Positions 1-64,000 of a stretch of DNA of 64,000 bases are shown here, one piece after another (the stretch's first letter is position 1; each line of letters starts with the position of its first letter). The stretch spans positions 248,001 through 312,000 of the forward strand of contig NZ_JOEZ01000012.1 of NCBI RefSeq assembly GCF_000721175.1, read 5' to 3'. Origin of the DNA: Streptomyces anulatus (GTDB lineage: Bacteria; Actinomycetota; Actinomycetes; Streptomycetales; Streptomycetaceae). The notes under the pieces are model-generated. The model was not told the origin of the DNA, ran no database searches, and worked only from the letters and a program-made list of their open reading frames with translations. Made by a program: the position numbers and the translations under genes.

Positions 1-1
1 G

Positions 2-907
2 AATCTGGCCCAGGGTGCGGCGGCCCGGCTCGGGCTCGACGCCGCCTCACTCTGCGCGGCGCACGCGCGTCTGGTGGCGGTCGACATCTCCGGTTACGGG
101 GCGGAGGGTCCCTACGCGCACAAACGGGCCTACGACATGCTCGTGCAGTGCGAGGCCGGCCTGGTCTCGGTGACGGGGACGGCGGAGCAGCCGGTGAAGG
201 CGGGCGTTCCCGCGGCGGACATCGCGGCGGCCATGTACGCGTTCTCCGGGGTACTCGCCGCACTGCTGCGGCGGGCCACCGCCGGCCATGGGGGCCCGGT
301 GGAGGTCTCCATGCTGGACGCGCTGGCCGAGTGGATGGGGCACCCGCTGCACCAGGGGATGCACGGCTCCGCTCCCCCGGCGCGCACCGGTCTCGCGCAC
401 TCGGTGATCGCCCCGTACGACGCCTATCCCACGGCCGACGGCGAGCGGGTGCTGCTCTCCGTGCAGAACGACCGGGAGTGGCGGCGGCTGGCGGAACAGG
501 TGCTCGGGCGGCCCGAGTTGGCGCAGGATCCGGACTTCGCGACGAACGCGGCACGCACCGCGAACCGGGAGCGGACCGATGCGGTGGTGGGCCGGGCGCT
601 GGCAGGCCTGACGGGGCGGGAGGCGCTGGCCGGGCTGGAGGCGGCGGGCATCGCCTGTGCCCGGCTGAACACGGTGGCCGATGTGGCGGCCCACCCGCAG
701 CTCGCGGCACGGGACCGGTGGCGGGAAGTGGAGTCACCGGTGGGGCCGTTGCGGGCGCTTCTGCCGCCGATCACGCTGCCCGGGAGCGAGGAGGCCCGGA
801 TGGGTGCCGTACCGGCGCTGGGTGAGCACACCGATGCGCTGCTGCGAGCCCTGGGGATGACGGATGAGCAGGCGTCGGTGCTGCGCCGGGACGGAGTGAT
901 CGCCTGA
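2..907 (+). CDS. CaiB/BaiF family (family III) CoA transferase, 5' part outside the window
   Basis: The frame is open from the first bases, so about 90 residues of a family that usually runs 380-400 are missing and 301 are present. The visible part contains family-typical segments: VAVDISGYGAEGPYAHKRAYD near the start, then a VEVSMLDALAEWMG stretch, and the domain-returning C-terminus with AGIACARLNTVADV and HPQLAARDRW. Family III enzymes move CoA between carboxylic acids through an aspartyl-CoA thioester in the cytoplasm, for example in oxalate, carnitine or succinate-dependent catabolism. The substrate cannot be told from this fragment, and the upstream neighbours that might reveal it are not in view. 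Confidence 0.9.
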   Translation, partial: NLAQGAAARLGLDAASLCAAHARLVAVDISGYGAEGPYAHKRAYDMLVQCEAGLVSVTGTAEQPVKAGVPAADIAAAMYAFSGVLAALLRRATAGHGGPVEVSMLDALAEWMGHPLHQGMHGSAPPARTGLAHSVIAPYDAYPTADGERVLLSVQNDREWRRLAEQVLGRPELAQDPDFATNAARTANRERTDAVVGRALAGLTGREALAGLEAAGIACARLNTVADVAAHPQLAARDRWREVESPVGPLRALLPPITLPGSEEARMGAVPALGEHTDALLRALGMTDEQASVLRRDGVIA

Positions 908-956
908 GCCGTCCCGAGCGGCGGGCCGGTCCGGACGGACGATGCCGTGCCGTGGG

Positions 957-1220
957 TCAGCGGCGGCTGCCGAAGAGCGAGCGCCGCAGTCGCCGCAGCG
1001 GCGCGAAGAGCGACACGCGTGCGCTCCTGCTCCGGTGGGTGTGCGCGGCATCACGCGAGGTCAGCTCACGCATCAGCAGCGTCGCTTCCGCCGAGTCGCG
1101 CTGCGGGACGACAGGGCCGCCGAGCACCGCGAGATGGCGGTCGAGGCGCGTACTGGTCGCACCGCTCCCGCATGTGATGGCAGGCACACGCGGCCTGCTT
1201 CGCACCGTTATCTGTTCCAT
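957..1220 (-). CDS. small conserved Streptomyces hypothetical protein, 87 aa
   Basis: I chose the ATG that gives MEQITVRSRPRVPAITCG as the N-terminus. The frame stays open upstream for another 61 codons, but that part has the composition of non-coding sequence. The protein is basic. It has one cysteine near residue 17, a central SAEATLLMRELTSRDAAHTH segment and an Arg-rich tail (LRRLRRSLFGSRR). I recall this type of small protein in other streptomycetes, with no function known to me. There is no signal peptide or membrane segment. It is convergent with the CoA transferase gene and stands alone. Confidence 0.6.
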   Translation of the reverse strand: MEQITVRSRPRVPAITCGSGATSTRLDRHLAVLGGPVVPQRDSAEATLLMRELTSRDAAHTHRSRSARVSLFAPLRRLRRSLFGSRR

Positions 1221-1421
1221 GTCACTCCCCACCCGTACGAGGGCACCCGGTCCGGGCAGGTTAACCCTATCGTCCCGCGGTGACACCCGTGTATCCCGGC
1301 CACAGGATTGCGCACACACATACGGAGGTTGACGGCCCGTTACCGAATCCGCGCGATTCCAGGGCGGCTTGGGACAGTTCAGTTGGTTTGCCCCTTGCGT
1401 CACCCATCGCCGGGCCGTGCG

Positions 1422-1452
1422 GCGGGAGGCCTCGGAGGACGAGGTCTCCCGC
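1422..1452 (-). terminator. hairpin terminator of the GDSL lipase gene
   Basis: Two arms of about 13 bases pair with one internal mismatch (GCGGGAG-CCTCG against CGAGG-CTCCCGC) around a 5-base loop. It starts about 35 bases past the lipase stop codon. Confidence 0.6.
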
Positions 1453-1487
1453 GTGGGGGACGGCGGGCGGCGGAACGCTCTCCCGGG

Positions 1488-2291
1488 TCAGAGAGCGGAG
1501 TTGAGGACCGGGAGATAGCCGCCCGACTGTCCGGCGGCGGTGGGGTGGTAGGACTCGCCGATGTTGAGCCAGTTCACACTGTGCAGCCAGGCGTTGCCCG
1601 AGCAGATCTCGTGCCCGGTGAAGGTCGTCCTGACGTCACCGAAGGTGAAGCCGTGGTCCGCCGCCCGCTTGGCTGTGGCCGTGTTGAGGTGGTCGGACGC
1701 CCCGTTGATGGCGGAGCGCTCCTTCTCGCTCAGACCGGCGATGCAGCCGCCGCCGAGCTGGTAGAAGCGGGGGTAGCCGAGGACGACGATCTGCGCGGAG
1801 GGCGCCTTGGAGCGGATGGCCGTGTACACGGAGTCGAGCCGGCCGGGCAGGGTGGAGTCGACGTAGGCGCGGGCGGTGGCGATGCGGCTGAGACAGGTGG
1901 CTTCGGACTGGAGCACACAGGTCGTCATGACGTCGGCGAATCCCGCGTCGTTGCCGCCGATGGAGATCGTGACGAGGTCGGTCGAGGCGTTCAGCCGGCC
2001 GAGCTGACCGCCCGTGACGTCTCCGGTCCTGGCCCCGGAGCAGGCGGCGAAGTCGAAGGTGGACGGGGAGTTGGCGGCCGCCCAGAGGGCGGGGTAGGCG
2101 CGACTGCTGCGCTTGCAGCTGGAGCCGTCGTAGCTGCGGGCTCCGACGCCGGAGGAGTACGAGTCGCCGAGGGCGACGTAGTCGACGGCCGCGGCGGACG
2201 AGTCGGCGTTCGCGATCCCGGCACCGGTGAGGGCGAGGGCGGCACCGAGCAGGAGAGAGGACGAGAACGCCACGAGTCTGGACATTTTCAT
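1488..2291 (-). CDS. secreted SGNH/GDSL lipase-esterase
   Basis: This is a 267-residue extracellular esterase of the SGNH superfamily, the size of the known S. rimosus-type GDSL lipases. A Sec signal peptide (MKMSRL, a hydrophobic core, cleavage near GIANA) is followed by block I GDSYSSG with the nucleophile Ser44, block III GGND, and a late SYHPTAAG carrying the catalytic His. Six or so cysteines in the mature part suggest the usual disulfides. The start is an ATG with a strong AAGGAGG four bases upstream; a second ATG two codons on is possible. A near-perfect inverted repeat CTACT-CCGT-AGTAG lies about 30 bases upstream and could be an operator. It should hydrolyse short- to long-chain acyl esters outside the cell. 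Confidence 0.92.
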   Translation of the reverse strand: MKMSRLVAFSSSLLLGAALALTGAGIANADSSAAAVDYVALGDSYSSGVGARSYDGSSCKRSSRAYPALWAAANSPSTFDFAACSGARTGDVTGGQLGRLNASTDLVTISIGGNDAGFADVMTTCVLQSEATCLSRIATARAYVDSTLPGRLDSVYTAIRSKAPSAQIVVLGYPRFYQLGGGCIAGLSEKERSAINGASDHLNTATAKRAADHGFTFGDVRTTFTGHEICSGNAWLHSVNWLNIGESYHPTAAGQSGGYLPVLNSAL

Positions 2292-2526
2292 GGGACCTCC
2301 TTGAGCAGGGGATATCTACCTACTCCGTAGTAGCAGTCCGCCCACCGCACCGGAAGTGTTCATGCCAAAAATAGAAGTGGTGTGCTTCCGTCCGCCCCCG
2401 GGGTTTCAACGAGCGCTCCTTGACTTCCCCCTGTCGCCCCGTCGGTTTCCGGGCCGCCGCCCGCGTCCCGCGCGAGCCTGCGAAACCCGGGTGCACGGGG
2501 TGCGCCCGTGCCGGATCATGGGCGCC

Positions 2527-3621
2527 ATGCCAGACTCCCCCGAATCCGCTCTGCCGATCCGGCTCACCGTCGACGACAGCGATTCACCGTCCGACGTCGT
2601 CGACGCGCTCTTCCTCGGCCGCTTCGCGACGGGCGAGCAGCCGTACTCGCACAGCTCCTCCCTCGACCGGGTCAAGGCCGGGGCGACCCTGCTGCCGCCG
2701 GACGCCACGGTGTTGCGGGCCGCCCGTGACGACGACCGCAGCGCGACGCTCGCGGAGGGCGAGGGCTGGACCTTGCTGGCATCCCGGTGGAACCGGGGCG
2801 CGGACGTCACCGTCACCGCGACCAGCGAGGAACTGGCGGAGCAGGTCCTCGGCCAGGCCACGGACGGGGCACAGGACGAACCGGAGCCCCAGCCCGACAA
2901 CGTGACCATGGGCTTCTGGTACGTCTCCCCGCGCCGCGGCCCGTACCGAACCACGCGCCGGATCACCGCCGGCAGCTGGGACGAGGTCCGCCCCAACTAC
3001 ACCGCGCCGGTGGCGGACGCCATGGGCCGGCTGATGAAGGTGACGCCGGACGACATCGCGGGCCGGCTGCTCCTGCTGCACGGTCCGCCCGGCACCGGCA
3101 AGACGTCCGCGCTGCGCACCCTGGCCCGTTCCTGGCGCGACTGGTGCCAGGTGGACTGCGTGCTGGACCCCGAGCGGCTCTTCAACGACGTCGGCTATCT
3201 GATGGACATCGCGATCGGTGAGGACGACGGCACGGCGAAGGGGCGGTGGCGGCTCCTGCTCCTGGAGGACTGCGACGAGCTGATCCGCGGCGAGGCCAAG
3301 CACACGGCGGGCCAGGCCCTGTCCCGGCTGCTGAACCTGACGGACGGTCTGCTGGGGCAGGGCCGCAACGTGCTCGTGGGGGTCACCACCAACGAGGACC
3401 TGGAGCGGCTGCACCCGGCGGTCGTCCGGCCCGGCCGCTGCCTGGCCAGGATCGAGGTCGGCCCGTTGACCCGTCAGGAGTCGGTGGCCTGGCTGGGCAC
3501 GGACGAAGGGGTGAGCCGGGAGGGCAACTCGCTGGCCGAGTTGTACGCGCTGCGCCGGGGCATCGGCCCCGCGTCGGTGCCGAAGCAGGACGCGGGGTCG
3601 GACGCGGGACTGTATCTGTAA
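2527..3621 (+). CDS. AAA-family ATPase with N-terminal DUF5925-like domain
   Basis: The 364-residue protein has an N-terminal region (about residues 1-150) that I recognise as DUF5925-type, and a C-terminal AAA module. The AAA part shows Walker A GPPGTGKTSALRTLA, Walker B LLLLEDCDEL, sensor-1 VGVTTNEDL, and an arginine-finger region HPAVVRPGRC. These are features of oligomeric AAA ATPases that remodel proteins, but the client is unknown. The frame is open further upstream (to 2356). I prefer the ATG giving MPDSPESALP because coding composition starts there; an ATG three codons earlier is also possible. It is transcribed away from the lipase gene. It ends 23 bases before an inverted-repeat element. 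Confidence 0.8.
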   Translation: MPDSPESALPIRLTVDDSDSPSDVVDALFLGRFATGEQPYSHSSSLDRVKAGATLLPPDATVLRAARDDDRSATLAEGEGWTLLASRWNRGADVTVTATSEELAEQVLGQATDGAQDEPEPQPDNVTMGFWYVSPRRGPYRTTRRITAGSWDEVRPNYTAPVADAMGRLMKVTPDDIAGRLLLLHGPPGTGKTSALRTLARSWRDWCQVDCVLDPERLFNDVGYLMDIAIGEDDGTAKGRWRLLLLEDCDELIRGEAKHTAGQALSRLLNLTDGLLGQGRNVLVGVTTNEDLERLHPAVVRPGRCLARIEVGPLTRQESVAWLGTDEGVSREGNSLAELYALRRGIGPASVPKQDAGSDAGLYL

Positions 3622-3644
3622 GGGCTTTGCGGGCGGGCGCCTCA

Positions 3645-3807
3645 GAGCCTGTCGGGTGGCCTTCGACCGGAAAGCGGACGCGGTCCGGTGCGTGCGGTTC
3701 CAAGGCGCCGACAGGTCCTCGTAGCGGAGCTTCCAGGGCATCTCGGCAACGCCGGAAGCGTGCGTGCCAGGGGGTGGCCGCCCGGTCAGAGGCCACCCGA
3801 CAGGCTC
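3645..3807 (+). mobile_element. MITE-like element, copy 1 of the GAGCCTG family (163 bp)
   Basis: Perfect terminal inverted repeats GAGCCTGTCGGGTGGCC bound a 163-bp non-coding element. Directly repeated TCA flanks it (3642-3644 and 3808-3810) as a 3-bp target duplication. A second copy lies at 43181-43342. The right-hand TCA is, read leftward, the TGA stop of the GntR gene. The interior holds GGTGCGTGC at 3687 and AGCGTGCGTGCCAGG at 3757, which also occur in the other element families in this window. No transposase is encoded, so any movement must use one supplied in trans. Confidence 0.85.
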
Positions 3808-4182
3808 TCAGTCCCCGTACGCGGCGCGTACCGCGTCCTTGGCCAGCGACAGGGCCTGTTGCCGGGTGAGGCCGAGCCGTTCGGCGGTCTCCGCGTACAG
3901 CTGTGCGGCGGTCGCTGCCCGCCGTTCAGCCGCTCCACCGGCGGCCGCGACGAAGGTTCCGTTGCGGCCCCGGGTCTCGATCACTCCGTCCGCCTCCAGG
4001 GCCCGGTAGGCCTTGGCGACGGTGTTGGCGGCGAGACCCAGCTCCTCGGCGAAGCCGCGTACGGTCGGGAGCCGGTGGCCGACGGGCAGCGCGCCGGAGC
4101 GGGCCAGTTCGGAGAGCTGGGTGCGCAGTTGCTCGTACGGCGCGATGCCGGAGTCCGGGTCGAGGACGATCTTGTCAGTCAC
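3808..4182 (-). CDS. GntR-family regulator, short YtrA-like type
   Basis: This 124-residue cytoplasmic DNA-binding protein has a winged helix at about residues 10-78 (APYEQLRTQLSELARSGAL, then LPTVRGFAEELGLAANTVAKAYRALE, then a GVIETRGRNGTFVA wing). Only a short helical tail follows, as in YtrA-type regulators that often sit with transporter or stress genes. The GTG start gives VTDKIVLDPDSG. The gene is divergent from the tandem GNAT gene, with a 70-bp shared spacer that probably holds its operator. Its TGA stop is part of the target duplication of the adjoining inverted-repeat element, so the reading frame survived the insertion. Confidence 0.88.
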   Translation of the reverse strand: MTDKIVLDPDSGIAPYEQLRTQLSELARSGALPVGHRLPTVRGFAEELGLAANTVAKAYRALEADGVIETRGRNGTFVAAAGGAAERRAATAAQLYAETAERLGLTRQQALSLAKDAVRAAYGD

Positions 4183-4252
4183 GGGCCGATTCTCCCCCAC
4201 CGGCGGAAAAAGGGGAGGCGTCCGGGAGGCGGCGGCGCATACGGTCCACCGC

Positions 4253-5173
4253 ATGACTGTGATCGTGCGTGATTTCCGGCCGTCCGACGCGGAGGCGTGG
4301 ACCCACGCCCGCCGGGCCTCGGTCCCCTGGATGGTGGCCACCCCCGAACAGGTCGTCCACGACCTGGCCCACGCCCATCCGGACCGGCACTACAGGCTGC
4401 TGGTCGCCGAGGAGGACGGCGAGATCATCGCCACGGCGCAGGCGGGCATCGCCCACGACAGTTCGGAGCCGGGGCAGGGGTACTTCACACCGCAGACGCT
4501 TCCCGGCCGTACCCACCGCGGCGCCGGCTCGCTGCTGCTGCGCACGGCGGAGGAGCACCTGGCCGAGGCCGGGGCCAGCGTCGTGTACGCGTGGGTCCTG
4601 GACAACCCGGAGAGCCTGGAGTTCGCCCGTAGGCGGGGCTACCGGCCCAGCCGCTCCGCGCACTTCCAGCATCTCTGCCTCGGGGCCGGGACCCTGCCGC
4701 CGCGTCAGGAGCTCCCGGCAGGCGTCGAGCTGCGTACCGGGTCCGACTTCGCGGACGATCCCCGTCCGCTGTTCGAAGCGGACGCCGAGGTGACGGCCGA
4801 CGAGCCGGGCGACATCACCTCCGAGCTGGACGACTACGCGGACTGGCTGACGAACACCTGGCGGCACCCTGCCTTCGACCAGGGTCTCACCTCGGTGGCG
4901 CTGGTGGACGGGAAGGTGGCGGCGTTCAGCGCCGCCACCACCGACGGCCTGCGGACCTATCTGAGCGCCATGACCGGGACCCTGCGGGACTTCAGGGGGC
5001 GGGGCCTGGCGAAGCTGACGAAGAACGACTCGCTGCACCGGGCGCGGGCGGCCGGATACACGGACGCCTACACCTCCAACGACACCGGCAACGGCCCGAT
5101 GCTGGCCGTCAACCGATGGTTCGGCTACACGGTCTGCGCGACGGAGGTCCGCCATGTCCGCACCCTCCCCTGA
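4253..5173 (+). CDS. tandem-domain GNAT acetyltransferase
   Basis: The 306-residue protein carries two GNAT folds. The N-terminal one (about 1-150) has LPGRTHRGAGSLLLRTAEEHL for acetyl-CoA pyrophosphate binding. The C-terminal one (about 160-306) has LRDFRGRGLAKLTKNDSL, then TDAYTSNDTGNGPMLAVNRWFGY, the usual helix-4 and beta-bulge region. Family members acetylate amines of small molecules or proteins using acetyl-CoA; the acceptor is unknown. The ATG 80 codons inside a longer open frame was chosen because it follows the divergent promoter region and starts the GNAT fold (MTVIVRDFRPSDAEAW). Its stop overlaps the next gene by 20 bases, so the two are co-transcribed. Confidence 0.85.
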   Translation: MTVIVRDFRPSDAEAWTHARRASVPWMVATPEQVVHDLAHAHPDRHYRLLVAEEDGEIIATAQAGIAHDSSEPGQGYFTPQTLPGRTHRGAGSLLLRTAEEHLAEAGASVVYAWVLDNPESLEFARRRGYRPSRSAHFQHLCLGAGTLPPRQELPAGVELRTGSDFADDPRPLFEADAEVTADEPGDITSELDDYADWLTNTWRHPAFDQGLTSVALVDGKVAAFSAATTDGLRTYLSAMTGTLRDFRGRGLAKLTKNDSLHRARAAGYTDAYTSNDTGNGPMLAVNRWFGYTVCATEVRHVRTLP

Positions 5174-5666
5174 GCCCCGCGCCGGCCGGACGAGGGGCGT
5201 CGTCGTCGCCCTGTCCAAGGCGGGACGCACCAAGATCAGGTATCCGGCGGAGCTGGTCCGGGACGACGGCGTCCGCGTCACCGTCCGGGCGCCGTGGGCC
5301 GCGCCCGGGGTGCGGGACTTCGGCTTCGTCCGGTTCGAGCCGGGCGACGTGTTCACCGAGCACTACTGGCGGGACCGGTGGTTCGCGGTGAAGGAGGTCC
5401 GCACCGGCGACGGCCGGCTCAAGGGCTGGTACTGCGACATCACCCGGCCCGCCGCGCTCGCGGACGGGGTGCTGGCGGTCGAGGACCTGGATCTGGATCT
5501 GTGGGTGTCGGCCGACGGCTCGTCCGTGCTGCGGCTGGACGAGGACGAGTTCGAGGAGAGCGGTCTGGCCGAGCGCGATCCGGCGGCGGCCGGGGCGGCG
5601 GTCTCGGCCCTGGACGAGCTGGAACGCCTGGCCCGGACGGAGGGTCTGGCCGGTCTCCTCGCCTGA
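5154..5666 (+). CDS. DUF402 domain protein (possible nucleotide phosphatase)
   Basis: The 170-residue protein has the DUF402 core: FGFVRFEPGDVFTEHYWRDRW, then VRTGDGRLKGWYCDITRPA and LDLDLWVSADGS with its acidic metal ligands, then LDEDEFEESG. Characterised members (the S. aureus nucleoside tri/diphosphatase type and FomD) hydrolyse nucleotide phosphoanhydrides with a divalent metal. I infer similar chemistry here but cannot name the substrate. The ATG lies within the end of the acetyltransferase gene in another frame, which points to translational coupling. A 24-base piece near its 3' end is repeated exactly at 6404. Confidence 0.75.
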   Translation: MSAPSPEPRAGRTRGVVVALSKAGRTKIRYPAELVRDDGVRVTVRAPWAAPGVRDFGFVRFEPGDVFTEHYWRDRWFAVKEVRTGDGRLKGWYCDITRPAALADGVLAVEDLDLDLWVSADGSSVLRLDEDEFEESGLAERDPAAAGAAVSALDELERLARTEGLAGLLA

Positions 5667-5821
5667 CCGGCCCGCCTCCGTACGCCCGGCCCGCCTCCGT
5701 ACGCCTCGGGGGCGGGGCTCGTACGAACCGCCGGGCGGCTCAGAGGCGGGGCCGTACGACTGCCCGGTCCGCAGCACCCGATGGCCGACGCTCCGGCGCA
5801 CGGAGGTTCACGGAGCAGCGC

Positions 5822-6205
5822 TCAGCCCTGCGGCCGCGCGCCGGGCCCGTCACGGCGGGCCAGACGCGAAAGAAGCCTGGCGTACACCGTGGTCGCCGCC
5901 GCGACGACGGTCGCCATGACCGCCAGCGCGAGGATGCCCAGCAGCGCGGGCCACTGCCGCAGCTCGCTGCGGCAGAGGACGCTTTCGGACGGCGGGCCGA
6001 CCAACGGGCCCCGACACATCGCTCCGGAGCCTGACTCGGGGCCGTAGTCGGCGAGCATCAGGAACGCGAACCATCCCCAGATCACCAGGGCCAGGAACAT
6101 CCACGCGATCGACCAGGCGTCGATCCGGCGGGCATCCCGCTGGGCCTGCCCCGGTGCGGCACATGCCGGGGCGGGTGCCGGTGGCGTGGTCTCGTCAGCT
6201 GTCAT
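5822..6205 (-). CDS. small two-span membrane protein, function unknown
   Basis: The 127-residue protein has a Pro/Ala-rich cytoplasmic N-terminus. A first membrane span (IAWMFLALVIWGWFAFLML) is followed by an external loop with two cysteines (AMCRGPLV and VLCRSELR) and a second span (LLGILALAVMATVVAAATT), then a basic tail. The loop cysteines may form a disulfide. The ATG giving MTADETTPPAP is preceded by a GGGGAGAG ribosome site; upstream codons in the frame are not supported. I do not recognise a family with known function. Short related sequences (5567-5590 and 6404-6463) flank the gene in the same orientation. Confidence 0.65.
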   Translation of the reverse strand: MTADETTPPAPAPACAAPGQAQRDARRIDAWSIAWMFLALVIWGWFAFLMLADYGPESGSGAMCRGPLVGPPSESVLCRSELRQWPALLGILALAVMATVVAAATTVYARLLSRLARRDGPGARPQG

Positions 6206-6403
6206 CTCTCCCCATTGACCATCCGTGAACGCACACCAGTCCATCACGGACAGCTCATGGGAAAGACGGCGGCCCCCTGACACCCCGGCACCTTCGAAGT
6301 GCACGGACGGGCTCCGGCGTCCTCCTCGGGCAGCTGGATGTGCCCGAACGGCTTAGGCTGCGCGCGCCTGCACGACGTCGCGGACGGGTTGCAGACGGCT
6401 TCC

Positions 6404-6463
6404 GGCCGAGCGCGATCCGGCGGCGGCTCGTACGGACCGCCGGGCGCCTCAGGGGCGGGGCCG
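6404..6463 (+). repeat. rearranged copy of sequence from 5567-5590 and 5716-5755
   Basis: The first 24 bases are identical to 5567-5590 inside the DUF402 gene. The following roughly 38 bases match the intergenic stretch starting at 5716 with about three differences. The copy therefore lacks the 125 bases that separate these two parts at the original site, and looks like a duplication followed by a deletion. Confidence 0.6.
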
Positions 6464-7942
6464 GGAGTCGGCGACCAGCTCCACCTCGTACCCCGCCGGG
6501 TCCTCCAGATAGGCGGCGTGGTGCCCGTCGCCGCCCGCGTACGGATGGCGGTCGGGGAACAGCAGCCGCCAGCCGTGCGCCGGGGCCTCGGCCGTCAGGG
6601 CGTCGAGGGCGGCCCGGTCACCGATGTGGAACGCCAGGTGGTTGAGCCCGGGGCGGCGGCGGTCGTGGCCGCCGGCGACCAGGTCCGGCGACTGTTCGAG
6701 CACGACATACGCGTCGCCGCGCCGCCAGCTGCGGCCGTGGGCCCAGTGCTGGTACGGGACATGGCCGAGCCGTCCCAGCAGCCAGCCCCAACTGCGCTCC
6801 GCCTCCGCGAGGTCCGCCACCCACAGCTCGATGTGGTGCACCCGGCCGGTGGTCTCCCCGGCGGCGGGCAGCGGGACGGCCCGGCCGGGGCCGCCGGGAA
6901 CGTACGCGATCGGCTCCCCGTCCCGGTGCCAGTGGATCATGAAGTGTTCGCCCGCCCGGTAACCGTCCAGGCCCGCACGGCAGTACGCGACCATGTCGTC
7001 CGGCAACGCGGCCAGCGGGAACCAGGCCAGCTCGGAGCACTTCTCCGGCTCCGCGTTGCGCGGCGGGCGGGCCGGGTCGTACTCCGCGGCGAAGAACCAG
7101 CCCATGCGCGCCCCGCCACCGGGGCCCCGGTGCTGCATCACCACGGCAACCCGCAGCTCGTCGGGGTCCAGATCGAGGCCGATCTCCTCGGCGGCCTCCC
7201 GGATCATCGCCTCGCGGACGTCCTCGCCGTCCTCCGCGTGGCCGGAGGGCATGTGGAGCAGTCCGTCCGCATATCCGGTGTCGGAGCGACGGGCCAGCAG
7301 GACCTCCGGGCCTCGGCGCAGGATCAGGTGGACGTCGACGACCTCGGTGTGCCGGTGCGGCGGCATCGCGCGGGCGACCAGCGCATAGCGCTCGTCGTCG
7401 ACCTTCTTGCCCCACAGCCGGCTGTCGGGGGCCAGATCCTCGTGGTGGATGCGCTCGGTGTGCGCGGAGAGCAGGGCGGTGAGCGCGGTGGCGGACAGAC
7501 CGGCGCCGCCCCACACCCCTTCGACGAGAACGAGCCGCCCGCCCGGCTTCAGCAGGCCGAACCAGTGCTCCAGGGCCGCCGCCGGGTCGGGCAGCAGCCA
7601 GACGACGTGCCGGGCCACGACGACGTCGAACGCCCGCTCCCCGACCGGGGGCCGGGCGGCGTCCCCGACGAGGACCTCCGCACCGGTCCCGGCGAGCTTC
7701 GCACGGGCCCGCTCGGCCATGCGGGGCGAGCGGTCGACGGCGGTGACGCGGTGGCCCTGGCCCGCGACGAGCAGGGAGAGGCTGCCGGTGCCGCACCCCA
7801 GGTCCAGCACGTCGCCTCGGGTGGCGGGCAGCCAGCTCTCCAGCCGCCCGGCCCAGGCGTCGCGCACCGCGGGGTCGAGGAGCCCGTGGTCGGGCTCCTC
7901 GTCGAAGGATCCGGCAGCCGCGTCCCAGTCGATCGTGGTCAT
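6449..7942 (-). CDS. three-domain fusion: SAM methyltransferase - NUDIX hydrolase - VOC (glyoxalase-like) protein
   Basis: The 497-residue protein reads as three complete modules. Residues 1-200 form a class I SAM-dependent methyltransferase (VLDLGCGTGSLSLL, then VTAVDRSPRMAERA, VVVARHVVWLLPDP, LKPGGRLVLVEGV). Residues 205-345 form a NUDIX domain with a canonical Nudix box starting GHAEDGEDVREAMIREAAEE. Residues 365-497 form a vicinal-oxygen-chelate domain (RVHHIELWVADLAEAERSW, later LNHLAFHIGDRAAL and AAYLEDPAGYEVELVADS). The three parts may act on one metabolite or its nucleotide-activated form. The start ATG overlaps, as ATGA, the end of a small upstream frame. The substrate is unknown. 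The parts could instead work independently. Confidence 0.8.
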   Translation of the reverse strand: MTTIDWDAAAGSFDEEPDHGLLDPAVRDAWAGRLESWLPATRGDVLDLGCGTGSLSLLVAGQGHRVTAVDRSPRMAERARAKLAGTGAEVLVGDAARPPVGERAFDVVVARHVVWLLPDPAAALEHWFGLLKPGGRLVLVEGVWGGAGLSATALTALLSAHTERIHHEDLAPDSRLWGKKVDDERYALVARAMPPHRHTEVVDVHLILRRGPEVLLARRSDTGYADGLLHMPSGHAEDGEDVREAMIREAAEEIGLDLDPDELRVAVVMQHRGPGGGARMGWFFAAEYDPARPPRNAEPEKCSELAWFPLAALPDDMVAYCRAGLDGYRAGEHFMIHWHRDGEPIAYVPGGPGRAVPLPAAGETTGRVHHIELWVADLAEAERSWGWLLGRLGHVPYQHWAHGRSWRRGDAYVVLEQSPDLVAGGHDRRRPGLNHLAFHIGDRAALDALTAEAPAHGWRLLFPDRHPYAGGDGHHAAYLEDPAGYEVELVADSRPRP

Positions 7943-7955
7943 GGTGCCGATGCTC

Positions 7956-8112
7956 TCAGCCACCACTGACAGTGCGGGACTCCTCTGCCGTCTTCCGGCC
8001 ACCGCGCAGCCGTACGATCAGCCGGCTGATCAGCGGCCAGGCCACGGTCGTCGTACTCCAGCGGCAGACTCTCGTCCCGCACCGCCTCGTCCTCGCCCCA
8101 TCGGTTGACCAT
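7956..8112 (-). pseudogene. small frameshifted gene upstream of the triple-fusion gene
   Basis: An ATG at 8112 opens a frame starting MVNRWGEDEAVRDESLPLEY with strong GC bias at third positions. About 21 codons in, that bias moves to the neighbouring frame, which reads WPLISRLIVRLRGGRKTAEE and stops at 7956. A single-base slip near 8050 would join the two into one protein of about 51 residues. Unshifted, the first frame runs 57 codons to a TGA that overlaps the ATG of the next gene. It is either a decayed gene or a sequencing error; no function is recognised. Confidence 0.35.
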
Positions 8113-8319
8113 CGCAGTCCCCCTGGCCTCTGCGCCCTTCGCCGTCGAGTATCGCGGACCTCGCTTTCTGAGCGCCCTCTTAGCCGTGCCTTAAAGCCAC
8201 CATAAGGATCGCCATCACCCATCCCCAGCAGGCCTTTTCGGTCCTCCGAGCGGCTAGCTTGCTGATCGCCACCCCCCAACAGCCGTGCCTTGGCTGTGCC
8301 GTTCAGAAGGAGTCCATCC

Positions 8320-9375
8320 ATGACCGTTCGTCGCAAGGCCGCCGGGATCCTCGCCCTCGGTTTCGCACCGCTCGCGCTGGCCGGCCTGACCGCCGCCCCG
8401 GCCGTCGCGCACGGTTCGCTCACCGACCCCGTGAGCCGGGTGTCCGCGTGCTTCGCCGAGGGTCCGGAGAGCCCGAGGTCGGCGGCGTGCCAGGCGGCGG
8501 TCGCGGCGGGCGGGACCCAGGCGCTGTACGACTGGAACGGGGTGAACATCGCCAACGCGGCGGGCAAGCACCGTGAGCTGATCCCGGACGGCGAGCTGTG
8601 CAGCGCGGCCAACGACAAGTTCAAGGGGCTCGACCTCCCGCGCGCCGACTGGCCGGCCACCGCGCTGTCGGCGGGCGAGCACACCTTCCGGTTCCGCGCG
8701 ACGGCCCCGCACAAGGGCTCGTTCGAGCTGTACATGACGAAGCCCGGTTACGACGCCACGAAGCCGCTGGCCTGGTCGGACCTGGAGGCGAAGCCCTTCG
8801 CCGAGGTCACCGACCCGGTGCTGGAGAACGGTTCGTACGTCTTCGACGGGGTGATCCCCGAGCGCTCCGGGCGGCAGCTGGTCTACACGATCTGGCAGCG
8901 CTCCGACTCTCCCGAGGCGTTCTACGCATGCTCCGACGTGACGTTCGGCGGTGCTTCGGCGGGCGGCGGGGCGGAGCAGGAGGACGGGAAGGAGCAGCAG
9001 GGTTCCGGCGGTGACTCCGGTGCCGAGGCTCCCGCGCCGGCCCCCTCCGCACCGTCCGAGGAGGCGATCGCCGAGGGTTCCGTGAAGTCGTCGGTCGAGC
9101 ACAACGGCCACGGCGACGACGACGCGAGCACCGGGGCGAAGGTCAACGCCGCCGCTCCGGCCGCCCCTGTGGTCGAGAACGAGGGCAGGGCCGAGGGCAA
9201 TGCCCCGGAGGTCAACGCGGCCGGCACCGAGGAGGTGCTGGCCGAGACGGGCGGTTCAGGAAGCAGCACGTACCTGGCGATCGGGGGCGCCGGAGTCCTC
9301 GCCGCCGGCGCGGCCGTGCTGTTCGCCTCGCAGCGCCGCCGGGCCGCCGCGTCGATGGGCCGCCACAGCCGCTGA
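8320..9375 (+). CDS. cell-wall-anchored AA10 lytic polysaccharide monooxygenase (chitin/cellulose-active)
   Basis: This is a 351-residue exported copper enzyme. The signal peptide is cleaved after AVA, so the mature chain begins at His31 (HGSLTDPVSR), the first ligand of the histidine brace. The second is His131 in TAPHKGSFELYMTKPGY. The AA10 catalytic domain runs to about residue 205 and ends ACSDVTFGG. A Gly/Ser/Glu/Ala-rich linker of about 100 residues follows, then LAETG, a hydrophobic segment and a basic tail: a class E-type sortase sorting signal. The ATG has AGAAGGAG upstream. LPMOs cut crystalline chitin or cellulose oxidatively; here the enzyme is probably tethered to the hyphal wall rather than released. 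Confidence 0.9.
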   Translation: MTVRRKAAGILALGFAPLALAGLTAAPAVAHGSLTDPVSRVSACFAEGPESPRSAACQAAVAAGGTQALYDWNGVNIANAAGKHRELIPDGELCSAANDKFKGLDLPRADWPATALSAGEHTFRFRATAPHKGSFELYMTKPGYDATKPLAWSDLEAKPFAEVTDPVLENGSYVFDGVIPERSGRQLVYTIWQRSDSPEAFYACSDVTFGGASAGGGAEQEDGKEQQGSGGDSGAEAPAPAPSAPSEEAIAEGSVKSSVEHNGHGDDDASTGAKVNAAAPAAPVVENEGRAEGNAPEVNAAGTEEVLAETGGSGSSTYLAIGGAGVLAAGAAVLFASQRRRAAASMGRHSR

Positions 9376-9399
9376 TCGCGCAGCACCCCGTTCGGTACC

Positions 9400-9435
9400 C
9401 CTGCCGCGTCCCTCCGGGACGTCGGGCGCGGCAGG
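9400..9435. terminator. hairpin between the convergent LPMO and lipase genes
   Basis: CCTGCCGCG pairs with CGCGGCAGG, and an inner GTCCC/GGGAC pair sits within the loop. It is placed just after the LPMO stop. A second GC-rich inverted repeat (GCCGGGG/CCCCGGC) follows, so the spacer may end transcription from both sides. Confidence 0.5.
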
Positions 9436-9504
9436 CCGTGACGGGCCGGGGTCCGCCGTCCGCCCCATCGGACGCCGGGCCCCGGCCCGCCGTTGCGCGG
9501 TGGG

Positions 9505-10398
9505 TCAGCCGATGACCGAGGCGCAGGTGGTCGGGGTGGCACGGGCCGGGTCGAGGGCGTTGGCCACTTCGTGGAAGGCGATGCGGTCGATGGTCCCGAT
9601 CGCCACGTGCTCGGAGAGGTCGAGCGGGCACAGGTCCTGGAGGAGGACGTTGCGTACGTTCGGTCCGTCCAGGTACTGCGTGCGGTACGGGGTCACGACC
9701 TGGTCGTACTTGGTCGCGATGACGGTGTAGCGGACGCCGGGGACGGTGTCGCCGCCCGCCGTGAGCTTGGTGATGAAGGGCGATCCGGCGACCTGGTCGG
9801 CGAGTCCGGGGGTCTTGTCGCTGATGAACTTCTCGACGCCGGGGAAGAACGGCAGCAGCTTGGTGAGGCCGAGCAGCGTGGTGCCGTGGTTGTCCGGGGC
9901 GATGCCGACGAGGGCGTTGACCTTGTCGGCGCCGCCGAGGAACTTCAGGTAGTAGTTCGGCATCATGCCGCCCTGGGAGTGGCCGACGAGGTCGGCCTTC
10001 GGGGCTCCGGTGGCGTCGAGCACCTTGTCGACGAACACGTCGAGCTGTTCGGCGGACTTGTCGATGGGGCCGAGTCCGTAGAAGAACGGCACGCCGGGGA
10101 GTTGGCCGTAGTCGAGGGAGAAGACGCAGTAGCCCCGGTTGACCAGGTAGGGGGCGAGGACCAGCCAGTTGTCGATCGAGTTCCCGAAGGTTCCGTGGAC
10201 CAGGACGACGGGGCGGGGATGGGCGGAGGAGGGCTTGCAGGAGTAGTCGTTCCAGCCACGCGAAGTGGCCGCGGCGGCGGCTGGGGAAGCCGCGCTCGCG
10301 GTCGCCGTGGGGGCGACGAGAACGGTGAGGGAGAGGAGCAGGGCGACGAGCAGGCCGCGCGCGCGGGGAACGCGCGCGGCACGGATCCAGGGCAGCAT
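9505..10398 (-). CDS. secreted alpha/beta-hydrolase lipase (triacylglycerol lipase, lipase class 2 type)
   Basis: The 297-residue extracellular lipase has a long Sec signal peptide (RGLLVALLLSLTVLVAP, cleavage near ASAAS). It shows the oxyanion segment PVVLVHGTFGNSIDNW, the nucleophile elbow GHSQGGMMPNYYL, a following NALVGIAPDNHGTT motif, an acidic residue near VIATKYDQVV, and the catalytic His in LSEHVAIGTIDR. The mature part has an even number of cysteines, consistent with disulfides. The pattern fits actinomycete lipases that release fatty acids from triglycerides or Tween-type esters. A paired TTAC-N6-GTAA dyad lies about 90-125 bases upstream and may control it. Confidence 0.88.
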   Translation of the reverse strand: MLPWIRAARVPRARGLLVALLLSLTVLVAPTATASAASPAAAAATSRGWNDYSCKPSSAHPRPVVLVHGTFGNSIDNWLVLAPYLVNRGYCVFSLDYGQLPGVPFFYGLGPIDKSAEQLDVFVDKVLDATGAPKADLVGHSQGGMMPNYYLKFLGGADKVNALVGIAPDNHGTTLLGLTKLLPFFPGVEKFISDKTPGLADQVAGSPFITKLTAGGDTVPGVRYTVIATKYDQVVTPYRTQYLDGPNVRNVLLQDLCPLDLSEHVAIGTIDRIAFHEVANALDPARATPTTCASVIG

Positions 10399-10483
10399 CG
10401 TGTGGTCTCCTTGCGGCTCAAGGGAGGTGCGATGGCGGTGCGCCCTGTGGCCCGGACCACAAGCTTTATGTGCTCATGCCAAA

Positions 10484-10525
10484 TTACGCACGAGTAAGGT
10501 GGAGAGGGAAGTTACGCGTCGGTAA
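10484..10525. promoter_or_regulatory. pair of TTAC-N6-GTAA dyads, possible TetR-type operators
   Basis: Two 14-base inverted repeats, TTACGCACGAGTAA and TTACGCGTCGGTAA, lie 28 bases apart centre to centre. They fall between the 3' end of an MFS remnant and the 5' end of the lipase gene. TTAC...GTAA half-sites are typical of TetR-family regulators. No tetR gene is next to them now. Confidence 0.4.
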
Positions 10526-10572
10526 AAACTGTCGCGGCCTCACCGCAGATCGAGTAGCGGGGTGGCGGGCGG

Positions 10573-11107
10573 TCAGGACGCCGCCCTCCCCGCCGTGGAC
10601 GCCACCTCCCCCGCCTCGTCCCCCGCCCCTTCGCCGTCCGCGCCTCCGTCCGCGCGCCCCACGTTCCGCAGCGGCATCGTGACCGTGACGGCCGGCGCGA
10701 GCATGACCGGTACGGCCCCCATCGCGATCCGGGCAAGGCCCTGGGCGAAGGAGTCCCGCGGTACGGCGGTGAGTTGAGCCGCCGTCCGCGCGGGCAGCTC
10801 GCCGGCGGCTTCGAGGGCCGCGGGCAGGTTACCGGTGGCCGTCTCGCGGGCGGGGGCGGGTACGCCGTCCGGCACCGAGCCGGCCATCCCGCTGCGGTAC
10901 GCGACGTTCAGCACGCTGCCGAGGACCGCGATGCCGAGATGGCGGCCGGCGACATCGCGACGCTGGTCACGTCGAGCCGGCCTTGGGGTTAGGGGCCTCC
11001 GGAAGCACCAGGGCCCGCAATCAGCGGGGACACCATGACCGGCACGGCCACGAGGAAGACCGACCCCCACCGGAAGGCCTCCAGCAGCACGCCGATCGAC
11101 TCACGCA
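10573..11107 (-). pseudogene. remnant of an MFS (EmrB/QacA-type) efflux transporter
   Basis: Two fragments are visible. The first (about 11107-10988) reads LEAFRWGSVFLVAVPVM, which lines up with HYWWGSVFLINIPLM in the middle of the intact MFS gene at 31894-33645. It ends at a stop. The second reads GIAVLGSVLNVAYRSGMAGS, then AQGLARIAMGAVPVMLAP, and matches the C-terminal two spans (GIALLGSVMNAAYAPG). The roughly 270 residues between these positions, and all of the N-terminus, are gone. This is the end product of large deletions, not a functional transporter. Confidence 0.7.
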
Positions 11108-11230
11108 CCCCAGGGCCGTTTCCGTGTCCGTCGGGTTCTCCGCGGACCGGCCCTGATCCGCCGGACACGCCCTACGCCGTTCGGCCCCGCCCCGCCTGCG
11201 CCAACACCGCCCCGCCCGGACCGTGGGGGC

Positions 11231-12301
11231 ATGACTTTCGTCGACGAGGTGAAGAACGCCGTCACCCCACGGGCCGCCCTGCTCGTCATCGGCGTGCTCG
11301 GACTCCAGATGCTGTTCATCGCGTCCTACGTCGGAGCGCTGCACAAGCCGAAGCCGACGGATGTCGCCTTCGGGGTGGTGGCCCCGCAGCAGATGTCCCG
11401 GCAGCTCGTCGACCGGCTGGACGGGCTCCCCGGCGGACCGCTGGACCCCCGTACGGTGAGCAGCGCGGCCGAGGCGCGCGAGCAGATCATGAACCGCGAC
11501 ATCGACGGGGCCCTGGTCGTCGCGGCGGAGGGCCGTACCGACACCCTGCTGGTCGCTTCCGGCGGCGGAACCGCCCTGGCCACCTCCCTGGAGCGGATCC
11601 TCACCGAGGTCGAGGGCTCCCAGCAGCGGGCCGTGCGGACCGTGGACGTCGCCCCGGCTTCCGGCGAGGACTTCAACGGACTCTCGTCCTTCTATCTGGT
11701 CGTCGGCTGGTGCGTGGGCGGCTATCTCTGCGCCTCGATCCTGGCGATCAGCGCCGGTGCCAAACCCGCCGACCGGCAGCGCGCGGCGATCCGGACCGGG
11801 ACCATGGCGCTGTACTCGATCGTCGGCGGCATCGGCGGTGCGATCGTCGTCGGGCCGATCCTCGGCGCACTGCCGGGCAGCTTCTGGGGGCTGGCCGGTC
11901 TGGGCGCCCTGGTCGTCTTCGCGGTCGGCATGACCACGCTCGCCCTGCAGGCCCTCACCGGCATCATCGGCATCGGCCTGGCCGTCCTGATCATCGTCAT
12001 CGCGGGCAACCCGAGCGCGGGCGGCGCCTTCCCGCTGCCGATGCTCCCGGACTTCTGGCGGGCGATCGGCCCGGCCCTCCCTCCGGGCGCGGGCACTTGG
12101 GCGGCCCGTTCGATCGCCTACTTCCGGGGCAACGCGGTCACCGGTCCACTGCTGGTGCTCTCCGCCTGGGCGGTCGTCGGCACGGCACTGACCCTGCTGC
12201 TGTCGATGCGGAAGCGGTCGGAAGCGGATCCGACGGACAGTACGGGCACGGCTACGGCCGCCGCCCCGGCACCCGGTACCGGCGGGTCGACCGCGGCCTG
12301 A
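11231..12301 (+). CDS. integral membrane protein, ABC-2/DUF3533-like
   Basis: The 356-residue protein starts with one membrane span (AALLVIGVLGLQMLFIASYV). A periplasmic-type domain of about 120 residues follows (GVVAPQQMSRQLVDRLD, then DIDGALVVAAEGRTDTLLVA). Five further spans lie between residues 155 and 330, and the tail is polar. This layout resembles the membrane halves of ABC-2-type exporters and the DUF3533/YhgE group, which are often linked to export or phage receptors. No ATPase partner is adjacent, so its role is open. The ATG was chosen because the first span follows directly. Confidence 0.7.
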   Translation: MTFVDEVKNAVTPRAALLVIGVLGLQMLFIASYVGALHKPKPTDVAFGVVAPQQMSRQLVDRLDGLPGGPLDPRTVSSAAEAREQIMNRDIDGALVVAAEGRTDTLLVASGGGTALATSLERILTEVEGSQQRAVRTVDVAPASGEDFNGLSSFYLVVGWCVGGYLCASILAISAGAKPADRQRAAIRTGTMALYSIVGGIGGAIVVGPILGALPGSFWGLAGLGALVVFAVGMTTLALQALTGIIGIGLAVLIIVIAGNPSAGGAFPLPMLPDFWRAIGPALPPGAGTWAARSIAYFRGNAVTGPLLVLSAWAVVGTALTLLLSMRKRSEADPTDSTGTATAAAPAPGTGGSTAA

Positions 12302-12541
12302 CTCCGGGCCCATCCCTTGGCGCCGCCCCGCCCCGCCCCGCCCCTCCCCTTTTCAGCCGCGATGATCGGACCGTGGGGCCGCCCTGTTGGCGGCCTCATC
12401 TGACGTGTGCCCCAATTCCTGATGTCCGGTCAGCGCTACCCCTAGTCATGACAGGTGCATGACGACATGCTGGAGCGGCCTCGTACCACCCGACGAGGAA
12501 CACGGTCAGGACCACTCCTTCCACCCCCACGGAGGTCGCTC

Positions 12542-13039
12542 ATGCGTCGTCGATTCATGGCTCCGCTCGCCGCGGTCGCGCTGTCGCTCCCGCTCACCCT
12601 GATCACCGCCGGTTCCGCCTCGGCCGCTCCCGCCGACAAGCCCCAGGTGCTCAGCTCCTGGACCCAGACGAGCGCCTCCAGCTACAACGCGTGGAACACC
12701 GCCCGCAACAACCAGGGTGCCTGGTCCGCGTACGGATTCGACTGGTCGACGGACTACTGCAGCAGCTCCCCCGACAACCCGTTCGGCTTCCCCTTCCAGA
12801 AGTCCTGCGCCCGCCACGACTTCGGCTACCGGAACCACAAGGCCGCCGGCATCTTCCCCGCCAACAAGGCCCGTATCGACTCCGCCTTCTACGAGGACCT
12901 CAAGCGGGTGTGCGCCGGCTACTCGGGCGCGACGAAGACGTCGTGCAACAGCACGGCCTGGACCTACTACCAGGCCGTGAACATCTTCGGCGTCGCCCCG
13001 GCCAAGGCCGAAGCCGGCCATCTGCCCCAGGCTGCCTGA
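12542..13039 (+). CDS. secreted prokaryotic phospholipase A2
   Basis: The 165-residue precursor has a signal peptide ending near SASAA. The mature domain has the hallmark SCARHDFGYRNHK, in which His92 and Asp93 form the catalytic dyad, and four cysteines for two disulfides. An upstream TDYCSSSPDNPFGF loop probably binds Ca2+. This is the S. violaceoruber-type PLA2, a Ca2+-dependent extracellular enzyme that cleaves the sn-2 ester of phospholipids. The ATG follows GGAGGTCGCTC at good spacing; the open frame upstream (to 12455) is not used. It is monocistronic and ends at a strong terminator shared with the convergent protease gene. Confidence 0.93.
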   Translation: MRRRFMAPLAAVALSLPLTLITAGSASAAPADKPQVLSSWTQTSASSYNAWNTARNNQGAWSAYGFDWSTDYCSSSPDNPFGFPFQKSCARHDFGYRNHKAAGIFPANKARIDSAFYEDLKRVCAGYSGATKTSCNSTAWTYYQAVNIFGVAPAKAEAGHLPQAA

Positions 13040-13044
13040 GCACG

Positions 13045-13075
13045 GGAAGGGCCCCCGCCGAACGGGGGCCCTTCC
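13045..13075. terminator. bidirectional terminator between the PLA2 and streptogrisin genes
   Basis: A perfect 13-base stem (GGAAGGGCCCCCG) with a 5-base loop starts 5 bases past the PLA2 stop. It lies 24 bases past the stop of the convergent protease gene. Confidence 0.85.
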
Positions 13076-13098
13076 TTACGCCGTCATGCGGTGGTGCG

Positions 13099-14184
13099 TC
13101 AGCCGATCTCGGCGCCGTAGGCGGCCAGTGCCTCTGGAACCGGCTGGAAGAAGGTCGTGCCGCCCGAGGAGCAGTCGCCGCTGCCGCCCGAGGTCAGGCC
13201 GAGCGCGGTGTCGCCCGCGAAGAGGGCGCCGCCGCTGTCGCCCGGCTCGGCGCAGACCGTCGTCTGGATGAGGCCGTTGACGATGTCGCCGTTGCCGTAG
13301 TTGACCGTGGCGTCCAGCGCGGTGACCTCACCGTCGTGCACCTGGGTGGTGGAGCCGCTGCGGGTGACCGCCTGGCCGACCGTCGCGTCGCCCGCCTGGG
13401 TGATCGCCTGGGTGGAGCCGTCGTACAGGTCGACCTCGCTCGGGTGCGCGATGTCCGACGTGTACTTGACCAGGCCGTAGTCGTTCTCCGGGAAGCTGGA
13501 GCCCTCGTTCGCCCCGATCTCCGAGCCGCCCTGGGTGTCCGACCAGCTGGTGACCGACTCGGTGCAGTGGCCCGCGGTCAGGAAGTACGGCTCACCGTCC
13601 TTGACCACGTTGAAGCCGAGCGAACAGCGGGAGCCGGATCCCCAGATCGCGTCGCCGCCCGCGATCAGCGGCTTGAACTCGCCGGCCGTCTTGTTGAGTT
13701 CGGCCGTGCCGCCGAGACCCTCGACCACGGCCGAGAGCTTCTTCCAGGCCGCGCCGTCGACCGTGCTGTCGGCGGTGACGAGCACCTTGTTGCTCACCGG
13801 GTCGACCGCCCAGGAGGTGCCCGGGATGGTCGCCTTGTCGGTGAGGGTCTGCCGCGCCGACTTCAGCTCGGCGAGGGAGTTCTCCACCATTCTGGCCTTG
13901 CCGCCCGCCTGGCGGACCTGTTCGGCGCCGGCCTCGTCGACGACGTTCACGACGAGGGCCTTCGCCGTGCTGTCGTAGTACGAGCCTGCCGCGTCCGCGC
14001 CCAGATCACGGTCGAGAACGGTGGCCAGCTTTCCGGCCGCGTCCGCGCTGAGGGTCTTGGCCGTGAACTCCGGCACATCGTCACTGGCGTTCGCAGTCTG
14101 GAACGTGAATCCCGCTGCGACCAGCGCGACGACGGCCGAGCCGGCCAGCGTCGCGCGCTTCTTGGATATGCGTCGATGCTTCAA
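13099..14184 (-). CDS. sprD: secreted chymotrypsin-like serine protease, streptogrisin D type
   Basis: This 361-residue prepro-protease belongs to family S1. A signal peptide is followed by an alpha-lytic-type prodomain (about residues 35-170), then the mature enzyme starting [15 protein letters not shown]. Catalytic residues sit in FLTAGHC (His), [10 protein letters not shown] (Asp) and EPGDSGGAL (Ser). I chose a TTG start because AGGAGGTCGAAG precedes it directly and a short basic signal peptide follows. The frame is open to 14307, and the S. griseus SGPD precursor as I remember it is annotated with that longer N-terminus. The sequence otherwise agrees closely with SGPD. It acts extracellularly in protein degradation. 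Confidence 0.88.
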
Positions 14185-14602
14185 CTTCGACCTCCTGTGG
14201 GGCCGTGCACGGAGCAAGTGGGGTGCTCGTACACGGAGGATGGGGCGCCCACTATTCCGAGGCCGGGAAACGCACACAAGGCCGACTTCCAGACGTGCAC
14301 ACGACACAGACGCTTCGCACGCGAGGTGTTCACCTACCCCGGGTCATGCCACGTCGGTTCCGTTCGCGAACACCCGGTGCAACCGTCGGCCGCCCCTGGG
14401 TGAGGACTAGGCCTGTCCGGTTTTCGCCCCTGCCGGTCCGGATGTTGTGCCCACCCGTCCGGATGCCGACGGAAATCGTCCACCGGGAGCCTCCCAGGAC
14501 CTTCACAGTTCCTGTCGCCGAACTGTCCCCGTAACGCCTCTGATGGGTCATCATCGAAAAGGCGGCACACGCCCGCCGGGTGGCCGAGCGGAGGAGGCAC
14601 GG
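14185..14602. other. 418-bp divergent intergenic region
   Basis: The region lies between the 5' ends of the streptogrisin gene and the alpha/beta hydrolase gene. Codons 14185-14307 could extend the protease N-terminus if an upstream start is used. Otherwise I see no gene; both promoters should lie here, but I cannot place them with confidence. Confidence 0.4.
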
Positions 14603-15514
14603 GTGCGCAATCGGGTGCTCGCGGCGGACGGGCGGCATCTGATGGTGGAGCGGATGGGGGACCCGCGGGGAAGACCGGTCTTCCTCCTCCACGGCACTCC
14701 GGGCAGCAGGCTCGGGCCCGCTCCCCGCGGCATGGTGCTGTACCAGCGCCATACGCAGCTGATCACCTACGACCGCCCGGGGTACGGCTGCAGCGACCGG
14801 CACGAGGGCCGCCGGGTCAGGGACGTCGCCGAGGACGTCCGGGCCATCGCCGACTCGTTGGGCCTCGACCGGTTCGCCGTGGTGGGCCGCTCCGGCGGGG
14901 CCCCGCACGCCCTGGCCTGCGCGGCGCTGATGCCGGAACGGATCACCCGGACCGCGGCTCTGGTCAGTCTCGCGCCCCCGGACGCGGCCGGTCTCGACTG
15001 GTTCGACGGCATGACCGCGTCCAACGTACTCGCGTACTCCACGGCGGCGGACGACCCGGACAGCCTGGCGGAGTCCTTCATCGTCCGCTCCGCGCAGATC
15101 CGGCGGGACCCGGTCAGGCTCCTGGACGATCTGCGCCGGGAGCTGACCGACTCCGACCGGGTGGTGGTCAACGACGCGGGGATCCGGACCATGCTGCTGC
15201 GCAACTACAGCGAAGGGCTGCGCGCCTCGGCCTACGGCTGGATCGACGACGCCATCGCGTTCTGCAGCCCCTGGGGGTTCGAGCCGGCCCGGATCACCGG
15301 GGAGGTGCTGCTCTGGCACGGGGTGAAGGACGTCTTCGCCCCGGTCGGCCACTCCCGCTGGCTGGCCGGGCAGATCCCGGGCGCCACCACCGTACTGGAA
15401 CCGAAGGCAGCCCACTTCGACGCGTTCCCCATGCTCCCCCGCGTCCTCGACTGGCTGCTGGACGAGCGGGAGCACCCGGACCGGACGCTGCCGACCTCCG
15501 TGCCGGGAGGGTGA
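14603..15514 (+). CDS. alpha/beta-hydrolase fold protein
   Basis: The 303-residue cytoplasmic hydrolase has the oxyanion HGTPGSR, then YDRPGYGCSDRHEGRRV, the nucleophile elbow VVGRSGGAPHALACA (Ser in GRSGG), an acidic residue near LLWHGVKDVFAPVGHS and a late His in EPKAAHFDAFPML. This is the layout of the esterase/epoxide hydrolase/prolyl aminopeptidase branch; the substrate is not predictable. The start is a GTG preceded by GAGGAGGCACGG. The ATG-started extension to 14447 lacks coding character. Its stop codon sits in the loop of a terminator hairpin, and the gene is convergent with fxsT. Confidence 0.82.
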   Translation: MRNRVLAADGRHLMVERMGDPRGRPVFLLHGTPGSRLGPAPRGMVLYQRHTQLITYDRPGYGCSDRHEGRRVRDVAEDVRAIADSLGLDRFAVVGRSGGAPHALACAALMPERITRTAALVSLAPPDAAGLDWFDGMTASNVLAYSTAADDPDSLAESFIVRSAQIRRDPVRLLDDLRRELTDSDRVVVNDAGIRTMLLRNYSEGLRASAYGWIDDAIAFCSPWGFEPARITGEVLLWHGVKDVFAPVGHSRWLAGQIPGATTVLEPKAAHFDAFPMLPRVLDWLLDEREHPDRTLPTSVPGG

Positions 15515-15527
15515 GCCCTCCCGGCAC
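15500..15527. terminator. terminator hairpin containing the hydrolase stop codon in its loop
   Basis: GTGCCGGGAGGG and CCCTCCCGGCAC form a perfect 12-base stem around the loop TGAG. The TGA of the loop is the stop codon of the upstream hydrolase. The convergent fxsT gene ends 7 bases further on, so one hairpin probably serves both. Confidence 0.7.
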
Positions 15528-15533
15528 GGACGG

Positions 15534-18500
15534 TCACACCGACATCGGCTCCAGCTCCCGCCGGAACCGTTCCTCGGTCCGGGCGACCCGCGCCAGCGGG
15601 TGGTCGTCACCGAGCTGGCGCGACAGCTCCACGACGATCTCCGCCCGCAACTGCGCCGCCTCGTCCTCCCGCCCCAAGGCGTCGAGCGTGACCGCCATGT
15701 TCGAGGTCATGGCCAGGGTCTCCGGGTGGTGCGCCCCGAGCGCCCCGCGCATCTGCGCGGACAGCCGCTTCTCGGTCTCCAGCACGATGTCCAGCTCCCC
15801 CCGGTCCGCCGTCGCGCTGGCCAGGTTCATCACGCAGAACAAGGTGCTCGGGTGCTCGCGGCCGAACGTCTCCCGCATGGAGGCGACGACCAGCTCCAGC
15901 ACCCGCTCCGCCCGTTCGGGCTCCCCGGCCCCCGTCAGGTAGACGCCGAGGTTGTTCTGTGCCGCCAGGGTGTACGGGTGCTTCTCCCCCGGCACCTTCA
16001 TGTACTGGTCGACGACCTCCTGCGCCGCGTCCCTCGCCTCCGCACTCTCGCCCGCCGCGAACAGGTCCGCGGCGAGGTTGAGGTCGCAGGCCAGCGAATC
16101 GGGGTTGGCGGTGGTGTACTTCGCCCGGTAGCGGGCGCGGGTCGCCACCGTGAGACGGCGGGCGTCCTCCAGCCGGCCCGCCCTGCGCAACGACACCGCG
16201 AGGCTCTTCGCGGCGCTCAGCGTGGCGGGGAAGCTGCGGCCCATCGTCTCCTTGAAGCTGTTGTACGTCGTGCTGAGCAGCCCCACCGAGTCCTCGTACC
16301 GGCCGACCTCCCGCAGGTCACGGGCGAGGTTCATGGCGGAGGACAGACTGTAGGGGTGTTCCGGTCCCAGGACCTGGGACCGGAGGTCGTAGACGTCCTG
16401 GTCGATCTCCCGGGCGCGGGCGTACTGGCCGACGCTGCGCAGGTTCAGGGCCAGGTTGTTGGCGGCGGCCAGGGTCCGGGGGTGGGAGTCGTGGAAGATC
16501 TGCCCGAACCCCTCGTGGGCCTCGGTCGCCATCTCGATCGCCCGGGCGTAGTCCCCCAGCAGGCCGAGGTCGATCGCCAGGCTGCTGGTGGTCATGTACG
16601 TGTGCGGGTGCTCGGGTCCCAGCACCGCCCGCTGCCGTTCCAGGGTGATCTCGTCGAGCTCCTTGGCCTCCACGTAACGCCCGCGGGTGCGCAGGATGTT
16701 GGAGAGGTGGAAGCAGAGGTACAGATACTGCAGGTCCCGCTCGCCGAGCTTCTCCTGCCAGATCTCCCGCAGCTCGTTGCCCAGCGCCCCCGCGGTCCTG
16801 ACGTCGCCGCGCTTCCAGAGGTAGCGGACCCGGTCGATCAGGAGCCTGCGGGTCTCGGGCTCCTTGCAGTTGCGGGCGTCGGAGGGGCCGAGGTGCGGCC
16901 AGATCGTCGCGAAGCGCGGCCAGGTCTCCGGGTTGTCGATCGGCTCGTCGTCGTCGGGCCGGGCGCCCGCGAGGATGCGGTGGACGACGTGCCGGGCCTC
17001 GCGCTGCTCCTCCTCGCTGAGCTGTGCCTTGATCACGGCCTGGACGAGGCGGTGCACCTGGATGGAGTTGGAGACCTGGTCGACCTTGGCGAGCGCGAAC
17101 CGGCCGATCTCCCGGATGACCCGGCCCAGCACCAGCTTCTCCTGGAGCGAGGAGTCGTACGGCTTCAGCGCGTCGATCATCTGCTTGCTGTAGAGGAGGT
17201 TCGCGGAGATCGGTTCCGGGGCGAAGAAGGCGCAGAGCTGGAGCAGCCGTACGGCGGCGGGCGAGCGCTCCTTGAGCCGGGCGATGGAGATGTTCCAGGT
17301 CGCGGCGACCGGTTCCGGGTAGCCGGCCGGCTGGTTGAGCGCGAGGACCTGGGGCGCCTGCTGGGCGAGCTGTTCGAGATAGGCGTCGATGGGGGTGGCG
17401 GTCTCCGCGATCCAGGCGGCGGCCTGCTCCACGGCGAGCGGCAGGTCGCCCACCGCGGTCGCCACCTGGTCGGCGTCCTCGTCGCTCAGCCCGGGGGCCC
17501 GGCGCTGGAGGTGCTCGATCGACTCCTCGCGGAGGAAGACGTCCACGGGCAGCGCGTCCCCGTGCTGCGACCAGCTCTGGTTGCGGGAGGTCACCAGGAT
17601 GTGGCCGGAGCCGCCCTGCGGGAAGTAGCGGCGCAGTTGCTCGGGGTCGTCCGCGTTGTCGAAGACCAGCAGCCAGCGGTCCGAGGGCACGCCGCGCCGC
17701 AACAGGTCGACGGCCTCCTGCGAGGCGGCCGCCATGTCGTCGCCGCCCTGGGCGCCGAGCCGGACGGCGAGTTCGGCGAGCGAGGCGACCACGTCGTCGG
17801 GCTGCTCGGACGATATCCACCAGACCAGGTCGTAGTCGGCCATGAAGCGGTGCACGTACTCCAGGGCCACCTGGGTCTTGCCGACGCCGCCGAGTCCGTA
17901 CAGGGTCTGCGGCTGCGGCAGGACGACGGCCAGGCCGCCGCCGAGCTGGTCGCGCATCCGCTCCAGGACGAGCGAGCGGCCGGTGAAGCCGGGGTTGCGG
18001 GGCGGCGCGTTCCAGATCCTCGGCACGGTGCCGGGGAAGCGGGGCCCGGGCGACACCCCGTCGGCCACCTGCACCGGGCGGTCCAGGGCCCGCATCACGG
18101 CGGTGGTGGCGTGCACCTCGTCCAGCCGGAAGAGGTCGACCGGGTTGCGGTCGATGTACGGGGCGCTCAGGCGTACGTCCCCGACCCGCAGGGGGACCAG
18201 CCGGCGCCGGCCGCTGCCGATGGCCTCGGCGGCGGTGCGTTCCCACAGTTCGACCGCGCGCTGCGACTTCAGGTACGCGCTGGAGAGCAGCACCACGGTG
18301 CGCGCGGCGCTCGAAGCGGTGGCGTCGGCGTCCTCCTGCGGGGGGTGTCCGGCGGAGACGTCGCGCGGAACCACCCGGAAGCCGGCCCGGGTGAGGATCG
18401 ACTCGAGCCAGTCGGCCCACATCCGGTTCTCCGCCACATAGCTGAGGTGGAGGTCGGCGGGCAGGGCGGGCCTGCGCCGGGTGAAGGCGTCGCGGATCCG

Positions 18501-19469
18501 CAGGCGGACCTCTTCGCCGATCGGGGGCATCGAGGTGATCTCCCGGTCGGTGATGACCGCGGTGAGACGTTCGAAGGCGGAGAGCAGCGAGTTGCTGAGT
18601 CCGGCCTCGTCGCCGAAGGTGGCGAGCGTCTCCTCGTAGGCGTAGTAGGGGCGGTAGGGGATCTCCACCGCGCCCCAGTAGGCGGTGAGTTCGTCGCCGG
18701 ACAGGTCGCGGGGCAGCCGGTCGAACTTGAGCCGGGCCAGCGCCCGCCCGGCGTCCGCCTTCTCCTTCTCGCCCTCGTCGATGCGCATCGGGACGGGGTA
18801 GAGGGCGATGGGGCGGCCGGTGTTGCGCTCCGCGATCTGGCGGGCGACGGAGGCCGCGCCGTCGATGGACTGGTCGCTGAGGGTGAAGCAGTCGACGAGG
18901 ACGTCCGGGAGGTGGACGGTGCAGATGTCGGCAATGTCGCTGAGGCCGGTCCGGCTGTCGATGAGGACGTAGTCGTAGTTGGCCTTCATGTCGTCGCGCA
19001 GCGCGTCGAAGAAGTGGCCGCCGCCGAACCGGTCGTAGAAGTTGTCCCAGTCGAAGGTGGAGACGGTCGCGGAGTATTCGCGGTTCTGCCGTCCGGCGGA
19101 GACGAAGTCGAGCGTGCCGCCCTGCGGGAACTCCCAGCCGAGCGACTCCGGGGTCAGCGACACGGCGTGCGGCTGGATGCGGGCGTAGTCGCGGTGCCAG
19201 TCCTCGGCGCGCTGGGCGGGGCTGGTCGCGGCCCAGGCGTACTCGGTGATCAGGTCGATCACGCCGGTGGTGGCGCCGAGCGTGGCCGGGTCGAGGAAGG
19301 GGTGGAAGAACCGGTGCAGCCCGGGGGCCTCCAGGTCCCAGTCGACGGCCAGCACCCGCTTGCCGTTGGCCGCGAGGATCCAGGCGGTGTTGGCGAGCGC
19401 CATGGTGCGCCCCGTGCCGCCCTTGTACGAGTAGAAGGTGACGATGCGCCCGTCACGACCGGCACTCAT
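15534..19469 (-). CDS. fxsT: FxSxx-COOH system NLR-like protein FxsT (ParA-like ATPase, TIR, NB-ARC, TPR)
   Basis: This is a 1311-residue multidomain protein. An N-terminal ParA/MinD-like ATPase carries a deviant Walker A (SYKGGTGRTMALAN, residues 14-27) and YDYVLIDSRTG. A TIR-like domain begins near residue 345 (ADLHLSYVAENRMWADWLES, then TVVLLSSAYLKS). An NB-ARC module with TLYGLGGVGKTQVALEYV and WLLVFDNADDPEQL covers about 490-780, and TPR repeats run to the end (PHTYMTTSSLAIDLGLLGDY, PYTLAAQNNLGVYLTGAGEP and others). The architecture is that of an NLR-type sensor. Its ATG overlaps the fxsC stop as ATGA with GGAGGA upstream, so it is the last gene of a coupled operon. Its function is not established; I infer ligand-triggered signalling. 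Confidence 0.88.
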   Translation of the reverse strand: MSAGRDGRIVTFYSYKGGTGRTMALANTAWILAANGKRVLAVDWDLEAPGLHRFFHPFLDPATLGATTGVIDLITEYAWAATSPAQRAEDWHRDYARIQPHAVSLTPESLGWEFPQGGTLDFVSAGRQNREYSATVSTFDWDNFYDRFGGGHFFDALRDDMKANYDYVLIDSRTGLSDIADICTVHLPDVLVDCFTLSDQSIDGAASVARQIAERNTGRPIALYPVPMRIDEGEKEKADAGRALARLKFDRLPRDLSGDELTAYWGAVEIPYRPYYAYEETLATFGDEAGLSNSLLSAFERLTAVITDREITSMPPIGEEVRLRIRDAFTRRRPALPADLHLSYVAENRMWADWLESILTRAGFRVVPRDVSAGHPPQEDADATASSAARTVVLLSSAYLKSQRAVELWERTAAEAIGSGRRRLVPLRVGDVRLSAPYIDRNPVDLFRLDEVHATTAVMRALDRPVQVADGVSPGPRFPGTVPRIWNAPPRNPGFTGRSLVLERMRDQLGGGLAVVLPQPQTLYGLGGVGKTQVALEYVHRFMADYDLVWWISSEQPDDVVASLAELAVRLGAQGGDDMAAASQEAVDLLRRGVPSDRWLLVFDNADDPEQLRRYFPQGGSGHILVTSRNQSWSQHGDALPVDVFLREESIEHLQRRAPGLSDEDADQVATAVGDLPLAVEQAAAWIAETATPIDAYLEQLAQQAPQVLALNQPAGYPEPVAATWNISIARLKERSPAAVRLLQLCAFFAPEPISANLLYSKQMIDALKPYDSSLQEKLVLGRVIREIGRFALAKVDQVSNSIQVHRLVQAVIKAQLSEEEQREARHVVHRILAGARPDDDEPIDNPETWPRFATIWPHLGPSDARNCKEPETRRLLIDRVRYLWKRGDVRTAGALGNELREIWQEKLGERDLQYLYLCFHLSNILRTRGRYVEAKELDEITLERQRAVLGPEHPHTYMTTSSLAIDLGLLGDYARAIEMATEAHEGFGQIFHDSHPRTLAAANNLALNLRSVGQYARAREIDQDVYDLRSQVLGPEHPYSLSSAMNLARDLREVGRYEDSVGLLSTTYNSFKETMGRSFPATLSAAKSLAVSLRRAGRLEDARRLTVATRARYRAKYTTANPDSLACDLNLAADLFAAGESAEARDAAQEVVDQYMKVPGEKHPYTLAAQNNLGVYLTGAGEPERAERVLELVVASMRETFGREHPSTLFCVMNLASATADRGELDIVLETEKRLSAQMRGALGAHHPETLAMTSNMAVTLDALGREDEAAQLRAEIVVELSRQLGDDHPLARVARTEERFRRELEPMSV

Positions 19470-20806
19470 AGGTCCTCCGCTTCCGTCGCAGGGTCGTGCG
19501 GGTCGGGTATGTAGCTCGTACTGCCCATGGGGCCGGTGAGCCGGGTCCGCTCGCCGGAGCCGCCGCCGGAGCCGGGAGGGTAGGCCTTCGCGTGTTTGAG
19601 GTACTGCTGGGCGGCCACTTCGACCACCTGGGGCAGGAGTTGGCCGAACGCCTCCATGGTGGGCACTCCCTTCGCCGCGGCACGGCAGAGGGCCCGGCCC
19701 TGACCCATCTTGATCGGCATGGTCGCTTCGAGCTTCTCGATGAGCTCGGTCTCCGCCGCTCTGCTCTGGTGGTCGTCACGGCTCCACGGCACGACCATGG
19801 TCACCCAGGGCCGGTTCTCGGCGTCGAAGGCGGCGAGCCTGCGGCGGTGGTCCTCGTCCCTCAGGACCCAGCGGTCGACGAGCAGGATCTCGGGGGTGCT
19901 GGGCGGGGCCTTGCCGTCGTGCCGGTCCTCGTCGAACGAGGTGATGACGGCCTGGTAGTTGAGCGACCGGACCAGTTCCTCCGCCACATAGGCCAGGGGG
20001 CGGGCGGCGGCCGGGTAGTAGGGGTTCCAGTCCTGGGGGTGGTCGCCGTAGTGGTCGCTGTTGCGCCCCTCGGGCAGATCGTGCCGGGTGGGCGCCGCGA
20101 TGGTGATCTGCATCGGCCGGGGTGCGCCGACTCCGCTGCTGGGCGAGCCGAAGGCGCTGGGCGCGAGGCGGTAGTCGACCGGCCGGCCGGTGTCGATGCG
20201 GACCGAGTCGGCGACGCTGACGATGCGTTTGGCCAGTTCGTAGACGGCCCGTTCGTACTCCTCGGCGAAGAGCCGCAGCTTGATCAGGCCGTAGAGGCCG
20301 TCGCTGACGTACCGTTCCCCGAAGTCGCGGTGGTTGAACTGCAGTCGCTCGGCGGAGCCGGGCAGCTGGCTCGGCGGTACCGGCACCCAGAGCGCCGGGA
20401 CGATGGCCTCGGCCGGCTGGTTGGAGCGGGCCCGGTGGTGGATGGCCCGCTGTTCGAAGGCGTACCACTCCTTGCCGCACATCTCGCTGGCGAAGTAGCG
20501 GGGCGAGAACAGCGGCACGAAGACCCGGCAGGTGGCGAGGACGTCACCGAGCCGCTCCGACCAGCCCTCGCCGGAACGTATCTCCCGGTCCATGAATCCC
20601 GCGGGCGCGCCCGCGGGTAAGTCGGTCATGGCCATCACATGGCCGCAGAGATCCTGGAACAGCCGCTCGACCCACATATCGGGGTCCGTGCCGCCGCCGT
20701 ACCCCGGCGTGTGGGCGTAACTCAGAAAGAAATACGGCCGATGGCCCACCGCTCGCTGTTGCCCCGATGCGTGCACACGACCCCCGTCCTGTGTGAGCAC
20801 CCGCAT
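19466..20806 (-). CDS. fxsC: TIR-like protein FxsC of the FxSxx-COOH system
   Basis: About 446 residues. The N-terminal TIR-like domain begins RPYFFLSYAHTPGYG and continues with AGFMDREIRSGEGW and CRVFVPLFSPRYFASEMC, as in FxsC family proteins. The C-terminal half (ITIAAPTRHDLPEGRNSD, then VITSFDEDRHDGK and ILLVDRWVLRDEDH) looks like a second TIR/receiver-like fold. The true start is uncertain: ATG at 20806 has no clear ribosome site, and GTGs at 20776 and 20749 are alternatives. A TTA codon sits at 20620-20618 (Leu in AMTDLPAG), so translation should depend on the bldA tRNA. The gene lies between fxsB (76 bases away) and fxsT (4-base overlap). Confidence 0.85.
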   Translation of the reverse strand: MRVLTQDGGRVHASGQQRAVGHRPYFFLSYAHTPGYGGGTDPDMWVERLFQDLCGHVMAMTDLPAGAPAGFMDREIRSGEGWSERLGDVLATCRVFVPLFSPRYFASEMCGKEWYAFEQRAIHHRARSNQPAEAIVPALWVPVPPSQLPGSAERLQFNHRDFGERYVSDGLYGLIKLRLFAEEYERAVYELAKRIVSVADSVRIDTGRPVDYRLAPSAFGSPSSGVGAPRPMQITIAAPTRHDLPEGRNSDHYGDHPQDWNPYYPAAARPLAYVAEELVRSLNYQAVITSFDEDRHDGKAPPSTPEILLVDRWVLRDEDHRRRLAAFDAENRPWVTMVVPWSRDDHQSRAAETELIEKLEATMPIKMGQGRALCRAAAKGVPTMEAFGQLLPQVVEVAAQQYLKHAKAYPPGSGGGSGERTRLTGPMGSTSYIPDPHDPATEAEDL

Positions 20807-20881
20807 CCCGGAAAGGAGGAAGGGAGTGCAAGCGAACTCATCATTCCGGAGCGGACCGCTTTCCACCCCCCTGCCGTTCGG

Positions 20882-23242
20882 TCATTCGAACGTCACTTTC
20901 CGGTCAGACTCCAGGACGTTCGCCGCACGACCGGACGGCGGGACGTTCCTGCCCTGATTCTTCCCGGCCGCACTCCGTGTTCCGCTGATCTCCTTGCGGA
21001 CAGCGGTGATCAGCTGTTTTCCGTCGACCGTCACCTCCGCCGCGTTCTCGATCATGTCGAGTGCCTCCGGAACGCCTTCGAGGAAGCGTGGGTCGTAAAG
21101 CCCGAGCCCCGCCCGTTCGAATGTCTCCGCCAGCAGTCGGGAGAACGTCACGTGACCGCTCCCCCAAGGCGTCCGATGTTCCCAGGTACCGTCCAAGGCG
21201 TAAAGATCCGTCACTTCACCGAGCGCCCGCAGTTTCGCCCGGCGGAATCCGCTCAGCAGGCCGAGTGCCAGCTCCTTCCCGTCGGCGGTCTCCCCGACGC
21301 CGAGCGCGCCGTGTCCGTGCCGCCCTGGCTCGGCCGCGCCGGCGGCCAGCGGGGTCACCGTGGTGAGCGTCCGGGCCGCCTCGGCCGCCTGGTCGGGAAC
21401 GGCGTCGGCCAGCAGCGTCCAGGCCCCGGCGATCCGGTGCGCCCAGGCGTCGGCCCGCTCCGCCGCGAGCCGGCCGGTGGCAGGGATGTCGAAGCAGTCG
21501 CGCAAGGGATCGAGGTCGTCCAGCAGGAGGGCGGGGGCCGGCGCCTGCCGCAGGACGCGCACGGGCCGCCAGTGCGGGCCCCCGGGTCCCTCGCGTGGGA
21601 TACGCAGCTCCGCGCCGGGAGCACCGGGAGCGCCTGGAGCTCCAGGCGTGGCGTCCTGCCGCCGGACGAGGAATCCGTCGCCCGTGGCACGCACCACGGC
21701 CCCTCCCCGCTCCCCCGGGTCGCCGATGACCACGGTGCCGAGGGTGGGCAGATGCAGGCTTCCGTCCCGGTAGGCCACCGGCACGGGCAGGTCGAGTCCG
21801 GCCCGGACGGCGGCGGCGGCCACGGTCGCGGCGAGCCGTTCGGCGGCCGGCTCCGTCAGGCCCCGGCCTGCCTGGACGTCCTCCAGGGCGCCGACCAGCC
21901 AGGTGCGGGTGTAGGGGTGCGCGAGCACCGCGTCGAGCGCCTCGGCTCCCGGGGCGTCCGCCTCCACCGTCGCCGCGAGCCGCCAGGCGTCGTCCCAGAG
22001 CTCGCCGCCCTGTCCGTCGAGGGTGTCGTGGAGCACCGCGAGCAGGGTGCGGGTCAGGTCCTGGTGGGCGGCGCGCAGTTCGTCCGGCGCCCGGACGGCG
22101 GGCGACTCGGTGGCTGCGGCCGTCCGCTCCTCGATGCCCCGGATCAGGGCGGCCAGATCGGCGCAGTAGACCGACGGGTTGTCGAAGCCGCTGTCGGAGC
22201 CGTGCTCGGAGCGGTACCGGTGGGTGTAGAGCCCGCCGCCGCACGACCGCACGACCGGGCAGCGGCGGCAGGTCTCGCTGACTCCGGCCAGACCGAGCTG
22301 GCGCGCCTGCACACCGGGGTGGGCCGCGACCTCGTCGAAGGTGTTGCGGAAGACGTCGAACCCGGTGGCGGCCGCGCCCTCGTAGGCGCTCTTGAGCGAG
22401 TCGACCTGTTCCAGCTTCCCGTCGGTCTCGATGACGACGAGGTCGGTGGGGGCGAGGCCCAGGGACTCGGTGAGGCTGGGTCCGCCGTTCAGGCTGGAGA
22501 GCACCGAGGCGAACATCCGGACGGGCATGGGGCGGCCCTGTTCCGTCCAGCGGTCGAAGACCGTCAGGAGCCACTCGGCGTACGCGGTGGGGGATCCGTC
22601 CGGCCGTGCCGGCGGGTCGTCCCAGGTGGCGTGCGGCAGCAGGAAGTCGACGAGCGGGGGTTCGAGCCCGGCGAGGGCGTCGTGCACGGCCACCGGATCG
22701 TTGTGGATGTCGACCGTGCACAGCAGGCCGAGGTCCAGGTGGCGGTAGCGCTCCTCGCGGAGCAGTCCGACGGCTCGCATCACCATCGGGTGGCTGCTGC
22801 GTCCGTTGGCGAATCGGCGGTGGCGGTCGTTGGCCGCGCGGTCGCCGTCGAGCGAGATCCCTACCCGGACGTGGAACTCGTCGAACAGGTCGAGATAACG
22901 GGGGCTGAGCTGGACGCCGTTGGTGTGGATCCTGAGGTCCAGCTCAGCGATGCCGTTCAGGGACGAGCCGAGCTCCTCGCAGACCCGTCGCAGTCGCGCG
23001 GGCCCTGCCAGGAGCGGTTCCCCGCCGTGCAGGATCACTGTGACGGAGGGAAGCGCATGAGTCCTCGCATGCTCGGCCAGACGCCGGGCAGTCCAGGAAA
23101 TCGCTTCGTCAGAGATGGTTTTGGGGCGGGTCAGCCAGCTCTGATCTGCATGTTCGTAGACATAGCAGTGGTCGCACGCAAGATCACACCTGCTGTGCAC
23201 TTTGAGCACGAATTCACGGAAGGGGACCAGGGGTCCTGTCAT
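20882..23242 (-). CDS. fxsB: radical SAM/SPASM peptide maturase FxsB with inactivated HExxH extension (FxsBH form)
   Basis: The 786-residue enzyme has the radical SAM cluster motif CDLACDHC (Cys19, Cys23, Cys26). A SPASM region near 345-385 (CRRCPVVRSCGGGLY, later VYCADL) binds auxiliary Fe-S clusters. FxsB-family enzymes install a cyclophane-type crosslink in a peptide whose C-terminus reads FxSxx. Residues from about 410 to 750 form the extension that elsewhere is a HExxH peptide hydroxylase. Here the motif position reads GLLSGFRRAKLRALGE, with neither His nor Glu, so that domain should be catalytically dead. It ends near DRKVTFE. It starts 30 bases after fxsA, through a tiny overlapping frame. 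Confidence 0.92.
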   Translation of the reverse strand: MTGPLVPFREFVLKVHSRCDLACDHCYVYEHADQSWLTRPKTISDEAISWTARRLAEHARTHALPSVTVILHGGEPLLAGPARLRRVCEELGSSLNGIAELDLRIHTNGVQLSPRYLDLFDEFHVRVGISLDGDRAANDRHRRFANGRSSHPMVMRAVGLLREERYRHLDLGLLCTVDIHNDPVAVHDALAGLEPPLVDFLLPHATWDDPPARPDGSPTAYAEWLLTVFDRWTEQGRPMPVRMFASVLSSLNGGPSLTESLGLAPTDLVVIETDGKLEQVDSLKSAYEGAAATGFDVFRNTFDEVAAHPGVQARQLGLAGVSETCRRCPVVRSCGGGLYTHRYRSEHGSDSGFDNPSVYCADLAALIRGIEERTAAATESPAVRAPDELRAAHQDLTRTLLAVLHDTLDGQGGELWDDAWRLAATVEADAPGAEALDAVLAHPYTRTWLVGALEDVQAGRGLTEPAAERLAATVAAAAVRAGLDLPVPVAYRDGSLHLPTLGTVVIGDPGERGGAVVRATGDGFLVRRQDATPGAPGAPGAPGAELRIPREGPGGPHWRPVRVLRQAPAPALLLDDLDPLRDCFDIPATGRLAAERADAWAHRIAGAWTLLADAVPDQAAEAARTLTTVTPLAAGAAEPGRHGHGALGVGETADGKELALGLLSGFRRAKLRALGEVTDLYALDGTWEHRTPWGSGHVTFSRLLAETFERAGLGLYDPRFLEGVPEALDMIENAAEVTVDGKQLITAVRKEISGTRSAAGKNQGRNVPPSGRAANVLESDRKVTFE

Positions 23243-23250
23243 TCCGCCAT
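23239..23250 (-). other. three-codon frame (ATG GCG GAA TGA) overlapping the fxsB start
   Basis: AGGAG lies 8 bases before this ATG, ideal spacing. Its stop overlaps the fxsB ATG as ATGA. The fxsB ATG itself has an in-frame TAG just upstream and no well-placed ribosome site, so translation of fxsB may depend on re-initiation after this mini-frame. Confidence 0.4.
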
Positions 23251-23272
23251 TCTAGACACTCCTGACGCCGGC

Positions 23273-23488
23273 TCAGAGAGCCGAACTGAAAGTGGAGATC
23301 CGGGTGGACCGGGCCGTTGTCGAACCGATTGCACGGCTGAGCTTCCTGGCTGCCTCGGCGCTGCGGACGTCGGTCGCCGCGAGGGTCGTACGCGTCGTGC
23401 GGGTCTTCGCGGGGGCGAAGGCGGGGGTGGTTCCGTAGGTCTTCACGGCCGTCCTAGGGGGATCCTGAAGGGGTCTGTTTCCGGACAT
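23273..23488 (-). CDS. fxsA: FxsA-type precursor peptide ending in FxSxx
   Basis: The 71-residue peptide ends TRISTFSSAL; the last five residues (FSSAL) fit Phe-x-Ser-x-x-COOH, the substrate signature that gives the system its name. The leader (SGNRPLQDPPRTAVKTYGT) is polar and the body is rich in Thr, Arg and Ala, with DVRSAEAARKLSRAIGS as a probable helix. It sits first in the operon, directly before the maturase fxsB, as expected for a RiPP precursor. The start is uncertain: ATG 23488 was used, ATG 23515 would add nine residues, and neither has a good ribosome site. Phe67 and Ser69 are the predicted crosslink partners, inferred from the family. Confidence 0.8.
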   Translation of the reverse strand: MSGNRPLQDPPRTAVKTYGTTPAFAPAKTRTTRTTLAATDVRSAEAARKLSRAIGSTTARSTRISTFSSAL

Positions 23489-23813
23489 TGAAACGCTGCA
23501 CGGATTCCGCGTCATCACACGGCCCGGCACGCGCACTTTACTACCGCTGAGGCCCATCCACATGCCGGCGGACGAGCCTTCACACCGGGTTTCGAAAGTC
23601 GAATCACGCCTTCCGTCCGGCCGCTCGGGTGAGCGGGGGACGGGCGGCGGAATCGGCGGGCCGGAGAGCCGGCCGCTCTTTCGCCGGCCCTTGCAGGTGG
23701 AAGGCTTCCCGCCACCGGCGAAGCCATCAGCACAGGTGCCGGGCGGGCGCATCATGACGCGCCCGGCACGACCCCGGCCGTACGCGCCGGAACGCTTCGG
23801 CGGGGAGGGCGGT
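23489..23813. other. 325-bp intergenic region upstream of fxsA
   Basis: No gene is seen. It should hold the fxs promoter; a TAGTAA box at 23543-23538 (leftward) is the only candidate -10 and lacks a convincing -35. The distal part carries GC-rich hairpins, including the terminator noted separately. Confidence 0.4.
23736..23769 (-). terminator. hairpin downstream of the frameshifted gene
   Basis: GTGCCGGGCG and CGCCCGGCAC form a perfect 10-base stem about 45 bases past the stop of the gene to the right. It probably separates that gene from the fxs operon. Confidence 0.55.
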
Positions 23814-24411
23814 TCACTCGTTCACCGGTTCCGGGCCGGGCACGTTGTGTTCCGTCCGGGAGCCACGCATGCAGTCCAGGACGCGTTCGTGGCTGTCGCC
23901 CACGACGTCCGTGACCCTCACCCGGATGTGGAGCGCCTCGACCCGGTCGACGAACCGCTGCGAGAACACCCCCACCGGCACGGTGTCGTAGTTCCCGGTG
24001 CCGACCAGCGGACAGCCCGTCCCGAAGGCGATGAGCTGGTAGTCCCGCCCCACCGTGAGACCGTCCGCCGTCAGGGTGGCCACGACGTCCGGGACGGCGA
24101 CCCAGGGCGCCCTCGCCGCGCCGGACCCGCCGCAGCACCACGCGGCACTCCCAGCTCTCGATCACGGCGATGTGCTGGCCGCCGTTCTGTAGCCCCACGC
24201 GCCACGCGGGTTCTCCCTCGGCGAGCAGCCCCTCGCGCCAGGAGCCGCGCCAGCCGAGGTGGGGCCGGACCGTACGGGCGTACTGCGCCCTCGCCAGCAC
24301 GGCGCCGGCCGCCACGGCCGGCAGGCTCCCGAGCGCCTCCATGTCCAGCAGTTGCTGGCGCCGGGGCCAGTCGTCCCGGACGCCGGGCGAGACCACTGCG
24401 GGGTGCGTCAA
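23814..24411 (-). pseudogene. frameshifted gene between fxsA and the SLATT gene, function unknown
   Basis: A TTG start with GAGAGG eight bases upstream opens a frame (MTHPAVVSPGVRDDW, then LLDMEALGSLPAVAAGAVLA and AWRVGLQNGGQHIAVIESWE). Good coding character stops around residue 100, near 24110. From there the neighbouring frame continues as APWVAVPDVVATLTADGLTV, then YQLIAFGTGCPLVGTGNYD and VVGDSHERVLDCMRGS, to a stop at 23814. One base gained or lost in the run around 24105-24120 restores a single protein of about 198 residues. I do not recognise the family. It could be a decayed gene, a sequencing error or, less likely, a programmed frameshift. Confidence 0.55.
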
Positions 24412-24628
24412 CTCATATGCCTCTCAGTCCAGTTGGGTTACCTTGCCACAGCGTCGCCGGGCGAGGAAGAACGCCTGCGCGCGGAAGTGGCCGAACCCCG
24501 CCGTAGCAGCGGTCCGAGGAGCCGGGACGCTCTTGCCGCGTCCGGCCCTCCCCCCTACTCTCGTGGCCCCGGGCGGGGCAGGCGCGACGACCGGCCGGGT
24601 CAAACGACAACTGCAGACGGAGGCGACC

Positions 24629-25555
24629 ATGACGGCGTTGCCCGAGCCGCTGAGATCCATGGTCTTCAGGAACGACGACCTGCCGGCCCTGTTCCATCAC
24701 ACGGACGCGGTCGCCGTGGCGCGCCAGCGCGAGGCCGTGAACACCACCCGGGTGCAGCTGGCGCTGCTCGTGGCAGGCACCGTGCCCGCGGCGCTGCCCT
24801 GGCACGCCGAGGACGGTCCGGCGGCCCGGGCCCTGTACGGCGCCGCGGTGCTGGCCTACCTGGGGGTGCTCTTCGTGACCTTCCTGGCCTCCCAGCGCAA
24901 AGCAAAGTCACACTGGCAACTGAACCGCTCCGCCGCCGAGTTCATCAAGTCCAACTGCTGGCGTTACGCGGTCCACGGCGCGCCGTTCGACAGCGCGTCC
25001 GGGCATCCGGAGGCGCTGTTCGCCAATCGCCTGGAGGACGGCCTCCAGGAGTTGCGGAAGGTGGGCTGGGCCGATCCGCGCGAGGAACTGCCGGATTCCG
25101 GCGGCCTCATCACGGAATCCATGCGCGCGTTACGGAACAAGGCCTACACGGTCCGGAAGGAAACGTATGTACGGGACCGGCTCATCGAACAGCGGCGGTG
25201 GTACCGCAGACGCCAGCAGGCCTCCCGGCGCGGGGCGCTCCTGTGGTCGGGCGCCATTGTCGCGCTGACGCTCCCGGCGCTGGCGCTGAGCGTGTTCCAG
25301 ACCTTCGGGGTGGGCCGGTCGTTCGGCCTGACGGGGGCGCTGTCCGCGGCGGCGGCGGCCTGTCTCGCCTGGAACGAGATGCGCCGGCACCATCCGCTGA
25401 TCTCGGCGCACTCGCTGGTGGAGCAGGACCTGGAGTCGATGCAGGCCGCCATGGAGACGACCCTCACCGAGCGGCACTGGCCGGCGGCGGTGTTCGAGAC
25501 CGAGCGGATCGTGTCGCCCGAGCACACCGACTGGCTGGTCAGGCATCGCGTATGA
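24629..25555 (+). CDS. DUF4231/SLATT-type two-span membrane protein
   Basis: The 308-residue protein has an N-terminal pair of spans (VQLALLVAGTVPAALPW and ALYGAAVLAYLGVLFVTFLA). A cytoplasmic helical segment follows (LNRSAAEFIKSNCWRYAV), then a second pair (GALLWSGAIVALTLPALALS and LTGALSAAAAACLAWNEM) and a C-terminal helix. This is the DUF4231/SLATT layout, in which the membrane protein is predicted to form a pore opened by a nucleotide-sensing partner in conflict systems. An in-frame TTA codon lies at 25130 (Leu in MRALRNKAY), implying bldA-dependent expression. The ATG follows ACGGAGGCGACC. It is convergent with a SLOG gene 47 bases away. Confidence 0.78.
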   Translation: MTALPEPLRSMVFRNDDLPALFHHTDAVAVARQREAVNTTRVQLALLVAGTVPAALPWHAEDGPAARALYGAAVLAYLGVLFVTFLASQRKAKSHWQLNRSAAEFIKSNCWRYAVHGAPFDSASGHPEALFANRLEDGLQELRKVGWADPREELPDSGGLITESMRALRNKAYTVRKETYVRDRLIEQRRWYRRRQQASRRGALLWSGAIVALTLPALALSVFQTFGVGRSFGLTGALSAAAAACLAWNEMRRHHPLISAHSLVEQDLESMQAAMETTLTERHWPAAVFETERIVSPEHTDWLVRHRV

Positions 25556-25602
25556 GCCGTGCCGGGAGGGCTGAACCGGTCTCTTCCGGCAGGCGCTTCC
25601 GG

Positions 25603-26082
25603 TCAGCCGCGGAGCACTCCGTCGCGCCAGATCACGGTGACCGGGCGGCCCAGCGTGCGGGCGTACGTCACGATGTCGGCCGTGCCGCCGAGGCCCCGGG
25701 CCGGGAGGCCGTCCCAGACCGCGAGCAGCCGGTCGCAGTGGTCGGCGATGTAGGCGCCCGCCGCGTAGTAGGCCTCGTCGGTGGAGTGCGGGAAGCCGAG
25801 CCGGACCTCCTGCGCCGCGCGGGCCTTGAGCTTCCGGTAGCGGGCGAGGTCGGCGGCGTTCTCGAAGCAGGCCTCGTAGTCGCCGCTGGGGATCACGACG
25901 GTCAGTTCGGCGCCGCAGGCGAGGGCGAGGTCGGCGAAGAGCTGGTCGGCGCCGACGGCCAGGCTGGAGAGCGCCTGCGTCGCGCCGTCGAGGCCGCACA
26001 GCGCGGCCCGCAGGCCCGCGAGCACATGGGCCTCGGCCTCGGCGGGGATGGAGCGGTGACCGGTCACTCCGATGCGGTTCAC
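25603..26082 (-). CDS. SLOG-type Rossmann-fold nucleotide-sensor protein
   Basis: The 159-residue cytoplasmic protein starts NRIGVTGHRSIP, the glycine-rich first strand-loop of the SLOG superfamily (related to LOG/DprA and TRPM sensors). ALSSLAVGADQLFADLALACGAELTVVIP, CDRLLAVWDGLPARGLGGTADIVTYAR and RPVTVIWRD follow, the other nucleotide-facing loops. SLOG domains bind or process nucleotide-derived ligands and are often paired with SLATT membrane effectors. The start is a GTG with AGGGGG upstream. It is tail-to-tail with the SLATT gene rather than co-directional, so the pairing is an inference from adjacency. Confidence 0.75.
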   Translation of the reverse strand: MNRIGVTGHRSIPAEAEAHVLAGLRAALCGLDGATQALSSLAVGADQLFADLALACGAELTVVIPSGDYEACFENAADLARYRKLKARAAQEVRLGFPHSTDEAYYAAGAYIADHCDRLLAVWDGLPARGLGGTADIVTYARTLGRPVTVIWRDGVLRG

Positions 26083-26198
26083 GGACCAGCTACCCCCTGA
26101 TGCCAGCGGAGCGCGCCTCGGGGGCGGGACCGCCCCCGTCGCCCCGTCGCGACGCCCCGTCCTGGCGACATCCTCTCAAGAGCCCCGGGCGAGCGGGA

Positions 26199-26226
26199 GC
26201 CCCCGTCCGGAGTTCCGGACGGGGGC
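26199..26226 (-). terminator. terminator of the streptogrisin B gene
   Basis: GCCCCCGTCCGGA and its exact complement form a 13-base stem with a 2-base loop, beginning 44 bases past the protease stop. Confidence 0.8.
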
Positions 26227-26269
26227 ACGTATGTACGGACTGCTCCGTACCTGGCCGGGGCGGGACCGG

Positions 26270-27337
<1,068 letters not shown>

Positions 27338-27349
27338 TCACCTACGCAT

Positions 27350-27383
27350 CCGGCCCCGGGAGCCGTGGGGCTGCCGGGGCCGG
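27350..27383 (-). terminator. terminator hairpin downstream of the DUF1684 gene
   Basis: CCGGCCCCGG and CCGGGGCCGG pair over 10 bases with a 14-base loop, about 17 bases past the stop codon. Confidence 0.6.
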
Positions 27384-27399
27384 AGGGTCCGCCCGCGGG

Positions 27400-28221
27400 T
27401 CAGGCGTCGATCCGGTTCCGCTCCCCCGCCGGGACCGCCGCGGTGAGCGTGTTGCCCGGGGGCGGGAAGGGGCAGATGAAGTGATCGGCGAAGGCGCACG
27501 GCGGCAGCAGCGCACGGTTGAAGTCGACGTCCACCCGGCCGTCGGCGGCGGGCGCGCCGGGCCGCAGGAAACGGAAGCGGTAGCTACTGTTCCCGCTGGT
27601 CGCGTCGGCGAAGACGGCCCACAGCGACCCGTCGGGTTCGACCGCGACCTGGAGCGTGTGCTCGTCGCCGTCCACCGTGAAGGCGATCTCGCCGCCGAGC
27701 CCGAGACCGCGCTCGGCCCCGTCCGCGTTGGCCACCCGTACGGTCCGCTCCCCGTCGTACGGACGGAAGGTCCCCGGCAGCGCCCAGCGGGGGTCGTACG
27801 GGGTGGCTTCGATGGTCGAGAAGGCGTGCCGGGCGGCCGATCCCGGGTCGAAGTCCCGTACCGCCCAGAGCCCTTCGCGGCGGAGCACCACCAGTCGGCG
27901 CTGCCCCTGCGCCACCCGGGAGTCGTCGATGGGCCCGCGGTCCGCTCCGAGCCTGATCTCGCCGGTCAGCGGCTTGCCGTCGATGACGATGCCGTCCTCG
28001 GCGGCGGCCGTGAGAACCACTTCGTCGCCGCCGTCACGCCAGTGCCCCGGGACGGCCGGAATTCGCCCTTCCGGGTAGTCGGAGAGCCAGTGGGTTCCGG
28101 TCAGGGAGAGGGGGCCGTACGGGGCGGCTACGGCGACGACGCGCCCTTCGTGCCACCGCTGCCAGTCCCGTGCGGCGTCCGGCCCGCCGCCCTGCTCCTG
28201 CTGCTGTGCGTCCGTGCTCAT
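27400..28221 (-). CDS. DUF1684 family protein
   Basis: The 273-residue cytoplasmic protein has the DUF1684 signature: an N-terminal WHEGRVVAVAAPYGPLSLTGTHWL segment, a middle RRLVVLRREGLWAVRDFDP, and a conserved C-terminal VDFNRALLPPCAFADHFICPFPPPGN block with two cysteines and a histidine. The family has structural data but no settled function that I know. There is no signal peptide. It is divergent from a degraded transporter fragment and is probably monocistronic. Confidence 0.82.
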   Translation of the reverse strand: MSTDAQQQEQGGGPDAARDWQRWHEGRVVAVAAPYGPLSLTGTHWLSDYPEGRIPAVPGHWRDGGDEVVLTAAAEDGIVIDGKPLTGEIRLGADRGPIDDSRVAQGQRRLVVLRREGLWAVRDFDPGSAARHAFSTIEATPYDPRWALPGTFRPYDGERTVRVANADGAERGLGLGGEIAFTVDGDEHTLQVAVEPDGSLWAVFADATSGNSSYRFRFLRPGAPAADGRVDVDFNRALLPPCAFADHFICPFPPPGNTLTAAVPAGERNRIDA

Positions 28222-28282
28222 GCGTCGACCTTTCCATAGCGGCTCCAGCGGAACCCGATGTGGTGATGTGCTACGCGGTGAG

Positions 28283-28492
28283 CCGGCAGAGGGGCTGCGC
28301 TACCTCAACGAGTTCAAGCGGCTCGTCGAGGGCTTGGCCTTCAAGAAGGGCACCCCGTCGGCCCCCGCCTTCCAGGCCGCGGTGAACCGGCTCAAGGAGG
28401 ACGGGGCCCACGACCGCATCCTGAAGAAGTGGGGCACCACCGAGTCCGCGATCGAGACCTCCGATCTCTCCGCCCGGGCTGAAGTGACCTGA
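28283..28492 (+). pseudogene. C-terminal remnant of an ABC transporter amino-acid-binding protein (family 3)
   Basis: The frame reads LAFKKGTPSAPAFQAAVNRL, then DGAHDRILKKWGTTESAIE. This is the usual end of polar amino acid-binding proteins (AFKKG...AFQ.A...L..DG....IL.KWG). The signal peptide and about 200 residues of binding domain are missing, and the upstream sequence belongs to the divergent DUF1684 gene. An open frame starts at 28214, but it is not a plausible protein. It is probably left over from a deleted transporter operon. Confidence 0.65.
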
Positions 28493-28528
28493 CGCCGGCG
28501 CGGCGGGCGGCGGGCCCGCGGGCGGGCC

Positions 28529-29740
28529 TCAGCAGTCGCAGCCGCAGGAGTCCCCGCAACAGCAGCAGCCCTCGCCGCACTGGCCGCAGCAGTTGCACGC
28601 CTCGCAGCAGTCGCCGCAGTCGTTGCACGGCGCCTGCCGCCGCTCCCTGCTCCAGGGGTCCTCGAAGGTCCCGCAACACATCTGGCAGGTGCAGGCCAGC
28701 CCGGCCCACACCAGGCATCCGGCGATCAGTCCGCGCCGGTCGCGGGGCGGCGGGGGCGGGGCGGCCGGGCCGCCGGGCGGCGGACCGTACGGATGGCCGG
28801 GGGTCGGGCCGTACGGATTCCCCGGCGGCGGCCCGAAGGAGCCGTCGGGCGCCAGCAGCCCCTGGCCCTCCTGGTGCGAGCAGGAGGAGGTGCCGAACGC
28901 CCGGTCGACCGAGCGCCGCAGCTCATGGGCGAGCAGGAGGTGGACGAGCTTGCCGTCGGTGAACTCCACCTCGCGCAGCGCGAGCCGTACGCCGTGCAGC
29001 GCGTCGTCGCAGAGGCGGCGCGCCTCGGACAGCGGGGTGCCGGTGGCGGTGAGTGGGTTCCAGGCGCCCGACGCGGCGTCAGCTTCCCGGTCCTCGACGG
29101 CATCCAGCAGATGCGCGAGCCGCCCGAAGAGCCGGCCGGCCTCCGCGAGCGGCGCAGCGTTCTGCGGCTTCCCGGCGAGTACCGCGGTGTGGGCGAAGGC
29201 GGCGGCGGTGGCCGTCTCGGTGGGTTCGGTGACCGTCAGCAGCGGGGTGCCGAGCCCGGCGAGCGTCTCGATCCCGGTCTGCCGGTCGACCGCGTCGACC
29301 AGGAGCGCGGTGTCGAAGCCGAGGGCCGCCCCGGTCCGCGCTCCCGCCCGGTCCCAGCCCGCGGCCACCCGGCGCGCGGCGGCGGCGACCGGGCGGCGGG
29401 CCAGCAGCCCGTCCCGGTCGGCGACGTGGTCGCGGACCTTGGCCGAGGCCAGGACGAGTGAGACGGCTGCGGCGAGCCGCGCCCCCTCCCCCTTGGCTAC
29501 CGGCGCGGTGCGCATGGCGCGCAGGGGGCAGGGGCCGGCGGTGCGGCGCCCCTCGGGCGTACGGCCCGCCTGAGCCTCCGTCAGGACGGAGACGATCAGA
29601 CCGTCATAGTTCGTGACGATACGGGCGAACTGTCCGTGATCGGCCCTCAGGGCCAGGCAGAGACCGCAGAGATGAGCCATCCACTCGACCCTGAGGCCTT
29701 CGGAGAGCCGGTGGGTACAGGGCCTGACTATTCCGAACAC
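28529..29740 (-). CDS. DUF5685 family protein with a cysteine-rich C-terminal tail
   Basis: The 403-residue protein begins MFGIVRPCTHRLSEGL with an early CGLC motif (AHLCGLCLALRADHG). It continues as an all-helical DUF5685-like domain to about residue 290. A Gly/Pro-rich linker with three GxPYGPxPG-type repeats follows, then a short hydrophobic segment (GLIAGCLVWAGLACTCQMCC). The last 63 residues hold 20 cysteines, many in CC, CxC and CxxC patterns. Such a tail could bind zinc, copper or Fe-S clusters. The family has no defined role that I know. It is divergent from sflA across a 310-bp spacer. Confidence 0.78.
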   Translation of the reverse strand: MFGIVRPCTHRLSEGLRVEWMAHLCGLCLALRADHGQFARIVTNYDGLIVSVLTEAQAGRTPEGRRTAGPCPLRAMRTAPVAKGEGARLAAAVSLVLASAKVRDHVADRDGLLARRPVAAAARRVAAGWDRAGARTGAALGFDTALLVDAVDRQTGIETLAGLGTPLLTVTEPTETATAAAFAHTAVLAGKPQNAAPLAEAGRLFGRLAHLLDAVEDREADAASGAWNPLTATGTPLSEARRLCDDALHGVRLALREVEFTDGKLVHLLLAHELRRSVDRAFGTSSCSHQEGQGLLAPDGSFGPPPGNPYGPTPGHPYGPPPGGPAAPPPPPRDRRGLIAGCLVWAGLACTCQMCCGTFEDPWSRERRQAPCNDCGDCCEACNCCGQCGEGCCCCGDSCGCDC

Positions 29741-30050
29741 GACGATCCCCCGAGAGCCGTTCAGCCGGTGCGCGCCGCTCGCTGCACCGAAGCGTCGTGC
29801 ATCGTATCGAGTGAGCAGTTCACCCGTACGTCCCCCGGATCACCCGTACGGCCCGGAGCATCATATTTTCCTTCCGCAAGCCCTCTTATGCAGGAGGAAC
29901 CCTGACGAACCGCCACATCTTCTGCACCAGTACCGTCACGAATCACCTGCGCGCCGACTATCCACTTGGCGCGGTATCCGCATCATGGACGACCATAGGG
30001 TTACGAAAGAGATGCGGAACACCAAGGAACCGCGGTGAGAGGAGGCGTCC
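29741..30050. other. 310-bp divergent promoter region (DUF5685 / sflA)
   Basis: No gene is seen. The motif CCCGTACG occurs twice about 20 bases apart near 29823-29851, and the stretch around 29860-29900 is unusually AT-rich for this genome. Both promoters should lie here. sflA has a clear GAGAGGAGG ribosome site at its left edge. Confidence 0.4.
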
Positions 30051-30494
30051 ATGGGATCGGTGCGCAAGGCGAGTGCCTGGCTGGGCCTCGTAGAGGACAA
30101 CGACGAGCGGTACTACGACGACGAGTACTCCGAGGGTGCGGAGACCGGTACGGGCAATCAGGCCTGGGTCACCGACCCGCGGGCGCAGGTGGCCGCGGAG
30201 GCGGCCGAGGAGCAGGACCGCCGGATCGCCACGGTGACCCCGGACAGCTTCCGGGACGCACGGGCCATCGGCGAGCTCTTCCGGGACGGCGTCCCGGTGA
30301 TCGTCAACCTCACGGCCATGGACCCCGCCGACGCCAAGCGTGTGGTGGACTTCGCCGCCGGGCTGATCTTCGGCCTGCGCGGCTCGATCGACCGGGTGGC
30401 CACCCGGGTCTTCCTGCTGTCCCCCGCCGACACCCAGGTAGTGGCGGGCGAAGCCGGTGGCCGCAAGGCCGACGGCTTCTTCAACCAGAGCTGA
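30051..30494 (+). CDS. sflA: SepF-like division protein SflA
   Basis: The 147-residue protein has the SepF layout: a short amphipathic N-terminus ([16 protein letters not shown]) that would bind membrane, an acidic linker, and a C-terminal SepF core ([40 protein letters not shown], then [20 protein letters not shown]). SepF anchors and aligns FtsZ. Streptomyces carries the true sepF in the division cluster plus two paralogues, and position next to the acyl-CoA dehydrogenase gene fits sflA (SCO1749), reported to limit branching of aerial hyphae. The ATG follows GAGAGGAGGCGTCC. Confidence 0.85.
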
Positions 30495-30558
30495 GCAGGG
30501 CGCTCGCCGGAAAGATCCGGTCAGCGTCTCCGGTCGGCGCGCCCCTTCGGACGTGCTC

Positions 30559-31791
30559 TCACCGGAAGGCGTCGAGACCGGTGAGCGCCTTGCCCAGTAC
30601 CAGTTGGTGCATCTCCACGGTTCCCTCGTAGGTGAGCACCGACTCCAGATTCGTGGCGTGCCGCATCACCGGGTACTCCAGCGAGATCCCGTTGGCCCCG
30701 AGGATCGTGCGTGAGGTGCGGCAGATCTCGATCGCCTCCCGCACGTTGTTCAGCTTGCCGAAGCTGACCTGCTCCGGCCGGAGCCTGCCGGCGTCCATCC
30801 GGCGGCCCAGATGGTGGGCGAGCAGGACGCCCTTGTGCAGTTCCAGGGCCATGTCCGCCAGCTTGGCCTGGGTGAGCTGGAAGCCGCCGATCGGCCGGCC
30901 GAACTGCTCCCGGGTCCTCGCGTAGTCGAGGGCCGACTCGAAGCTGGCCCGCGCCGCACCCATGGCGCCCCAGACGATGCCGTAGCGCGCGTGGCTCAGA
31001 CAGCTGAGCGGGCCGCGCAGCCCCCGCGCGTCCGGAAGGACCGCGTCGGCCGGCAGCCGCACCTCGTCCATGACCAGCTCGCTGGTGACCGAGGCGCGCA
31101 GCGACCACTTGTGGTGGATCTCCGGGGCGGAGAAGCCGGGGGCGTCGGTCGGTACGACGAAGCCCGAGATGCCCCGGCCGTCCTCGCCCTCGTCGGTCTG
31201 TGCCCAGACGACGGCGACCCCGGCGACCGAGCCGTTGGTGATCCACATCTTGCGGCCGGTGAGGATCCAGTCCTCGCCGTCGCGCTTGGCGTACGTCCGC
31301 ATCCCGGCCGGGTCGGAGCCGTGGTCGGGCTCGGTCAGACCGAAGCAGCCGATGATCTCGCCGGCGGCCATGCCGGGCAGCCACCGCTGCTTCTGCTCCT
31401 CGGAGCCGAAGCGGTGGATCGCGTACATCGCGAGCGACCCCTGTACGGAGACGAGCGAGCGGATCCCGGAGTCGGCGGCCTCCAGCTCCAGGCAGGCGAG
31501 CCCGTACTGGACGGCGCTCGCCCCGGCGCAGCCGTAGCCCTCCAGCGACATGCCGAGCGCGCCGAGCGCGCCGAGCTCGCGGGCCAGCTCGCGGATGCCG
31601 GGCAGCTCGCCCTTCTCGTACCACTCGGCGATGTGCGGCAGGACGCGGTCGGTGGCCCAGGTGCGGACGGTGTCGCGGATCGCGAGGTCGTCGGGGCCGA
31701 GCAGGTCGTCGATGCCGAGGGGATCCGAGGCGTCGAACGGCGGGAGTTTCGACGGCTTCGCGGACTCGGTGCTGGACTCGGTGCTGGACAT
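30559..31791 (-). CDS. acyl-CoA dehydrogenase, glutaryl-CoA dehydrogenase-like
   Basis: The 410-residue flavoprotein has the family segments ECFGLTEPDHGSDP-like (IGCFGLTEPDHGSDPAGMRT), WILTGRKMWITNGSVAG, YARTREQFGRPIGGFQLTQ and a late LTYEGTVEMHQLVLGKALTG. The Glu in YEGT is the position of the catalytic base in this branch. It oxidises an acyl-CoA at C2-C3 with FAD and passes electrons to ETF. The chain preference cannot be fixed; the overall pattern is closest to glutaryl-CoA dehydrogenases. The start was placed at the ATG giving MSSTESSTES. The gene is convergent with sflA, with no clear terminator between them. Confidence 0.88.
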   Translation of the reverse strand: MSSTESSTESAKPSKLPPFDASDPLGIDDLLGPDDLAIRDTVRTWATDRVLPHIAEWYEKGELPGIRELARELGALGALGMSLEGYGCAGASAVQYGLACLELEAADSGIRSLVSVQGSLAMYAIHRFGSEEQKQRWLPGMAAGEIIGCFGLTEPDHGSDPAGMRTYAKRDGEDWILTGRKMWITNGSVAGVAVVWAQTDEGEDGRGISGFVVPTDAPGFSAPEIHHKWSLRASVTSELVMDEVRLPADAVLPDARGLRGPLSCLSHARYGIVWGAMGAARASFESALDYARTREQFGRPIGGFQLTQAKLADMALELHKGVLLAHHLGRRMDAGRLRPEQVSFGKLNNVREAIEICRTSRTILGANGISLEYPVMRHATNLESVLTYEGTVEMHQLVLGKALTGLDAFR

Positions 31792-31893
31792 GAGGGTGCC
31801 TCCGGCGGCTCGCACGGTGCTCGGAGGGACCGGGAGACGCCCGCCCTCCGAAAACTAGCAGTGGTAGTCAGGGCGTCGTGCTGACGTTACGGC

Positions 31894-33645
31894 TCAGTGT
31901 GCCGCTCGTCCAGAGCCGGTCGCCTCGGCCGGCTCGCGCCGCGCGGGCAGTATCGGGCGCGGGGCCGGGCGGGCGGCTTCGGGGGCCTGGTGGCCGGAGG
32001 CCGCGGAAGCCGTGATCACGGGGGCCGCGACCTCGAAAGCCCCGGGTGCGGCGGCATGGGACCCGGCGGCGTCGGGCCCGCTCCGGAGACGGTCCTCCTT
32101 CGGCGGGCAGTCCATGACCTTCGGCAGCCGCAGGGCGGCCAGCGCCCCGAGCAGCAGCAGCCCCGCGCTGACGAAGAGCGTGACGTGGAGTCCGCCGATG
32201 AAGGCGTGCCGGGCCGTGGAGCGCAGCAGGTCCCCCATCGGGCCCCCGAGCTGCGCGGCCACCTGGTAGGCCTCGCCCAGCGAGTGGGAGGCCTCCGCCC
32301 CGGCCCGGGCGGGGACGCCCTTCTCGTGCAGGGAGGCGAGGCCGGGGGCGTAGGCGGCGTTCATGACGCTGCCGAGCAGGGCGATGCCGAGGCCCGCGCC
32401 CAGTTGGTAGGAGGTCTCGCCGATCGCCGCCGCGCCGCCCGCCCGCTCCGGCGGGGCGTCGCTGAGCATCGACTCGTACGCCCCGAAGAGCGTGGTCTGC
32501 AGTCCGAAGCCGAGCAGGACGAAGGCGCAGGTCAGCAGCGCGGGCCGGTCGTGCTGGCCCATCGAGGTGAGCAGCAGCACCGAGGACGCCGTGAGGACGA
32601 AGCCCCAGCCGACCATGCGGCGGGGGCCGATGCGCCGCAGGGTGTACGAGCCGGTGGCGCCCGCGGCCATCGCCGCGAAGGTCAGCGGCAGCAGCCGCAG
32701 CCCGGTCTCCAGCGGGCTGAGCCCCAGCACCAGCTGGAGGTACTGGACGGCGATCAGCTGGAGGCCGACCAGCGCCAGCATGGCGAGCACGATGCAGCCG
32801 ACGGCGGTGGAGAAGGCCGGGCGGGCGAACATCGCGATGTCGATCAGGGGATGCCTGCGGCGCCTCTGCCTGCGTACGAAGAAGATCAGCAGTGCGAGTC
32901 CGAGGGTCAGCGGGCCCAGCGAGACCGGGTCGAGGAGCCCCGCGCCGCCGCCCAGGCGCTTGACGCCGAGGACGACGCAGAGCACGCCCGCCGCGGCGGT
33001 CAGTGCGCCCAGCACGTCCCACGGGCCGTCGCCGCCGCCGCGCGACTCGGGCAGCAGCCAGCGGCCCAGCGGCAGGATCACGGCCATCAGCGGGATGTTG
33101 ATCAGGAAGACCGAGCCCCACCAGTAGTGCTCGACGAGGAAGCCGCCGACGACCGGTCCGGTGGCGGCGCCGACCGCGGCGACCGCGGTCCACACGCCGA
33201 TGGCGAGCGCCCGCTCCCGGCGGTCGGGGAAGACCTGGCGCAGGATCGACAGCGTGGCGGGCATGATCATCGCGCCGCCGACGCCGAGGAGGGCGCGGGC
33301 CGCGATCAGGACGGCGGCTGTGTCGGCCGTGGCGGCGAGCGCGGAGGCGACGCCGAACAGCGCGTAGCCGAGGAGCAGTACGCGTCGTCTGCCGATCCGG
33401 TCACCCAGCGTGCCGAAGAGGATGAGCAGCGAGGCGCAGACGAGGGGGTAGGCGTCGACGATCCAGAGGAGGGCCGTGCCGCTCGGGCGCAGGTCCTCGG
33501 TGACGGCCGGAACGGCGACGTGCAGCACGGTCGCGTCGAGGGCGACGACCAGGAGACTGAGGCAGAGGACCACGAGGACGACCCAGCGGTTGGCGTCGTC
33601 GGCGGCTTTGCGCAGCCGGACCCCGGCCGTGGTCGTCCCGGACAT
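31894..33645 (-). CDS. MFS drug-efflux transporter, EmrB/QacA (DHA2, 14-span) type
   Basis: The 583-residue membrane protein opens with NRWVVLVVLCLSLLVVALDATVLHVAVPA (motif D1 region). It has LFGTLGDRIGRRRVLLLGYALFG between spans 2 and 3, then ARALLGVGGAMIMPATLSIL and GPVVGGFLVEHYWWGSVFL (motif C). About 14 spans are visible and a polar tail rich in Ala and Pro follows. Members export drugs or secondary metabolites by proton antiport. No regulator is adjacent. It is divergent from the PAP2 gene over a 498-bp spacer. The degraded transporter at 10573-11107 is a paralogue. Confidence 0.9.
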   Translation of the reverse strand: MSGTTTAGVRLRKAADDANRWVVLVVLCLSLLVVALDATVLHVAVPAVTEDLRPSGTALLWIVDAYPLVCASLLILFGTLGDRIGRRRVLLLGYALFGVASALAATADTAAVLIAARALLGVGGAMIMPATLSILRQVFPDRRERALAIGVWTAVAAVGAATGPVVGGFLVEHYWWGSVFLINIPLMAVILPLGRWLLPESRGGGDGPWDVLGALTAAAGVLCVVLGVKRLGGGAGLLDPVSLGPLTLGLALLIFFVRRQRRRRHPLIDIAMFARPAFSTAVGCIVLAMLALVGLQLIAVQYLQLVLGLSPLETGLRLLPLTFAAMAAGATGSYTLRRIGPRRMVGWGFVLTASSVLLLTSMGQHDRPALLTCAFVLLGFGLQTTLFGAYESMLSDAPPERAGGAAAIGETSYQLGAGLGIALLGSVMNAAYAPGLASLHEKGVPARAGAEASHSLGEAYQVAAQLGGPMGDLLRSTARHAFIGGLHVTLFVSAGLLLLGALAALRLPKVMDCPPKEDRLRSGPDAAGSHAAAPGAFEVAAPVITASAASGHQAPEAARPAPRPILPARREPAEATGSGRAAH

Positions 33646-34143
33646 CTGCGTACCTCCCGATGAGTCCCTCGCGCTCGGCGGACCGACGGTGACGTGGGGT
33701 GTGCGTCCCTCGGGCCCGGCATCGGCGGGCGAGTGATCCGTCAGCGTACGCGAGTTCGGTGTGGTCAGACGTGGTCCACGTCATACCCCGGTCCGCCGCA
33801 CAGTGTGGCGTACGCCATTCCGGGCCGGGTCGGGGGCTCCCGTCCGAGGGGCCGCGGAGCTCCGTCGGGGCGGGGGTCCGGGCGCTCGGGGCGGGACGCG
33901 GCGCGACGGCGTGCGCCTCCCCCGAATGGCGGGATCAATTGCCGCGGATTCCCGTGCGGCCCCTTTTTCGAGAGATCAAACACGCTTGCGATCGGAACCG
34001 GCGGACTATTGGGCGCAAGATCACGGAGATTCTTCGGCGGGCCCGGAAAAGACGCCGTTCCGAGACAAAGTCCACATCACATCGTCATCACAAAGAGCCC
34101 GGATTGGCCTGCTCACACACTCACTCGCTGTAACGTCGATTGG
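33646..34143. other. 498-bp divergent promoter region (MFS / PAP2)
   Basis: No gene with coding bias is seen. The half next to the PAP2 gene (33950-34140) is clearly less GC-rich. A TGTAAC box ends about 8 bases before the PAP2 GTG, which would make that transcript leaderless. Confidence 0.4.
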
Positions 34144-35169
34144 GTGCGTACCGACATCTTTGCCCGGCTGGACCGGGAGCCGGAACCGCCGAAGATAGAG
34201 GCACCGCGGATGAGCCGTCACCGCATCGCCCTCTTCGGCGGGACGTTGGCGTTCTATCTCGCCATCGTCTGGGCGGTGCTGATCACGTCCTGGCTGGTGG
34301 CCCTGGACTGGAAGGTCATGCTGTTCCGGCCCTACCAGCAGTGGCCCGAACTCCACGCCTTCCTGGACTACTACGTCGTGCTCGGCCAGCGCGGCCCCAC
34401 GGCGGTGATGGTCGCCTGCTGGCTGGGCTGGCGCTCCTGGCGTCAGCACACGCTCCGGCCGCTGCTGGTCCTCGGCACGTCCCTGCTGCTGCTCAATGTG
34501 ACGGTGGGCGCGGTCAAGCTGGGGCTCGGACGTCTGGGCCCGCACTACGCGACCCAGATCGGCTCGGCCGAGATGTTCGCCGGCGGCGATATATTCCCTT
34601 CCGGGCACACCGCGAACGCCGTCGTGACCTGGGGAATCCTCGCCTATCTGGCCACCACGCCACGCGCCAGGCGCTATCTGTCGGCGGTGTCGGCGACGGT
34701 CTCGCTGGGCGTCGGCCTGACCACCGTGTACATCGGTACGCACTGGCTGAGCGATGTCGTGCTGGGCTGGGCGGCCGGGCTGCTCATCCTGCTGGCGCTA
34801 CCCTGGTTCGAGCCGCTGATCGCCCGGACCGAGGCCTGGATCTTCGCGATGCGCGAGCGGTTGCGGGAGCGTCGCGGCGACGCCCGTCCGGCGACCGTGA
34901 CCGGGGCGGAGGCCGGGCCGCAGCCGGTGCTGCTGCCGCAGTCGATGGCCACCGACGGCCTCACCGCCGAGGCGGTGACCGCCCCGGTCGAGCCGGTGCT
35001 CCCCGCCGGACATCCGGCGGCGGGCGCCAGAGCGCGGGCCCACGGGGGGCACCCGGCGCGTCCGGGCGGGATGCCGGTCGCCCCGGCGGGCGTCCGCCGT
35101 CCGCCGCCGCACACCGAGCGCGGCCCGCGCGCCGCCGGCAGCCCGGCCCGCCCGATGTCCGGCGGCTGA
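34144..35169 (+). CDS. PAP2-family membrane phosphatase
   Basis: The 341-residue membrane protein has about six spans and the PAP2 signature. Motif 1 is degenerate (VKLGLGRLGPHY), motif 2 is FPSGHTANAVVT, and motif 3 is VYIGTHWLSDVVLGWAAG with the catalytic His and Asp. Family members dephosphorylate lipid phosphates such as phosphatidate or undecaprenyl pyrophosphate at the outer membrane face. A 130-residue Pro/Ala/Gly-rich cytoplasmic tail follows. I chose the GTG because a TGTAAC box just upstream fits a leaderless transcript; ATG 34210 (MSRHRIALFG) is the alternative. Confidence 0.82.
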   Translation: MRTDIFARLDREPEPPKIEAPRMSRHRIALFGGTLAFYLAIVWAVLITSWLVALDWKVMLFRPYQQWPELHAFLDYYVVLGQRGPTAVMVACWLGWRSWRQHTLRPLLVLGTSLLLLNVTVGAVKLGLGRLGPHYATQIGSAEMFAGGDIFPSGHTANAVVTWGILAYLATTPRARRYLSAVSATVSLGVGLTTVYIGTHWLSDVVLGWAAGLLILLALPWFEPLIARTEAWIFAMRERLRERRGDARPATVTGAEAGPQPVLLPQSMATDGLTAEAVTAPVEPVLPAGHPAAGARARAHGGHPARPGGMPVAPAGVRRPPPHTERGPRAAGSPARPMSGG

Positions 35170-35199
35170 CCACACCGCTCCCCCGGAACCACGGGGATG

Positions 35200-35247
35200 C
35201 CCGACGGCCGAAGGCCCCGACCGCGGTCGGGGCCTTCGGCCGTCGGG
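35200..35247. terminator. 23-bp perfect hairpin between the PAP2 and I78 genes
   Basis: CCCGACGGCCGAAGGCCCCG and following bases pair perfectly over 23 positions around a 2-base loop. It lies 30 bases past the PAP2 stop and 24 past the stop of the convergent small gene, so it should work in both directions. Confidence 0.85.
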
Positions 35248-35270
35248 GGCACCCTGGTGCGGCCTGCGGG

Positions 35271-35486
35271 TCAGCCCACCCAGCAGCGCGTCACGGTGCC
35301 GTCCTCGACCTGGAAGTTGATGCGGCCGTGGCGGAACTCCATGGTGAGGAAGGTGCCCGGGGGAACGGCCCGGACCGTGTCCCAGCCGCGGCTCCTGGCC
35401 TGCCGCTCGGCGGCGTCGACGGCGAGGCCGACGTACGACTCGGCGGCGTCGTCCGGCTGTGCTGGAGGGGTCGGTAGAGATGCCAT
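35271..35486 (-). CDS. I78-family peptidase inhibitor-like small protein
   Basis: The 71-residue protein has the I78/potato-inhibitor-I-like pattern: ESYVGLAVDAAERQARSRGW, a VRAVPPGTFLTMEFRHGRIN binding-loop region and VEDGTVTRCWVG at the end. There is no signal peptide, so if it inhibits a protease it would do so inside the cell, or it has another role. The ATG follows GGTGAAGGC; upstream codons are not supported. Confidence 0.7.
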   Translation of the reverse strand: MASLPTPPAQPDDAAESYVGLAVDAAERQARSRGWDTVRAVPPGTFLTMEFRHGRINFQVEDGTVTRCWVG

Positions 35487-35874
35487 GCCTTCACCGTAGG
35501 CGGCCCCGGACCGTGACGGAAGGCCGGACCGGAACGGGCTTCCCCTGCATCTCCACATGCCGTGGCGGTCACGCTTGTGTCACAGGATCCCCACACACGT
35601 ATACGCGTTTCCATGCGTTTCCATTCACTCGAACGGCCCGGCCGGAAGCATCTGTACGCAATAACCGAGAACCCCGTTCACCGGCGTGACGGGGGTACCG
35701 GAAACCTTCCGGAATCACGGGGCGACCTGCCTCTTCTGCCATCGCGGTGAGTACCGCCCTAAGGGCCGGGACACCGGAATTTCCCGCACCCTTAAACCGG
35801 CCTTTCCTTTCGTTACGTTTCCCTCACGCCGCCCGCCGGACGGGGTGAGGGGGAACATCTCACGGGACGGAGTC
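35487..35874. other. 388-bp intergenic region
   Basis: No convincing gene is present. The right end carries an inverted repeat (CCCTCAC...GTGAGGG, 35820-35851) that could end transcription of the WYL regulator. The left end should contain the promoter of the I78-like gene. Confidence 0.4.
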
Positions 35875-36840
35875 TCACGGTCCCTCGAGCGCACGCGTGA
35901 GCCGGTCCCGCGCCTCCCGCAGGACCTCGGACAGCTCGGGCGGCTCGATCACCTCGAAATCGATCCCCATCATCAGCACATGGATCACCAGCACGGTGAG
36001 GTCCGGCGCACCCGCGGTCAGCCGGCAGGTGTCGTCGTCCACGGCCTCCAGCACCCCAGCGGACGGCGACACCCGCCGGGCGGCCTCCGCGAGCGGGGCC
36101 TTCAGAAGGATCACGGACCGGGCCGCGTACGCCGAGACCGCGACGCCCCGGGAGACGTACGCCGCCAGATCCTCAGCGGGCGGGGTGCGCGGGGCGAAAC
36201 GAGGGCCGTGCGGCGGGGTCGGGGTGATCCGGTCCACCCGGAACGTGCGCCAGTCCGCCCGCTCCAGGTCCCAGGCCACCAGATACCAGCGGCGCTCGGT
36301 GCAGACGAGCCGGTGCGGTTCGACCGTACGGCGCGAGAGCTCCCCGCCGTGGGACCGGTAGGCGAACCGGAGCTGCTCGGCGTCCCGGCAGGCGCCCGCC
36401 AGCTCGGTGAGCACACCGGGGTCGACTGCGGAGTCCTCCGGGCCGCGCAGCATCGGCACGGTGAACGCGCCGAGGGCGCTCACCCTTCGGCGCAGCCGGT
36501 TCGGCAGCACCTGTTCGAGCTTGGCCAGCGCGCGTACGGAGGTCTCGCCGATGCCCTCGATGCCTTGCCCGGCGGCCGTGCGCAGACCGACGGCGACCGC
36601 GACGGCCTCCTCGTCGTCCAGCAGCAGCGGCGGCAGCTCGGCGCCCGCCCCGAGCTGGTAGCCGCCGCCGGTTCCACGGCTGGCGTTCACCGGGTAGCCG
36701 AGATCGCGCAGCTTGTCGACGTCCCGGCGGACGGTGCGCGGAGTGACGCCGAGCCGGTCGGCCAGATCGGCGCCGGACCAGTCCCGGTGGGCCTGCAGCA
36801 GTGAGAGCAGGCGCAGCAGTCGTGCCGAGGTCTCCAACAT
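35875..36840 (-). CDS. WYL-domain transcriptional regulator
   Basis: The 321-residue cytoplasmic regulator has an N-terminal winged helix (RLLRLLSLLQAHRDWSGADL, then DRLGVTPRTVRRDVDKLRDLGYPV and GTGGGYQLGAGAELPPLLLD). The WYL domain is at about 140-220 (GELSRRTVEPHRLVCTERRWYLVAWDLERADWR, where RRWYLVAWD is the signature), and a WCX-like tail follows. WYL proteins sense nucleic-acid or nucleotide ligands and control defence, repair or metabolism. No partner gene is adjacent, so the target is unknown. The start giving MLETSARLL was chosen over an upstream one with little coding character. Confidence 0.88.
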   Translation of the reverse strand: MLETSARLLRLLSLLQAHRDWSGADLADRLGVTPRTVRRDVDKLRDLGYPVNASRGTGGGYQLGAGAELPPLLLDDEEAVAVAVGLRTAAGQGIEGIGETSVRALAKLEQVLPNRLRRRVSALGAFTVPMLRGPEDSAVDPGVLTELAGACRDAEQLRFAYRSHGGELSRRTVEPHRLVCTERRWYLVAWDLERADWRTFRVDRITPTPPHGPRFAPRTPPAEDLAAYVSRGVAVSAYAARSVILLKAPLAEAARRVSPSAGVLEAVDDDTCRLTAGAPDLTVLVIHVLMMGIDFEVIEPPELSEVLREARDRLTRALEGP

Positions 36841-36988
36841 GCGGGCGAGTCTGCCAGGGACAGCGGACAGCATCTGTCCGCTGCCCCGGAATCCCTCTCA
36901 CCCGGGCATCCCTGTCCGCTGTCCCGTCGTCTCCCCCGTCATCTCTCCCGGCCGGATCGGCGGCGCGGCCGGGAGAGGACGGGAGGGG

Positions 36989-38272
36989 TCACGCGGGCTT
37001 CCCCTTGCGGAGCACGTCGGCGACCTTGTAGCGCAGGGCGTAGGCCCCGTCGAGGACGCCGCCCCGGGTGCGGTGCAGGGCGGTGCGCAGGGCGCTGTGG
37101 CCGCTCCCCTGGGTGCCTCGGGCGACCAGCTCGGCGAACAGGCTCTCGTGGCGCTCGGCGATCCGCGCCGGGTCGAAGCGGGCCGAGGCGCTCAGCGCGG
37201 CCCCGCCCATCCGGTGGCGCAGTTCGTCGTCCTCGATCAGCTGGAGCAGCGCGGCGGCGATCGCGTCCGGGTCGCCGACCGGCACCAGGCGCCCGTCGAC
37301 GCCGTCCTCGATGATCTCGGCCGGCCCGTGCGGGCAGTTCGTGGCGACGACCGGCAGACCGCCGCGCATCGCCTCGACGATCGTCATGCCGAAGGACTCG
37401 CGGTCCGAAGTGACGGCGGCGATCGACCCCTTGGGCCACTCGGCCTCCATCGGGTTGACCGACCCCATCAGGAACACCTTCTCGTGCAGGCCCAGTTCGT
37501 CGATGAGGGTGCGCAGCGCCGCCTGTTCGTTGCCGGTCGCGTCCCCGCCGCCGTAGATGCGCAGCCGCCAGTCCGGGCGGGCCGCGGAAACCTGGGCGAA
37601 GGCCCGCACGAGGAGGTCGTAGCGCTTGACCCGGTGCAGCCGGCCCGCCGCGACGACCCACTTCAGGTCGCCGCCCGCGGGCGGACCGGCGGGCTCGGGC
37701 ACGGCGTTGGGGATGGTCTCGATCCGCAGGCCCGGCAGCTTCAGCCGGCTGCGGTAGTCGTCCGCGTCGGCACGGGTGACGGTGGTCAGCGCGTCGAGCA
37801 GCGTGTACCGGTGGGCGATCTCGCGGCGCAGCCGGTAGCTGTGGCTGTCGAGCGTCAGGTGCTCCTGCCCGACGCGCACCGGTCCGCGGCGGGTCTGCCT
37901 GCTCAGGTGCACGTTGAGGCCGGGGCGGGTGCCGACGACGACGTCCGCCTCGATGCCCCGGAGATGGGCGGCGACACGGGCGTCGGTGAGCCTGCTGTAC
38001 TGCTTGTGCCTGCTGTCCCCGCGCGGGAACACCACGGCGGGCCGGGCGTGTTCGGCGTCGCCGCCGTCGTACGTCGCGCTCTTCTTCCGCAGGTCGACGA
38101 GGTGACGCATCGTCACACCCTCGGGTGCGCCGAGGACGGGGGCGTCACGGTGCCGGAAGACGGACACGATCTCGACGTCGTGGTGCTCGGCGAGCGTACG
38201 GGCGAGCGTGAACGTCGTCCGGATGGTTCCTCCGATTCCATAGGCATTGTGCAGTAGAAAAGAAATATGCAT
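36989..38272 (-). CDS. family 4 (GT-B) glycosyltransferase
   Basis: The 427-residue cytoplasmic or membrane-associated enzyme has an N-terminal HISFLLHNAYGIGGTIRTTF, a WVVAAGRLHRVKRYDLLVRAF linker motif, then VFLMGSVNPMEAEWPKGSIAA, and the donor-binding SDRESFGMTIVEAMRGGLPVVAT segment with the EX7E pair. GT4 enzymes transfer sugars from nucleotide donors onto glycans, lipids or teichoic acids; the acceptor is unknown. The gene is alone. A perfect 10-base hairpin lies in its leader, 47 bases before the ATG. Confidence 0.85.
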   Translation of the reverse strand: MHISFLLHNAYGIGGTIRTTFTLARTLAEHHDVEIVSVFRHRDAPVLGAPEGVTMRHLVDLRKKSATYDGGDAEHARPAVVFPRGDSRHKQYSRLTDARVAAHLRGIEADVVVGTRPGLNVHLSRQTRRGPVRVGQEHLTLDSHSYRLRREIAHRYTLLDALTTVTRADADDYRSRLKLPGLRIETIPNAVPEPAGPPAGGDLKWVVAAGRLHRVKRYDLLVRAFAQVSAARPDWRLRIYGGGDATGNEQAALRTLIDELGLHEKVFLMGSVNPMEAEWPKGSIAAVTSDRESFGMTIVEAMRGGLPVVATNCPHGPAEIIEDGVDGRLVPVGDPDAIAAALLQLIEDDELRHRMGGAALSASARFDPARIAERHESLFAELVARGTQGSGHSALRTALHRTRGGVLDGAYALRYKVADVLRKGKPA

Positions 38273-38778
38273 GGTGTCGCTGTTTCCCCCTGTCGACCCG
38301 GCCTGTCAGGACCGTACTTCCGGGCGGATTTCCGCCCGGATTGCACCGGGAATCCCGGAGCATCCGAAAAAGCGCGCACGGGATCCCCGTTCCGCCGCCG
38401 GAACCCCCACTGACCTGCGGTTTCCGGAATCTGCTGATCCGGATGGCCGCGGGGCCCGGAAGTGACGGGACCGCGTCCGCGGGCCACCGGTGCGGTAAAC
38501 CAGTCACCTGCCCGCCATCCGTTGGCCAACGCTTTCCTTCGAGCTTGACGTAGGGCAATGCCAGTAGGTTGCCTGCGTCCGGGCAAAACTTCCCGGAGGG
38601 ACGCGACAGCCGTACGCCGAACGCGCGGAACCCCGTACGTCGACTGCTCGACGTACCGACGTGTCGACCTGTTCCCCACTTCCGTCCGCCCCGGTGCGTG
38701 ACCCCGGCCACGGATCCCGCGTTGTCTCTTCATGAGCCGGGAACCACCCGGCCCACGCACCGAGTTCGAGGAGCCCCC
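38273..38778. other. 506-bp divergent intergenic region
   Basis: No gene with coding bias is visible. It contains a perfect inverted repeat at 38319-38340 (TCCGGGCGGA, 2-base loop) in the leader of the glycosyltransferase gene. A TTGACG at about 38546 has only a poorly spaced TAGGTT as a possible -10 for the rightward gene. Confidence 0.4.
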
Positions 38779-39561
38779 GTGCCGCGCATGCTCGACGTCA
38801 GTCAGGACGTACGTGCCGAGATCGGCGACGACGAAGCCGACCGGCTGCTCGTCGGCGACAACGCCCCGGGCAGTTACGACTGCACCTCCTGCCGCACCCC
38901 CGGCGACTCCGACCAGGAACGCACCAGCACGGTGCTGTTCATCGGCGACGAGACCGCCGTCCTCGCGTTCGCCCACGCGACGTGCATCCCCTCGCAGGTC
39001 GTCAAGGTCGCGGAGGACCAGCTCCAGGGCGCGGTGCGCAGCATCACCGGCAGCGAGCAGAAGAATACGGAGGGGCTCATGCCCGAACAGGCCGTCCTCG
39101 GCATCACCAGCGGACTCGTCCTCATCGAGGACGATCTCCGCCCGGCCCTGGTCGTCGAACCGACCGGCCCGGTCGCCCGGCCCGGCACCGACGGCAGCGG
39201 GGGCGACGAGTTCCTCCAGCTGCTGCTGGAGCAGGGCTTCCGTCCCGCCCCCGACCTGAACCGGCTGCCGGAGGTCCTTGCCGGCTGGTCCGTGCTACTG
39301 GCAGTGGGCCAGCTGCACGCCGTGCTGCAGCCGAGCGCCGGTGGCGGCAACCCGGTCGCCTGGTGGCAGGCCCACCAGCCGCTCCAGGTGACCGACGGTT
39401 GGCGGGCCGCGGTCAGCAAGTCGCAGACGGTCCTCGTCTTCGCCGCCCCGGCCGGCACCATCGGCCAGCAGCCGCGCGAGGACCTGCTCCGGGACGCACT
39501 GGAGAAGGCCGCGGTCAACGGTCTCCTGGTCGCCGCCTCGATGCCGCTGGCCGGGACCTGA
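38779..39561 (+). CDS. conserved Streptomyces hypothetical protein with a CxxC motif
   Basis: The 260-residue soluble protein begins VPRMLDVSQDVRAEIGDDEA and has one CTSC pair in GSYDCTSCRTPGDSD. IGDETAVLAFAHATCIPSQV, then LGITSGLVLIEDDLRPALVV and LQVTDGWRAAVSKSQTVLVF follow, suggesting a mixed alpha/beta fold. I do not recognise a named family. The GTG start follows GAGGAGCCCCC; an ATG three codons later is also possible. It is probably co-transcribed with the next small gene, 89 bases on. Confidence 0.65.
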   Translation: MPRMLDVSQDVRAEIGDDEADRLLVGDNAPGSYDCTSCRTPGDSDQERTSTVLFIGDETAVLAFAHATCIPSQVVKVAEDQLQGAVRSITGSEQKNTEGLMPEQAVLGITSGLVLIEDDLRPALVVEPTGPVARPGTDGSGGDEFLQLLLEQGFRPAPDLNRLPEVLAGWSVLLAVGQLHAVLQPSAGGGNPVAWWQAHQPLQVTDGWRAAVSKSQTVLVFAAPAGTIGQQPREDLLRDALEKAAVNGLLVAASMPLAGT

Positions 39562-39650
39562 GCATGTCCGCCCAGCTCGGGCACCCTCGCCGAACAGCGT
39601 TTTCTCCGGCGGGGCCGCATCCGACGGGCGGTGAGGTCGTTGGCACCTAC

Positions 39651-40058
39651 GTGCACTCATACGACTCCTCCCGCCAGCATCAGAGTCAGATCCCCGCCAT
39701 GCGTCCTTCGCAGGATCCGTCGGGGGGCGTGTCCCCCACCCCGATCTACGACGCGCTGTACTCCGAGTACCGGCGCTCGTTCCGGGCGTTGCCTGGCGAC
39801 CGGAGCGGCGAGGAGAATCTCGGGTTCCCGGCCTTCGGCGCCGGTCTCTTCGCCTCCAGGGCACCGCTGAGCGGTCACCCCGCTCCCTCCGGGCACAGCG
39901 GCCACGGCGGGCACAACGGCCAGAGCGCGACCAGCGGGACCACCGGGAGCAGCGGGCAGAGCCAGCACACCGGCAGCCTCGGCTCCTGGCAGCGGGTGGG
40001 CCGGCATGCGGGGCGGCCCCGGCCCGCGGTGCTGCCGCCGGGGTCGCGGGATTCCTGA
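39651..40058 (+). CDS. small hypothetical protein with a Gly/Ser/His-rich C-terminus
   Basis: About 135 residues. The N-terminal half has a folded-looking core (SPTPIYDALYSEYRRSFRAL, then GEENLGFPAFGAGLFASR). The second half is low complexity (GHSGHGGHNGQSATSGTTGS) and ends in basic residues. The start is uncertain: GTG 39651 was used, ATG 39699 is possible, and neither has a strong ribosome site. No family is known to me. It is terminated by the strong hairpin just downstream. Confidence 0.55.
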   Translation: MHSYDSSRQHQSQIPAMRPSQDPSGGVSPTPIYDALYSEYRRSFRALPGDRSGEENLGFPAFGAGLFASRAPLSGHPAPSGHSGHGGHNGQSATSGTTGSSGQSQHTGSLGSWQRVGRHAGRPRPAVLPPGSRDS

Positions 40059-40090
40059 CGCCCGCCGGCGAAGGCCGCACGCCCCATGAC

Positions 40091-40133
40091 GAAGCCCCGG
40101 ACCGCTCGCCTCTCGCGAGCGGTCCGGGGCTTC
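40091..40133. terminator. bidirectional terminator between the small hypothetical gene and der
   Basis: GAAGCCCCGGACCGCTCG and its exact complement form an 18-base stem with a 7-base loop. It lies 32 bases past the rightward stop and 14 past the der stop. Confidence 0.85.
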
Positions 40134-40147
40134 GTCGTGTGCAGGTG

Positions 40148-41617
40148 CTACTTGTTGCGGCCGCGCTTCTCGCGGACCCGGACGGAGATGTGGATCGGAG
40201 TGCCCTCGAATCCGAACTCCTCGCGCAGCCGGCGCTCGACGAAGCGGCGGTAGCCGTGCTCCAGGAAGCCGGAGGCGAAGAGCACGAAGCGCGGCGGCTT
40301 GGTGCCCGCCTGGGTGCCGAAGAGGATGCGCGGCTGCTTGCCGCCGCGGATCGGGTGCGGGTGGGAGGCGACGATCTCACCGAGGAAGGCGTTGAGCCGG
40401 CCGGTGGGAACGCGGGTCTCCCAGCCCTCGATCGCGGTCTCGATCGCCGGGACCAGCTTCTCCATGTGCCGACCGGTGAGGGCCGAGACGTTGACGCGCG
40501 GGGCCCAGGAGATCTGCGCGAGCTCCGTCTCGATCTCGCGCTCCAGGTAGTAGCGGCGCTCCTCGTCGAGGGTGTCCCACTTGTTGAACGCGACGACGAG
40601 GGCGCGTCCGGCCTCCACGGCCATGGTGATGATGCGCTGGTCCTGGACGCTGATGGACTCGCTGGAGTCGATCAGGACGACGGCGACCTCGGCCTTCTCC
40701 ACGGCGGCGGCCGTACGCAGCGAGGCGTAGTAGTCCGCGCCCTCCTGGAGGTGTACGCGGCGCCGGATGCCGGCCGTGTCGATGAACTTCCAGGTGATGC
40801 CGCCGAGCTTGATCAGCTCGTCGACCGGGTCCCGGGTGGTGCCGGCCTGCTCGTTGACGACGACCCGGTCCTCGCCCGCGACCTTGTTCAGCAGGGAGGA
40901 CTTGCCGACGTTCGGGCGGCCGATCAGGGCGATCCGGCGGGGGCCGCCGAGCGCGGTGCCGAACTTCTGGGCCGGGGCGTCCGGCAGGGCCTCCAGGACC
41001 GCGTCCAGCATGTCGCCGGTGCCGCGGCCGTGCAGCGAGGAGACCGGGTAGGGCTCGCCGAGGCCCAGCGACCACAGGGCGCTGGCGTCCGCCTCGCCGC
41101 TCTGGCCGTCGACCTTGTTGGCGCAGAGGACGACGGGCTTGCCGGCCCGGCGCAGCAGCTTGACGACGGCCTCGTCGGTGTCGGTGGCGCCGACGGTCGA
41201 GTCGACGACGAAGACGACCGCGTCGGCCGTCTCGATGGCGTACTCGGCCTGGGCGGCGACGGAGGCGTCGAGGCCCAGCACGTCCTGCTCCCAGCCGCCG
41301 GTGTCGACGACCTTGAAGCGGCGTCCGGCCCATTCGGCCTCGTAGCTGACGCGGTCGCGGGTGACGCCGGGCTTGTCCTGGACGACGGCCTCGCGGCGGC
41401 CGATGATCCGGTTCACCAGGGTCGACTTGCCGACATTGGGGCGGCCGACGACGGCGAGCACGGGGAGCGGGCCGTGACCGGCCTCGTCGAGGGCGCCCTC
41501 GACCTCCTCGGCATCGAAGCCTTCCTGCGCGGCGAGCTCCATGAACTCCGCGAACTCGGCATCGCCAAGTGCTCCGTGCTCGTGGCCCGAGCCGTCGGAG
41601 TGAATCTGGTCGTTCAT
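40148..41617 (-). CDS. der: ribosome-assembly GTPase Der (EngA)
   Basis: The 489-residue protein has two consecutive GTPase domains followed by a KH-like domain, the unique Der layout. Each G domain has [10 protein letters not shown] or [10 protein letters not shown] (G1), DTGGWE or DTAGIRRR (G3), and NKVDG or NKWDTL (G4). The C-terminus holds [22 protein letters not shown]. An acidic N-terminal extension of about 50 residues ([20 protein letters not shown]) is usual in actinomycetes. It acts in maturation of the 50S ribosomal subunit. It follows plsC and cmk in the same direction with a 68-bp gap. Confidence 0.95.
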
Positions 41618-41685
41618 GAAGTCCGTTCCTCTTTACATCATCATCGATGGACCGCGATCAGCGCGGTCCACTACTCAAGTCTCGC

Positions 41686-42342
41686 CTAGCGCCCGGTGAG
41701 GCGCTTGGCGCTTTCCAGGTGCGCGGTGAGCTTCGCCTGGATCCGCAGGGTCGCCTCGTCCAGCGCCTTGCGCGTACGCCGCCCGTCACCGGCGCTCGCG
41801 TCGAACGCGTCGCCGAAGACGACGTCGACCCGGCTGCGCAGCGGGGGCAGCCCTCGTATCAACCGTCCGCGGCGCTCGGTGCTTCCCAGGACGGCGACGG
41901 GGACGATGGGCGCCCCGCCCCGAACCGCGAAGTACGCGAGTCCGGCCCGCAGCGAGGCGAAGTCTCCTTCGCCCCGGGTGCCCTCCGGGAAGATCCCGAG
42001 GACGCCGCCGTCCTCCAGTACGCCGAGCGCGTGGCTGATGGCGGTGCGGTCGACGGTCGTACGGTCCACCTCGATCTGGCCGATCCCGTGCAGGAACGGG
42101 TCGAGGGGGCCGACGAACGCCTCCTTCTTGATCAGGAAGTGCACCGGCCGGGGTGCGGTGCCCATCAGCATCGGTCCGTCGATGTTGTGGGAGTGGTTCA
42201 CCGCGAGTATGACGGGTCCGGCGGCGGGCACGCGCCACGCGCCGAGGACCCTGGGTTTGAACAGCCCGTACATCAGGCCGATGCCGATGGACCGCCCGAC
42301 GGCCGCTCCGCGCAGCGTGGGCGCGCCTGTGGCATCGCTCAC
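41686..42342 (-). CDS. 1-acyl-glycerol-3-phosphate acyltransferase (PlsC-like)
   Basis: The 218-residue enzyme has the acyltransferase motifs NHSHNIDG (HX4D catalytic pair), FPEGTRGEGDF (glycerol-phosphate binding) and IVPVAVLGSTERRGR. An N-terminal hydrophobic stretch (GIGLMYGLF) would hold it at the membrane. It makes phosphatidate from lysophosphatidate in phospholipid synthesis. The GTG start overlaps the cmk stop as GTGA, so translation is coupled. The longer open frame reaching 43047 is only an antisense-free extension through cmk in another frame. Confidence 0.88.
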   Translation of the reverse strand: MSDATGAPTLRGAAVGRSIGIGLMYGLFKPRVLGAWRVPAAGPVILAVNHSHNIDGPMLMGTAPRPVHFLIKKEAFVGPLDPFLHGIGQIEVDRTTVDRTAISHALGVLEDGGVLGIFPEGTRGEGDFASLRAGLAYFAVRGGAPIVPVAVLGSTERRGRLIRGLPPLRSRVDVVFGDAFDASAGDGRRTRKALDEATLRIQAKLTAHLESAKRLTGR

Positions 42343-43034
42343 GCGGCGACCCGCTTCCCCTCGACGAGGGTGACGACGCACTCGATGACCTGCTGGAGGG
42401 TCAGCTCGGTGGTGTCCACCTCGACGGCGTCGGCCGCCTTGGCGAGCGGCGAGGTCTTGCGGCCGGAGTCGGCCGCGTCCCGCTTGATCAGGGCCTCGCG
42501 GGTGGCGCTCAGGTCGGAGCCCTTGACCTCGCCGCTGCGCCGGGCGGCGCGGGCCTCCGGGGAGGCGGTGAGGAAGATCTTGAGGTCGGCGTCGGGCAGC
42601 ACGGTGGTGCCGATGTCCCGGCCCTCGACGACGATGCCGCCGGTCGCGGCCGCGGCGATGGAGCGCTGGAGTGCGGTGATGAGCGTGCGCACCTCGGGAA
42701 CCGCGCTGACGGCGCTGACCTTGGAGGTGACCTCCTGCGTACGGATCGGCCCGGAGGCGTCCTCGCCGTCGACGGTGATCGTCGGGGCGGCGGGGTCGGT
42801 GCCGGAGACGATCACGGGCTTGGCGGCGGCGGTCGCGATCTCCTCCGGGTCGCTCACGTCGATGCCGTTGTCCAGCATCCACCAGGTGATGGCCCGGTAC
42901 TGCGCGCCCGTGTCCAGGTAGCTCAGGCCGAGCGCTGCGGCGACGGCCTTGGAGGTGCTCGACTTGCCGGTGCCCGAGGGCCCGTCGATGGCGACGATCA
43001 CGGAGGGGCGTGCGGTTTCCACGGTGGTGGACAC
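42339..43034 (-). CDS. cmk: cytidylate kinase
   Basis: The 231-residue kinase has P-loop IDGPSGTGKSSTSKAVA, LGLSYLDTGAQYRAITW for nucleotide-monophosphate binding, VEGRDIGTTVLPDADLKIFL and a lid rich in Arg (EARAARRSGEVKG, then IKRDAADSGR). It phosphorylates CMP and dCMP with ATP and supplies CTP and dCTP pools; CTP synthase is encoded at the far right of this window. The GTG start (VSTTVETARP) follows CCAGGAAG. Codons upstream to 43160 are not supported. It is the first gene of a cmk-plsC-der cluster. Confidence 0.93.
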   Translation of the reverse strand: MSTTVETARPSVIVAIDGPSGTGKSSTSKAVAAALGLSYLDTGAQYRAITWWMLDNGIDVSDPEEIATAAAKPVIVSGTDPAAPTITVDGEDASGPIRTQEVTSKVSAVSAVPEVRTLITALQRSIAAAATGGIVVEGRDIGTTVLPDADLKIFLTASPEARAARRSGEVKGSDLSATREALIKRDAADSGRKTSPLAKAADAVEVDTTELTLQQVIECVVTLVEGKRVAA

Positions 43035-43180
43035 CTTCCTGGTACACGGGCGGGGCGGACGGGCCTGGGGGCGGCCTCGTACCAGGTTACCGAGTACCGG
43101 GCGCGCCCTTGTACCCCGTACGGGGGAGGCGGGCCACCCGGGCGGGGGTGGTGCCGCCACGTCGTGCGGGACCGGGCTCA

Positions 43181-43342
43181 GAGCCTGTGGGGTGGCCTTC
43201 GATCGAAAAGCGGACGCGCTCTGGTGCGTGCGATTCCAAGGCGCCGAGAGGCCCTCGTAGCGGAGCTACCAGGACATTTCAGCAACGCCGGAAGCGTGCC
43301 TGCCAGGGCGCGGCCGCCCGGTCAGAGGCACCCGACAGGCTC
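43181..43342 (+). mobile_element. MITE-like element, copy 2 of the GAGCCTG family (162 bp)
   Basis: It is a homologue of the element at 3645-3807 along its full length. The termini are GAGCCTGTGGGGTGGCC and, inverted, GAGCCTGTCGGGTGCC, flanked by TCA on both sides (43178-43180 and 43343-43345). The right TCA is the TGA stop of tyrA read leftward. The interior has AGCGTGCCTGCCAGG at 43293. It contains no coding sequence. Confidence 0.85.
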
Positions 43343-44428
43343 TCAGCCGCGGATCGACCAGCCCCGCTCCTGGAGGGCCGCGCCGAGGACCGGGGCGGCA
43401 CTGGGCTCGACCATGATCTGGACGAGGCCCGCCTGCTGGCCGGTGGCGTGCTCGATGCGGACGTCCTCGATGTTGACCCCGGCCCGGCCGGCGTCGGCGA
43501 AGATCGCGGCCAGCTCGCCCGGCTTGTCCCCGATGAGGACGGCCACGGTCTCGTAGGCGGCGGGGGCGGCGCCGTGCTTGCCGGGAACGCGGACGCGGCC
43601 CGCGTTGCCGCGGCGCAGGACGTCCTCGATGGCGTCGGTGCCCGCGCGCCGCTTCTCCTCGTCGGCGGAGTGCAGGCCGCGCAGCGCGGTCACGGTCTCC
43701 TCCAGGTCGGCGGCGACCCCGGCGAGGACGTCGGCGACCGGCCCCGGGTTGGCGGAGAGGATCTCCACCCACATCCGGGGGTCGGAGGCGGCGATCCGGG
43801 TGACGTCACGGATGCCCTGTCCGCACAGGCGTACGGCGGTCTCGTCGGCGTCCTCCAGCCGGGCGGCGACCATCGAGGAGATCAGCTGCGGGGTGTGCGA
43901 GACGAGGGCCACGGCCCGGTCGTGGGCGTCGGCGTCCATGACGACGGGGACGGCCCGGCACAGGGCGACCAGCTCCAGCGCGAGGTTGAGCACCTCGGTG
44001 TCGGTGTCCCTGGTGGGGGTGAGGACCCAGGGGCGGCCCTCGAAGAGGTCGGCGGTCGCGGCGAGCGGCCCTGAGCGCTCCTTGCCCGCCATCGGATGCG
44101 TCCCGATGTACGGGGTGAGGTCGAGGCCGAGCGCCTCCAGCTCGCGGCGCGGGCCACCCTTGACGCTGGCGACGTCCAGGTAGCCGCGGGCCACCCCGTC
44201 GCGCATCGCGGTCGCGAGGACGGCGGCGGTGTGCGCGGGCGGTACGGCGACGATCGCCAGGTCGACACGGCCCTTTGCGGGCTCGTCCGTACCGGCGCCG
44301 AGCGCGGCCGCGGTGCGGGCGGAGGCGGGGTCGTGGTCGACGAGGTGCACGTGGACGCCGCGGCCGGCCAGCGCGAGGGCGGCGGAGGTGCCGACGAGCC
44401 CGGTTCCGATGACGAGGGCGGTTCTCAC
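43343..44428 (-). CDS. tyrA: prephenate dehydrogenase
   Basis: The 361-residue enzyme has an N-terminal Rossmann GTGLVGTSAALALAGRG (NAD binding), VDLAIVAVPPAHTAAVL, the substrate motif GTHPMAGKERSGP with its catalytic His, and ALVSHTPQLISSMVA. A C-terminal ACT-type regulatory domain follows from about 290 (YETVAVLIGDKPGELAAIFAD). It oxidatively decarboxylates prephenate to 4-hydroxyphenylpyruvate for tyrosine. The GTG start overlaps the chorismate mutase stop as GTGA. The stop codon belongs to the target duplication of the adjoining repeat element. Confidence 0.95.
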   Translation of the reverse strand: MRTALVIGTGLVGTSAALALAGRGVHVHLVDHDPASARTAAALGAGTDEPAKGRVDLAIVAVPPAHTAAVLATAMRDGVARGYLDVASVKGGPRRELEALGLDLTPYIGTHPMAGKERSGPLAATADLFEGRPWVLTPTRDTDTEVLNLALELVALCRAVPVVMDADAHDRAVALVSHTPQLISSMVAARLEDADETAVRLCGQGIRDVTRIAASDPRMWVEILSANPGPVADVLAGVAADLEETVTALRGLHSADEEKRRAGTDAIEDVLRRGNAGRVRVPGKHGAAPAAYETVAVLIGDKPGELAAIFADAGRAGVNIEDVRIEHATGQQAGLVQIMVEPSAAPVLGAALQERGWSIRG

Positions 44429-44787
44429 TGGGCGATGTCCTTGCGCAGGGTTGCGGTGGCGCCGAGGTAGACGTGGCTGATCTCGGCGCGCGAGAGATAG
44501 GTCTCGACGTGCACGAGGATACGGACGACCCGGGGCATGGCCCCGTCGATGTCCAGCTCCTGGGCGCAGATGAGGGGTACGTCGACGATGCCGAGGCCCC
44601 GGGCGGCGGCGGCCGGGAAGTCGCTGTGCAGATCCGGGGTGGCGGTGAACCAGATGCTGATCAGGTCGTCGGCGACGAGCTCGTTGCGCTCCAGGACCGC
44701 CGTCAGCAGCTCACCGACCCGCTGGTCCATGTGTCCGGCCTCGTCCCGGTCCAGCTGGACGGCGCCCCGGATCGCTCGTACCGCCAC
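44425..44787 (-). CDS. aroH: monofunctional chorismate mutase, AroH type
   Basis: The 120-residue enzyme is of the trimeric B. subtilis AroH fold: AVRAIRGAVQLDRDEAGHMD with the key Arg, LVADDLISIWFTATPDLHSDFPAAAARGLG, and VPLICAQELDIDGAMPRVVRILVH near the C-terminus. It converts chorismate to prephenate, the substrate of the coupled downstream tyrA. The GTG start follows GAGGAGCACGAC. This adjacency makes a two-step pathway unit toward tyrosine. Confidence 0.92.
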   Translation of the reverse strand: MAVRAIRGAVQLDRDEAGHMDQRVGELLTAVLERNELVADDLISIWFTATPDLHSDFPAAAARGLGIVDVPLICAQELDIDGAMPRVVRILVHVETYLSRAEISHVYLGATATLRKDIAQ

Positions 44788-44867
44788 GTCGTGCTCCTCG
44801 CTCTTCGCCGATCGTCCACGCCGCCGGCCCGGCGCTCCGCGGCGCGGCCGGCTGCTCCTCCCAGCCT

Positions 44868-45028
44868 AGTGCCGTGGCAGGCAACGTTTACCCGTCAAGG
44901 AGTGGCGTCCGGTGCGTGCTCCCGGTGCCGGCCCGATGCCCTCGTACTGGACGTACTCGGGATTTCGGCCGGCGGCGAGAGTGTGTGCCGGGCGTCGCGA
45001 CGGGGCGAACGTCGCCTGCCACGGCACT
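44868..45028 (+). mobile_element. MITE-like element with AGTGCCGTGG terminal repeats (161 bp)
   Basis: Terminal repeats AGTGCCGTGGCAGGCAACGTT and, inverted, the same with one change bound a non-coding element. No target duplication is evident. The interior contains GGTGCGTGC at 44911, then CTCGTACTGGACGTACTCGG and AGTGTGTGCCGGGCGTCG, in the same order and spacing as in the other two families. Confidence 0.75.
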
Positions 45029-45110
45029 GGATCGGCCGCGGCGGACGCGATCACGGCGTTCCGTCCGTGAGACGCGCGGTGACGTGCGTGGGGCGGCCCG
45101 GGGTTCCTCG

Positions 45111-45146
45111 CTAGTGCCGCGTCAACCTTGGCTGACGCGGCACTAG
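45111..45146. repeat. 36-base perfect palindrome CTAGTGCCGCGTCA...TGACGCGGCACTAG
   Basis: The 14-base arms are perfect and the loop is 8 bases. The outer nine bases, CTAGTGCCG, are the same as at the left edge of the nearby element (44866-44874), so this is probably a solo pair of terminal repeats left by a related element. Confidence 0.65.
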
Positions 45147-45311
45147 AGAGGGGCCCGGAGCCATCGTGACCCGTGGGCGGCCCCGCAGCCGTCGGAGCCC
45201 CATCCGCCACCCGGTCGGGGGCACGGCCCGCCCGGTTGCTTCATCCGGGGGCCCGCCGCCGCCACGATGGCCCCCACCCACCGCACCACGCCTGCCATCG
45301 AAGGAGAGCAC

Positions 45312-45749
45312 ATGAACGCACGGCGAAGGACGGTGCTGGCCGCGGGAGCGGCGGGCGCCGCGGCACTGGCCACCGGCTGCGGATCCTCCGACGGGGACGG
45401 CGGCGGGGACGCCACCGGCACACCGCCCACGTCGGACGGGGCGTCACCGGGTGCCGCGGGCGGCGTGGAGCTGGCCAGGACCGCGGACATCCCGGTCGGC
45501 GGCGGCACCGTCTTCAAGGAGCGGAAGGTGGTGGTGACCCAGCCCGAGGAGGGCGAGTTCAAGGCGTTCTCCGCCGTCTGCACCCATGCGAGCTGTCTCG
45601 TCTCGACGGTGAGCGACGGCACCATCAACTGCCCCTGCCACGGCAGCAGATACGGCATCACGGACGCGGCGGTCGAGGCCGGCCCGGCGACCCGGCCGCT
45701 GCCCGCCGAGCAGATCAGCGTCTCGGGGGGCGCGATCCGGCTGACCTGA
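45312..45749 (+). CDS. exported Rieske [2Fe-2S] protein, probable Tat lipoprotein
   Basis: The 145-residue protein starts MNARRRTVLAAGAAGAAALA, a twin-arginine-like signal, followed by ATGCGSS, an acceptable lipobox. A Gly/Asp/Thr-rich spacer leads to a compact Rieske domain with CTHASC and CPCHGSRYG, the four cluster ligands (Cys-His, Cys-His). AGPATRPLPAEQISVSGGAI forms the end. Such small Rieske lipoproteins are redox carriers outside the membrane with unknown partners. The ATG follows GAAGGAGAGCAC. The stop is 23 bases before the next start, so the two genes are probably in one operon. Confidence 0.88.
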   Translation: MNARRRTVLAAGAAGAAALATGCGSSDGDGGGDATGTPPTSDGASPGAAGGVELARTADIPVGGGTVFKERKVVVTQPEEGEFKAFSAVCTHASCLVSTVSDGTINCPCHGSRYGITDAAVEAGPATRPLPAEQISVSGGAIRLT

Positions 45750-45772
45750 GCGGGACCGGTAGCCTCGCCGCC

Positions 45773-46516
45773 ATGATCACCGCCGCCGACGAGGCACTCG
45801 TACGCGACCACACGGTCTACGCCTGCGTGATGGGCTCGCGCGCGTTCGGGCTGGCCACGGAGGACAGCGACACGGACCGGCGTGGTGTGTTCCTCGCGCC
45901 CACCCCGCTGTTCTGGCGCTTCGAGAAGCCGCCGACGCATGTCGAGGGGCCTGCGCCGGAGCAGTTCTCCTGGGAGCTGGAACGCTTCTGCGAGCTGGCG
46001 CTGCGGGCCAACCCGAACGTGCTGGAGTGCCTGCACTCCCCGCTGGTGGAGTCCGTGGACGACACCGGCCGCGAACTGCTGGCACTGCGCGGGGCGTTCC
46101 TCTCCCGGCTCGCGCACGGCACGTTCGTCCGGTACGCGCTGGGCCAGCGGAGGAAGCTGGAGGCCGACGTACGGGTCCATGGCGCGCCGCGCTGGAAGCA
46201 CGCGATGCATCTGCTGCGGCTGCTGGCGAGCAGCCGGGACCTGCTGCGTACGGGCGAGCTGCGCATCGAGGTCGGTGAGGCCCGGGAGGGACTGCTGGCG
46301 GTGAAGCGGGGCGAGGTGCCCTGGCCGGAGGTGGAGCGCCGGATGAACCGCCTAGGCGAGGAGAACGACGAGGCGGCGGCCCGCTCCCCGCTGCCGCCGG
46401 AGCCCGGCCGGGCGGCCGTGGAGGACTTCCTCGTCCGGACCCGGCGGGCTTCGGCCGATCGCGCTCCGGGCCGGTCCGGGCTCACACCGTCCGGGGACCG
46501 CCCGAAGCGGCCGTGA
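45773..46516 (+). CDS. RlaP-like nucleotidyltransferase (PF10127 type)
   Basis: The 247-residue protein has the pol-beta fold signature VMGSRAFGLATEDSDTDRRG (GS then DxD). ANPNVLECLHSP and YALGQRRKLEADVRVHGAPRWKHAMHLLRLL follow, as in RNA-ligase-associated nucleotidyltransferases. The biological substrate is unknown. The last 35 bases overlap the end of the convergent SRPBCC gene. The C-terminal 40 residues are low complexity (PPEPGRAAVEDFLVRTRRAS, then a basic tail). Confidence 0.8.
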   Translation: MITAADEALVRDHTVYACVMGSRAFGLATEDSDTDRRGVFLAPTPLFWRFEKPPTHVEGPAPEQFSWELERFCELALRANPNVLECLHSPLVESVDDTGRELLALRGAFLSRLAHGTFVRYALGQRRKLEADVRVHGAPRWKHAMHLLRLLASSRDLLRTGELRIEVGEAREGLLAVKRGEVPWPEVERRMNRLGEENDEAAARSPLPPEPGRAAVEDFLVRTRRASADRAPGRSGLTPSGDRPKRP

Positions 46517-46925
46517 GCTCGGCCAGCTTCTGGAATTCGCCCAGGTCGTAGTTGGTCAGGGCGGAGTCGAGGTTGGTCAGCGCCCCCAGGTGCTCGATGA
46601 ATCCCCGGGGGTCGTACTCGATCTGCAGGGTGACGCGGCTCGATGTGTCGTCGAGCCGGTGGAAGGTGACCACCCCCGCGTGGTGGACTCCCTCGGTGGT
46701 CTTCCAGGCGATGCGGTCCTCGGTGACCACCTCGGTGAGTTCCGCGACGAAGCGCTTCTCCGCACCGGGCAGCGAGAGCTGCCAGGCGAAGCGCCGCTCG
46801 TCGATCGGATCGACGCGCTGGACGTGGCTCAGGAACCTCGGCCACTGGGTGACATCGCTCCACAGGGACCAGGCGACGGCCACGGGCGCCTTGATGTCGA
46901 CGGTCTCGACGAGTGAGGAGGACAT
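46482..46925 (-). CDS. SRPBCC family (polyketide cyclase/START-like) protein
   Basis: The 147-residue protein shows the SRPBCC pattern: VETVDIKAPVAVAWSLWSDVTQWPRF, then RFAWQLSLPGAEKRFVAELTE, DRIAWKTTEGVHHAGVVTFHRL and SRVTLQIEYDPRGFIEHLGA. These proteins hold a hydrophobic ligand in a deep cavity. The typical annotation is polyketide cyclase/dehydrase-like, but no polyketide genes are near, so the ligand is open. It is convergent with, and overlaps, the nucleotidyltransferase gene. Confidence 0.85.
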   Translation of the reverse strand: MSSSLVETVDIKAPVAVAWSLWSDVTQWPRFLSHVQRVDPIDERRFAWQLSLPGAEKRFVAELTEVVTEDRIAWKTTEGVHHAGVVTFHRLDDTSSRVTLQIEYDPRGFIEHLGALTNLDSALTNYDLGEFQKLAELTAASGGPRTV

Positions 46926-47067
46926 GGACGACCACCGGACCTTCCGTACGGGGAGCAGGTTCCGCTCCCTCGTACCCGGTCGTTATCGGCTCATTCGCGG
47001 CTACCTGACCCGACAAACAGCGCATCGAGGAGCATAATCGGTGATAACGGATCGTTTGGAGGATCCC

Positions 47068-47223
47068 ATGATCGTCCTCGGCATCATTCTCCTGGTGATC
47101 GGCCTGCTGACCGGCCTTTCCATTCTCTGGACCATCGGAATCATCCTCGTGGCCATCGGTGCCTTGCTGTGGGTGCTGGGCGCCGTCGGGCACGCGGTCG
47201 GCGGAAGGCGTCACTACTGGTGA
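47068..47223 (+). CDS. very small two-span membrane protein (DUF6131-like)
   Basis: The 51-residue protein is almost entirely two hydrophobic spans (MIVLGIILLVIGLLTGLSIL and WTIGIILVAIGALLWVLGAV) with a basic end GRRHYW. Such proteins are common in streptomycetes, and I associate them with DUF6131. The ATG follows GGAGGATCCC; an upstream in-frame GTG at 47041 is less likely. The function is unknown. It stands between two leftward genes. Confidence 0.75.
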   Translation: MIVLGIILLVIGLLTGLSILWTIGIILVAIGALLWVLGAVGHAVGGRRHYW

Positions 47224-47282
47224 CCGCCCCAGCCCCGTGCACCCGCGGGTCCCCGGGGCCGTCGCGGTGACGGTGGCATGAC

Positions 47283-48308
47283 TCAGGCGTCCCAGAGCGC
47301 GGCGAGGGACAGCAGGTCGCTGCGGTACTCGATGCGTTCGGACCACTCCTTGGGCCACGCCGCCGCGCCCAGGTGCGCGCCGGCCAGCGCTCCGGTCAGG
47401 CAGGCGATGGAGTCGGAGTCGCCTCGGGTGCAGGCGGCGCGGCGCAGGGCGGTGACGGGCTCCTCGGGGAACATCAGGAAGCAGTGCAGGGCGGTGGCGA
47501 GGGCTTTCTCGGCGATCCAGCCGTCCCCGGTCCGCTCGCACGGGTCGGTCTCCGGCGACGGGTCGCGCAGCGCGTCCTGGACGTCTCCCAGCGCGGTCAG
47601 GCACTCGTCCCAGCCGCGCTGGATGTACGCCTGCGGGGTGGCGTCGCCCGCGTGGCGCCAGAGGTCGCCGAGCCAGCGGGTGTGGTAGCGGCCCCGGTTG
47701 TCGTAGGCGTAGCTGCGCAGCCGGCCGATCAGGCCGAGGGGTTCGGCGCCCTGGGCGAGCAGGAACACCGCGCGGGCCAGCAGGTCGGAGGCGGCCAGGG
47801 CGGTGGGGTGGCCGTGGGTGAGTGCGGCCTGGAGCTGGGCGGCGCCGGCGCGCTGTTCCTCGCTGAGGCCGGGGACCAGCCCGACGGGGGCGACCCGCAT
47901 GTTGGCGCCGCAGCCCTTGGAGTGCGTCTGACTGGCCTCCTGCCAGACCGGGTTGAATTCGAGCAGGCGGCAGGCGGTGAGGCAGGTGTTGCCGGGGGCC
48001 CGGTTGTTGTCGGGCGAGTGGTACCAGGCGACGAACTCCTCTCGGACCGGGCCCACCAGCCGTTCGGGGGTGAGCAGTCCGCTGTCCGTGGCGGTGCGGA
48101 TGGCGCGGCCCAGCGCGATCGTCATCTGGGTGTCGTCGGAGACGATGGCGGGCTCCAGGAGAGGCATCTGCCGCCAGGGGCCGAACTTGGCGAGGATCGC
48201 GGGCACGTCGTTGAACTCGGTGGGGAAGCCCAGGGCGTCCCCGAGCGCGAGCCCGGTCAGCACACCGGTGGCCGCCTGCTTGGTGAGGGGCGGGGTGGCG
48301 ATGGTCAT
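47283..48308 (-). CDS. ADP-ribosylglycohydrolase family protein
   Basis: The 341-residue enzyme has the DraG/ARH signatures GVLTGLALGDALGFPTEF, VSDDTQMTIALGRAIR (metal-binding Asp pair) and the C-terminal CTRGDSDSIACLTGALAGAHLG. These enzymes remove ADP-ribose from proteins, nucleic acids or small molecules using two Mg2+ ions in the cytoplasm. Its ATG overlaps the stop of the upstream NUDIX gene by four bases, which links it to an ADP-ribose-sensing or NAD-related protein. Confidence 0.92.
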   Translation of the reverse strand: MTIATPPLTKQAATGVLTGLALGDALGFPTEFNDVPAILAKFGPWRQMPLLEPAIVSDDTQMTIALGRAIRTATDSGLLTPERLVGPVREEFVAWYHSPDNNRAPGNTCLTACRLLEFNPVWQEASQTHSKGCGANMRVAPVGLVPGLSEEQRAGAAQLQAALTHGHPTALAASDLLARAVFLLAQGAEPLGLIGRLRSYAYDNRGRYHTRWLGDLWRHAGDATPQAYIQRGWDECLTALGDVQDALRDPSPETDPCERTGDGWIAEKALATALHCFLMFPEEPVTALRRAACTRGDSDSIACLTGALAGAHLGAAAWPKEWSERIEYRSDLLSLAALWDA

Positions 48309-49069
48309 CTGTCTCGTCCTTCCGGTGCGGAGCGGGGAGCGTCGGGGCGGGGCGGGCGCAGGAGCGGCGGGTGCAGGGCGGTGGCGTCGCCCGCCCGGTG
48401 GAGGGCGGCCGGTTTACCCCGTCCGCCGGTGCGGCGCGGGGGGCCCTCGACGGCCTGGACGAAGCCGGGCACGTTCAGGACCTTGCGCCGGAAGTTGGGA
48501 CGGTCGAGCTCGACGCCCCAGACGGTCTCGTAGACCTGCTGCAGCTCGCCGAGGGTGAACTCGGCGGGGCAGAAGGCGGTCGCCAGGCAGCTGTACTCGA
48601 GCTTGGCGCCGATCCGGTCGTGGGCGTCGGCGAGGATCCGGTCGTGGTCGAAGGCCAGCGGCCCGGTGGAGGCCGCGTCCCACCAGCGGGCGCTCGCCGC
48701 GTCGCCGCCGCCGCGCGGTTCGGGCAGGTCCGGCAGGAGTGCGGCGTAGGCGACGGAGACGACCCGCATCCTCGGGTCACGGTCCGGGTCGGTGTAGGTG
48801 CGCAGCTGTTCGAGGTGGAGGGCGCCGACGGTGCCGGGGCCGAGGCCGGTCTCCTCGGCGAGTTCGCGGCGGGCGGCGTCCTCGGCGGACTCGCGGGGCA
48901 GGAGGAAGCCGCCGGGCAGCGCCCACCGGCCGCGGAAGGGCTCCTGGCCGCGTTCGACGAGCAGCACGTGCAGCCGGGCCTCGCGGACGGTGAAGACCGC
49001 GAGATCGACGGTGACCGCGAACGGGGCATAGGCGTGCGGGTCGTAGCCCTCGGGGGCGGGGGTGCTCAT
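48305..49069 (-). CDS. NUDIX protein with C-terminal winged helix, NrtR-like
   Basis: The 254-residue protein has a NUDIX domain at about residues 15-150 (VTVDLAVFTVREARLHVLLVERG, with a Nudix box starting GGFLLPRESAEDAARRELAE). A winged-helix-like region follows (FCPAEFTLGELQQVYETVWG, then LDRPNFRRKVLNVPGFVQA). This is the layout of NrtR, an ADP-ribose-responsive repressor of NAD metabolism genes. The tail of about 50 residues is low complexity. An inverted repeat upstream (49199-49219) could be its own operator. It is coupled to the ADP-ribosylglycohydrolase gene and to a short upstream frame by ATGA overlaps. A pure hydrolase role is possible. Confidence 0.82.
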   Translation of the reverse strand: MSTPAPEGYDPHAYAPFAVTVDLAVFTVREARLHVLLVERGQEPFRGRWALPGGFLLPRESAEDAARRELAEETGLGPGTVGALHLEQLRTYTDPDRDPRMRVVSVAYAALLPDLPEPRGGGDAASARWWDAASTGPLAFDHDRILADAHDRIGAKLEYSCLATAFCPAEFTLGELQQVYETVWGVELDRPNFRRKVLNVPGFVQAVEGPPRRTGGRGKPAALHRAGDATALHPPLLRPPRPDAPRSAPEGRDR

Positions 49070-49185
49070 CGTTCCTCCGGGAGGGGGGCGGCGAAGTCCC
49101 AGCGGGTGGCGAGGAGTTCGTCGACGGCGGTGACAGCGGCGGCGAGCCGCGCATCGGGCGGGCCGGTGATCTCGATGAACCGCAG
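49066..49185 (-). CDS. possible 39-residue leader protein with a CTG start
   Basis: A frame with strong third-position GC bias reads LRFIEITGPPDARLAAAVTA, then WDFAAPLPEER, and stops at a TGA that overlaps the ATG of the NUDIX gene. No ATG, GTG or TTG exists in it. The only candidate start is a CTG placed just after a GAGGGAGGG ribosome site and just inside a palindrome that looks like an operator. Either translation starts at CTG, or it is the end of a truncated gene. No family is recognised. Confidence 0.4.
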   Translation of the reverse strand: MRFIEITGPPDARLAAAVTAVDELLATRWDFAAPLPEER

Positions 49186-49198
49186 GACCCTCCCTCGC

Positions 49199-49219
49199 TA
49201 ATAGTCACTCTGACTATAA
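49199..49219. promoter_or_regulatory. inverted repeat TAATAGTCA-CTC-TGACTATAA, probable operator of the NUDIX operon
   Basis: The 9-base arms have a single mismatch around a 3-base spacer. It is AT-rich in a very GC-rich setting and sits directly upstream of the leftward NUDIX/ADP-ribosylglycohydrolase genes. An NrtR-type regulator encoded by the first full gene is the obvious candidate ligand; this is inference. Confidence 0.6.
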
Positions 49220-49243
49220 AGGCCGGGCGGGGACGACAAAAGA

Positions 49244-49292
49244 CCCGCGGCCGGTATCTGTTCGAACTTTCCGAACAGATACCGCCCGCGGG
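49244..49292 (-). terminator. long hairpin terminator downstream of rluB
   Basis: CCCGCGG and GGTATCTGTTCG pair with CGAACAGATACC and CCGCGGG around a 7-base loop, with one small internal bulge. It begins about 20 bases after the rluB stop and closes the scpA-scpB-rluB operon. Confidence 0.8.
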
Positions 49293-49312
49293 CCGTCGAC
49301 AGGAGCAGCTTT

Positions 49313-50677
49313 CTAGAGGCCTACCTCGCGCATCAGCATGCCGACCTCGGTGTTGGTGAGGCGGCGCAGCCAGCCGGACTTCTGGTCGCCCAGCGGGATC
49401 GGCCCGAAGGACGTCCGCACGAGGCGCTCGACCGGGAAGCCGGCCTCGGCCAGCATCCGGCGCACGATGTGCTTGCGGCCCTCGTGGAGGGTCACCTCGA
49501 CCAGGTAGTTCTTGCCGGTGTTCTCGACGACGCGGAAGTGGTCGGCGCGGGCGTAGCCGTCCTCCAGCTGGATGCCGTCCTTGAGCCGCTTGCCGAGGTC
49601 GCGCGGCAGGGGGCCCTGGATGGCGGCCAGGTAGGTCTTCTTCACGCCGTACTTCGGGTGCGTGAGGCGATGGGCCAGCTCACCGTGGTTGGTGAGCATG
49701 ATGATGCCCTCCGTCTCGGTGTCCAGCCGGCCGACGTGGAACAGCCGCGTCTCGCGGTTGGTCACGTAGTCGCCGAGGCACTGACGGCCGTCCGGGTCCT
49801 CCATCGAGGAGACGACGCCCGCGGGCTTGTTCAGCGCGAAGAACAGGTAGGACTGGGCGGCGACGGTCAGGCCGTCGACCTTGATCTCGTCCTTGTGCAC
49901 GTCGACGCGCTTGCCCTGCTCGACGACGATCTCGCCGTTGACCTCGACGCGGGACTGCTCGATCAGCTCCTCGCACGCGCGGCGCGAGCCCATGCCCGCC
50001 CGGGCGAGGACCTTCTGCAGCCGCTCGCCCTCCTCCTCGGCGCCCGGGTGGGTCTTGGGGAGGTTGATCTCGGGCTTGTTCGCATACCGGTCGCGGTTGC
50101 GCTGCTCGATCTTGGCGTCCAGCTCACGGGGGCGCGAGGGGGCCGCGCGGCGGAAACCGCCGCTGCGGCCGCCGCCGCCCTGTGCGGGCCTCGGGCCGCC
50201 CTTGGCGCCGCCGCGGGCCGCCGAGCCGCGGCCCTTGCGGGGGCCGTCCTGCTCGGTCCGGGCGCCGGGGGCGTCGTTGCCCACGTCGTAGCGGCGCTCC
50301 TCGGGGCGGGGACGGCGGGGGCGCTGCTCCTCGTCGCGTCCGCCCTGGTAGCTGTCACGGCCGCCCTGGTAGCTCGTGCGGCCGTCCTGAGAGCCCGGAC
50401 GCCCGCCCTGGCTGCCGCCTCGGCCGCCCTGACCGGTGGGCCGGCCGCCCGAGGCTCCTGGCCGCCCGCCCTGGCTGCTGCCGCCGCGTCCGCCGCCGCC
50501 CTGGCTGCTGCCGCCGGGGCGTCCGCCCGGGCCGCCGCCCTGGCCCTGGCGGAAGGACCCGCCGCCGCTGCGGCCGCCGCTGTCCGCGCCGCCGCTCCGG
50601 GGGTTCCGGTTGCCGCCGCCGCTGCTCCGGCCGCTCCCGCCGTTGCCGCTTCCGCTGTTCCTGCCACTGCTTCGCAT
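49313..50677 (-). CDS. rluB: 23S rRNA pseudouridine synthase RluB/RsuA family with long Gly-rich N-terminus
   Basis: The 454-residue protein is nearly twice the length of a plain RluB. Residues 1-190 are low complexity (GGRPGGSSQGGGGRGGSSQG-type repeats with scattered Arg and Gln). An S4 RNA-binding domain follows (ERLQKVLARAGMGSRRACEE), then the catalytic domain with VGRLDTETEGIIMLTNHGEL (catalytic Asp in RLD) and VTLHEGRKHIVRRMLAEAGF. It converts a uridine in 23S rRNA to pseudouridine. The ATG overlaps the scpB stop as ATGA. The Gly-rich arm is predicted to be disordered and may add RNA binding. Confidence 0.88.
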   Translation of the reverse strand: MRSSGRNSGSGNGGSGRSSGGGNRNPRSGGADSGGRSGGGSFRQGQGGGPGGRPGGSSQGGGGRGGSSQGGRPGASGGRPTGQGGRGGSQGGRPGSQDGRTSYQGGRDSYQGGRDEEQRPRRPRPEERRYDVGNDAPGARTEQDGPRKGRGSAARGGAKGGPRPAQGGGGRSGGFRRAAPSRPRELDAKIEQRNRDRYANKPEINLPKTHPGAEEEGERLQKVLARAGMGSRRACEELIEQSRVEVNGEIVVEQGKRVDVHKDEIKVDGLTVAAQSYLFFALNKPAGVVSSMEDPDGRQCLGDYVTNRETRLFHVGRLDTETEGIIMLTNHGELAHRLTHPKYGVKKTYLAAIQGPLPRDLGKRLKDGIQLEDGYARADHFRVVENTGKNYLVEVTLHEGRKHIVRRMLAEAGFPVERLVRTSFGPIPLGDQKSGWLRRLTNTEVGMLMREVGL

Positions 50678-51345
50678 CAAAATTCCGTCTTGTCGTCTGC
50701 GTGAGTATCCGGGGTGTCCGGTGCGTCCGGATCGAACGACGGCACACCCTCTAGCGTCTCAGCCTCGATCGCGTCCGCCTCCGGGAGGAAGGGCGCGAGC
50801 TCCGGGAGCTCGTCCAGGCCGCGCAGGCCCATTCGCTCCAGAAAGTAGTTCGTCGTCCTGTACAGGATCGCACCTGTTTCGGGTTCCGCGCCCGCCTCCG
50901 CCACCAGGCCCCTCTGGAGGAGGGTCCGCATGACCCCGTCGCAGTTCACTCCGCGCACCGCCGAGACCCTGGATCGGCTCACCGGCTGCCGGTACGCGAC
51001 CACCGCCAGCGTCTCCAGCGCGGCCTGGGTGAGCCGGGCGTGCCGGCCGTCCAGGACGAAGCCCTCCACGGCCGCCGCGTACTCGGGGCGGGTGTAGAAC
51101 CGCCAGCCGCCCGCGACGAGCCGCAGCTCGAAGCCCCGGCGCTGCACGGTGTACTCGTCGGCCAGCTCCCGCAGCGCGTCCGCCACGGCCCTGCGGGGCC
51201 GCTGGAGCACCTTGGCCAGGTGGTCGACGGTGGCGGGCTCGTCGACGACCATGAGGACCGCCTCCAGGGCGGGCTTCAGATCGAGCGCGGCGACCGCGGC
51301 CTCGTCGTCCGGTCCGCCGTCCTGTGCGGTGGGCTGCGCGCTCAT
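50677..51345 (-). CDS. scpB: segregation and condensation protein B
   Basis: The 222-residue protein has two winged helices: LKPALEAVLMVVDEPATVDHLAKVL for the first, and RLTQAALETLAVVAYRQPVSRSRVSAVRGVN with LLQRGLVAEAGAEPETGAILYRTT for the second. This is the ScpB pattern. ScpB dimers bind ScpA and control SMC ATPase activity in chromosome condensation. The acidic tail (ETLEGVPSFDPDAPDTPDTH) is typical in streptomycetes. The start overlaps the scpA stop by four bases. Confidence 0.93.
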   Translation of the reverse strand: MSAQPTAQDGGPDDEAAVAALDLKPALEAVLMVVDEPATVDHLAKVLQRPRRAVADALRELADEYTVQRRGFELRLVAGGWRFYTRPEYAAAVEGFVLDGRHARLTQAALETLAVVAYRQPVSRSRVSAVRGVNCDGVMRTLLQRGLVAEAGAEPETGAILYRTTNYFLERMGLRGLDELPELAPFLPEADAIEAETLEGVPSFDPDAPDTPDTHADDKTEF

Positions 51346-52355
51346 TCCCGTACGTCCTCCTCTTCAGCCGCCCCGTCGAGGTCCTGGTCGAACTCGTCCG
51401 TCACCACCGGATCCGCGTCCGCCCCGCCGCACCAGGCCACCGACAGGTCGCCCAGCGCCTCGTCCTGGTCGAGGGTGACGGCCTTCTCGCGGTACAGCTC
51501 CAGCAGGGCCAGGAAGCGGGCCACCACGGTCAGGGTGTCCGGCGCGTCCGCGGTCAGCTCCTCGAAGCTCACCGCCTTCCCCGCCTCGCGCAGCCGCTCC
51601 ACCACCAGACCCGCCTGCTCCCGGACGCTGACCAGCGGGGCGTGGATGTGGTCGACGTACACCTGCGGCTCGGGCTTCGGCCGCATCGCCTTGACCGCGA
51701 GCTTCGCGAAGCCGTCGGGCCCGATGCTGATGACCACCTCGGGAAGCAGCTCGGCGTGGTGGTCCTCCAGGCCGACGGTACGGGGGTAGCGGCGCGCCTC
51801 GGACTCCAGGCGGCCCTGGAAGATCTCGGCGATCTGCTTGTACGCGCGGTACTGGAGCAGCCGCGCGAAGAGCAGGTCCCGCGCCTCCAGGAGCGCGAGG
51901 TCGGCCTCGTCCTCGACCTCGGCGGCGGGCAGCAGCCGGGCGGCCTTGAGGTCGAGCAGCGTGGCGGCGACGACGAGGAACTCGGTGGTCTGGTCGAGGT
52001 CCCAGTCGGGGCCCATGGCACGGATGTACGCCATGAACTCGTCGGTGACCTTCGACAGGGCGACCTCGGTCACGTCCAGCTTGTGCTTGGAGATCAGCTG
52101 GAGGAGGAGGTCGAAGGGGCCCTCGAAGTTCACCAGCCGGACGGTGAAACGCTTGTCGTCCGGCGCCGGCTCCGCCTCTTGTACGGGCTCCGGCTCCTGT
52201 ACGGGTACGGGCTCCTGTACGGGTACGGGCTCCTGTACGGGTACGGGCTCCGGATCCGGAGCCACCCCCTCCGCCTCCACGGGCGGCGCCCCCGCCCCCG
52301 GCCCCCGCCCCAGGGCACGGCGGCGCGGGGTGGCGGGGTCGGCGGGCGTGGGCAT
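51342..52355 (-). CDS. scpA: segregation and condensation protein A (kleisin)
   Basis: The 337-residue kleisin has an N-terminal SMC-binding part (FTVRLVNFEGPFDLLLQLISKHKLDVTEV), a middle stretch (LVVAATLLDLKAARLLPAAE) and a C-terminal winged helix (VSFEELTADAPDTLTVVARFLALLELYREK). A Pro/Glu/Val repeat region (PVPVQEPVPVQEPVPVQEPE) lies in the first 65 residues, encoded by an exact 18-bp tandem repeat. ScpA bridges the SMC heads. It starts an operon scpA-scpB-rluB with 4-base overlaps, 83 bases after the small ParA partner gene. Confidence 0.93.
   Translation of the reverse strand: MPTPADPATPRRRALGRGPGAGAPPVEAEGVAPDPEPVPVQEPVPVQEPVPVQEPEPVQEAEPAPDDKRFTVRLVNFEGPFDLLLQLISKHKLDVTEVALSKVTDEFMAYIRAMGPDWDLDQTTEFLVVAATLLDLKAARLLPAAEVEDEADLALLEARDLLFARLLQYRAYKQIAEIFQGRLESEARRYPRTVGLEDHHAELLPEVVISIGPDGFAKLAVKAMRPKPEPQVYVDHIHAPLVSVREQAGLVVERLREAGKAVSFEELTADAPDTLTVVARFLALLELYREKAVTLDQDEALGDLSVAWCGGADADPVVTDEFDQDLDGAAEEEDVRE
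52193..52246. repeat. three exact copies of an 18-bp tandem repeat inside scpA
   Basis: The unit GCTCCTGTACGGGTACGG is repeated three times without change and encodes PVPVQE units in the ScpA N-terminus. Because 18 is a multiple of three, copy-number change would keep the frame. Confidence 0.85.
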
Positions 52356-52438
52356 GGTGGTCCAGGGGTGGGGCGGCGGCGCGGACGGGTCCCGCCGGTC
52401 GGCGGGCCCTGCGGGGCAGGCTACCCGCGCCGTGCCGC

Positions 52439-53005
52439 TCAGCGGCCGCGCAGCCGCCGTACGAGGATGCTCGCGTCGCCCCGGGACTCCAGGTCGGCCA
52501 GGACCACCGCCACCGCCTCACGGACGATGCGGCCGCGGTCGACGGCGAGGCCGTGCTCGCCGCGCAGGACGAGCCGGGCGTGTTCGAGGTCCATCAGCTC
52601 CTCGGCGGAGACGTAGACCGTGATCTTCTCGTCGTGGCGTTCCCGGCCGCTGGGGCGGCGGTTAGCGCCGCGTCCGCCGCCGCGCCTGCGCTGCTGCTGG
52701 ACCGCCGGGGGCTGCTCGGCCGGGGCGGCGGAGGACGCGGGGCGCTCGCCGGAGACGGCCTTGCCGGACGGGGAACGCCCGCCCTCGCCGCCGCGGCCGC
52801 GGGGGTCGCCGCCGTCGGCGTCGGCCGCGGCGTGCTCCTCACGGTCGGCGGACGGGGCCTGGCCGGAGGGGTCGCTCTCCCCGGCGGGTGCGGGCACCCG
52901 CGGCTCGCCGTTCGCCTTGCGCCGCCGCTCCGCCGGGGAGGACGACTGGAGGCCCATCCCGCCTCCGGTGGTACGGAACAGTTCGTCGGCCCCCGGCAGA
53001 CTCAC
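52439..53005 (-). CDS. small partner protein of ParA with a C-terminal ribbon-helix-helix-like domain
   Basis: The 188-residue protein has a polar, disordered N-terminal two-thirds. The conserved C-terminus reads KITVYVSAEELMDLEHARLV, then GRIVREAVAVVLADLESRGD, which resembles a ribbon-helix-helix DNA-binding domain. The GTG start overlaps the parA stop as GTGA. Its position between parA and scpA suggests a role in segregation, perhaps as a DNA-binding partner or regulator of this ParA. It is not the chromosomal ParB. The function is inferred from context only. Confidence 0.7.
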   Translation of the reverse strand: MSLPGADELFRTTGGGMGLQSSSPAERRRKANGEPRVPAPAGESDPSGQAPSADREEHAAADADGGDPRGRGGEGGRSPSGKAVSGERPASSAAPAEQPPAVQQQRRRGGGRGANRRPSGRERHDEKITVYVSAEELMDLEHARLVLRGEHGLAVDRGRIVREAVAVVLADLESRGDASILVRRLRGR

Positions 53006-54162
53006 TCGGCGTGACACCGGGCGAGCACCTCCCTGGCGAGCTGGCGATAGGCGGCTGCGCCGACCGAGTTGGAGGCGTAGGTGGTGATGGGCTCACCGGC
53101 GACCGTGGTCTCCGGGAAGCGGACCGTGCGCCCGATGACCGTGTGGTAGACGTGCTCGTCGAAGGCCTCGACGACGCGCGCCAGGACCTCGCGGCTGTGC
53201 ACCGTACGGGAGTCGTACATGGTGGCGAGGATGCCGTCGAGCTCCAGCTCCGGGTTGAGCCGCTCCTGGACCTTCTCGATGGTCTCGGTGAGCAGCGCCA
53301 CCCCGCGCAGCGCGAAGAACTCGCACTCCAGCGGCACTATGACCTTGTGAGCGGCCGTCAGGGCGTTCACGGTCAGCAGGCCGAGGGAGGGCTGACAGTC
53401 GATCACGATGTAGTCGTAGTCGGCCATCAGCGGCTTCAGGGCGCGCTGGAGCGTGGACTCGCGGGCCACCTCGCTGACGAGCTGCACCTCGGCCGCGGAG
53501 AGGTCGATGTTGCTGGGCAGCAGGTCCATGTTGGGGACCGCGGTCTTGAGCAGGACGTCGTCGGCCGCCATGCCCCGCTCCATGAGCAGGTTGTAGACGG
53601 TGAGGTCCAGCTCCATCGGGTTGACCCCGAGGCCGACGGAGAGCGCGCCCTGCGGGTCGAAGTCGACGAGCAGGACCCGGCGCCCGTACTCCGCGAGCGC
53701 GGCGCCCAGGTTGATGGTCGACGTGGTCTTGCCGACGCCGCCCTTCTGGTTGCACATCGCGATGATCTTCGCGGGGCCGTGGTCGGTCAGGGGGCCCGGG
53801 ATCGGGAAGTACGGCAGCGGCCGTCCGGTCGGGCCGATGCGCTCGCGGCGCTGACGCGCGGCGTCGGGCGCGAGGGTGGCCGCGTACTCCGGATCGGGCT
53901 CGTACTCGGCGTCGGGGTCGTAGAAGTGCCCCTCGGGCACCTCGGCGAAGTCGGCGAAGCGGTCGGTGTCCCGGCTGCTCTCGTTGCCGGCCATGGCGTT
54001 CACGTGTAGGCCGTCCATCATCTGGGGGGCTGTCGTCATGTGCTGTTGGGTGGCGAAGGTGCGGACAGCGACGGAGCCGACAGCTTCGAGCCCGATCGGG
54101 CTCAGACCCCGTGCAGGCATCCCTGGTTGACCACCCCCGGGAGTAATTGTCGACTCATTCAC
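53002..54162 (-). CDS. ParA-family ATPase (Soj/MinD type)
   Basis: The 386-residue protein has a disordered 110-residue N-terminus, then the ParA core: IIAMCNQKGGVGKTTSTINLG (deviant Walker A with signature Lys), VLLVDFDPQGALSVGLGVNP, YDYIVIDCQPSLGLLTVNAL, and LECEFFALRGVALLTETIEKV. It binds ATP and DNA and positions cargo. This is the paralogue next to scpAB in streptomycetes, not the parAB pair near oriC. The GTG start has AAGGAGG 11 bases upstream. A possible promoter lies at 54238-54267. Confidence 0.9.
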   Translation of the reverse strand: MNESTITPGGGQPGMPARGLSPIGLEAVGSVAVRTFATQQHMTTAPQMMDGLHVNAMAGNESSRDTDRFADFAEVPEGHFYDPDAEYEPDPEYAATLAPDAARQRRERIGPTGRPLPYFPIPGPLTDHGPAKIIAMCNQKGGVGKTTSTINLGAALAEYGRRVLLVDFDPQGALSVGLGVNPMELDLTVYNLLMERGMAADDVLLKTAVPNMDLLPSNIDLSAAEVQLVSEVARESTLQRALKPLMADYDYIVIDCQPSLGLLTVNALTAAHKVIVPLECEFFALRGVALLTETIEKVQERLNPELELDGILATMYDSRTVHSREVLARVVEAFDEHVYHTVIGRTVRFPETTVAGEPITTYASNSVGAAAYRQLAREVLARCHAE

Positions 54163-54237
54163 AAGTCGTCTTACCTCCTTGGACGTGACCAGGAAACTTA
54201 TCGATAGGTCAGCGTGGCACCATGCCGACGATTGGCG

Positions 54238-54267
54238 ACTCTATGGCGTGTCACCGGTCCGCAGCAA
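54238..54267 (-). promoter_or_regulatory. possible promoter of the ParA-family gene
   Basis: Leftward, TTGCTG and TAGAGT are separated by 18 bases, a fair match to a vegetative Streptomyces promoter, 76-105 bases before the GTG start. Confidence 0.35.
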
Positions 54268-54420
54268 CACAATCCGCCGGACCCGGCCCGATGTGTCGGC
54301 AATCGAACGCCTCGCTGTCAAGGGTGCACAGCGACCAAGCCGCACATTTCACCGCAGCACGAAACGGGTAAAGGGTTATGTTCGACGCGAGTTGCGCAAG
54401 GGCCTCACAGGGCCCGATAC

Positions 54421-54461
54421 ACGTCCGGCCGGACCTTGCTCGGCAAGGTCCGGCCGGACGT
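54421..54461 (-). terminator. terminator downstream of ald
   Basis: ACGTCCGGCCGGACCTTG pairs perfectly over 18 bases with its complement around a 5-base loop, about 27 bases past the ald stop. Confidence 0.85.
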
Positions 54462-54487
54462 GCGATGTTGACGGAGGGGTTGACCCG

Positions 54488-55612
54488 TCAGCCGAGGAGC
54501 GTGCTCAGCTCGACGTGCGGAAGGTCGTGCGCCTCGGCCACCTCGCGGTAAACCACCTGGCCCTCATGGGTGTTGAGGCCCTTGGCGAGTGCGGCGTCGC
54601 GGCGCAGGGCGTCGGCCCAGCCACGGTTCGCGAGCTCCACGATGTAGGGCAGCGTCGCGTTGGTGAGCGCGTAGGTGGAGGTGTGGGGCACCGCGCCGGG
54701 CATGTTGGCGACGCAGTAGAAGACCGAGTCGTGGACCTGGAAGGTCGGCTCGGCGTGGGTCGTCGGACGCGAGTCCTCGAAGCAGCCACCCTGGTCGATT
54801 GCAATGTCGACAAGTACACTTCCGGGCTTCATCTTGGCGACGAGCTCGTTGGTGACCAGCTTCGGGGCCTTGGCTCCGGGGATCAGGACGGCGCCGATGA
54901 CGAGGTCGGCCTCGACGACGGCCTTCTCCAGCTCGAAGGCGTTGGAGACGACGGTCTGCACCTTGGTGCCGAAGATCTTGTCGGCCTCGCGCAGCTTGTT
55001 GATGTCGCGGTCGAGCAGCGTGACGTGGAAACCGAGGCCCACGGCGATCTGGGTGGCACTCCAGCCGGAGACGCCGCCGCCGATGACGACGGCCTTGCCG
55101 GCCGCGGTGCCGGGGACGCCGCCGGGCAGCACGCCGCGACCGCCGACGGAGCGCATCAGGTGGTACGCGCCGACCTGCGGGGCGAGGCGGCCCGCGACCT
55201 CGGACATCGGGGCGAGCAGCGGGAGGGCGCGGTTCGCGGTCTCGACCGTCTCGTAGGCGATGGCGGTGGTGCCGGAGGCCAGCAGCGCGTCGGTGCACTC
55301 GCGGGAGGCGGCGAGGTGCAGGTACGTGAAGAGCGTCTGGTCCTTTCGGAGGCGGTGGTACTCCTCGGCGACCGGCTCCTTGACCTTCAGCAGCAGGTCG
55401 GCGGTGGCCCAGACCTCGTCGGCGGTGGGCAGGATCCGCGCACCGGCGGCGACGAACTCCTGGTCCGTGATGGACGAGCCGACGCCGGCGCTCTGCTCGA
55501 TGACGACCTCGTGGCCGTGACGGACGAGCTCATGCACTCCGGCGGGGGTGATCGCCACCCGGAACTCGTTGTTCTTGACTTCGCGGGGGATGCCGACCTT
55601 CACGTCGATCAC
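54488..55612 (-). CDS. ald: L-alanine dehydrogenase
   Basis: The 374-residue enzyme starts with VKVGIPREVKNNEFRVAITP, the alanine dehydrogenase/PNT N-terminal signature. It contains the substrate segment LFTYLHLAASRECTDALL (catalytic His), then VVIGGGVSGWSATQIAVGLG (NAD binding) and VLVDIAIDQGGCFEDSRPTTH. It catalyses reversible NAD-dependent deamination of alanine to pyruvate, used for nitrogen assimilation or growth on alanine and often induced in sporulating actinomycetes. The GTG start (VIDVKVG) was kept; a second GTG three codons later is possible. It is a single-gene unit with its own terminator. Confidence 0.95.
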   Translation of the reverse strand: MIDVKVGIPREVKNNEFRVAITPAGVHELVRHGHEVVIEQSAGVGSSITDQEFVAAGARILPTADEVWATADLLLKVKEPVAEEYHRLRKDQTLFTYLHLAASRECTDALLASGTTAIAYETVETANRALPLLAPMSEVAGRLAPQVGAYHLMRSVGGRGVLPGGVPGTAAGKAVVIGGGVSGWSATQIAVGLGFHVTLLDRDINKLREADKIFGTKVQTVVSNAFELEKAVVEADLVIGAVLIPGAKAPKLVTNELVAKMKPGSVLVDIAIDQGGCFEDSRPTTHAEPTFQVHDSVFYCVANMPGAVPHTSTYALTNATLPYIVELANRGWADALRRDAALAKGLNTHEGQVVYREVAEAHDLPHVELSTLLG

Positions 55613-55747
55613 GGTCCTTGGCTCGGAGGGTCATCCGGGCACAACGGTGCATACCCGGACATATACAGCATAAATGGGAGACGCCACGGAGGAACGCGGC
55701 AGAGCCAGTCTAATGAAGGACTTCGCGCTGTCTAGCCTTACAAAGCA

Positions 55748-57880
55748 TTAACTTTCCGTCGAAGCACTGCGGATTTCGTAGGCAGGGGCCTCCTCACCCA
55801 GCAATCTATCGGCCGCAGCCCGGTGCAGCCTGGCAGCCGCGGGGTCCCCGAGCCGGTCCAGCGTGTCGGCGAGACGCAGCTGCAGCGCCGCCTGAAGCCG
55901 CACGTCACCGGCACGCCGGGCCAGGTCGACCGCCTCCCGGCAGGTCTGGAGCGAGTCGTGCGGCCGGCCCGCGTACTCCTGGACCCGGGCCGCCTCGCTG
56001 AGCGCCCGCGCCTGGGCCGCCGGATCGCCGAGCCTGCGGTGGCCCGCCACGGCGGCGCGCCAGTTCCGCAGCGCCTCGCCGTAGCGCCCGGCGTACGTGT
56101 GGACCGCCCCGAGCCGCCCGTACAGCCGGGCCTCGTCCGCGCGCTCCCCCTGGGTCAGCCGCTGGGAGAGCGCCCGGCCGTACCAGTCGGCGGCCCGGTG
56201 GTAGTCCCCCAGCTCCTCGTACGCGCCGCCTACGGATTCCATCGCGCGGCCGGTCGCGTACAGGTCCTTCGCGGCCTTTCCGGCGTCCAGCGCGGCCCGG
56301 TAGCGGGTCAGCGCGTCCCGGGTGCGGCCGGTGCGGGCGTCCAGGTCGGCGAGGTTCAGCAGGGCAGCCGCCTGCTCGCGGGGCAGCTCGCGGCGGAGCG
56401 CCACGTCCAGGACGAGACCGTGCAGCCCGTACAGCTCGGCAGCCGCCTCCTCCGTCCCCCGGTGCGCGGCCAGGGCTCGCACCAGGGCCGCCACCAGCCG
56501 CCGCGCCAGGGTGTCGAGCTCGCCGTCCGCCACGGCGAGGCGGGCCGATGCGAGCAGGGCGGGCTGGCGGACCCGCAGCCAGGCGCCCGCCTCCTCCGCG
56601 CTCGGGAAGCGCAGCGAGCGGGGCAGTCCGGCGAGCTTGCCGCGAGCGGTGGAGCCCTCCGGTTCGGTGATCGCCCGGCACGCCTGGAGCCGGCGCACGG
56701 CCCGCTCCAGCATCCGGGCGCGGGCGAGCTGGATCTCGGCCGGCCGGTCCCGGTCCTCCAGCAGCGCCCGCAGCAGCGGGGCGAGGCAGCCGGGCACCGC
56801 GTACTGGGGGTGGGCCGCGTTGTCCGTGCGCAGCAGCCCGAGCTTCACGAAGTCGTCGAGGGTGGAGCGGGCGGCCGAGACCGAGCAGCCGGCCAGCGCG
56901 GAGGCCGTGTGGGCGTCGGCGAGCCCGGCGGGGGCGAGGGCCAGCAGGCGCAGTATCCGGGCGGCGGTCGTCGGCAGGGAGTCGTGGACGAGCCGGAACG
57001 CGCGGGCCAGCGGCCGGGCGCCGGTGGGCTGCTGCTCGCCGGAGTCGGGCAGCTCGTGCAGCTGCTTGGCGACGTCGGCGACCGAGGCCGTGGGGTGGGC
57101 GGCGAGCAGGCCGCCCATCAGGGCGAGCGCCGCGGGCTGTCCCCCGCACACCTCGGAGAGCGTCTCCGCGGTGCGGGGGTCGACGGTGATGCGGACCTGC
57201 CCGATGGCGCGGGCGAGCAGCCGCACCGCCGCGCCCGCCTCCAGCCCGCCGAGCGTGCAGGGCCGCACGTCGGGGATGCCGGTCAGCGGGCCGGTCGCGG
57301 TGGCGACGACCAGGCAGTCCGGGTTCTCCGGGAGCAGCGGGTCGACCTGCTCGGCGTCGGCCGCGTCGTCGAGCACCAGGACGAGCCGGCGTACGGCGAG
57401 GGCCTCGCGGACCAACTCGGACAGCTCGTCCTGATCGGCGCCGGGCGGGACCGCCACTCCGAGGAGGCCGAGGATCTCGCCGGCGGTGCGTTCGGTGGGG
57501 ACGCTCTCGCCGCCGGGGTCGGTGAGGCCGACCCGGAGCACCCCGTCGGGGTAGTCGCCGGAGCCCGTACCGGGTACGGCCCAGGGCCCTGCGCCCGCGG
57601 CCGTCGCGGCGGCCCCGGCGGCGTCGGTTCCGGTGAGCGCCCCGGCCAGTTCCTCGGCGAGTGCGCTGCGGCCGGAGCCGGGGCGGCCGGCGATGAGCAG
57701 GACCCGGGCCCGGGGGGTCTTGCGGCCGGCCAGGGTGTCGAGACCGGCACGCTCGATGTCCGCCCGCAGAGCCTTCAACTCGCGTTCGCGGCCGAAGAAT
57801 CGGGGTGGGGCGGTGCCGGACGGCTCCTCGGCCCCCGGAACCTTCGCCGGGCCGCTGGTGTCCACCGCCTGATCGGTCAC
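55748..57880 (-). CDS. NB-ARC-like ATPase with TPR repeats
   Basis: The 710-residue protein starts with a short Pro/Ala-rich part and FFGRERELKALRADIERAGL. An NTPase core follows with VLLIAGRPGSGRSALAEELA, whose Walker A has Arg where Lys is usual, and RRLVLVLDDAADAEQVDPLL (Walker B). A winged-helix-like region (RILRLLALAPAGLADAHTAS) and TPR-like helices (AMESVGGAYEELGDYHRAAD, LYGRLGAVHTYAGRYGEALR, ALSEAARVQEYAGRPHDSLQ) complete it. This is the STAND-type layout without the DNA-binding domain found in SARP/LuxR relatives. The function is unknown. The GTG start is preceded by GTGGAGCG. Confidence 0.78.
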   Translation of the reverse strand: MTDQAVDTSGPAKVPGAEEPSGTAPPRFFGRERELKALRADIERAGLDTLAGRKTPRARVLLIAGRPGSGRSALAEELAGALTGTDAAGAAATAAGAGPWAVPGTGSGDYPDGVLRVGLTDPGGESVPTERTAGEILGLLGVAVPPGADQDELSELVREALAVRRLVLVLDDAADAEQVDPLLPENPDCLVVATATGPLTGIPDVRPCTLGGLEAGAAVRLLARAIGQVRITVDPRTAETLSEVCGGQPAALALMGGLLAAHPTASVADVAKQLHELPDSGEQQPTGARPLARAFRLVHDSLPTTAARILRLLALAPAGLADAHTASALAGCSVSAARSTLDDFVKLGLLRTDNAAHPQYAVPGCLAPLLRALLEDRDRPAEIQLARARMLERAVRRLQACRAITEPEGSTARGKLAGLPRSLRFPSAEEAGAWLRVRQPALLASARLAVADGELDTLARRLVAALVRALAAHRGTEEAAAELYGLHGLVLDVALRRELPREQAAALLNLADLDARTGRTRDALTRYRAALDAGKAAKDLYATGRAMESVGGAYEELGDYHRAADWYGRALSQRLTQGERADEARLYGRLGAVHTYAGRYGEALRNWRAAVAGHRRLGDPAAQARALSEAARVQEYAGRPHDSLQTCREAVDLARRAGDVRLQAALQLRLADTLDRLGDPAAARLHRAAADRLLGEEAPAYEIRSASTES

Positions 57881-58092
57881 GAGCCACGCTCCACTTCGCT
57901 GCACGCGGTGCCCGCCGGAACTCCGGTCGGGTGCCTTTCGAGCGTAGTTCAGCGGTGACGACGATCACTGCGGAGCGGGGCGGAGCACGAGGGAACATCC
58001 CCCGATCGGATGAGCATTTCTTCACTTCTTACGATCGCGATGTCCTGGCGATCGTCCGACCGGGGGTACGGTGCGCGGCGGCAGACGGGCCG

Positions 58093-58719
58093 TCAGGCCT
58101 CGAAGGGCCGGGCCGGCCAGGGCGCCTCGGCGGGGCGCAGCGAGTCGATGCCGTCGCCCGCGCGTACGGCGGTGAGCGCGAGCGCCCCGACGACCAGGCA
58201 GTTGTTGTGCACGTCCCCCGCGATCACCGAGCGGACCAGATCGGGCAGCGGCACCCGGGCGTGCTCCATGTCGGCCTCCTCCTCGGACACCGCGTACCGC
58301 TCGCCCTCCGCCTCGGAGAGGTCGCGGGCGAGGAAGATGCGCACGGCCTCGTCGCAGCCGCCGGGCGTGGTGTAGACGTCGGTCAGCACCCGCCAGTCCT
58401 CGGCCTTGACGTGCGCCTCCTCGTACAGCTCGCGCTGCGCGGCGTGCAGGGGGTTCTCGCCGGGGATGTCGAGCAGTCCGGCCGGGATCTCCCAGAGCCG
58501 GTGGCGTACCGGATGGCGGTACTGCCGCAGCACGATGACCCGGTCGTCCTCGTCGATCGCGAGGACGGCGACGGAGCCGGGGTGGACCTGGTAGTCACGG
58601 CCGTGGACGGATCCGTCGGGCATCACCACCTGATCGGTGCGGACGCTGGTCTTGTTGCCGGTGAAGGGGGTGACGGTCGCGGTGACCTGCCACTCCTCGG
58701 GCGTGTCCTGGATACCCAT
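58093..58719 (-). CDS. NUDIX hydrolase, ADP-ribose pyrophosphatase-like
   Basis: The 208-residue protein has the ADP-ribose pyrophosphatase layout: VAVLAIDEDDRVIVLRQYRH, then EIPAGLLDIPGENPLHAAQREL and YEEAHVKAEDW. The Nudix box has the extra residue before its first Glu that is common in this branch, but the usual final Gly is His (EEAH). DVYTTPGGCDEAVRIFLARD follows as the substrate-loop region. It should hydrolyse ADP-ribose or a related nucleotide-sugar to AMP. The ATG follows GGGAGGAC. It lies downstream of pyrG in the same direction. Confidence 0.88.
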   Translation of the reverse strand: MGIQDTPEEWQVTATVTPFTGNKTSVRTDQVVMPDGSVHGRDYQVHPGSVAVLAIDEDDRVIVLRQYRHPVRHRLWEIPAGLLDIPGENPLHAAQRELYEEAHVKAEDWRVLTDVYTTPGGCDEAVRIFLARDLSEAEGERYAVSEEEADMEHARVPLPDLVRSVIAGDVHNNCLVVGALALTAVRAGDGIDSLRPAEAPWPARPFEA

Positions 58720-58747
58720 GTGCGTCCTCCCACGTACAGAACGAAAA

Positions 58748-58785
58748 ACCGGGGCACGGCATCCGTGAAGGATCCGTACCCCGGT
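58748..58785 (-). terminator. terminator hairpin of pyrG, separated from it by a repeat element
   Basis: ACCGGGG-ACGG-ATCC pairs with GGAT-CCGT-CCCCGGT with small bulges around a GTGAA loop. The inverted-repeat element lies between this hairpin and the pyrG stop, so it appears to have been inserted upstream of the original terminator. Confidence 0.6.
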
Positions 58786-58807
58786 CAACCGTAATGCCTG
58801 GGAACTA

Positions 58808-58981
58808 GGGCGTGTTTCGAAAGTCCCGCCTGCTCGGCGACGCCTGGCACGCACGCTCGCTGCGTTGCCGGGATCACCCCGATACGTCCAGTATCGGGGC
58901 GACCCTCCGCCTTGCGATCGCACGCACCAGACGCCGCCGAGCCCGCCCTCCGGGCGGACGGCGCTACTTTCGAAACACGCC

Positions 58982-58982
<1 letters not shown>
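58808..58982 (-). mobile_element. MITE-like element with GGGCGTGTTTCGAAAGT terminal repeats (175 bp)
   Basis: Perfect 17-base terminal inverted repeats GGGCGTGTTTCGAAAGT bound a non-coding element flanked by TA on both sides, a 2-bp target duplication of the type made by many IS5-like elements. The pyrG stop codon TAG is made of the target TA plus the first G of the element. Read leftward, the interior has GGTGCGTGC, a CCCCGATAC-TGGAC-GTATCGGGG stem-loop and AGCGTGCGTGCCAGG, the core shared with the other families. No transposase is present. Confidence 0.88.
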
Positions 58983-60637
<1,655 letters not shown>

Positions 60638-61079
60638 AGCCAAAGGGGGCTCCCGTGGTCGCGATTCTGAGGTGCGTACCGGCTGCCGAACCGGAGATTC
60701 CGGTGGTGCCGTCGCTGCGGTTCGGGGGCCTCGTACGCTGTCGCGAACGACCACCGGTCCACGGGCTACCAGGGTAACAGCGACGGCGGGAGGCTGCTTC
60801 CGGCCACACCCTGCACACGGGCGTCACACCATCACCCCAGGCACTTCACGCCCCACCCGATCAGCTCAGAAATGTTGCGGGGACCGTCGCGCGGATCTTC
60901 GTGGTGCGTCGTATCCTGCTCAAACACTCGCTGCCGAGACGGCCGGGCGGCGGCACCACCCAGGCCGCCCACCGGTAAGGAACTCGTCGGATCTTCCCGG
61001 GTGAAAGACCCTACGACCCCCTTGACCTGCAGTAAGCGCCCTTTGACGGGGCGACATGGCCGTTCGACTGGAGACGCAC
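60638..61079. other. 442-bp divergent region between pyrG and the GH15 gene
   Basis: I see no gene here. Both promoters must lie in it, but none matches well enough to call. An in-frame ATG at 61056 would lengthen the GH15 protein by eight residues. Confidence 0.4.
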
Positions 61080-62882
61080 GTGGCCGGGCGCATCGAGGAT
61101 TACGCACTCATCGGAGACATGCAGACCGCAGCCCTGGTCTGCCGGGACGGCACAGCGGACTGGCTGTGCCTGCCCCGCTTCGACTCGCACGCCGTTTTCG
61201 CGGGGCTTTTGGGCACCGAGGAGCACGGCTTCTGGCGCATGGGCCCCGCGAGAGCGGAAGGAACCGAACCGGCCTTCGCCGACCGGCGGCGCTATCGCGG
61301 TGACTCCCTCGTCCTGGAATCGGAGTGGGACACACCGCGCGGCACCGTACGCGTGACCGATTTCATGCCCCCGCGTGACGGTGCTCCACAGCTCATCCGG
61401 ATCGTGGAGGGCGTCAGCGGCCGGGTGCCGATGCGCTCGGAACTGCGGATGCGCTTCAGCTACGGCCGGGTGACGCCCTGGGTGCACAAGGTCGACAACC
61501 GTACGGTCGCCGTCGCCGGGCCGGACTCCGTCTGGCTGGACACCGAGGCGGACACCTACGGCAGGAACCTGACCACCTACTCCGACTTCACCGTCGGCCC
61601 CGGCGACCGGGTGGCGTTCACGATCAGCTGGCAGCCCTCGCACCACGGGCCGCCGGCCCTCCCCGACCCCGAGGGGTCCCTGGAGGCGACCGAGCTGTTC
61701 TGGCGCGGATGGGTCGATCAGTGCACGTACCACGGGCCCTACCGGGAGGCGGTCGTCCGCTCCCTGATCACCCTCAAGGCGCTGACGTACGCCCCGACCG
61801 GCGGGATCGTCGCCGCGCCGACCACCTCGCTCCCCGAGGAGATCGGCGGCGTACGGAACTGGGACTACCGCTACACCTGGCTGCGGGACGCCGCGATCAC
61901 CCTCTCCTCGCTGCTGCGCACCGGATACCGCGAGGAGGCCCGCGCCTGGCGCGAGTGGCTGCTGCGGGCGGTGGCGGGCGACCCGGAGAACCTCCAGATC
62001 ATGTACGGCATCGCCGGCGAGCGCGAGCTCGGCGAGGCGGAGCTGGACTGGCTGCCCGGTTACGAGAACTCCGGCCCGGTCCGCGTCGGCAACGGCGCGG
62101 CCAACCAGCTCCAGCTGGACGTGTACGGCGAGGTCACCGAGGCGCTGCACCTGGCGCACATGACGGGGCTGACCCGCAACGACTACGCCATGGGCCTCCA
62201 GCTCAAGCTGATCGAGTATCTGGAGAAGCACTGGGAGGAGCCCGACGAGGGCATCTGGGAGGTGCGCGGCCCGCGCCGGCACTTCGTGCACTCCAAGGTG
62301 ATGGCGTGGGTCGCGGTCGACCGGACGATCAAGCTGGTCGAGTCCGGCGACGTCGAGGGCCCGCTGGAGCGGTGGTACCAGCTGCGCGACGACATCCACC
62401 GCGATGTCTGCGAGCGCGGCTACGACGCGGAGCGCAACACCTTCACCCAGTCCTACGGGTCGAAGGAGCTGGACGCCTCCCTGCTGCTCATCCCGCAGAT
62501 GGGTTTCCTGCCGCCGGACGACAAGCGGGTCATCGGCACGATCGAGGCGATCCAGCGGGAGCTGTCCACGGAGGACGGCTTCATCCTGCGCTACCCGACG
62601 GAGGGCGAGGAAGCGGGCGTCGACGGTCTGGCGGGGGACGAGGGCGCGTTCCTGGCCTGCTCGTTCTGGATGGCCGACGACCTCGCGATGATCGGCCGGG
62701 TGGACGAGGCGCGCCGGCTGTTCGAGAAACTGCTGGCGCTCCGCAACGACCTGGGCCTGCTCGCCGAGGAGTGGGACTCCAACCTCCAGCGCCAGGTGGG
62801 GAACTTCCCGCAGGCGTTCAGCCACGTGCCGCTGATCGACACGGCCCTGCGGCTGACGGCGAGCGGCGCGTACGTGGGCTGA
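61080..62882 (+). CDS. glycoside hydrolase family 15 protein (glucoamylase/trehalase-like)
   Basis: The 600-residue protein has the GH15 layout: an N-terminal beta-sandwich (AGRIEDYALIGDMQTAALVCRDGTADWL) and an (alpha/alpha)6 barrel with GGVRNWDYRYTWLRDAAITLSSLL. ENSGPVRVGNGAANQLQLDVYGEVTEAL holds one likely catalytic acid, and DGLAGDEGAFLACSFWMADDL and LGLLAEEWDSNLQRQVGNFPQAFSH hold the other. Actinobacterial relatives cleave trehalose or alpha-glucans inside the cell; which one cannot be decided here. The GTG start follows TGGAGACGCAC, a better ribosome site than the upstream ATG has, and it agrees with the family N-terminus. Confidence 0.9.
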   Translation: MAGRIEDYALIGDMQTAALVCRDGTADWLCLPRFDSHAVFAGLLGTEEHGFWRMGPARAEGTEPAFADRRRYRGDSLVLESEWDTPRGTVRVTDFMPPRDGAPQLIRIVEGVSGRVPMRSELRMRFSYGRVTPWVHKVDNRTVAVAGPDSVWLDTEADTYGRNLTTYSDFTVGPGDRVAFTISWQPSHHGPPALPDPEGSLEATELFWRGWVDQCTYHGPYREAVVRSLITLKALTYAPTGGIVAAPTTSLPEEIGGVRNWDYRYTWLRDAAITLSSLLRTGYREEARAWREWLLRAVAGDPENLQIMYGIAGERELGEAELDWLPGYENSGPVRVGNGAANQLQLDVYGEVTEALHLAHMTGLTRNDYAMGLQLKLIEYLEKHWEEPDEGIWEVRGPRRHFVHSKVMAWVAVDRTIKLVESGDVEGPLERWYQLRDDIHRDVCERGYDAERNTFTQSYGSKELDASLLLIPQMGFLPPDDKRVIGTIEAIQRELSTEDGFILRYPTEGEEAGVDGLAGDEGAFLACSFWMADDLAMIGRVDEARRLFEKLLALRNDLGLLAEEWDSNLQRQVGNFPQAFSHVPLIDTALRLTASGAYVG

Positions 62883-63050
62883 GCCGCGGGTACGCCCTGA
62901 CGGTGGGCACCTCGGCCTGAGTACGGTCTTTCCCCCTCCCCTGGCAGGCGCACCCCGCCGCCCGGGCGGTAGCGTCCTGAACAGGACAGTCCGGAACAGG
63001 ACGACCGCCCGGGAAGCGGGCAGGGCACCAGGGGAAAGCGGGCCGGGTAC

Positions 63051-64000
63051 GTGGAGAGCCACAGCGGGATCACCGTGCAGCAGGCGCTTGAGCTGCCGGG
63101 GCTGCGCGCCGGGCTCCCGGAGGTGGTGGCCGGCGCCGACCGGCTGAACCGCACGGTGCGCTGGGTGCACGCAGGCGAGGTCCCGAACATCGCCTCCCTC
63201 CTCAAGGGCGGCGAGCTGCTCCTGACCACCGGCCTGGGCCTGGGCGCCCGCCCCGCCGAACAGCGCGCCTTCGTCCGCCGCCTCGCCGACCGGGGGATCG
63301 CGGCCCTGGTGGTGGAGCTCGGCCCGCGCTTCGGACGGCTGCCCGCCTCCATCGTGGACGCCGCCCGCGCGGCCGGGCTCCCGCTGGTCCAGCTGCACCG
63401 CGAGGTGCCGTTCGTCGCGGTGACCGAGGAGGTCCACACCGAGATCGTCAACGGGCACTACGCGCTGCTCCAGCAGGCGGAGGAGGTGCACCGGCGCGCC
63501 ACCCGGGCGCTGCTCGACGGGGGCGGGGTGCCGCAGGTCCTCGGGATCCTCGCCGACTTCACCGCCAACCCGGTCTTCCTGGAGACGCCCGACGGCCAGC
63601 TCCTGTACGCGGCGTCCACCGGGACCGGCCCGGTGGGCGCGGACCCACTCCAGGTCTGGGAGGGCATGCGCGGCGACCGGGCGGCCCGGGAGAGCCCGCC
63701 GACCGGTGCGGTGCTGGTGGACGTGCCCGGCGGCGGGCCCGAGACCGGTTCGGTACGGGCGAGGCTGGTGCTGCTCGCGGTGTCCGGCCCGCTGGCGACC
63801 GTGCACCGGATGGCTGCGGAGCGGGCGGCGGGCCTGCTCGCCGTCGTCCTGATGCAGGCCCGGCAGGAGGAGGAGCTGGCCGCCCGGGGCCGGGGCGACT
63901 TCCTCACCGACCTCGCGGAGGGCCGGATCGCCCCGCAGGACGCGCCGGCGCAGGCCCGGGTGCTCGGCTTCCGGCCCGGCGACACCCCGCTGCTCCCCGT
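63051..64000 (+). CDS. PucR-family transcriptional regulator, 3' end outside the window
   Basis: The frame is open to the window end, giving 316 residues. The N-terminal PucR domain reads GITVQQALELPGLRAGLPEVVAG, then RTVRWVHAGEVPNIASLLKGGELLLTTG and LPLVQLHREVPFVAVTEEVHTEIVN. A GAF-like middle region follows (PVFLETPDGQLLYAASTGTG). The helix-turn-helix usually found at the C-terminus is not reached. PucR-type proteins activate catabolic genes, for example for purines, in response to small molecules. The GTG start was chosen because the domain begins five residues later. The target genes are out of view. Confidence 0.85.
   Translation, partial: MESHSGITVQQALELPGLRAGLPEVVAGADRLNRTVRWVHAGEVPNIASLLKGGELLLTTGLGLGARPAEQRAFVRRLADRGIAALVVELGPRFGRLPASIVDAARAAGLPLVQLHREVPFVAVTEEVHTEIVNGHYALLQQAEEVHRRATRALLDGGGVPQVLGILADFTANPVFLETPDGQLLYAASTGTGPVGADPLQVWEGMRGDRAARESPPTGAVLVDVPGGGPETGSVRARLVLLAVSGPLATVHRMAAERAAGLLAVVLMQARQEEELAARGRGDFLTDLAEGRIAPQDAPAQARVLGFRPGDTPLLP

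Follow-up and report, generated by a model that had tools for sequence, protein, structure and literature searches.

Two questions are raised by the fxsABCT operon found in the 64,000-nucleotide stretch of Streptomyces anulatus DNA analysed here (the window), namely how far the conserved unit around it extends, and what a modified peptide encoded beside NLR-like and TIR proteins might do. A sequence-only reading had placed a complete fxsABCT operon at positions 15534–23488, and all four genes are found there, on the minus strand. The first gene, fxsA (23273..23488), encodes a precursor of 71 residues with the C-terminus F-S-S-A-L (TFSSAL), and is followed after 30 nt by fxsB (20882..23242), encoding a radical SAM/SPASM cyclophane maturase of 786 residues with an inactivated HExxH extension. 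A spacer of 15 nt precedes fxsC (19466..20866), which starts with a GTG at 20866, with an ATG at 20806 as alternative start, and encodes a protein of 466 residues with a TIR domain carrying a conserved Glu (E133) and a second alpha/beta domain. The gene overlaps by 4 nt with fxsT (15534..19469), whose product of 1311 residues contains a degenerate ParA domain, a degenerate TIR domain, an NB-ARC domain, DUF7779 and a TPR array. Three of the products score above the curated NCBIfam cut-offs: FxsB with 603 bits to TIGR04269 (cut-off 370) and 510 bits to NF040587, labelled 'lost HExxH' (cut-off 225), FxsC with 238 bits to NF040588 (cut-off 130) and 262 bits to TIGR04276 (cut-off 55), and FxsT with 1050 bits to NF040586 (cut-off 300), the latter protein also matching AAA_KGGVGR with 151 bits (cut-off 90). 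FxsB is assigned to the maturase family by these scores, and its chemistry, the formation of a Phe-x-Ser cyclophane, is presumed from the name of the family.

FxsA scores 17.4 bits to TIGR04268, below the cut-off of 28 bits, which is an annotation threshold. It is nevertheless a small precursor ending in F-x-S-x-x, located 30 nt upstream of fxsB, and because of this motif and position the name FxsABCT is kept for the system, with FxsA flagged as divergent. A frame with an FxsA-like C-terminus is present near fxsB in 119 of 128 scanned loci, the window counted, as judged by the C-terminal pattern [FY]-x-[SA]-x-[LIVFM] with a wide distance to fxsB allowed and a few chance matches possible. The first pattern position is F in all 119 frames and the pentapeptides FNSAL, FSSAL and FNSSL together account for 99 of the C-termini, and this near-fixed tail suggests that it is recognized by a conserved partner within the cell. 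Among the nine misses, L033 and L038 carry one additional terminal Gly, L175, L181 and L183 are cut contigs, and in L182 the miss is due to an fxsB frame starting far upstream, the precursor being present in the intergenic alignment; no FxsA-type frame was seen by the C-terminus scan near fxsB in L051, L068 and L069.

The earlier reading spoke of two TIR proteins beside the peptide, and a TIR domain is present in both FxsC and FxsT, but the two are not equivalent. The presumed catalytic Glu is retained by FxsC in 52 of 55 alignment rows, whereas a Glu occupies the presumed catalytic column of FxsT in two of 55 non-gap rows. The conserved Glu of FxsC would correspond to the catalytic residue of NADase TIR domains, as judged by a sequence signature. 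That both TIR domains cleave NAD was rejected, as the FxsT column is not Glu, and the TIR domain of FxsT looks like a pseudo-TIR. The P-loop Lys of the ParA domain in FxsT is replaced by Arg in all 56 non-gap rows; the P-loop of NB-ARC and the TPR array are intact.

As to the limits, the genes are located where they had been placed but the extent was too narrow, the conserved unit covering approximately 14,444–26,271, or about 11.8 kb. Besides fxsA, fxsB, fxsC and fxsT this cassette contains a gene for a SLOG-like protein of YpsA-type fold (25603..26082, minus strand, 159 residues), a gene for a SLATT membrane protein (24629..25555, plus strand, 308 residues) that is divergent from fxsA, and a gene for an alpha/beta hydrolase (14603..15514, plus strand) that is convergent with fxsT. 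A single SLOG fold spans the SLOG-like protein. The SLATT protein has SLATT_3 and SLATT_1 domains above cut-off (PF18184 and PF18181, with 124 and 115 bits in a longer reading of the frame), as well as matches above cut-off to NF033610 (181 bits) and NF033634 (96 bits). The hydrolase matches PF00561 with 66 bits and its triad is conserved, with Ser, Asp and His each retained in 49 of 50 rows. Two genes for streptogrisin-like S1 proteases with an alpha-lytic prodomain and a trypsin domain (13102–14343 and 26273–27274) bracket the cassette.

The limits of the cassette are given by empty sites. Starting from the flanking DUF1684 gene (c7), the equivalent site was retrieved from 13 genomes negative for FxsC. 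The S1-protease genes are adjacent in L105 and L106, where positions 14,444–26,271 of the window are replaced by 172 and 181 bp respectively, and L109 is similar with 346 bp, by a shorter match. At the cassette site of L107 and L110 there is a different sequence of about 1.3 kb. Neither the protease genes nor the cassette are present in L100, the flanks of the site lie about 13 kb from each other in L101, and L102, L103, L104 and L108 match on the c7 side only. The two protease genes, which are direct neighbours in L105, L106 and L109, are perhaps a recombination point. The content and limits of the cassette, the co-occurrence of its parts, the conservation of their residues and the folds of their models are established at the level of sequence.

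Sixty loci, mostly of about 20 kb, were taken from related genomes and their neighbour genes clustered. The long-FxsB set consists of L026–L070 and the window, 46 loci, with fxsB, fxsC and fxsT all present in 43; two more long-type FxsB matches, one in G343 with a stop inside fxsB and one on a cut contig (G338:C1149), are outside these counts. The hydrolase gene adjoins the fxs genes in 42 of the 43 loci (absent in L026) and in all six loci of family f3, and the SLATT and SLOG-like proteins are encoded in 31 and 30 of the 43 respectively. An AAC(3)-like acetyltransferase, which possibly acetylates the peptide or a metabolite, has its gene between fxsB and fxsC at 25 of these loci and elsewhere in two more, and is absent from the fxs operon of the window; the enzyme in L052 matches PF02522, and in L048 it is in one frame with FxsC. 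Among 80 named loci, taken as the best of 397 relatives with a resulting bias to close ones and with some genomes overlapping the 121-genome sample below, both SLOG and SLATT are present in all 71 informative loci with fxsB, fxsC and fxsT, the hydrolase in 70 and the acetyltransferase in 19; six of the 80 lack fxsB, fxsC or fxsT (cut contigs or FxsC fusions) and three more have less than 3 kb upstream. SLOG, SLATT, fxsB, fxsC, fxsT and the hydrolase gene are all present in L123, from S. griseus NCTC13033.

FxsC is found above cut-off in three of 296 genomes phylum-wide and in 45 of 121 Streptomyces genomes, the own genome counted and two matches below cut-off scored as negative, so FxSxx-COOH peptide systems are common in the genus. 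Orthologs of SLATT (at least 43% identity) and SLOG (at least 52% identity) are present in the same 34 of the 45 FxsC-positive genomes vs none of the 76 FxsC-negative ones (Fisher p 8e-21, the genomes treated without correction for relatedness). The SLATT gene is located at the fxs locus in 33 of the 34 genomes, the exception being G366 (L092), and in G387 the SLOG gene is about 11 kb from the SLATT gene. Weak SLATT matches of 24–36% identity in five more genomes of the genus, four of them FxsC-negative, were not scored as orthologs, nor were SLOG matches of at most 46% identity, found in many genomes, or a fragment in G005 with 82% identity over 61 residues. None of 50,697 phage records matches FxsC, and a phage-borne system was rejected on this ground; five of 72,556 plasmid records match, all below 70% identity.

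Twelve of the 43 long fxs loci and all six of family f3 have no orthologous SLATT. An intact HExxH in FxsB is found only at loci without it (11 of 11: L026, L057, L058, L063, L070 and L071–L076), and HExxH is lost in FxsB of all 31 loci with it. The FxsB sequence of the window contains no HExxH motif, and on this ground a role of the extension as leader peptidase was rejected; NCBIfam describes the extension as an inactivated beta-hydroxylase. A search with PF14015 in 24 genomes, picked for an odd fxs locus or one without the SLOG–SLATT pair, gave 18 matches, six of them at fxs genes and four of those six of the window type. In L070, which belongs to a different family with intact HExxH in FxsB, a SLATT frame of 359 residues immediately precedes fxsA-fxsB, while L099 encodes a SLATT protein of 198 residues next to an orphan FxsT. 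A profile built on SLATT of the window type recognizes neither of the two, and no SLOG was found near either.

Several loci carry deletion scars or partial cassettes. In L098 the SLOG sequence runs into the last approximately 40 residues of FxsT in one frame of 110 residues, and the hydrolase is broken into three pieces. L099 has kept FxsT without FxsA, FxsB, FxsC, SLOG and the hydrolase, a single case which argues that FxsT is tolerated where FxsC, SLOG and the peptide are missing from the site, and which is hard to reconcile with an FxsT that is lethal by itself and kept in check by the peptide. L092, in the FxsC-positive genome G366, has kept SLOG and SLATT, with fxsA, fxsB, fxsC, fxsT and the hydrolase gene lost at the site, and another fxs locus of that genome, L063, has no SLOG–SLATT pair. 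L042 has kept fxsA, fxsB and the hydrolase gene, with fxsC, fxsT, SLOG and SLATT absent, also a single case, arguing that these three genes can be maintained when the TIR and SLATT parts are missing.

In an alignment of 43 divergent SLATT–fxsA intergenic regions there is a conserved stretch with the core AGTAAAGT upstream of fxsA, matched by eye to 23530..23549 on the minus strand of the window, which is a possible promoter or operator. In the consensus, TTGC and GCAA half-sites surround the AGTAAAGT stretch. In some relatives a gene for a likely membrane protein (m18) is located between SLATT and fxsA, of which the window has a shortened remnant, a frame of 115 residues at 23817..24161 on the minus strand; the full protein matches over about 240–260 residues in the six relatives inspected, and the copy in L039 has no Pfam match.

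The locus had also been put forward as a candidate for an undescribed system. This does not apply to the core, because FxsA, FxsB, FxsC and FxsT are named in NCBIfam and a system of this kind is treated in the relevant section of Kaur et al. 2020 (PMC7159879), while the full extent of the cassette appears to be previously undescribed. The FxsABCT/FxSxx-COOH set (TIGR04268, TIGR04269, NF040587, TIGR04276, NF040588 and NF040586) has FxsB, FxsC and FxsT in common with the window but comes without SLOG, SLATT and hydrolase, with which the genes of the window form one unit. According to the section in question, FxSxx peptides are accompanied by a radical SAM enzyme and by an AP-ATPase that carries TIR and TPRs, and standalone versions with an NLR-like ATPase and an inactive MinD/ParA-like domain are predicted (PMC7159879). 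This standalone system shares the radical SAM enzyme, the FxSxx peptide and the TIR/ParA-AP-ATPase-TPR protein with the window, but the section makes no mention of a separate FxsC TIR enzyme, SLOG, SLATT or hydrolase. The paper links SLATT to GAP1-N GTPase systems. The VMAP-ternary type of FxSxx system (PMC7159879), in which a MoxR ATPase, a vWA protein and VMAP are adjacent, has the peptide, the radical SAM enzyme and a separate TIR-AP-ATPase in common with the window; membership was rejected, as a Pfam scan of the cassette proteins and of nine frames flanking them found no MoxR or vWA domain. With Thoeris, where signalling from TIR to SLOG has experimental precedent and ThsB is a TIR and ThsA a SIR2-SLOG protein in the part of PMC10022894 that describes them, the window shares a TIR enzyme and a SLOG domain, but its SLOG stands alone, the output candidate is SLATT, and an NLR-like switch and a RiPP are added; no SIR2 domain is present in the cassette proteins scanned, and membership was likewise rejected. 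A pairing of TIR with SLATT has been predicted from phage neighbourhoods (PMC9503650), where a TIR gene is located beside a gene for a 2TM SLATT protein as in the window; the passage on these mentions no RiPP, NB-ARC or SLOG, and sometimes a metallopeptidase or HTH gene. Pore formation by SLATT upon a nucleotide signal is a prediction in the literature. A search of open-licence papers, as far as their text was covered, found no link of FxSxx systems to SLOG or SLATT and no report on the function of FxSxx-COOH peptide systems.

The suggestion of a signalling or conflict circuit remains the best reading, but as originally put it left out the SLOG, SLATT and hydrolase genes, which are the concrete output candidates. 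In the explanation we favour, to which we give somewhat less than an even chance, FxsB would install a Phe-x-Ser cyclophane at the C-terminal end of FxsA, and FxsT would be an NLR-like switch, with its intact NB-ARC P-loop and TPR array, and with ParA and TIR domains that have lost key residues and are probably docking surfaces. Activated FxsT would gather FxsC, which may then make an NAD-derived nucleotide that is sensed by the SLOG protein, and SLOG together with the two-domain SLATT protein might lead to loss of membrane integrity and to growth arrest or cell death. The modified and nearly invariant tail of FxsA could be a fixed intracellular ligand licensing or restraining FxsT, and the hydrolase might trim FxsA or reset the system. 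The roles of switch, recruitment, messenger, sensor, executor and ligand are what we infer from the genes rather than what the sequence itself displays. The more specific form, in which a cyclophane peptide of fixed sequence gates FxsT, with an NAD messenger from FxsC, a stand-alone SLOG and a SLATT pore making up a resistosome-like death circuit, is put forward more tentatively. If the cassette reading is correct, the input (modified peptide and NLR), the signal (TIR product), the sensor (SLOG) and the executor (SLATT) would all be defined, and RiPP biosynthesis, bacterial NLR-like proteins and NAD-based second-messenger immunity, usually studied apart, would be joined.

The same TIR–SLOG–SLATT output could instead serve programmed lysis or differentiation, as a checkpoint for development or for the cell envelope in multicellular actinobacteria rather than immunity, so that the mechanism overlaps with the favoured one and the trigger differs. 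A stable chromosomal setting, with one of the flanking core genes c7 and c10 close to fxs in 69 of the 80 named and 25 of the 43 long loci, the scarcity of FxsC in phage and plasmid records, and the association of related systems with bacteria of complex development in Kaur et al. 2020 (PMC7159879) are in line with such a checkpoint; we consider it rather unlikely, since the patchy presence in 45 of 121 genomes and the scars L098, L092 and L099 are better explained by a costly conflict system than by an essential programme. Unlikely, too, is a direct action of FxsC and FxsT through depletion of NAD, or of FxsC as an adaptor, leaving SLOG–SLATT as a parallel or protective module. At the 12 long and six f3 loci without orthologous SLATT, FxsC and FxsT must therefore function without it, as this explanation has it, but the absence of orthologous SLATT and SLOG from all 76 FxsC-negative genomes, and the recurrence of SLATT genes of other lineages beside fxs genes, count against it.

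The co-occurrence also weighs against SLOG–SLATT being an independent pair that merely neighbours fxs and is carried along, which is highly improbable: L092, with the pair retained after loss of fxsABCT at the site, and L035, with fxs and no pair, would fit, but the orthologous pair is again absent from the 76 genomes, its position is kept across several unlike neighbourhoods, and other SLATT genes are located beside fxs genes in L070 and L099. It is also quite doubtful that FxsA is secreted as a toxin or signal, with FxsT sensing it or conferring immunity. Kaur et al. 2020 did propose that the peptide is a toxin or signal (PMC7159879), the AAC(3)-like acetyltransferases of 25 of the 43 long loci might complete a small molecule, and the cassette has genes for an ABC-2 membrane protein and for proteases of secreted type on its flanks; however, the C-terminal pentapeptide is almost fixed (99 of 119), unlike that of a diversifying toxin, and domain scans of the cassette proteins found no exporter or peptidase above cut-off inside the cassette.

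Two further arrangements were observed among the relatives. In L086, L088 and L090 FxsC is fused to SAV_2336 N-terminal domains, and in L086 also to TPRs of the FxsT type. L077 is an fxs locus with a short FxsB and the same SLOG–SLATT pair as the window type, which suggests exchange of modules between fxs types.
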